IMG/VR virus record: IMGVR_UViG_3300030450_001402
Coordinates: 1-21,868 of that record
DNA: 21,868 nucleotides
Direction: 5' to 3' (one strand)
From: a virus
Made by a program: the position numbers and the translations under genes. The notes beneath the pieces were generated by a model, which ran no database searches, had not been told where the DNA came from, and saw nothing but the letters and a program-made list of their open reading frames with translations. Shown here piece after piece: positions 1-21,868 of this stretch (the first letter of the stretch is position 1; every line of letters starts with the position of its first letter).

Positions 1-108
1 ACCGTTTACACGCTCAGCGTTATCAAAATAGTCTGATTCGATTACCTGTACTTGTGGTTCAGTAGCGAATCTGTTTTGGCGGTTGCCTGGTTCAGTTGTA
101 GTTGTCAT
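1..108 (-). CDS. hli: High-light-inducible protein (hli), N-terminal part, cut by window edge
   Basis: Only the first 36 codons are present, from the ATG at 106-108; the rest lies outside the window. The visible peptide starts MTTTTEPGNRQNRF and ends DYFDNAERVNG. That ending matches the entry into the chlorophyll-binding helix of HLI/Hlip proteins, whose signature is ExxNGRxAMxGF; here the E-R-V-N-G part is seen and the window stops before R-A-M. HLIPs are one-helix thylakoid proteins that bind pigment and protect photosystem II. Cyanophages carry them as host-derived auxiliary genes, often next to psbA. By strict T7 order this place after the scaffold would hold the major capsid gene, but the N-terminus does not resemble gp10. 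No Shine-Dalgarno is visible in the AT-rich leader. The call rests on a short fragment. Confidence 0.72.
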   Translation of the reverse strand, partial: MTTTTEPGNRQNRFATEPQVQVIESDYFDNAERVNG

Positions 109-136
109 TAATAAATAAGAATAAGAAATTAACCTT

Positions 137-165
137 GTGGCGATGACGATCTTTCGGGTCGCCAC
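137..165 (-). terminator. Hairpin in front of hli (terminator or RNA processing signal)
   Basis: On the minus strand GTGGCGA (159-165) can pair with TCGCCAC (137-143) around a 15-nt loop. TTAAC and GTTAA flank the stem and could extend it past a bulge. No uninterrupted U-run follows, only an AT-rich stretch (TTTCTTATTCTTATTTATTA) leading to the hli start. It lies in the 63-bp gap between the 135-aa gene and hli, one of the few real gaps in this half of the window. It could be a leaky terminator, an RNase processing site or a 5' stabilising stem for the hli message. Confidence 0.5.
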
Positions 166-171
166 GTTAAT

Positions 172-579
172 TCAAATTAATTCTAATAAACCTTTTATTA
201 ACATATCAGGATTTTTATATTTCCCATTTTTACCAGGTCCATATTTTTCAATTAATTTTGGTACTTCTATATCTCTAGGAGTTTCACCTATTTGTTCTCT
301 ACGATAAGAATCCCTCATACTAGATATTGTTAAAGGTCGTTGATCCCAAGGTACTATGTCACCACCATCTAATGGATTATATAATGGATCTCCACCAGGA
401 TTAAATTGTTTATGTGGGCTACCCTCATCTTCTGGACCTGGGTGGCCAAACTGAGCCCATCCAGTATCTGGACGATGTTTTCCATGAGCTATCGTCAAGT
501 TGGCATTTTTACCAGCTTCATAAGCATCCAAGATTCCATCAGCTTTTAAACTGTTTTTTTCTTCTTTAGTTAATGCCAT
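172..579 (-). CDS. Hypothetical protein (135 aa) between scaffold and hli
   Basis: I do not recognise a family. The protein is soluble, with no membrane segment or signal peptide. It has a glycine/proline-rich middle (residues about 45-80, with G-G-D-P and L-D-G-G-D runs) and a basic C-terminal third rich in K and G ending K-G-L-L-E-L-I. It starts at 579, two bases after the scaffold gene ends, and shares its AT-rich codon use, so it is probably co-transcribed with the head genes. T7 has no gene between its scaffold and capsid genes, so this is an addition to the T7 plan. A virion or head-assembly role is only suggested by position. Confidence 0.7.
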   Translation of the reverse strand: MALTKEEKNSLKADGILDAYEAGKNANLTIAHGKHRPDTGWAQFGHPGPEDEGSPHKQFNPGGDPLYNPLDGGDIVPWDQRPLTISSMRDSYRREQIGETPRDIEVPKLIEKYGPGKNGKYKNPDMLIKGLLELI

Positions 580-581
580 AA

Positions 582-1373
582 TTAAAATTCTACATTTGAA
601 CGTTCTAGTTTATTCATAACTTCTAAACGATAAGCTGGATCAGTATCATAACGTGGGTCAGACATAGCTTTAACAATTTGTGCTTGACTTTTAAAACTAT
701 CTCCTTGTGTTTTAGGAGCTGTGCCTGTTAACATTTTACCATCATAACCAACAGTATCATTGTATCTATATGCTAATGAACGTACTGCAAAAAATGCAGC
801 CAAAGGATCACCACGTTCCATAACAGCATCAAACATATCTATTTCTTGTTTATTAAGATTTGTTTGAGCCCACTGTAACATGTTTTTATAATTATCTTGT
901 CCACCTACAATACCTTGTAACTGTTCAACATCCTGTTCAGAAAGATCTTTATTAACAGGTTCAGCTTGATTCTGTTGACGATATTGAAGATGCATATTAG
1001 CAAGATCAGTAGGATCCATCTTGCGTAACTTTTCTAAAGTTTCTTTTTTATACTCCTTACCAGTATTAGCTTCATCCCAAAGTTCATCTAAAATGGTCGC
1101 TTCAGTTTTATCTTCTTCAGATTTTTCCGCTTCTGTTTCAGATACTTCTTCAGTTGGTTCAGTTTTTTCTGTAGATTCACTTCCTAATTTTTTCTCTAAT
1201 TCAACATAAGCTTTTTCTAATTCTTGAGCATCTTTATATTTACCAGCAAGTAAAGACTCTTGCTGACTTTCTAATTCTTCTCCAACTTTTAGGGAATCTT
1301 GCTCATCAGTAGATAATGTTTCTTCTGTAGATACGGTATCAGTACCAGCATCATATGTAAGTGTTTCTGCCAT
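582..1373 (-). CDS. Capsid assembly scaffold protein (T7 gp9-like)
   Basis: 263 aa against about 307 in T7. The N-terminal 100 residues are extremely acidic and low in complexity (E, T and S runs), as in podovirus scaffolds. The C-terminal part carries the conserved block with Y-D-G-K-M-L-T-G near residue 210 and A-M-S-D-P-R-Y-D-T-D-P-A-Y-R near 235-250, followed by a charged helix. The scaffold directs procapsid formation through contacts with the portal and capsid protein and leaves before DNA filling. Its ATG shares a base with the portal stop (TAATG at 1373), indicating translational coupling to the portal. Assigned from composition, the C-terminal motif and portal-scaffold order. Confidence 0.85.
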   Translation of the reverse strand: MAETLTYDAGTDTVSTEETLSTDEQDSLKVGEELESQQESLLAGKYKDAQELEKAYVELEKKLGSESTEKTEPTEEVSETEAEKSEEDKTEATILDELWDEANTGKEYKKETLEKLRKMDPTDLANMHLQYRQQNQAEPVNKDLSEQDVEQLQGIVGGQDNYKNMLQWAQTNLNKQEIDMFDAVMERGDPLAAFFAVRSLAYRYNDTVGYDGKMLTGTAPKTQGDSFKSQAQIVKAMSDPRYDTDPAYRLEVMNKLERSNVEF

Positions 1374-2953
1374 TATAATTCAGGTGGTAGTGGTTCTCCT
1401 TCAGGAGCTAAGTTTGCAGCTAATGCAGGGTTTTTAGATGGATCATTTATAGGTGCAGACGCTAACTGGCCTTGCTGTTTCATTTGCTCCATTTGCATTG
1501 CTTGCTGTTGAGCTTGCTGTTGTTCTTGCTGTTGATCTTCCATACTCTTAACAAGATTAAGAACATCAATACCTTGAGCAGCAGCGAGTCGTTTAATTAA
1601 TTCGTCTGGGTTTATGTATTGTTGGATAGCTTCTGGCCCCATTGTCTGTGCAATAGTAGTTAGAAACTGTCCTAATGCTTGTACATCTTGACCTCTACCA
1701 AGAGCATTAATACCTGCAACAATGATAGGTTTAACCATTCCTTTAGGAATACGTGGTATCTCTCCAGTTTTTTGAAATACAGTAAGCTTTCTATTAAGAT
1801 ATGGTACTAGGAATTCAACTGTAAGTAATCCAAATAGACCACCTAGCTGTTGTTCTAATTCCAACTGAGTCATCTGTACTTCTTGAGCAGTAGTTCTTTC
1901 ACTATCTCTTACACTAAGTATAAGGAAAGCCTCGTTTAATCTCTTCTCAAGAGTAGCCATTAACTGGTAAGCTGTCTGGAAATCAGCAGTCTTACCTACT
2001 TGTACTACACCTATATCATCTGGGCGTCCTTGAACTATTGCTCCATTACCCGCTTGTGCCAATGTCTGAGGTTTTGTTGTACTTGAAGGTGATACAGTAA
2101 AAACAACTTTTGCAGCCGCTGCAGACCCTTCTACGAGTGCCTGAGAGAGTGCTTCAAGTGATTTTAGATCTCCTATAAACTGACCAACTCTACCTCTACC
2201 ATAAGCTTCACCGTCTACTGTATTAAATCGTAGTGGTAGCCATGGTGTTGCATCTATAGGTGCTTTACTTCTAGAATCAGGAATGATATGACCATAAACT
2301 TCTTGATGCCAAACAAGTCTATTGTTGTCACGAGTGACATGAGTGTATACATCACACTCTTCAGATTCAATTGATTCATCATCGCTGAGAGCTTTAGCTT
2401 CAGCTTCAGGTGGTAAATATTTTTCTATTAATTTTTTATTAATACGTTCTCTTGTGACTATTTCAATCACTTGACCGTTGCCATCTCGTTCAACTACAAA
2501 ACGGTTAAGAGGGAACAGTTTTAAACCTGCTTTACCCATAAAGATAAGGGCATTACCACCGACTACTAAATGCTGTAGTGCTTGGTGTATTACTACACGA
2601 TCATCTGATGCAGCAATAGCATCTAGGATAGTGCGCTCTATCTTTGCAAAGGATAGGTCTAATTCTGATTTTACTTCAGGGGGAAACTCCTCACCTAACT
2701 GAGATTCATCTACTTGTAATTTAAAGAAGCTGGTTTGTGGAGGTACGAGGCTAAGTGATAGCTTAGAAGCTAAAGCCACAACCCCCTTTGCACCAACGCT
2801 TTGCCAAGGAGTACTCAGTTGTTTCATACCTTTCGCATGTTCCTCATGTCCACGGATAAGATATGGTAGTGTTAGTTTCCCTGCCTCTTCCGCTTCGGTT
2901 AGAAACTGGGAACGTTCGCTCGATAAATAATCGTAACGTTGTTTTGCTGTCAT
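1373..2953 (-). CDS. Portal (head-tail connector) protein, T7 gp8-like
   Basis: 526 aa, close to T7 gp8 (536 aa). The N-terminus (K-Q-R-Y-D-Y-L-S-S-E-R, then L-T-L-P-Y-L-I) is typical of T7-family connectors, and the chain is colinear with the family throughout. The protein forms the twelve-fold ring at one capsid vertex through which DNA is packaged and ejected and to which the terminase docks. The C-terminal 60 residues are a Q/M-rich stretch encoded by CAA/CAG repeats around 1480-1545, followed by a proline-rich tail. A Shine-Dalgarno-like AGGA lies 7 nt before the ATG at 2953. It is followed directly by the scaffold gene with a TAATG overlap. Confidence 0.93.
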   Translation of the reverse strand: MTAKQRYDYLSSERSQFLTEAEEAGKLTLPYLIRGHEEHAKGMKQLSTPWQSVGAKGVVALASKLSLSLVPPQTSFFKLQVDESQLGEEFPPEVKSELDLSFAKIERTILDAIAASDDRVVIHQALQHLVVGGNALIFMGKAGLKLFPLNRFVVERDGNGQVIEIVTRERINKKLIEKYLPPEAEAKALSDDESIESEECDVYTHVTRDNNRLVWHQEVYGHIIPDSRSKAPIDATPWLPLRFNTVDGEAYGRGRVGQFIGDLKSLEALSQALVEGSAAAAKVVFTVSPSSTTKPQTLAQAGNGAIVQGRPDDIGVVQVGKTADFQTAYQLMATLEKRLNEAFLILSVRDSERTTAQEVQMTQLELEQQLGGLFGLLTVEFLVPYLNRKLTVFQKTGEIPRIPKGMVKPIIVAGINALGRGQDVQALGQFLTTIAQTMGPEAIQQYINPDELIKRLAAAQGIDVLNLVKSMEDQQQEQQQAQQQAMQMEQMKQQGQLASAPINDPSKNPALAANLAPEGEPLPPEL

Positions 2954-2956
2954 TGT

Positions 2957-3859
2957 TTATCCTATATTTAATCCAGTACTAAGTTGAGATGTATTATTAT
3001 TTCTAGGACGGATACTTAAATGAGAATAGTTTCTTCTTTGACCAGTATTTTGAGTACCAGCAGCACTAGCGGTAAATTCTTCTCTACTTTGAGAATCTTG
3101 ATTACGTCTACTAGCTAAACCTCTAACCGTATTAGGTGGTATATAGTATAGAGGTTTTCCTGATGAATCTTTTAAGCCTTTTTTGTAGTTTTGATAAGCA
3201 GGTGTATTACCTCTTATATCAGGTACAGTCAATGGATATCCAGCTATCTGCATATCAGTATTACCAGTATTCTGTACTAGATCTGTGAAAGGTGTGTATG
3301 AACCTTGGGGAATATGTGGATTTTGATCTAGTGGTTTTCCTGGATTATCTTTAAACCATTGACCAGCATCATGTCCATAAGTTTTATCTAGCCAATTCCA
3401 TGTATCACCTTCATTGGTAAGTCCAGTTTGCGCTGTATCAAATGGTGATTTACCTGGTTCATATGGACTGGATGGTTCTTGATCATCCGGTACTGGTACA
3501 GGTGCATAAGGATCATCTTTTGGTAAAGGATCTGCCATTGCTAACTGATCTTCCCAATATTTTTTTGACCCTTCAAATTCTCTCCTAGCTTTACCAGCAT
3601 CTACCCAAGGATTACCACCTTCATATATTTGGTACTTATTATAAAAATCCAAACCAGCCTGAGCTGCTTTACGAGCATCATCATCTTTTGCAGATGCTAA
3701 CTGTCTTTGATATTTTGCTCTTTCAGTTCTATCTCTTCTTGCCCCTTGATCATGGATATTTTGACTCCAAGCATTCAAAGCATCCCAATTAGCGAATTTC
3801 ATGATCTGATCATCTTTTGGAATTAACCAAGATGGTTTCTTTTGAATTTCTCTTACCAT
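2957..3859 (-). CDS. Hypothetical protein (300 aa) upstream of the portal
   Basis: No family recognised. The N-terminal 110 residues are charged and likely helical (R, K, D and A rich). Residues about 110-145 form a proline/aspartate-rich linker with several D-P-Y, P-V-P and S-P-Y groups. The rest is rich in G, N, P, Y and Q, and the last 50 residues are R/N/S/T-rich and look disordered. There is no signal peptide or membrane helix. A good GGAG ribosome site precedes the ATG at 3859. The composition fits a virion-associated or assembly protein, and it sits 3 bp ahead of the portal gene, but no function can be read from the sequence. Confidence 0.75.
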   Translation of the reverse strand: MVREIQKKPSWLIPKDDQIMKFANWDALNAWSQNIHDQGARRDRTERAKYQRQLASAKDDDARKAAQAGLDFYNKYQIYEGGNPWVDAGKARREFEGSKKYWEDQLAMADPLPKDDPYAPVPVPDDQEPSSPYEPGKSPFDTAQTGLTNEGDTWNWLDKTYGHDAGQWFKDNPGKPLDQNPHIPQGSYTPFTDLVQNTGNTDMQIAGYPLTVPDIRGNTPAYQNYKKGLKDSSGKPLYYIPPNTVRGLASRRNQDSQSREEFTASAAGTQNTGQRRNYSHLSIRPRNNNTSQLSTGLNIG

Positions 3860-3861
3860 AT

Positions 3862-4050
3862 TTATTTCTCCAATCTAGAGTAGTACCATTCAACTACGGC
3901 ACGTTGTCCTGCTTTATACATAATACTTGCTAACTCCTCTTTAGGATGTGGGTTTACCGGTGGAAATTTTTCCTCCATTTCTCTAAGGAGGGATTCAGGT
4001 GTTGGACCTAATAAAGGTTCAAGCGTATTGGGGTAGATTTTTGTTGTCAT
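3862..4050 (-). CDS. Small conserved phage protein (62 aa)
   Basis: The start is taken at the ATG at 4050 (M-T-T-K-I-Y-P); the frame stays open further upstream, but that part would only duplicate RNR beta coding sequence. The protein has a proline-rich first half (L-G-P-T-P-E-S, then K-F-P-P-V-N-P-H-P) and a helical second half with A-G-Q-R-A-V-V-E-W-Y-Y. It resembles small proteins I associate with cyanopodoviruses, but no function is known to me. It overlaps the end of the RNR beta gene by 32 nt and ends 2 bp before the 300-aa gene. Confidence 0.7.
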   Translation of the reverse strand: MTTKIYPNTLEPLLGPTPESLLREMEEKFPPVNPHPKEELASIMYKAGQRAVVEWYYSRLEK

Positions 4051-4741
4051 GTTCAAAAAAGGCTGGCATTCTGGCTGCTTTAGTGTCAGAAAACTCTGGG
4101 GCTTTGCCCTCATACATTAAGCGATCACTAGCATCTAGCCAAAATTTTTTGTCCAAATATTTATCGTAGGTATTTGTACCTAGAGGTTGAAGAACCCAGT
4201 TAATGGTGGCCTTCCTAAGTTTATCCAAAGAAGGAGAAGGAGAAAGACCCAACTCTGCACATACAAGAGAATTAGCTCCGACATGGATTTGTTCGTCTCT
4301 TGAGATATCTGCCGATACTGTGCGTAAAGCAGCACAGCCATTAAACCGAAAGAAAGGGAGTAGAACAAAGAATATAGCTCTTTCTGCGACAAGTGCTTTA
4401 GTAATGGTATGGTCGGGGTGAGAAATCCATGCATCTCTTAACTTTAACGCCTCCTCTTCTGACTGTGAATCGGCTCCATTAGCTTCTACTATGTAGCCCA
4501 GGGCAAGATCATGTTTAATCTCGTCTTGTACGTTCGATTCAAGGAGCTTCCTAGCAAGTGGTGGTACTTCTTTTTCAAGTCCTTCACGAATAAATTCTCC
4601 AACTGGCAGCTCCATATGACGTATTGCGAGCGCACGTTTGATGGCTTCTTCAGCACCTTCTTTTACCTCTCCTTTAGTGGGTTTAACTGGTGTCCAAGTT
4701 CTTTTACGTTCTAATAATTTTTGATAGGGATGTTTTCTCAT
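4019..4741 (-). CDS. nrdB: Class I ribonucleotide reductase beta (radical-generating) subunit, ferritin-like
   Basis: 240 aa from the ATG at 4741, which overlaps the alpha stop as TAATG; a TTG at 4753 is possible but less likely. It is a diiron/dimanganese ferritin-like helical protein. Numbered from the TTG, there are two ExxH motifs, E78-I-K-H81 and E154-Q-I-H157, and a further ligand E124 in V-A-E-R-A. It is shorter than E. coli NrdB (about 375 aa). The residue four after the first histidine, where E. coli has radical Tyr122, is Leu85; the nearest tyrosine is Tyr87. The subunit would supply the radical for the neighbouring alpha subunit. Cyanopodovirus beta subunits of this kind were long overlooked because the alpha gene was labelled class II. 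The symbol is used in the generic sense. Confidence 0.82.
   Translation of the reverse strand: MRKHPYQKLLERKRTWTPVKPTKGEVKEGAEEAIKRALAIRHMELPVGEFIREGLEKEVPPLARKLLESNVQDEIKHDLALGYIVEANGADSQSEEEALKLRDAWISHPDHTITKALVAERAIFFVLLPFFRFNGCAALRTVSADISRDEQIHVGANSLVCAELGLSPSPSLDKLRKATINWVLQPLGTNTYDKYLDKKFWLDASDRLMYEGKAPEFSDTKAARMPAFFEHDNKNLPQYA
4461..4470 (-). promoter_or_regulatory. Putative phage RNA polymerase promoter core, copy 1
   Basis: Minus strand ATTCACAGTC, context CGATTCACAGTCAGAAGAG. It lies inside the RNR beta gene (encoding part of A-D-S-Q-S-E) and would feed transcription into the portal-scaffold block. It is the last copy in the direction of transcription within the window. Confidence 0.6.
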
Positions 4742-6126
4742 TATTCTTGACAATCACAGGTTATTGGCTCGGATTCACCGAGAATATCCTGCAAGTAATC
4801 ATCGACTTCGGCTTGATCTAATGCTGCATACGCATCACTCTTGTCCTGTACGTCCCCCATTACTTGCAAGGAATAGTAGAGGGAGGTCTGCGGTGATAGC
4901 AGCCACTCTTCCACGAATGTTTCATCGTATTCTACAACATCACTCCATGAGTTAAAGCTATAGCCGTGAAGAAGTCCCGTATTTTCTAATAATATCATTA
5001 TCTGATCAGCAACTCTTTTATAATTATCCCAACCAACTTCTGAGGCAATTTCTACATCACCATATTCATATCTTTGTACTCCAAAAGTTCCACTATCTCT
5101 ATCAACAGTACGAGCTATAGGTGGTGCTATCTCAGGAGTAGCTGTAAAGCCATCTAGATCCTCACTCTTATAAGAACAAGAGGCAGTAGGAGCTATAGCA
5201 AAAGCTCTTACCATATTATTAGCTTTAGCTATATAAGCAGCACCTTCTATAGCTTCTTTTAAATTCCAAACTATTTCATGTGCTTTGGCATCTGTTATAC
5301 CTTGACCTTTATTTAATTGTTCTAAAGCTAAACCAAATTCTTCATAAGTTAATCCGTTTCGTCTGAGGAAGTTGGATAAGCCAAGCATTCCGAGCCCGAC
5401 TTGCCTATCTTCACTCGGGGATAAGTACTCTCCAGTCCCTCCAACACCTGTTCGGCCATGGAGATCGCACAGCTCGGACATACCTTGAGCGAAAGCCTTT
5501 TTGAGATCCCGTGGTGTACAAGCTGACATATTGATATGCTGGAGCAAGCATGTTCCTCGTGAGGGCAAGTAAACCTCAAGACAGACATTCCCCCAGATCC
5601 GTTGGCCTGACTGGTTTGTTTTGATTTTATTGAGCCAAATATCTCCTGATCTAATTCCATATATTAAAGCCTCCTTAGTGTTTTTAGGTAAATCATCCCA
5701 TAATTTTTGATTGATATCTACACATCGTTTTACCCATGGTAATTCAGATCTAGGTGTAGTAATAAATTCTACTATATCTTGATGGTTCGCATCCAAATGT
5801 ATAACTATTGCACCATTCTTATAGACCCCACCACGTCTGAGCGTTTCATTTAGTGCAGAATATATTCTTGCAAAGGATACAGGACCACTAGCGGTCAGTC
5901 CTTTACCATTCTCATGTCCTTTAGGACGTAACTTAGACAAGTGTATAGCACAACCTGCCCCATTTCTCAATGCATGTGATGCAAATCTCCAGCTTGCCTC
6001 AATGCCTTCTGGACCCTCCATGGAGTCCTCAACGACAAATACAGTACAGCTCACTGGAAGTCTAGATTCTGGGTTATCCAACCATGATTGGACCCGACCA
6101 GTGCGGGAAATAAGTTCAGCAGTCAT
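4741..6126 (-). CDS. nrdA: Class I ribonucleotide reductase alpha (catalytic) subunit
   Basis: 461 aa, much shorter than E. coli NrdA (761 aa), and lacking an obvious N-terminal ATP cone. It reduces ribonucleotides to deoxyribonucleotides for phage DNA synthesis. Visible catalytic elements: C27 in P-V-S-C-T-V-F (redox cysteine); N180-V-C182-L-E184, the NxCxE active site with the thiyl-radical cysteine; C203 in N-M-S-A-C-T (partner cysteine); tandem Y417-Y418 in T-S-L-Y-Y-S, matching the Y730-Y731 radical relay of class I enzymes; and a C-terminal C457-D-C459 pair for reduction by a thioredoxin-type donor. The Tyr pair and the adjacent beta gene argue for class I rather than B12-dependent class II. 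GC content changes sharply within the gene (about 53% at 5401-5460, 32% at 5221-5280). Confidence 0.92.
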   Translation of the reverse strand: MTAELISRTGRVQSWLDNPESRLPVSCTVFVVEDSMEGPEGIEASWRFASHALRNGAGCAIHLSKLRPKGHENGKGLTASGPVSFARIYSALNETLRRGGVYKNGAIVIHLDANHQDIVEFITTPRSELPWVKRCVDINQKLWDDLPKNTKEALIYGIRSGDIWLNKIKTNQSGQRIWGNVCLEVYLPSRGTCLLQHINMSACTPRDLKKAFAQGMSELCDLHGRTGVGGTGEYLSPSEDRQVGLGMLGLSNFLRRNGLTYEEFGLALEQLNKGQGITDAKAHEIVWNLKEAIEGAAYIAKANNMVRAFAIAPTASCSYKSEDLDGFTATPEIAPPIARTVDRDSGTFGVQRYEYGDVEIASEVGWDNYKRVADQIMILLENTGLLHGYSFNSWSDVVEYDETFVEEWLLSPQTSLYYSLQVMGDVQDKSDAYAALDQAEVDDYLQDILGESEPITCDCQE

Positions 6127-6507
6127 TTAAAATAAATCTTCTAAAGTTGGTGGCTTGTAATTTGGCCCTTTAAGAACCTTTCCGTCTTCTCTATATATTG
6201 GATGTCCATCGTCTCCTAACTTAGACATATTACTTTTATGCACTCTATCTAAAGCTTCATCTAAGAACCAACCCATACTCTCTGCATATTGATAGCAGAC
6301 ATAAACTAGATCAGCTAGTTCTTTTAATGCATGTTCTTGATGGTTCTTACCGTGCATGAATAAGAATCCTTCGGCTTCTAAGAATTCTTTAAACTCCTCA
6401 ACAATCAGATTTTTCTGATATGAGCGCTTGGAACGATCCGTCCCGTTCTGTAGGTTGTACTTCGATCGGAATTCCTTCGCCTGATCGGATAAGAAGCTCT
6501 TCTTCAT
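6127..6507 (-). CDS. mazG: MazG-like nucleotide pyrophosphohydrolase
   Basis: 126 aa, single all-alpha NTP-PPase domain. The MazG metal-binding pattern is visible: E37-E38-F-K-E41 (EExxE) and E63-L-A-D66 (ExxD), followed by the helix with Y-A-E-S-M-G-W and a C-terminal G-x-P-x-x-R-x-D-G-K-V-L-K-G-P-N-Y stretch common in phage members. Such enzymes hydrolyse NTPs or dNTPs to monophosphates, and in cyanophages a role in altering host alarmone or nucleotide pools has been discussed. It lies directly before the RNR genes, in a nucleotide-metabolism group. Its first 110 nt overlap the end of the DUF3310 gene in another frame. Family call good, substrate unknown. Confidence 0.82.
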   Translation of the reverse strand: MKKSFLSDQAKEFRSKYNLQNGTDRSKRSYQKNLIVEEFKEFLEAEGFLFMHGKNHQEHALKELADLVYVCYQYAESMGWFLDEALDRVHKSNMSKLGDDGHPIYREDGKVLKGPNYKPPTLEDLF

Positions 6508-6688
6508 AGTGGAGTTCGTTTTCTAAATAGTGGATTGCTTTTTCTAAGTCTTGTATTTTACTATCTTTGTAACCTGCCCTGCAGATATACTTGATAGCAT
6601 TGCCGAGGTGAAAGTTCAGTCCTTGTTCCCTAATAAAATCCCAAACATCGGTAGTCCCTCGTTGATAGTAGGATGGACCTTTGGCCAT
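6398..6688 (-). CDS. DUF3310 family protein
   Basis: 96 aa. The first 65 residues match the DUF3310 pattern: S-Y-Y-Q-R-G-T-T-D-V-W-D-F-I, then G-N-A-I-K-Y-I-C-R-A-G-Y-K, then D-L-E-K-A-I-H-Y-L. This domain is common in T7-like and other phages and is also found attached to the T7 gp1.7 nucleotide kinase, so a nucleotide-metabolism link is plausible but unproven. The tail after residue 65 is encoded where the mazG-like gene begins in another frame, and looks less constrained. The start overlaps the preceding 94-aa gene by 73 nt; the domain begins almost at the first Met, so a later start would truncate it. Confidence 0.8.
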   Translation of the reverse strand: MAKGPSYYQRGTTDVWDFIREQGLNFHLGNAIKYICRAGYKDSKIQDLEKAIHYLENELHYEEELLIRSGEGIPIEVQPTERDGSFQALISEKSDC

Positions 6689-6900
6689 TTGTCAAGTAAA
6701 TTGGTGAGTGAATTACCTAATACAAAGTTTTGTCTCTGTAAGGCTAAAAATAATGTAATAATATGTTCTTTATTTTCCTCATAAGTTGCTTTTAATTTAT
6801 CTTCAATTACTCTCATTTTTAAGTCCTGTTCCACAGTTAACTGCGTAATCGGAGGAGGGGGACCATAATTTTGGTTCTTTTTTGTCGAAGTCATAATCAT
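6616..6900 (-). CDS. Hypothetical protein (up to 94 aa) overlapping the exonuclease end
   Basis: No known function. Starts are possible at 6900, 6894 or 6816 (the last giving M-R-V-I-E-D-K and only 66 aa). The longest form has a proline run (G-P-P-P-P) and then T-V-E-Q-D-L-K, followed by a helical core with E-E-N-K-E-H-I-I-T-L-F-L-A-L-Q-R. It overlaps the exonuclease by up to 98 nt and the DUF3310 gene by 73 nt. The core has the look of small proteins following gene 6 in cyanopodoviruses, but I cannot name it. Confidence 0.65.
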   Translation of the reverse strand: MIMTSTKKNQNYGPPPPITQLTVEQDLKMRVIEDKLKATYEENKEHIITLFLALQRQNFVLGNSLTNLLDKWPKVHPTINEGLPMFGILLGNKD

Positions 6901-7567
6901 CTACTGTTAGTATTCTTGCAAGTCTAGCATTAGTAATTGCAGTAAGGGCTGTGTAACCCTTATCTACAAAAGCTTTTTTAACAGTTTTCCACGAGTAACC
7001 TTCTTTATCAAAGAGAGCTTCGGCTCTTTTAATTCCAATTCCAGGTACTCCAGGATATCCATCGGTTTGATCTCCTGCTAAAGTCTGGATTAAATGCCAT
7101 TTAGCACCTTCCTCTTTACTGACTGTGAATTGTTCGTCAAGATTATATAATTTACCAGGTATCTGTTTCATATCCTTATCAGGAGAAACAATCATATTAC
7201 CCGGATGTTTAGTAGAATAAATACCTAATGCATCATCGGCTTCTAGTTGTGGCATTACAATGACTTCATATTTCTCACGTAATGCTTTGATAACTCGTTT
7301 ATAACCACAAGGTTTCTTACGATTTCTATGTCCTTTATAATCGGGTAGAATCTTTTTTCTAAAATTTATACTATCAGAAAAGAATAATATTATATCAGAG
7401 AATGACCCAAATTTGTCTCTAATTTTGGTAAGTTCTTTAGTTGTGGCTGATAATGCATCACTAAAGTTAGAAGTGACAAGGATAACATCGTCACCAAAGT
7501 CAACTTCAGTCTCCGCTGCAGCGCAGGACTTATATACAATGTAGTCCGCATCAATTAATAATTTCAT
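6803..7567 (-). CDS. 5'-3' exonuclease (T7 gp6-like, FEN family)
   Basis: 254 aa, against about 300 in T7 gp6. Flap-endonuclease family motifs appear in order: L-L-I-D6-A-D8; Y77-K-G-H-R-N-R; E109-A-D111-D112; S-P-D130-K-D132; and G-D166-Q-T-D169-G followed by the G-V-P-G-I-G helix-hairpin-helix. These acidic residues bind the two metals. In T7 the enzyme removes RNA primers and degrades host DNA to nucleotides, which fits the nearby RNR and MazG genes. The ATG overlaps the preceding stop as ATGA. The coding sequence contains one copy of the putative phage promoter motif (7121-7130, encoding part of E-Q-F-T-V-S). Confidence 0.9.
   Translation of the reverse strand: MKLLIDADYIVYKSCAAAETEVDFGDDVILVTSNFSDALSATTKELTKIRDKFGSFSDIILFFSDSINFRKKILPDYKGHRNRKKPCGYKRVIKALREKYEVIVMPQLEADDALGIYSTKHPGNMIVSPDKDMKQIPGKLYNLDEQFTVSKEEGAKWHLIQTLAGDQTDGYPGVPGIGIKRAEALFDKEGYSWKTVKKAFVDKGYTALTAITNARLARILTVDDYDFDKKEPKLWSPSSDYAVNCGTGLKNESN
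7121..7130 (-). promoter_or_regulatory. Putative phage RNA polymerase promoter core, copy 2
   Basis: Minus strand ATTCACAGTC, context CAATTCACAGTCAGTAAAG. It lies inside the exonuclease gene and would transcribe the MazG, RNR and downstream genes. See the finding on the eight-copy motif. Confidence 0.6.
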
Positions 7568-8028
7568 AGGTGGGATTTGTCTAGTATCTCAGGATTAACA
7601 CTGAGTAAATCATTTTTACTTGCTGTTACCATGTAATCTCCTTGACCATTCTGATGATTTGGGTTTAATCTCCACAATTGATCTCTAGAAAATTTCAACA
7701 AAGTAATTTCTTCAGGTTCTACAAGGGTTATAATAAACCATTCATCATCTTTTGTAATATGATTAATAATGAATTGACCATCTTGTTTTATACAAGAAAG
7801 TTTAGCTTGTGTTTTATTTGGAAAATCACCTTTATGATTCCCTACCCTACTTCGATCTCTTTTAATACCAAAGATTTCCTCATAGGATTCTTCATTAACT
7901 CTCCCTTTTGTTGCACTAGCTAACTTATGAAGAGCTTCATTTGTTGAACCATCAAAATGGTGTTGTCTTATTTCTGATTTTGCTTTTTGTAGCAGAAGAT
8001 CAGTGAACTTCTGACCAATCATTTCCAT
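7564..8028 (-). CDS. Hypothetical protein (154 aa) between DNA polymerase and exonuclease
   Basis: Not recognised. Soluble, mixed composition, no membrane segment. The N-terminal third is basic and helical; the middle contains alternating hydrophobic strands (Q-F-I-I-N-H-I, then W-F-I-I-T-L-V, then E-I-T-L-L-K-F). Starts at 8028 or 8022 (M-I-G-Q-K-F) are both possible, overlapping the polymerase end by 23-29 nt. It ends in an ATGA overlap with the exonuclease start, so it is embedded in the replication operon and is probably a replication or nucleic-acid accessory protein by association only. Confidence 0.72.
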   Translation of the reverse strand: MEMIGQKFTDLLLQKAKSEIRQHHFDGSTNEALHKLASATKGRVNEESYEEIFGIKRDRSRVGNHKGDFPNKTQAKLSCIKQDGQFIINHITKDDEWFIITLVEPEEITLLKFSRDQLWRLNPNHQNGQGDYMVTASKNDLLSVNPEILDKSHL

Positions 8029-9262
8029 GCTTTGATTCAGCAGCGATAGGACATCTAAGTTTATAATACTCTCCAGCTTGTACAGCTGTGAGTTCTAGTA
8101 AAAATTTTAAAGTATCTACTTCTTCTGGTTGTACTTCAAATTGTAATTCATCATGAATGAATGCAAGTTGTCTAGCAGTTTTTGGTAAATTCTCATTAGC
8201 TAATACCATCCACCGTTTTGCGATAACCGCTGCCGATCCTTGTAAAAGGTAGTTGAGTGACTTATGTTTGGAGTCCACAAGGATTCTACGTTTGTCAATC
8301 CCGAGGACATAACCCTTCTCACTAGCTTTGTGTACACCTTCCAAGAGTTCTTTAAGACCAGGAATGGCATCGACATATGCCTTGCGAATTTCCTTGCCCT
8401 TTGCTGACGCCTTGTCCTTGGATAACTGTTTGTCATAGCTTACTCCGATTTTGGCATCGCCAGCTCCGTAGAGGAAGGCATAGGTAACTGTTTTGACTTG
8501 AGATCTAGTGATTCCAATTCTATCGGCATTTGTTTGGTGAATGTCTCCGTTGATAAGGATTTTCGCATAGCGTCCTCCATCAAATTTTGCAAGATAATGG
8601 GATAATATTCGTAACTCAATACCGCTAAGGTCAGCACCGCACATAACCATGTTAGGGGATGCTTTAAATAATTTCCTAAAGTTTTCATTTGAGGGTACTT
8701 GGGATAAATTTGGTTTTCGATGGGAACATCTAAATGTAGATGTTGCTACTGAACAATGGTGGTGTATCCTACTAGAGGTCGTAACAAGCTTCTGCCATGC
8801 GTTCACGCCTTCTGATATCATCCCTAACTGCTTGGTCAGATCCAGTAGTTTCAGAAAAGCTAGAGCTGTATCCGAGCCAATGTCTTTTAGTACGGTCTCG
8901 TCTATAACCGCCTTCCCTGAGTTCGTCAGTGATGAAGGCGTCCAACCATAGTGTGTCTGTAAGATCCACGATATATGATCTCTTGATGTTGGGTTAAATT
9001 CTTTGAGTTTAGTTAAAGTTGCTCCTTCAACGTAGCCCGTTCTTTTGTTAGCTCGTTTAGGAGTAAATTCTGATCCTTTGACGAAAGGATGCCTGTTTCG
9101 TAATAGCTGCGTAGTCTCTTCATATTCTCTTCGGAGAGTAGATTCAAGTTCCCGTGCAGCTTGTTCATCAAAATACCATCCATGGATCTCCTGTTGTGTT
9201 AATATTTGTGCTACCTGATGCTCTAACGTGAGCCAATCAGATAAGGGTGGAAGTGGTCGCAT
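8000..9262 (-). CDS. DNA polymerase, family A polymerase domain (T7 gp5 C-terminal part)
   Basis: 420 aa, covering the thumb, palm and fingers of a T7-type polymerase. Motif A is D211-L-S-G-I-E-L-R; the O-helix is R253-S-Q-V-K257-T-V-T-Y261-A-F-L-Y265-G, with tyrosine at the position equivalent to E. coli Pol I 762, as in T7 and many lytic phages; motif C is H370-D371-E372. Between the thumb (L-L-R-N-R) and F-N-P-T-S-R-D-H there are only about 35 residues against nearly 100 in T7, so most of the thioredoxin-binding loop is absent. The exonuclease domain is a separate upstream frame; a TAA lies 9 nt before this ATG in frame, so translation must start here or shift just before it. GC is about 47% at 8821-8880 but 25% at 8101-8160. 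Confidence 0.92.
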   Translation of the reverse strand: MRPLPPLSDWLTLEHQVAQILTQQEIHGWYFDEQAARELESTLRREYEETTQLLRNRHPFVKGSEFTPKRANKRTGYVEGATLTKLKEFNPTSRDHISWILQTHYGWTPSSLTNSGKAVIDETVLKDIGSDTALAFLKLLDLTKQLGMISEGVNAWQKLVTTSSRIHHHCSVATSTFRCSHRKPNLSQVPSNENFRKLFKASPNMVMCGADLSGIELRILSHYLAKFDGGRYAKILINGDIHQTNADRIGITRSQVKTVTYAFLYGAGDAKIGVSYDKQLSKDKASAKGKEIRKAYVDAIPGLKELLEGVHKASEKGYVLGIDKRRILVDSKHKSLNYLLQGSAAVIAKRWMVLANENLPKTARQLAFIHDELQFEVQPEEVDTLKFLLELTAVQAGEYYKLRCPIAAESKHGNDWSEVH

Positions 9263-9807
9263 AATTTCTTAGTAACCATAACATCTTGTATACAATAATC
9301 TTGCATATCCTGACTCCATTCTTTCCAATCTGTATCTTTACCAAAATCTCCTTTATGTAAACCTAAACGATACCCATAAGCTTCAAGAGAATGGGATCCA
9401 TATAATTTAGTTGGCATATCTTTCCATTCATGTCTCTTGTCTATATCATATAAATTAGGATGATATAAGCGAGATAAGAGAAGAGTATCAACGATAACAG
9501 GAGGATAAGTAAAGAAAGGATAGAGCCTTTTAATGAGAGGTAAATCAAACCCAATAATATTATGGCCGACAACAGCATCGGCAATTTCAATACTTGTGAT
9601 ACCGGTTGTGAGGGAACGATTACCCATCGGTAATTCTTTCGCAAGATTTGAATATTTCTCATCGTTAAATGCCTCAGTTAAATCATTGTCGCAATAATGT
9701 AAAGCAATGCAATGGATACGTGATGCATTATTTAGTAAACCATTACTTTCTAGATCGAGTATTATTGTCCCTACTCCAGTGGTAGGTTTTGTCAACAAAC
9801 TCTGCAC
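9223..9807 (-). CDS. DNA polymerase 3'-5' exonuclease domain (T7 gp5 N-terminal part)
   Basis: 194 aa proofreading domain. Exo I is L-D18-L-E20-S-N; Exo II is G-H-N83-I-I-G-F-D88; Exo III is Y171-C-I-Q-D175. The segment I-V-D-T-L-L-L-S-R-L and G-S-H-S-L-E-A-Y-G-Y-R-L-G matches T7 gp5 closely. The chain ends right after V-T-K-K-L, where T7 gp5 continues into the polymerase domain; here the polymerase continues in another frame from an ATG 40 nt before this gene's stop. The two products together would make a T7-type polymerase. The ATG at 9807 is the only one ahead of the Exo I motif. Confidence 0.9.
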   Translation of the reverse strand: MQSLLTKPTTGVGTIILDLESNGLLNNASRIHCIALHYCDNDLTEAFNDEKYSNLAKELPMGNRSLTTGITSIEIADAVVGHNIIGFDLPLIKRLYPFFTYPPVIVDTLLLSRLYHPNLYDIDKRHEWKDMPTKLYGSHSLEAYGYRLGLHKGDFGKDTDWKEWSQDMQDYCIQDVMVTKKLCDHFHPYLIGSR

Positions 9808-9934
9808 GTTTTACTGCCTCTTTGCTAGGTGGATTAGGTTTATTTAAAAATTTATACCATGGGTGTTCATAATTACCATTTTCAAAAATCTGTGGTTGGG
9901 TCAAATTTAACTTCGGAATTTGTCTGAGTTTCAT
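9743..9934 (-). CDS. Small protein (63 aa) bridging helicase and polymerase genes
   Basis: This frame fills the 74-bp gap between the primase-helicase stop and the exonuclease-domain start, overlapping the first by 53 nt and the second by 65 nt. The core reads H-P-W-Y-K-F-L-N-K-P-N-P-P-S-K-E-A-V-K-R-A, which looks protein-like, with a basic C-terminus (S-R-D-N-N-T-R-S-R-K). No function known. The gap and the composition support it; the overlaps on both sides make it uncertain. Confidence 0.5.
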   Translation of the reverse strand: MKLRQIPKLNLTQPQIFENGNYEHPWYKFLNKPNPPSKEAVKRAEFVDKTYHWSRDNNTRSRK

Positions 9935-11471
9935 GTTCGGTAAATCTACAGGTATTTAAATCGTAGGCTAGTTGACATGCTTCCCCAACTTCACCTGAAT
10001 AACGATTTTTAAGGACTCTAAGAGTCGTAAGCTTTCTATCAGTGTTGGCTTGTTGATCGACTTCAAGGGCACATACTGAATCTGATATTTGAGCAATTGA
10101 GTGAGATCCTCTAAGTGAGGACAGTGTAACTCTTCCACCCTCTTCGTGCGAAGTCCTATCATTACTACTTCTCCTTAAATGTGATACTAAAAATAATGAA
10201 ATGCCAGTACGTTCTACCAATGACCTTAATTTTGTCATAGTGGTGTCTATCATTCTACGCTCATCACCTTCAAGACCACTTAATAATATAGATAGGTGAT
10301 CTAAGAATATAACACGACACTCCAATCCACTGGCAAGGTATTCGATCCTATTGTAAATGACATCAGGATCAAAACTGCCGAAGCCATCAAAACAATAAAG
10401 ATTCCAGTTAGCAATACTGGATTCAAAAGCGGATCTGAGTTCTTGCTCACTATGTTCTCCTATATGTAAGTTCTTTCCAACAGCTGTGGACATCAATCCA
10501 AGTGCTGTTCTTCTATTACTTGCTTCAAGTTCCAGGATCCCAACAGACTCCCCTTTTTGGAGTAAGTCAGTTGCAATGTGCCGCATGATTGAGGTCTTTC
10601 CGCTGCCAGATCCTGCAGTAAACGTGACAAGCTCTCCATATCTAATTCCGTGAAGTTTCTTATTAAGTCCTTGGAAGGGGTATTCATGATCAAATGGTGC
10701 TTGTGGTGTAGTAACTAATTCTAATAATGATTTTCCTTCTATGATACCATCAGGTCTATACGTCTTTGCATCCCATATAGCCTTCCTTATTGCTTCAGAA
10801 TCATTTGCTTGTAATGCTTCAGATGGGTCTTTATACTCATCCATCCTAGCAATTTTAACTTTACCTGGTGGTAAGACTTGTGCAGTATCTTCCGCTGCTT
10901 TTCTACCAGGTTCATCTCCATCAAAAAATAAAACTATTTCTTCATATCCTTGAAATAAGGGGATTTGTTTTTGGATATCCTTCTTTGCGCTGGCTGCACC
11001 ATGCGGTAATGAAACCATCGGCCAGCCCGACATAGCCTCATAGCAACTAGCAGCATCTAATTCACCTTCAGTAACAACAATCCGTTTACCAGTAGTAGGG
11101 AACAAATGCTGACCAAATAAAGTGTCAGTGGAAACTCCTTCATAACTAAAATCTTTTCGTTTATTTTTTACTTTGACTCCAGCAAGTACTCCATCGCTTG
11201 TAAAGTATGGAAAGCGTAAAGTAGCTCCATCTCTGTAAATCCTGAAGAACTGGCAAGTTTTTTCAGACAATCCTCTTCTTTTGAGGGCTTCTGCTTCTCC
11301 TTTAAGTTGTACATTGGTAGACATTTTCTGACTGTGAATAAGATTTATACCTTCTGCAGGTGTGTAAGTTTGGCATGAAAAGCAGTAATAGTGACCGTCA
11401 GTATACAAAGAGTTTGCATCTGACGATCCGCAATTTCCGCAAGGTTCATGTCTTACGAATTCCGCTTCCAT
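9882..11471 (-). CDS. DNA primase-helicase (T7 gp4-like)
   Basis: 529 aa against 566 in T7. The ATG at 11471 overlaps the endonuclease stop as TAATG. A CxxC...CxxC zinc finger (C11, C14, C30, C33) is followed by a TOPRIM primase domain (V-V-T-E135-G-E-L-D; F-D184-G-D186-E-P-G) and a RecA-type helicase domain with Walker A G287-S-G-S-G-K-T, Walker B F-L-D391-H-L-S and F-L-V-S-H. The C-terminus ends in D-P-T-T-D-F, an acidic tail with a final Phe, as T7 gp4 uses to contact the polymerase. An internal Met50 (ATG at 11324) just after the zinc finger would give a helicase form without primer synthesis, like T7 gp4B. The enzyme unwinds the fork and makes primers. Confidence 0.93.
   Translation of the reverse strand: MEAEFVRHEPCGNCGSSDANSLYTDGHYYCFSCQTYTPAEGINLIHSQKMSTNVQLKGEAEALKRRGLSEKTCQFFRIYRDGATLRFPYFTSDGVLAGVKVKNKRKDFSYEGVSTDTLFGQHLFPTTGKRIVVTEGELDAASCYEAMSGWPMVSLPHGAASAKKDIQKQIPLFQGYEEIVLFFDGDEPGRKAAEDTAQVLPPGKVKIARMDEYKDPSEALQANDSEAIRKAIWDAKTYRPDGIIEGKSLLELVTTPQAPFDHEYPFQGLNKKLHGIRYGELVTFTAGSGSGKTSIMRHIATDLLQKGESVGILELEASNRRTALGLMSTAVGKNLHIGEHSEQELRSAFESSIANWNLYCFDGFGSFDPDVIYNRIEYLASGLECRVIFLDHLSILLSGLEGDERRMIDTTMTKLRSLVERTGISLFLVSHLRRSSNDRTSHEEGGRVTLSSLRGSHSIAQISDSVCALEVDQQANTDRKLTTLRVLKNRYSGEVGEACQLAYDLNTCRFTEHETQTNSEVKFDPTTDF
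11330..11339 (-). promoter_or_regulatory. Putative phage RNA polymerase promoter core, copy 3
   Basis: Minus strand ATTCACAGTC, context TTATTCACAGTCAGAAAATG. It lies inside the primase-helicase gene and ends 5 bases before the internal ATG at 11324. Initiation just after the motif would give a nearly leaderless message for the short helicase form. Confidence 0.62.
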
Positions 11472-11842
11472 TAGATTAACCAATCCATTGGTATTTCATG
11501 GTATGCTGTCCATGGTATATCATGTCGTTCACACCATTGAGCATACGTTGTTTTTGAACGTTTTGAAATAGTATTATAAGGTGATTGGAATACCATCCTT
11601 AAATCTAAATCGGGATTTTCCTTCTTAACTGCAAGGATCTTCCGTCTGTCCGCTGGATCCCAGTACCCCTTTGTTTCAAGATGGACATGATTAGGGAGAA
11701 TGAAATCAGGGGAATAGTGATGTAAGATCGTGTAAGGAAATTTAGTGGACTCATATTCATAAGAAATTCCTAGTTCTTTGAGGAGAGTTGCTACTCTCTC
11801 CTCTAATTTAGACCTGAATTTAGAAGTCTTCTTCTTCTTCAT
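11471..11842 (-). CDS. Endonuclease I (T7 gp3-like Holliday junction resolvase)
   Basis: 123 aa against 149 in T7; it lacks the basic C-terminal extension. The catalytic set of T7 endonuclease I is complete: E14 in R-S-K-L-E-E, D46 in S-P-D-F-I-L-P, and E56 and K58 in E-T-K-G-Y-W. The enzyme resolves branched DNA before packaging and helps degrade host DNA. The start lies inside the last 23 nt of the SSB gene: the GA-rich stretch encoding the acidic SSB tail reads as the lysine-rich start M-K-K-K-K of this protein. It ends in a TAATG overlap with the primase-helicase. Confidence 0.92.
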   Translation of the reverse strand: MKKKKTSKFRSKLEERVATLLKELGISYEYESTKFPYTILHHYSPDFILPNHVHLETKGYWDPADRRKILAVKKENPDLDLRMVFQSPYNTISKRSKTTYAQWCERHDIPWTAYHEIPMDWLI

Positions 11843-12392
11843 CTGATTCGGGTGTATTATTTACAGGTGTTTCTCCTGCTTTAAATCCAGATGTTTTACC
11901 AAATAGATCTGCAACTGCTGTTTCATCTAAATCTCCAGAATCAACTCCTGCAGAATCAGATTTTATTGCAACAACCTGTACACCAACAAGTTTAAGAGAG
12001 CTACCATAGGTAACCCCATCCCGTAGAATATAGGGTTTTTGATAAAAGCCAAGCTTAACTGTAGATCCGCCATATAATGGTGTCTTGGTATCTGTAACAG
12101 GGGATCCTTCCGTATCTACTACGGGAGGTCGTTTATCCTCTCCCCATGAAAATTTAATTTTATGTTTCCCTTCTGCCACTTCTTCCCATGGTGTGGGCTT
12201 TAACGTGGCTCTTTTTGGGTTTTTGAGCTTAGACTCTGCCCATTTAAGAACTTCAGTCCTCTCAGTTTCTAGCTTATCAATGACTGTATCATCGACCACA
12301 GCCGATAGAGAATAACCAAACTTACCAGGTTCTAGTATAGCTTGGAATCCTTCTAGTGTAACAGGTTCCGTAACATGTACAGTTTTAGGCAT
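11820..12392 (-). CDS. Single-stranded DNA-binding protein (T7 gp2.5-like)
   Basis: 190 aa against 232 in T7. The position between RNA polymerase and endonuclease I matches T7 gene 2.5. The C-terminus is the hallmark acidic tail, P-E-S-D-E-E-E-E-D-F, ending in the aromatic residue that in gp2.5 contacts the polymerase and primase-helicase. The body is rich in beta-type segments with aromatic and basic residues, for example K-F-S-W-G-E-D-K-R and V-K-L-G-F-Y-Q-K-P-Y-I. It coats single strands at the fork and aids annealing. The start overlaps the preceding small gene by 8 nt and a GAGGG ribosome site lies upstream. Confidence 0.88.
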   Translation of the reverse strand: MPKTVHVTEPVTLEGFQAILEPGKFGYSLSAVVDDTVIDKLETERTEVLKWAESKLKNPKRATLKPTPWEEVAEGKHKIKFSWGEDKRPPVVDTEGSPVTDTKTPLYGGSTVKLGFYQKPYILRDGVTYGSSLKLVGVQVVAIKSDSAGVDSGDLDETAVADLFGKTSGFKAGETPVNNTPESDEEEEDF

Positions 12393-12594
12393 CTTTAGAA
12401 CCCTCTTTAGCTGGAGACAAAGCCTTTACTTCACCTTCCAATTTATCATAGAATTCTTGGAGTTGCTCCATTTGAACTTTAACTTGTAATAACTGCTTTT
12501 CCTTAGCCTTAAGTTCGGCAGCCTTTAGTCTTTCTTCAGACACCACTACTATTGTAGGAGGTGAGAAGAAGCTATCAAAAAATGGTGAATACAT
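12385..12594 (-). CDS. Small coiled-coil protein (69 aa)
   Basis: An aromatic N-terminus (Y-S-P-F-F-D-S-F-F-S-P-P) is followed by T-I-V-V-V-S and a long charged helix with heptad-like hydrophobics (residues about 20-58, K/E/L/Q-rich), so a coiled coil is likely. It lies between RNA polymerase and SSB, starting in a TAATG overlap with the polymerase stop. T7 encodes its host RNA polymerase inhibitor gp2 in this interval, but there is no visible similarity, so that role is not claimed. Confidence 0.72.
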   Translation of the reverse strand: MYSPFFDSFFSPPTIVVVSEERLKAAELKAKEKQLLQVKVQMEQLQEFYDKLEGEVKALSPAKEGSKDA

Positions 12595-14975
12595 TAACAG
12601 AAAAAATAAGTTGAATCAATAACCGATTCAGGTTTTAAGTCACCTATAATCGGTGGTTTAGTCTCTGCCCCTATCTGTTGAGCAAAGTCTGTAAGGTAAT
12701 CTTGTTCTGCAAATAAATGCATATAAGTTTCCCTTATTATAGTAGATAGCTCATCCATATCAACAGCTCTAGTCAAGACACTATCATGAATCAAAGCTAT
12801 TGGATGATTGAATCTATCAATACTTAAATGTAGTAAAGAAGCATCTAGACTGTGAATAAGATTAGGCGCAGTAGCTGCTTTATGCCTAGTTAGATCAACA
12901 ATAGGTTTACCATTCTTATCTAATTCATAAGTCTTAGCAGATAATTTACAACTACCTAATAATTGTAAGTTAAATCTTTCTACTTTCCTTTTCATTATAC
13001 GTTGAGTAACTACAAAACCAGAAGGTGTAACCCATTGTAACTTTGTAGACCCACGTTTTAGTATCTTAGCTACCTCAGTCTCTATCCATTTCATCACTGC
13101 CATTGGTCCAGGAACTATGATATTCATAGCATCCCTAACTGCTTGTACAGTAACTGTAAGATCATCTTTATCTATATCTATACCTTTTTCTTTTAGTGCG
13201 TCCCTGATATAGGAACGGTTAGAATAAGGTTTAGCATTGTAGGGAATTGTCATAACGGTTCTTTTGACCGTCTTCCTATCCATTACCTTTTGTATGTGGG
13301 TAGGACAATTAGGTTTGGCAGATTCCGCTACAATCTTGTATGCGTCTTGTGGGCGTTCAGAAGGCAACACATTGACGAGTTGTGCTGTCTTGCGGTCTCT
13401 TGCAAGTCCTGCAAGGATCTGAAGCCCGCTGCATGTTGCATCCGTGGCAACACACAAGCCAGTCGTGTTTCTGGTACGTTTAGTTACTACCGCATAGTAC
13501 TCCTCACAACTAGCAAGGAATTGCCATGGTTCGTCCGCTGCCTCCCAGTCACCAATGTTTCCTATAGGATCAGTGGCTACTCTGGTAATCAACGGTATAT
13601 TATTAGAAGTCCATTCTAAACGCTCCGACATAGTGGATTTATCTAATCCATAGGTCGTTGCAACTTGGAATGATAACCACTTTTCACCGGACTCTGTGAT
13701 GTAAGTCGGGTCAGCACTGACAATAAGTGATTTTCCAAAATCTGTATCTTGCGGAGTAAGAAATGCAGGAATTGGGTAAGCCCTTCCCCTATAATCAAAA
13801 CTCCATGGCACAAAATAACGGTCACGATGTTTAAAACGTTCAACTGCCTCCATAGTCATACGTGTTCTGCATGACTTCTTAAATTCAGCAGCTCTTCTAT
13901 TGTTCACCTCCGCCGCTTCTCTACGATATGATTTCCGTGAGTCCTTGTTCTCAGCAATATCTACTGGTTTAGGTGGTAGAGGATGATCAATGATAGGAAG
14001 AAATTTACCTACACTTATTTGTAATTCCATTAGCTTTTCAGCTACGCTGACTGTGAATGGATTCAATGTGTATGCTACCTTTTGAATCTTATTTAAAAAA
14101 TCCAAAGGTAACTGCTGTTCTCCCTGTATAGGTGTCCACTCGCCATGCCTAACTAATTCATGACCTTTCATTACTTCATTTAATATGTATCCTCCACAAT
14201 TTTCATTAGTCCAATCCCTTGGTGGTACTAGCATTACCCATGCTAACGGACTGAATAATTCAGCAGTTTCCATAACATCATCCTTGATGTCCATGAATTC
14301 GGGAGTGGGTAGTACATATATAGTTGTTTTACGTCCTTCTCTTATCTTAGTTTTAACAAACCATCCACTAGTTTCCATCACACAATCTAATAACCATCCT
14401 CCTAATTTAATCCTTATATCAGTTCCCCATGACTTCCACTCTTTAATTTTATATCTATTCATTAAAGTTGTAATAACTTTTATCTTCTGGTTAGTGCCAC
14501 ATGCTCTATGCCAATAGTTCTCTTTCAATACATTTAATAATCCGGGAACATGTGTTTCATAATGTCTCATATGGCATTCATCTTCTAATGCCTTACCTAT
14601 AGATTCACATACTTTAACTGCTTGATTACAGTTAGGTTTATATCCAAATACTTTATCAAATGTAATCTTACATGCAATTGCCGCTGCTGCTAATGGTTCA
14701 ACATCTTTAAGATAGTATTCTATCTCTTTGAAATGTTTACCATAATGTCCCTTATGAATACTATCATTAGTGTCTTCTATCTTCTTTACTAATTGAGGTA
14801 GTAAAGCATCAATAGAAGAAGCACCATAAATAGTAGCAGAAGCATAAGTTTGGTCTTCTAATTTAATTGTTTGATCATGCAAACGTTTAAGACCTAAACT
14901 AATAGCATCCCTTTCAAGGTTTACCTGTTCCTCTACTTGTGCCGCTGTTGGTTTTGAAGTCATGTAACTCATCAT
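12594..14975 (-). CDS. Single-subunit DNA-dependent RNA polymerase (T7 gp1-like)
   Basis: 793 aa against 883 in T7. Starts at 14975, 14972 or 14963 (M-T-S-K-P-T) are close together. Catalytic motifs: A, D512 in V-A-T-D-A-T-C-S-G-L-Q; B, R567-K-T-V-K571-R-T-V-M-T-I-P-Y579 (T7 Arg627, Lys631, Tyr639); C, H730-D731-S in A-L-I-H-D-S. The C-terminus ends Y-F-F-C, like the aromatic foot of T7 RNAP that reaches the active site. The specificity-loop region (about 655-695) is unlike T7, so a different promoter is expected. It is made from host promoters early and then transcribes the rest of the genome. Two putative promoter motif copies lie inside the gene. GC is about 55% at 13381-13440 but 27-32% near both ends. 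Confidence 0.96.
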   Translation of the reverse strand: MMSYMTSKPTAAQVEEQVNLERDAISLGLKRLHDQTIKLEDQTYASATIYGASSIDALLPQLVKKIEDTNDSIHKGHYGKHFKEIEYYLKDVEPLAAAAIACKITFDKVFGYKPNCNQAVKVCESIGKALEDECHMRHYETHVPGLLNVLKENYWHRACGTNQKIKVITTLMNRYKIKEWKSWGTDIRIKLGGWLLDCVMETSGWFVKTKIREGRKTTIYVLPTPEFMDIKDDVMETAELFSPLAWVMLVPPRDWTNENCGGYILNEVMKGHELVRHGEWTPIQGEQQLPLDFLNKIQKVAYTLNPFTVSVAEKLMELQISVGKFLPIIDHPLPPKPVDIAENKDSRKSYRREAAEVNNRRAAEFKKSCRTRMTMEAVERFKHRDRYFVPWSFDYRGRAYPIPAFLTPQDTDFGKSLIVSADPTYITESGEKWLSFQVATTYGLDKSTMSERLEWTSNNIPLITRVATDPIGNIGDWEAADEPWQFLASCEEYYAVVTKRTRNTTGLCVATDATCSGLQILAGLARDRKTAQLVNVLPSERPQDAYKIVAESAKPNCPTHIQKVMDRKTVKRTVMTIPYNAKPYSNRSYIRDALKEKGIDIDKDDLTVTVQAVRDAMNIIVPGPMAVMKWIETEVAKILKRGSTKLQWVTPSGFVVTQRIMKRKVERFNLQLLGSCKLSAKTYELDKNGKPIVDLTRHKAATAPNLIHSLDASLLHLSIDRFNHPIALIHDSVLTRAVDMDELSTIIRETYMHLFAEQDYLTDFAQQIGAETKPPIIGDLKPESVIDSTYFFC
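12848..12857 (-). promoter_or_regulatory. Putative phage RNA polymerase promoter core, copy 4
   Basis: Minus strand ATTCACAGTC, context TTATTCACAGTCTAGATGC, within the RNA polymerase gene near its 3' end. It is the only coding copy in which the base after GTC is not A. Transcription from here would start shortly before the 69-aa and SSB genes. Confidence 0.55.
14049..14058 (-). promoter_or_regulatory. Putative phage RNA polymerase promoter core, copy 5
   Basis: Minus strand ATTCACAGTC, context CCATTCACAGTCAGCGTAG, within the RNA polymerase gene (encoding part of N-P-F-T-V-S-V). Confidence 0.55.
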
Positions 14976-15102
14976 TAACTTGTTGGATTAGTAAAAGTTT
15001 CAATTCTTCATAATGTGGATTACTCTCATCTAAAAGGTCTAGTGCTTGTTGATAATACGAATAAACATCACTAGTAGTCCGTTCTTTAATCATAGTCGTC
15101 AT
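14914..15102 (-). CDS. Small early protein (62 aa)
   Basis: The start is taken at 15102 (M-T-T-M-I-K-E-R) or 15093 (M-I-K-E-R), both overlapping the upstream stop slightly; an upstream extension exists but lies in coding sequence. Helical and acidic (Y-S-Y-Y-Q-Q-A-L-D-L-L-D, E-E-L-K-L-L-L-I-Q-Q-V). The tail G-T-S-R-G-T-G-K-P overlaps the RNA polymerase start by about 60 nt. Function unknown; probably the last of the early small genes. Confidence 0.6.
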   Translation of the reverse strand: MTTMIKERTTSDVYSYYQQALDLLDESNPHYEELKLLLIQQVNDELHDFKTNSGTSRGTGKP

Positions 15103-15403
15103 GTAAATACTCCGGGTGCATGTGAGCAAGTTCGTGATGAGTACATACTGTATATTCATTACCTGCATCCATGATTTTCTTTGCTCGTTTCATGGCGGCA
15201 CTGAATAAAGTGTATGTATACTCATTCACTTTACCACTTTCTAAATCCTTTTCCCTGATAATACAAGCAATAGAAGGTGGTATCTCCCATCCTTGCATCT
15301 TCCATTCCATAAAGTCTTCAAAATCTATTGATTCAAATGCTTCATCAGGAGCATTCTTTAGTGCTCTCCATTTGTTAGGATAATAACGTTTCTTTTTCTT
15401 CAT
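15086..15403 (-). CDS. Hypothetical early protein (105 aa)
   Basis: Not recognised. Strongly basic N-terminus (M-K-K-K-K-R-Y-Y), a middle with D-F-M-E-W-K-M-Q-G-W-E-I-P-P, and a C-terminus with T-H-H-E-L-A-H-M-H-P, rich in histidine and acidic residues. The H-H-E-L-A-H string recalls metal-binding HExxH-type sequences but does not fit one exactly, so no enzyme is claimed. The start overlaps the upstream 52-aa gene as ATGA. Confidence 0.68.
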   Translation of the reverse strand: MKKKKRYYPNKWRALKNAPDEAFESIDFEDFMEWKMQGWEIPPSIACIIREKDLESGKVNEYTYTLFSAAMKRAKKIMDAGNEYTVCTHHELAHMHPEYLHDDYD

Positions 15404-15558
15404 CGGATTAATCGTATGTCGTCAATGTAATCATCCATTAAAGCAGCTTCTTCCATAGCCTCATAAGCTAGTTCATAAGCTCCTTCAACGTCATCCTTAT
15501 CATAAGGAGAGTCTAAGATAAAATCTCTCCCTGATTCTAATAGAACTTGGTACTTCAT
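15400..15558 (-). CDS. Small acidic early protein (52 aa)
   Basis: Fills the gap between two other early genes with no spare bases: its ATG shares a base with the upstream stop (TAATG at 15558) and its stop overlaps the downstream start (ATGA at 15400-15403). Sequence M-K-Y-Q-V-L-L-E-S-G, then Y-D-K-D-D-V-E-G-A-Y-E-L-A-Y-E-A-M-E-E-A. Net charge strongly negative. T7-like phages often use small acidic early proteins against host enzymes, but nothing here shows a target. Confidence 0.72.
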   Translation of the reverse strand: MKYQVLLESGRDFILDSPYDKDDVEGAYELAYEAMEEAALMDDYIDDIRLIR

Positions 15559-15740
15559 TAGGTTTTAGAGCGTTGACGTTTAGCCGGTCTCCCACGTCCT
15601 TGCTTTTTAGGGGTGGGATATTCTCCTTTTCTTAATCTATCTAGTAAATCAGCAGCATCAACAGCACTAGCATGATTTGGATAATGATGTAAGAAACAAA
15701 GAATACAATTCTCTACTAGGTATTCGTCAGTGTGTTTCAT
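15558..15740 (-). CDS. Small early protein with AT-hook-like basic tail (60 aa)
   Basis: The first 40 residues form a helical domain with C-I-L-C-F-L-H-H-Y and A-A-D-L-L-D-R-L-R-K. The tail K-K-Q-G-R-G-R-P-A-K-R-Q-R-S-K-T contains the G-R-G-R-P core of an AT-hook, which binds the minor groove of AT-rich DNA. A DNA-binding or nucleoid-related early role is plausible by this motif alone. ATGA overlap at its start, TAATG at its end. Confidence 0.72.
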   Translation of the reverse strand: MKHTDEYLVENCILCFLHHYPNHASAVDAADLLDRLRKGEYPTPKKQGRGRPAKRQRSKT

Positions 15741-15937
15741 TTGAAATACTTCTCTAATACTTCTAGTTGATCCTCATAATATGCTATCCTTTCAAGTTCA
15801 TTTGTGATAGCTCCCATAACATCAGAATGTTCACCGATGCCAACAGGATTATTGAGGTATACATTAACATTGGCTTTGTGATAAGATATTTCACCATGAG
15901 CGTGTGATAATAGGGCTTTGATTAGTTCTGTTTTCAT
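15737..15937 (-). CDS. Conserved cyanophage small protein (66 aa)
   Basis: The ATG at 15937 is chosen because it overlaps the upstream stop as ATGA. The sequence M-K-T-E-L-I-K-A-L-L-S-H-A-H-G, then K-A-N-V-N-V-Y-L-N-N-P-V-G-I-G-E-H-S-D, then a charged helix with Y-Y-E-D-Q-L-E-V-L is of a type I recognise as widespread in cyanophages, including cyanomyoviruses. Likely two helices around a short loop. Function unknown. Confidence 0.8.
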   Translation of the reverse strand: MKTELIKALLSHAHGEISYHKANVNVYLNNPVGIGEHSDVMGAITNELERIAYYEDQLEVLEKYFK

Positions 15938-16275
15938 GCTGCGTCTTCCTCCTGTAGTTCTTTTCTGCAATACTTCCAGTCTTCTTTAGCTTTGATTTCT
16001 TCAAGCTCTTTAACGGCTGCTTCTTTGTCTCGTTCTTCCTTCTGATACTTAGCACGGTTAACCTGTTGTTCGGTTAGCTCCATTGCTTCAGCTTCAGCAT
16101 TAGAAACGTGGAAGCATTCAACACGGTACTCATCGCCGCAAGATGTATACATTCTTTGAAGGCGAAAGCATACAGCTCGCATTGAATCGAAAATACCTAT
16201 GACAGTTGGTGAACCGTCATACTGATCAATTGAGGTGATCGTAAAGTATTCTGGTGGGTGGTTGTGACAAGACAT
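15934..16275 (-). CDS. Hypothetical early protein (113 aa)
   Basis: The N-terminal half appears beta-rich and includes F-T-I-T-S-I-D-Q-Y-D, V-I-G-I-F-D-S-M-R-A-V and Y-R-V-E-C-F-H-V-S, suggesting a small folded domain with several cysteines. The C-terminal 50 residues are a highly charged helix (E, K, R), probably a coiled coil. No family recognised. It starts one base after the stop of the 53-aa gene. Confidence 0.72.
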   Translation of the reverse strand: MSCHNHPPEYFTITSIDQYDGSPTVIGIFDSMRAVCFRLQRMYTSCGDEYRVECFHVSNAEAEAMELTEQQVNRAKYQKEERDKEAAVKELEEIKAKEDWKYCRKELQEEDAA

Positions 16276-16276
16276 T

Positions 16277-16438
16277 TTAGTATTTAAGGGTGATAGGTGT
16301 TTTAGATTCTAAAATGAAATCAATATACTCATTCTCTTTGATCCGAGATTTGAACAGGTCAAGCTCGTTCACCCCTTTTAAGAAGCAATGATCTTGATCC
16401 TCAAACTCTTTGTGATAAAGAACAACGTAGTGCTTCAT
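16277..16438 (-). CDS. Small early protein (53 aa)
   Basis: Begins in a TAATG overlap with the upstream 37-aa gene and ends one base before the next ATG. M-K-H-Y-V-V-L-Y-H-K-E-F, then L-F-K-S-R-I-K-E-N-E-Y-I-D-F-I. Mixed charge, no membrane segment. Not recognised; supported by the seamless gene joins. Confidence 0.65.
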   Translation of the reverse strand: MKHYVVLYHKEFEDQDHCFLKGVNELDLFKSRIKENEYIDFILESKTPITLKY

Positions 16439-16551
16439 TAGCCAAATAGGTGAATGTTGTAATGGTTACGAATAGGTTTATAGGTTGCTTTCTTCTTAGT
16501 CACTGCTTTATAGATGTTATAAAGCTTATTATGTGAGATCTTTCCCTCCAT
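16438..16551 (-). CDS. Very small basic protein (37 aa)
   Basis: Starts inside the end of the 57-aa gene (23-nt overlap) and ends in TAATG with the 53-aa gene. Basic and aromatic: K-I-S-H-N-K-L-Y-N-I-Y-K-A-V-T-K-K-K. Without it there would be a gap of about 90 bp in a region where every other gene touches its neighbour, which supports it despite its size. Confidence 0.55.
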   Translation of the reverse strand: MEGKISHNKLYNIYKAVTKKKATYKPIRNHYNIHLFG

Positions 16552-16702
16552 GGTGTTCGGTGTTAGTTGGTCTTTCATGTAGTTCTTCAATTTCGCACGT
16601 CATCACCGGTAACACGTCCTTGATCTTATCACGTAGATAATTTAAGGCGTTTTCAGGTAATAATTTTGTACGTACTTTGACTGTGAATTGATAAGTTTTC
16701 AT
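16529..16702 (-). CDS. Small early protein (57 aa)
   Basis: Starts M-K-T-Y-Q-F-T-V-K-V-R-T-K-L-L-P, an amphipathic strand, followed by a helix (A-L-N-Y-L-R-D-K-I-K-D) and a second strand, so a small alpha/beta fold is likely; the tail is H/E-rich. Codons 5-8 contain a copy of the putative phage promoter motif (16679-16688). Function unknown. Confidence 0.65.
   Translation of the reverse strand: MKTYQFTVKVRTKLLPENALNYLRDKIKDVLPVMTCEIEELHERPTNTEHHGGKDLT
16679..16688 (-). promoter_or_regulatory. Putative phage RNA polymerase promoter core, copy 6
   Basis: Minus strand ATTCACAGTC, context CAATTCACAGTCAAAGTAC. It lies at the start of the 57-aa gene, 25 nt downstream of a hairpin (16713-16736). 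Confidence 0.57.
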
Positions 16703-16712
16703 AAGCAAGTAA

Positions 16713-16736
16713 AAGCCAGCCCGTCAAGACTGGCTT
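16713..16736 (-). terminator. Hairpin between early genes (weak terminator candidate)
   Basis: On the minus strand AAGCCAG and CTGGCTT form a perfect 7-bp stem around a 10-nt loop, followed by TTAC. It lies in the 43-bp gap between the 161-aa and 57-aa genes. The short U-run suggests partial termination or RNA processing; complete termination would block host transcription from reaching the RNA polymerase gene. Confidence 0.5.
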
Positions 16737-16745
16737 AATAATATG

Positions 16746-17231
16746 TTAAAATCCTGATGTGAAATGATAGACAAGATTTGAACCCATAATACTAATTTCT
16801 TCATACATCCGAGTCCTTGCAAGTTCTGTTAAATCATAACTATCATCATATGCTGAAGCATCAGCCCATGAAGTGTCCTCAAAGACGGCTCTAGCCGGTC
16901 TATCAGCTAACCACTTAAAGACGTCATGGCTTGAACAAGGGACAACAGTCTCAACAATCTCATAGAGTGCCTCTTGGCAGTTGTCCTCGTCCATTTCATC
17001 TTCTGAATCAAAATAATCCAGTAAGTCCGTGACTAGCTCCTTGATGACATTGTAACGCCAATCATTAGGCAGCTCATTCATGTGTAAATCTCTTACAATT
17101 TCCACATACTCTTCTGGAGAGTCATCTGCTAACCTAATGAAAGAGGTTCCGTCCGTCCTTGAATCTGTGATTAAATGATCGTTGAACTTTAATAGTTCTG
17201 ATCTAATCCCGGTTTCAATGGTTGTGTTCAT
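16746..17231 (-). CDS. Hypothetical acidic early protein (161 aa)
   Basis: The largest gene of the early block. Strongly acidic: D-Y-F-D-S-E-D-E-M-D-E-D-N in the middle, and many D/E elsewhere. Further segments are D-V-F-K-W-L-A-D-R-P-A-R-A and S-Y-D-L-T-E-L-A-R-T-R-M-Y-E-E. No membrane helix. I recognise it only as a type of acidic protein seen in cyanophage early regions; an interaction with a host protein or DNA mimicry is conceivable from charge but not shown. Its ATG lies 14 nt after a putative phage promoter core (17246-17255). Confidence 0.72.
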   Translation of the reverse strand: MNTTIETGIRSELLKFNDHLITDSRTDGTSFIRLADDSPEEYVEIVRDLHMNELPNDWRYNVIKELVTDLLDYFDSEDEMDEDNCQEALYEIVETVVPCSSHDVFKWLADRPARAVFEDTSWADASAYDDSYDLTELARTRMYEEISIMGSNLVYHFTSGF

Positions 17232-17245
17232 AGTAAAAAAGATTT

Positions 17246-17255
17246 GACTGTGAAT
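17246..17255 (-). promoter_or_regulatory. Putative phage RNA polymerase promoter core, copy 7 (intergenic)
   Basis: Minus strand ATTCACAGTC, context TTATTCACAGTCAAATCTT. One of two copies outside any gene. It follows directly on a hairpin with a TTTATT tail (17259-17276) and lies 14 nt before the ATG of the 161-aa gene, the natural place for a promoter. Confidence 0.68.
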
Positions 17256-17258
17256 AAA

Positions 17259-17276
17259 TGCCTCAATTAAGAGGCA
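17259..17276 (-). terminator. Hairpin with T-rich tail ahead of promoter copy 7
   Basis: On the minus strand TGCCTC and GAGGCA form a perfect 6-bp stem with loop TTAATT, followed by TTTATT, which overlaps the start of the putative promoter element. It looks like a weak rho-independent terminator ending transcripts from the upstream sigma70 promoters. Confidence 0.5.
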
Positions 17277-17278
17277 AG

Positions 17279-17325
17279 GATTAGACCAGGGTTTGCACCT
17301 GGCCGCCCGCTTTTACGGATTAATC
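17279..17325 (-). other. T-arm-like hairpin in the early leader region
   Basis: On the minus strand CCAGG (17298-17302) and CCTGG (17286-17290) form a 5-bp stem around the 7-nt loop TGCAAAC. The string GGTGCAAACCC differs from the tRNA T-arm consensus GGTTCRANYCC at one base. GATTA (17321-17325) and TAATC (17279-17283) flank the arm. There is no convincing anticodon or D arm, so this is not called a tRNA. A tRNA-derived fragment, an attachment-site remnant or chance are all possible. Confidence 0.3.
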
Positions 17326-17472
17326 AAAATAAAATGATGGAATGGTTTCAATTTGGTACCCTGTTTCTTTTAAGTAGTTTAAAAGATCCATCTTTTGATC
17401 ATCTTCAAGAATAGAATTACTAAGTTGAAGGTCATCAAAGGTTGATTGGTCAGTCATTGAATAAAAAGTCAT
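17320..17472 (-). CDS. Small acidic early protein (50 aa)
   Basis: The frame is open up to 17529, but the first 19 codons coincide with the sigma70 promoter at 17501-17529, so the start must be downstream: ATG at 17472 (M-T-F-Y-S-M) or 17457 (M-T-D-Q-S). Acidic helix-rich sequence including D-D-L-Q-L-S-N-S-I-L-E-D-D-Q-K-M. No clear Shine-Dalgarno. First gene behind promoter P2. Function unknown. Confidence 0.62.
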   Translation of the reverse strand: MTFYSMTDQSTFDDLQLSNSILEDDQKMDLLNYLKETGYQIETIPSFYFD

Positions 17473-17500
17473 GATAGATTTAAATTTGATTGACCTGCTA

Positions 17501-17529
17501 ATCATAACAGGATTGAACGGTTTTGTCAA
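17501..17529 (-). promoter_or_regulatory. Host sigma70-type early promoter P2
   Basis: On the minus strand TTGACA (17524-17529, perfect -35) and TATGAT (17501-17506, 5 of 6 for -10) are separated by exactly 17 bp. The predicted start is near 17494, about 22 nt before the ATG at 17472. An 18-bp box shared with P1 lies 5 bp upstream of the -35. Confidence 0.82.
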
Positions 17530-17534
17530 GTGGT

Positions 17535-17552
17535 TGTAACAATCTGTAATAT
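17535..17552 (-). repeat. 18-bp box upstream of P2
   Basis: Minus strand ATATTACAGATTGTTACA, matching the box at 17803-17820 at 16 of 18 positions. It lies directly after the stop of the 59-aa gene and centres about 50 bp before the predicted P2 start. The core TTACA-N3-TGTTA is a near-perfect inverted repeat, as for a dimeric regulator site. Confidence 0.65.
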
Positions 17553-17732
17553 TCAGGATAGAACAGGTGTAGCAACTTCAACTTTGACTCCTAAGACTTC
17601 TAAGGCTTTGATGTCTTGCCTTGAGATTGTCTTCTTACCGGTCAGTGATCGGACTGCTTGAGCTTCTGCATCATTGATAATGTAAAGGCACTCATTACCA
17701 TAATGATGCTTGATCTCAATTTGAATAGTCAT
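17553..17732 (-). CDS. Conserved cyanophage early protein (59 aa), first gene of the early region
   Basis: M-T-I-Q-I-E-I-K-H-H-Y-G opens a beta strand pattern, followed by I-I-N-D-A-E-A-Q-A-V, L-T-G-K-K-T-I-S-R-Q-D-I-K and a final strand V-K-V-E-V. I recognise this layout (strand with I-E-I-K-H-x-Y-G, then L-T-G-x-K-T) from small proteins of many cyanophages; no function known. It is the first gene after the genome-end region, 20 nt behind the predicted P1 start, so it should be among the first made after infection. Confidence 0.8.
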   Translation of the reverse strand: MTIQIEIKHHYGNECLYIINDAEAQAVRSLTGKKTISRQDIKALEVLGVKVEVATPVLS

Positions 17733-17758
17733 TAGTAGTTGTTTGATTAACTATTATT

Positions 17759-17787
17759 AATATAGTATATATTCTTCTTACTGTCAA
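17759..17787 (-). promoter_or_regulatory. Host sigma70-type early promoter P1
   Basis: On the minus strand TTGACA (17782-17787, perfect -35) and TATATT (17759-17764, 5 of 6 for -10) with a 17-bp spacer; predicted start near 17752. The surrounding sequence is very AT-rich. An 18-bp box shared with P2 lies 15 bp upstream of the -35. It drives the 59-aa gene and probably the whole early block. Confidence 0.82.
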
Positions 17788-17802
17788 CCAATTATATAAT
17801 AC

Positions 17803-17820
17803 TGTTACATTCTGTAATAT
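17803..17820 (-). repeat. 18-bp box upstream of P1
   Basis: Minus strand ATATTACAGAATGTAACA, with a perfect dyad TTACA-GAA-TGTAA at 17805-17817. It matches the P2 box at 16 of 18 positions. It centres about 60 bp upstream of the predicted start, one helical turn further than at P2. Confidence 0.65.
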
Positions 17821-17840
17821 ACTGTCGCTTTGCTGACTGT

Positions 17841-17850
17841 GACTGTGAAA
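17841..17850 (-). promoter_or_regulatory. Putative phage RNA polymerase promoter core, copy 8 (intergenic, variant)
   Basis: Minus strand TTTCACAGTC followed by ACAGTCAG, so CACAGTC occurs here twice in tandem. It is the first copy in transcription order and lies upstream of host promoter P1. Position next to the presumed genome end recalls the left-end T7 promoter phiOL, which also serves replication and packaging. Confidence 0.58.
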
Positions 17851-17899
17851 AATAGAGCGCTACAGATAGCAACAAATTAATATAGAAAATTCCAGATTT

Positions 17900-17918
17900 A
17901 TATAAGAAAAACTTATAT
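17900..17918. repeat. AT-rich inverted repeat in the genome-end region
   Basis: ATATAAG and CTTATAT, 7 bp each and perfect, around AAAAA. CCAG occurs on both sides (17892, 17921, 17931, 17943). Possible duplex-opening, packaging or RNA signal; no function shown. Confidence 0.5.
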
Positions 17919-18015
17919 TTCCAGCCAAGGCCAGAAAAAATCCAGAAAAAAATAGGTAAAAATACTTAAAAAAATCATTGATCTGACAGTTTTAAAGGTG
18001 GCATAGGGGTCAGTG

Positions 18016-18031
18016 CGTCCTTGCTAGGACG
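18016..18031. repeat. Compact hairpin CGTCCT-TGCT-AGGACG
   Basis: A perfect 6-bp stem with a 4-nt loop lies just beyond the stop of the 47-aa gene. On the minus strand it is followed by CACTGACCCC rather than a T-run, so a classical terminator is unlikely; it may mark a processing or DNA-end signal. Confidence 0.5.
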
Positions 18032-18041
18032 TTAATTGACT

Positions 18042-18185
18042 TCAGAAATTTTTGTCAGAATCTAATAAGGTTAATTTTTTATAAGTTTTCTCATATTTTC
18101 TGATAATTTTCTTAGATTTATCACGATTTAAAGCATTTTGAGCAGATATATTCAGTTTTAATAGTTTCTTTTCAGCTTTATCCAT
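18042..18185 (-). CDS. Small very basic protein (47 aa) at the end of the late block
   Basis: The ATG overlaps the YkgJ-like stop by 8 nt. The sequence is lysine-rich and helical: K-A-E-K-K-L-L-K-L, R-D-K-S-K-K-I-I-R-K-Y-E-K. It is the last gene before the noncoding genome-end region. Position and coupling support it; function unknown, nucleic-acid contact possible from charge. Confidence 0.62.
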   Translation of the reverse strand: MDKAEKKLLKLNISAQNALNRDKSKKIIRKYEKTYKKLTLLDSDKNF

Positions 18186-18519
18186 TCAAAGGTATTAAGA
18201 ATTTAGGGTCAAGATTAGCTTCTTTAATCAGTTTATTACAACCTTTAGCTCTATTTTGATACCATTCTTCTTCATTTTGATGCAGTAGGATACCTCCTAA
18301 ACGCACATTACAAATAATAGGTCTATTATCATAAACTTTACATAAACCATTATCATCTAACATGCTACAGGAGCCATCGGAATTAACTTCATAAGGAAAT
18401 CTGTCAATTAAGTCTTTAATTACAGTAGGGGAGGTTTTATATTCAATAGAAGCATGATCCAATACAGAAGATATATGTCTACAACATTCCCCACATTGAG
18501 TACAGGGAAAATCAGCCAT
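18178..18519 (-). CDS. YkgJ-type cysteine-cluster protein (CxxCxxCC)
   Basis: 113 aa. C6-T-Q-C9-G-E-C12-C13-R begins the chain, followed by C51-S-M-L-D-D-N-G-L-C60-K-V-Y-D-N-R-P-I-I-C70-N and C94. This is the pattern of the YkgJ family (putative zinc- or iron-chelating domain), full length for the family core. The biochemical role is not settled. Finding it between terminase and the genome end, next to a membrane protein, is not part of the T7 plan. It overlaps the membrane protein gene by 8 nt. Confidence 0.8.
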   Translation of the reverse strand: MADFPCTQCGECCRHISSVLDHASIEYKTSPTVIKDLIDRFPYEVNSDGSCSMLDDNGLCKVYDNRPIICNVRLGGILLHQNEEEWYQNRAKGCNKLIKEANLDPKFLIPLNG

Positions 18520-18667
18520 TTAGAAAAACTTGTTTAATAAAGTCTGCCATATATCTATAACTAGTACCTACATATAACTGTCCAATCACTACACTAGCTG
18601 TAGCTATAGACCAGAAGATATAGTACCATTTAGATTTAATTTGTTTAAGTTGAGTGGGATTAGTCAT
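18512..18667 (-). CDS. Small single-pass membrane protein (51 aa), possible lysis protein
   Basis: The ATG at 18667 (M-T-N-P-T-Q-L-K-Q) is preferred; an upstream extension exists but is unremarkable. One hydrophobic segment runs from about residue 14 to 33 (W-Y-Y-I-F-W-S-I-A-T-A-S-V-V-I-G-Q-L), with a short basic N-terminus and a soluble tail. T7 carries small membrane lysis proteins (17.5 holin, 18.5) around its terminase genes, so a holin-like or other envelope role fits position and topology, but no sequence match is evident. Confidence 0.66.
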   Translation of the reverse strand: MTNPTQLKQIKSKWYYIFWSIATASVVIGQLYVGTSYRYMADFIKQVFLNG

Positions 18668-18694
18668 GGGTAGTTTAGTGGTGGTAATTAAAGG

Positions 18695-18713
18695 GATATC
18701 AAATGATGATATC
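18695..18713. repeat. Inverted repeat GATATCA-N5-TGATATC
   Basis: Perfect 7-bp arms around AATGA, in the leader of the membrane protein gene. Could be an operator-like dyad or RNA hairpin. Confidence 0.45.
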
Positions 18714-18724
18714 AAGTTAATAGA

Positions 18725-18765
18725 AAGAGGGGATATGTTGTCGTATAGACAACGGTTCCCCTCTT
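18725..18765 (-). terminator. Two-tier hairpin after terminase (terminator candidate)
   Basis: AAGAGGGG (18725-18732) pairs with CCCCTCTT (18758-18765), and inside it GTTGTC (18737-18742) pairs with GACAAC (18748-18753), separated by symmetric 4-nt internal loops. On the minus strand the outer stem is followed by TCTATT. It lies about 50 bp after the terminase stop. The arm at 18758-18762 can alternatively pair with AGGGG at 18769-18773. Confidence 0.6.
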
Positions 18766-18793
18766 ATAAGGGGTTGGGTCCACCCTTCCCTTC

Positions 18794-18807
18794 CCCCTAT
18801 ATAGGGG
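18794..18807. repeat. 14-bp perfect palindrome CCCCTATATAGGGG
   Basis: Ten bases beyond the terminase stop. On the minus strand it continues GGAAGGG, so the string TATAGGGGGA resembles the 3' half of T7-type promoters; it could also be a DNA-end or operator signal. No copy is seen elsewhere in the window. Confidence 0.5.
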
Positions 18808-18816
18808 TCCACTCGG

Positions 18817-20556
18817 CTAATGCCAGGTGGGAAGGGGCTTTCCATTATCATTACCTATTGCTTTTTCACGTTGTTGTTTATCCATACCAAAGACGATATG
18901 ATTAGCAGAGGATTGAGGGTTGTCTAAGAAATCTTGTAATAAAGAATCCCATTCTTCTTGTTTACGAAGTTTGATAGCTTCATGAGCTGAGATTGACATA
19001 GCATCTGTGAAATACTTGACGCCTTGGGCCAAACAGTCCAATCTGTCATCGTGTTTAACAGCACCTTTTTCTCTACACATTCTCGACATCTGATAGAAAA
19101 GCATATAGAGAAGACGTAATTCTGGAGCTTCATCTTTATTAGAGTTATAATCCCAATCAATAACGCTACGGTTACATATAAGACGATGCTGATTAAGAAT
19201 CGGCTCAAGTGCATCAATGATACGATCTTCTTTCCTAACGTTTGCACGAATTTCTTCAATATCTATAGCTTGGTTTGTCTGTTGGAGATGTTTTTTAAAT
19301 AATTCACAAACGATTCCATCACCGAAGTTAGTTTCGATAACAAGTTTTGTGACTCCATATTTTTTACAGCCTCTTAGAATATCAAGCAAGGTATTATCTG
19401 AATACCCATCCCTGTAAGATCGCATTTCATGTAAATATAGGAAACCGTTTTTCTGGGATAGATAAGCAGCAGCTGTTTCATCTGTTCCTCGACCTGACGG
19501 GTCTACGGAGCATATAGTCTCTGTATAATCTGTCCATTCTCCTTGGATCTGCATTGGTGAGTAGAAGTAATCACCAGGTAATCCAACTGTCGGGAGATCT
19601 TTAATAACGTTTGATGGGTCTGAGCACCAGACGATATTGTCAGGAGCTTTAGTAGGATTGACACTAGTGATAACAAGATCAGACATTTTAAGAGGGAACT
19701 TTTCTGCATCGGATAGGGAGGTATCTAATTGGAATTGAAGCATAAAGTTAGAACGACCCATAGATGCTTCACGTTCTATTAGATCTTCATTACCAAATCT
19801 ATCTGGATCTGTTACATCCCATTCTTCTGCTCCATCATCTAAATCCATTTGGATTTGAGGTGCTAGAAGCCCTTCGTATTGGGATAGTTTATTTTTTCTT
19901 GGATATCTTGCTGGCCAAACGAACGGACGGTAATTGCGCTCTGCCAACTTACGATAAACAGTAAAAGTAGTCTGAGGAGTCCCGAGATACATAATACGGC
20001 TATCATCTTTGGGTGTAAGGATAGATTCCGCTTCTGTGCAAAGTTGAAGAAGTTTTTCACGCATTAACTCGGTCATGGAGTTTCCAGGAACTTCTATATC
20101 GTCCAAAATCATTAAATCTGCTCTGCTTCCTGTTAGTTGTCCAGTTATGCCCACCGACTTTACGCTTGGGGCTTGGTGAGGTGAACAGTTTACATCGAAG
20201 CTGATGCGACTCCAACGAGAGTCGTCCGATTTCGGTTGAAGATGAGAAAGCCATGGAGTTTCAATGATTAATTTTTGTAAGAAGATTGACATATTATCCG
20301 CACGTTCTTTAGATGCGGAAATAATCATTATTTTTCTTTCGGGGTCATTAAAAAGAGTCCAAAGGACAAAAGCACCAGTAATCCAAGATTTACCAACACC
20401 CCGGAAGGCTTGGATCTGTAATCTTTTCGGACCATTTTGTAAATAGTCTGCTATAGAATATTGTGCTCTAGTTGGACTAGGTAAATCAAGTTGCTCCCAC
20501 AAAGCTTGTAGAAACAGCTTGAAATCGTTTTGTAGAGCGTTTAAAGCATTGCTCAT
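18817..20556 (-). CDS. Terminase large subunit (T7 gp19-like DNA packaging ATPase/nuclease)
   Basis: 579 aa against 586 in T7, colinear from end to end. ATPase: Walker A F51-R-G-V-G-K-S; Walker B L-M-I-L-D152-D; S-V-K-S-V-G-I-T-G-Q-L-T-G-S-R-A-D between them is nearly identical to T7. The nuclease domain has D352 in S-V-D-P-S-G-R-G, F-G-D413-G and H-D-D504-R-L-D507. It pumps concatemeric DNA into the procapsid through the portal and cuts genome ends. It follows the small subunit and an 86-aa protein; the C-terminus (G-K-P-L-P-T-W-H) shows the T7-like aromatic ending. Confidence 0.96.
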   Translation of the reverse strand: MSNALNALQNDFKLFLQALWEQLDLPSPTRAQYSIADYLQNGPKRLQIQAFRGVGKSWITGAFVLWTLFNDPERKIMIISASKERADNMSIFLQKLIIETPWLSHLQPKSDDSRWSRISFDVNCSPHQAPSVKSVGITGQLTGSRADLMILDDIEVPGNSMTELMREKLLQLCTEAESILTPKDDSRIMYLGTPQTTFTVYRKLAERNYRPFVWPARYPRKNKLSQYEGLLAPQIQMDLDDGAEEWDVTDPDRFGNEDLIEREASMGRSNFMLQFQLDTSLSDAEKFPLKMSDLVITSVNPTKAPDNIVWCSDPSNVIKDLPTVGLPGDYFYSPMQIQGEWTDYTETICSVDPSGRGTDETAAAYLSQKNGFLYLHEMRSYRDGYSDNTLLDILRGCKKYGVTKLVIETNFGDGIVCELFKKHLQQTNQAIDIEEIRANVRKEDRIIDALEPILNQHRLICNRSVIDWDYNSNKDEAPELRLLYMLFYQMSRMCREKGAVKHDDRLDCLAQGVKYFTDAMSISAHEAIKLRKQEEWDSLLQDFLDNPQSSANHIVFGMDKQQREKAIGNDNGKPLPTWH

Positions 20557-20566
20557 TATAATCTAC

Positions 20567-20827
20567 CTATTTCTTTTTTGCACCGCCTCTAGCACGGTTT
20601 GTTTTACGAGATTCTAATTTAGTACCACCTCCAGATTGGTGTGAAACATCTTGTTGTGGACCAGCCTTAGATTTACTTCGTATTTTCATCAAATCTCTTC
20701 TATATTTCCTTTTAGCAGGGGTATCATTTATTTTAGTATTATCTCTAACATGTTTTGCCCTAGCTTTAGGATTACTTCGGTAGTAACGAGCTGTTCTACC
20801 TGGATTTGGACTTAATTTTGGTCCCAT
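20567..20827 (-). CDS. Basic conserved cyanophage protein (86 aa) between the terminase subunits
   Basis: Extremely rich in K and R. Features are R-A-K-H-V-R-D-N-T-K-I-N-D-T-P-A-K-R-K-Y-R-R, then V-S-H-Q-S-G-G-G-T-K-L-E and the end N-R-A-R-G-G-A-K-K-K. I recognise this layout (T-P-x-K-R-K-Y-R...S-H-x-x-G-G-G-T...N-R-A-R) from cyanophages, where it is of unknown role and sometimes loosely called HNH-like; the HNH triad is not visible here. DNA or virion association is plausible from charge and from the terminase context. It overlaps the small terminase gene by 32 nt. Confidence 0.75.
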   Translation of the reverse strand: MGPKLSPNPGRTARYYRSNPKARAKHVRDNTKINDTPAKRKYRRDLMKIRSKSKAGPQQDVSHQSGGGTKLESRKTNRARGGAKKK

Positions 20828-21053
20828 AAAGTCTACTTTGTACTAATTCAGGGTTAACTTGTGGTATAATTTTAGCTAATTTATCTAAAGGATTTCCTTC
20901 TATAGGAATACCCGTTATATCATTTGTTTTTAACCAATCACAAGCTGCTTTTAGATCTTGAGTAGTTGCTTGACCACTACGAACCCTATTAAGGAATTCA
21001 GTAGTGACCAAGTTATGTAACTCATCAAATTGTTCTTCTGTGGCTTTAGCCAT
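20796..21053 (-). CDS. Terminase small subunit (T7 gp18-like)
   Basis: 85 aa, matching T7 gp18 (89 aa) in size. Helical N-terminal half (T-E-E-Q-F-D-E-L-H-N-L-V-T-T-E-F-L-N-R-V), then S-G-Q-A-T-T-Q-D-L-K-A-A-C-D-W-L-K and a proline-containing linker; basic end K-I-K-S-K-S-R. The small subunit recognises the packaging site and regulates the large subunit. Family and position just before the large subunit agree. Its ATG directly follows the stop of the 51-aa gene. Confidence 0.82.
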   Translation of the reverse strand: MAKATEEQFDELHNLVTTEFLNRVRSGQATTQDLKAACDWLKTNDITGIPIEGNPLDKLAKIIPQVNPELVQSRLYGTKIKSKSR

Positions 21054-21209
21054 TTAACTAAATAATTTTGTCTTTACAATTGCAAGTGCCTGATCATCAA
21101 GTTTGTTATCAGTTTGTTTTACATAAGCTTCTAATAATTCAATTACTAGATTCTTAACTGAATCTGACTTCAAAAAGGCGAAAAGGATGGGCTTGATGAT
21201 TAATAACAT
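21054..21209 (-). CDS. Small hydrophobic-start protein (51 aa)
   Basis: M-L-L-I-I-K-P-I-L-F-A-F-L-K-S-D is a short hydrophobic start, followed by S-V-K-N-L-V-I-E-L-L-E-A-Y-V and a charged tail. A good GAGG ribosome site lies upstream. I recognise the type from cyanophages, placed near the end of the late genes; function unknown. The hydrophobic part (about 12 residues) is short for a membrane span. Confidence 0.75.
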   Translation of the reverse strand: MLLIIKPILFAFLKSDSVKNLVIELLEAYVKQTDNKLDDQALAIVKTKLFS

Positions 21210-21211
21210 GA

Positions 21212-21868
21212 TTATTCCTCAGTGGTAGTGGTTTTCTTTGATTCTTCTGCTTTTGCAGATGCTTCTTGATTTAATATATAAGAAGTTTTAACAACTGGTT
21301 TGAGATCATTTTCTCCATCCAGTTTTGGTGTATTATCTTTTGTTTTTAAGGTTAATGTACTCATTTTACATTGTTCTTTAGGTTTAGACCAAGGTTTATA
21401 CCATGGTTTAGGTGGTGATTTACATTTAAGTACTTTAGCTTGTGCTTTAGTCCATGCAGAGATAGGAATGACATCACTACACATATGATATACACGACTG
21501 CCAGGAAGTAACATAAAACCTTTTTGTTGAAGGTTAGCACATTCCTTGGCTCTGACTAGTTCATAATCTAGAGCCATTTTAGCTTCTTGGCGAGCTGCTA
21601 TTGATTTACATCTTTCTACAATAGATCCATCTAATGGAACCATAAAATTGACTTGGAAACCCCAGTTTTCAGCTACAGTATAACTTTGTTGTTCCATCTG
21701 TTCATCAAATGGAGTAGTATGATTTCCCATATAAAATGGGGAGAATGTCATAGTACTACCATTACAACTAATATTCGGACCCATTATTTGTCTACTGGGT
21801 GCTCCATTGTTTTGAAATTGTACAGCTTGGTTTGTAACGTTACCAGTAGCAGCAGCAACTGGATTTGA
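21212..21868 (-). CDS. Conserved cyanophage protein, 5' end outside the window
   Basis: The frame is open through the window edge, so the gene starts upstream; at least 218 residues are visible. The part before the internal Met at 21784 reads N-P-V-A-A-A-T-G-N-V-T-N-Q-A-V-Q-F and joins smoothly to G-P-N-I-S-C-N-G-S-T-M-T-F-S-P-F-Y, a stretch I recognise from many marine cyanophages. A middle helix with D-Y-E-L-V-R-A-K-E-C is followed by a K/P-rich segment (K-P-W-Y-K-P-W-S-K-P) and a low-complexity tail ending T-T-T-T-E-E. Probably virion-associated; function unknown to me. Confidence 0.78.
   Translation of the reverse strand, partial: SNPVAAATGNVTNQAVQFQNNGAPSRQIMGPNISCNGSTMTFSPFYMGNHTTPFDEQMEQQSYTVAENWGFQVNFMVPLDGSIVERCKSIAARQEAKMALDYELVRAKECANLQQKGFMLLPGSRVYHMCSDVIPISAWTKAQAKVLKCKSPPKPWYKPWSKPKEQCKMSTLTLKTKDNTPKLDGENDLKPVVKTSYILNQEASAKAEESKKTTTTEE

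Follow-up and report, generated by a model that had tools for sequence, protein, structure and literature searches.

The primase-helicase gene of a T7-like cyanopodovirus contains, in the linker between its zinc finger and its helicase part, a copy of a short repeated motif (ATTCACAGTC) followed almost at once by an in-frame ATG. This arrangement raises the question whether the gene encodes two proteins, and whether the motif has a part in making the shorter one. Of a virus record 46,790 bases long, the opening 21,868 bases were analyzed here (the window). Its genes are read from the minus strand, in the order terminase, early genes, RNA polymerase (RNAP), SSB, endonuclease, primase-helicase, split DNA polymerase, exonuclease, ribonucleotide reductase and portal. 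Across the primase-helicase gene, the nearest deposited phage is NATL1A-7, at 72% on the DNA level. The start codon of the gene (ATG, 11471–11469) overlaps the stop codon of the endonuclease gene in the sequence TAATG. On the minus strand, the motif occupies 11339–11330 and is followed by AGAAA (11329–11325) and then by an ATG (11324–11322) in the primase-helicase frame, with the zinc-finger cysteines just upstream. This is the arrangement pointed out in the earlier note, and the gap between motif and ATG is 5 nt. The features discussed below are collected in Table 1.

Table 1. Features of the window, in window coordinates.
Feature	Position	Strand	Basis or remark
Motif copy TTTCACAGTC, first of a tandem pair	17841..17850	-	
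Motif copy AGTCACAGTC, second of the tandem pair	17835..17844	-	
Motif copy	17246..17255	-	14 nt ahead of the ATG of the Ocr-like gene
Motif copy, early region	16679..16688	-	
Motif copy in RNAP gene (residue ~305)	14049..14058	-	~70 nt past P2; recurrent site in relatives
Motif copy in RNAP gene	12848..12857	-	over the peptide IHSLDAS
Motif copy ATTCACAGTC, linker between zinc finger and helicase part	11330..11339	-	exact match; 96 distinct relatives have CACA[A/G]TC here
Motif copy in exonuclease gene (residue ~148)	7121..7130	-	shared by 87 distinct relatives, none of which has an in-frame start there
Motif copy in ribonucleotide reductase beta-like gene	4461..4470	-	
P1, T7-type phage RNAP promoter, CGAGTGGACCCCTATATAGGGGGAA	18791..18815	-	just past the terminase gene
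P2, T7-type phage RNAP promoter, CGAGTGGACACCTATACAGGGAGAA	14118..14142	-	inside the RNAP gene
T7-like RNA polymerase	12594..14975	-	loop residues 667, 669, 675 and 677 covary with the promoter block
Full-length primase-helicase, 529 aa	9882..11471	-	translation; phmmer to T7 gp4, 3e-89
Primase zinc finger (Cys11, Cys14, Cys30, Cys33)	11373..11441	-	translation; comparison with T7 gp4
Internal ATG (Met50), where a helicase-only 4B-like protein probably starts	11322..11324	-	in frame; start-codon usage; alignment with T7 Met64
Predicted helicase-only product, 480 aa	9882..11324	-	translation; T7 4B precedent (PMC9198812)

Gene 4 of T7 yields a 63-kDa and a 56-kDa form, the shorter of which lacks the primase and retains the helicase (PMC9198812). 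Met50 of the window protein aligns with Met64 of T7 gp4, the 4B start. The relatives available for comparison are mostly metagenomic contigs, many of them short, and the counts given here are of distinct sequences irrespective of kinship. An in-frame ATG or GTG lies within 12 nt of CACA[A/G]TC at 96 of 96 distinct primase motif sites, which is the conservation that the earlier note had asked to be checked in relatives. Counted by linker, CACA[A/G]TC is present in 93 of 117 distinct primase linkers, and all 93 have an in-frame start (73 ATG, 20 GTG), located 2, 5, 7 or 10 nt past the motif. When any variant of the motif is allowed, 124 of 134 linkers contain such a start within 15 nt (100 ATG, 24 GTG). 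At other conserved motif sites inside genes, an in-frame start near the motif is found in 0 of 87 cases in the exonuclease gene and in 3 of 38 and 10 of 37 cases at two sites in the RNAP gene. Where the internal-start position encodes valine, the codon is GTG in 20 of 20 cases, compared with 106 of 2272 valine codons (4.7%) elsewhere in the gene, indicating that the position behaves as a start codon. This behavior makes a helicase-only product likely. Judged from sequence comparison, the internal ATG is very probably the real start codon of a T7 4B-like protein, and the primase-helicase gene of this family of marine-cyanobacterial viruses almost always appears to carry such a second start. The internally started helicase-only protein proposed in the earlier note thus gains likelihood from start-codon conservation, from the interchange of ATG and GTG, and from the alignment with T7 Met64. 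The two-product design of T7 4A/4B would extend to common marine cyanopodoviruses, on grounds of start-codon usage beyond homology.

The motif and the internal start are separable, though their coupling is near-total. The start is kept in most relatives without the strict motif, and five sequences (L086, L146, L156, L158 and S-B28) have the start and no motif. Conversely, P-SSP10 and NATL2A-133 have the motif with no start close to it, which means that not every phage would make the short form. Starts without motifs, motifs without starts, and a linker that varies in both sequence and length would all be consistent with a methionine kept for the protein alone, with no short product and with the motif present simply because the linker tolerates it. 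Protein constraint is hard to reconcile, however, with an ATG/GTG interchange in which valine is always GTG, and the homology to T7 Met64 also argues against it. We consider this explanation very unlikely.

How would the short protein be made? The T7 and cyanophage genes are alike in having an in-frame internal start just past the zinc finger, but T7 4B has a strong Shine-Dalgarno sequence (caggaggtaaaccaATG; caggaggt), whereas the internal start in the window has none. The cyanophage relatives also differ from T7 in that GTG starts are common and a phage-specific motif lies 2–10 nt upstream. Because the internal start is not preceded by a Shine-Dalgarno sequence, we class it as a variant with 4B-like function, distinct from T7 4B itself. 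Most genes of this phage likewise do not have a Shine-Dalgarno sequence. We therefore reject the argument that its absence demands a leaderless mRNA: with such genes common here, an internal start of this kind on a long mRNA needs no special transcript. In the mechanism we favor, the gene would give two proteins, full-length from the ATG at 11471 and helicase-only from the ATG at 11324, the latter by internal, Shine-Dalgarno-independent initiation on a long polycistronic mRNA that the phage RNAP would make from promoters P1 and P2. The motif ATTCACAGTC would be an independent element, repeated across the early and replication genes and recognized on one strand by a phage-specific factor, with one copy kept in the linker right before the internal start. 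Taken as a whole, this combination of a two-product gene, an internal translation start and a separate element is probable, with considerable room for doubt. The earlier note had suggested instead that helicase and primase dosage are separated by transcription and not by an internal ribosome site; internal initiation on the long mRNA would suffice without that step.

The motif itself is over-represented. The coding strand of the window contains seven exact copies of ATTCACAGTC and the other strand none. With up to one mismatch there are nine copies, again all on the coding strand, compared with 1.5 expected, and none of 100 shuffled sequences reaches nine. The copies inside genes span three reading frames (encoding IHS, FTV and DSQS), indicating a nucleic-acid motif and not a repeated peptide. 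The product of one gene (16746–17231, minus) matches Ocr-like anti-restriction proteins in PHROG (E = 1e-6). An early gene (15403–15558, minus) encodes a small protein of ~50 residues; in several relatives (L016, L023, L040, L050, L052, L058, L065 and L071) its ATG is preceded at 2–3 nt by the motif, without a Shine-Dalgarno sequence.

Among the first 80 related contigs, the motif occurs 85 times in the forward orientation and never in reverse, and a reversed control gave no matches. The primase linker in nearly all of these contigs contains TTCACAGTC or TTCACAATC, with variable flanks, frame and spacing. A given contig nearly always has one type of motif, either AGTC (G) or AATC (A), with mixing very rare and the copies confined to the coding strand. 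The A-type contigs subdivide further by the next base, A or G, with a within-contig coherence of 0.88 compared with 0.50 expected. Other versions read AATAA, AGTGA or ACTCA, and all versions contain CAC[A/C]NT, mostly followed by C. The copies in the primase and exonuclease genes share the same variant in 57 of 62 contigs, versus 13.7 expected. Cultured phages have cognate versions of their own: CACAATCGA in NATL1A-7, CACACTCATC in P-SSP7, CACATTCA in S-RIP1 and CACCATCA in Syn5 (L172), where the first 21 kb contain 15 copies on the coding strand and none in reverse. Several of the Syn5 copies (for example, among those at 716, 1208, 1414 and 2091) directly follow stop codons, and they are distinct from the known Syn5 RNAP promoter. 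In five near-complete genomes the motif is restricted to the 10–15 kb past P1, and the structural genes are free of it. The motif is a separate, phage-specific element, real and conserved. The copy at 12857–12848 in the window may be a coding coincidence, as it encodes part of a conserved RNAP peptide and its site is found in G-type contigs only.

Is this element a promoter of the phage RNAP? A 25-nt repeat in the window marks the sites P1 and P2. Both have a TATA-like element with a GGG start region, share an upstream block and are linked to the RNAP specificity loop. The sequence TATAYAGGGRRA occurs exactly twice in each of five near-complete genomes, and promoter sites in relatives (110 plus, 0 minus) always point along the direction of transcription. 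In the 7-nt block ahead of the TATA, P1 and P2 of one contig agree at 6.55 of 7 positions, compared with 2.90 of 7 between contigs. RNAP residues 677, 669 and 667 covary with the P2 block, sharing up to 1.42 of 1.96 bits. We take residues 667, 669 and 677 to lie opposite R746, N748 and R756 of the T7 specificity loop, with 675 between them, based on a by-eye alignment at the NLxxLG motif. Covariation with the promoter block is also seen at residues 77, 185 and 217, beside 677, 669, 675 and 667. The pairing of a phage-specific block with single RNAP residues could yield a promoter-recognition code for cyanopodovirus RNAPs.

These promoters resemble the Syn5 system (ATTGGGCACCCGTAA, two sites) in number and in the placement of one site at the same position in the RNAP gene, but in the window the promoter is TATAxAGGGRRA with a phage-specific block, and ATTCACAGTC is distinct from it. 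A promoter of the Syn5 type (CACCCGTAA) is absent from the window genome, where TATAxAGGGRRA is the local form. The motif also invites comparison with the class II promoters of T7, which likewise recur on one strand among the early and replication genes and in some cases lie inside a gene (phi4c, gene 4). Unlike these, ATTCACAGTC has no TATA/GGG part of the T7 type, and its covariation with the specificity loop is not clear: the RNAP column that best tracks motif type, 667, shares 0.29 of 1.00 bit. As 667 is itself a loop residue, a weak association between motif and RNAP is possible, far below the positive control provided by P2. We rejected the specificity loop as the reader of the motif, as near-identical loops pair with different motif types (for example, L093 and the window). 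Thus, ATTCACAGTC is probably not the phage RNAP promoter, and two confusable signals, the true RNAP promoters and an abundant phage-specific motif, can be told apart.

These results argue against the proposal in the earlier note that a near-leaderless helicase transcript starts next to the motif, taken here as a start element that the phage RNAP would use in a second mode or with a cofactor. Several observations do fit such initiation. In A-type phages a purine nearly always follows the motif, the spacing from motif to ATG is short, and the CAC core of the motif is reminiscent of T7-type promoters. The RNAP is tied to P1 and P2 by covariation of its loop, however, the same motif is retained where P2 blocks differ widely, and motif type is predicted from RNAP sequence with a group cross-validated accuracy of 0.67 against a base of 0.53. 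The RNAP of Syn5 reportedly uses only two promoters genome-wide, one of them inside the RNAP gene, yet the Syn5 genome carries the many CACCATCA copies described above. A precedent for a second mode is the KP34 RNAP, which recognizes two unrelated promoter classes (PMC6834552). On balance, we regard initiation at the motif as quite unlikely.

A different way to generate new 5' ends would be cleavage. In this scenario the motif is an RNA processing site at which a phage-specific or redirected endoribonuclease cuts the long early and middle transcripts, leaving a near-leaderless end at the helicase start and handling early and replication mRNA apart from late mRNA. Processing sites are known in phage RNA, such as the RNase III sites of T7 and the GGAG sites of T4 RegB; like the motif, they are marked by sequence and lie in early and middle transcripts, but here the recognized sequence switches from phage to phage. 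The restriction of the motif to the coding strand of early and replication genes is consistent with processing, as the structural genes on the same P2 transcript do not have it. So is the close spacing of starts behind the motif, both at the primase site and, in several relatives, at the gene for the ~50-residue early protein. RNA folding predictions also leave the motif slightly less paired than when its flanks are shuffled (unpaired, 0.561 versus 0.518, p = 0.002). This accessibility and the spacing at the second early gene keep RNA processing, or another route to a 5' end, in play. Against it, many conserved copies lie mid-gene without a start codon, no nuclease candidate was found, and among core and recurrent protein families none follows the motif variant closely. 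We consider cleavage unlikely.

A broader formulation covers both cutting and initiation. The motif would be a new recognition element in which the TTCACA half stays constant and the 3' half switches between phages, and at which a dedicated phage factor makes RNA 5' ends across the early and replication genes; at the primase gene, a near-leaderless mRNA would set helicase dosage apart from primase. This formulation is possible but doubtful. That motif and start are perfectly paired at the primase site does suggest some link that lies outside the explanation we favor.

The one-strand orientation of the motif and the CAC[A/C]NT shared by all versions, with C next in most, would also suit a role in DNA replication, for example as a site for primase on the lagging-strand template. 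The motif is limited to about one third of the genome, however, and which variant a phage has is not reflected in its primase beyond the residues that the motif encodes. A primase recognition site does not fit this restricted distribution and lack of covariation, and a replication element of any kind is highly improbable. We rank internal initiation on the long mRNA first, with the motif unrelated or loosely related to it, followed by RNA cleavage, initiation at the motif, conservation for the protein alone and, last, a replication element.

A search for the reader of the motif, with 34–103 sequences per protein, found none among RNAP, SSB, endonuclease, primase, DNA polymerase parts, exonuclease and recurrent small early proteins. 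For SSB, endonuclease, primase, the polymerase parts and exonuclease, no column or classifier tracks motif type well; an apparent signal in the exonuclease faded at 103 sequences, leaving mainly residues encoded by the motif. The best family of small early proteins reached a nearest-neighbor accuracy of 0.85 with no decisive column. An antisense RNA was rejected as reader, the reverse complement of the motif being essentially absent from related contigs. Once found, the reader would explain how early, replication and late genes are controlled with only two RNAP promoters.

Scans of the window for Rfam families and tRNAs gave no matches. The DNA polymerase is encoded by two overlapping ORFs, an exonuclease ORF (9223–9807, minus) and a polymerase ORF (8000–9262, minus), and is annotated in the same way in P-SSP7 and S-TIP37. 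The two ends of the 46,790-base record (~45500–46500, and 48–1254 of the window) share long near-identical stretches at slightly different offsets, which suggests a redundant assembly of divergent strains and a true genome size nearer 45.4 kb.
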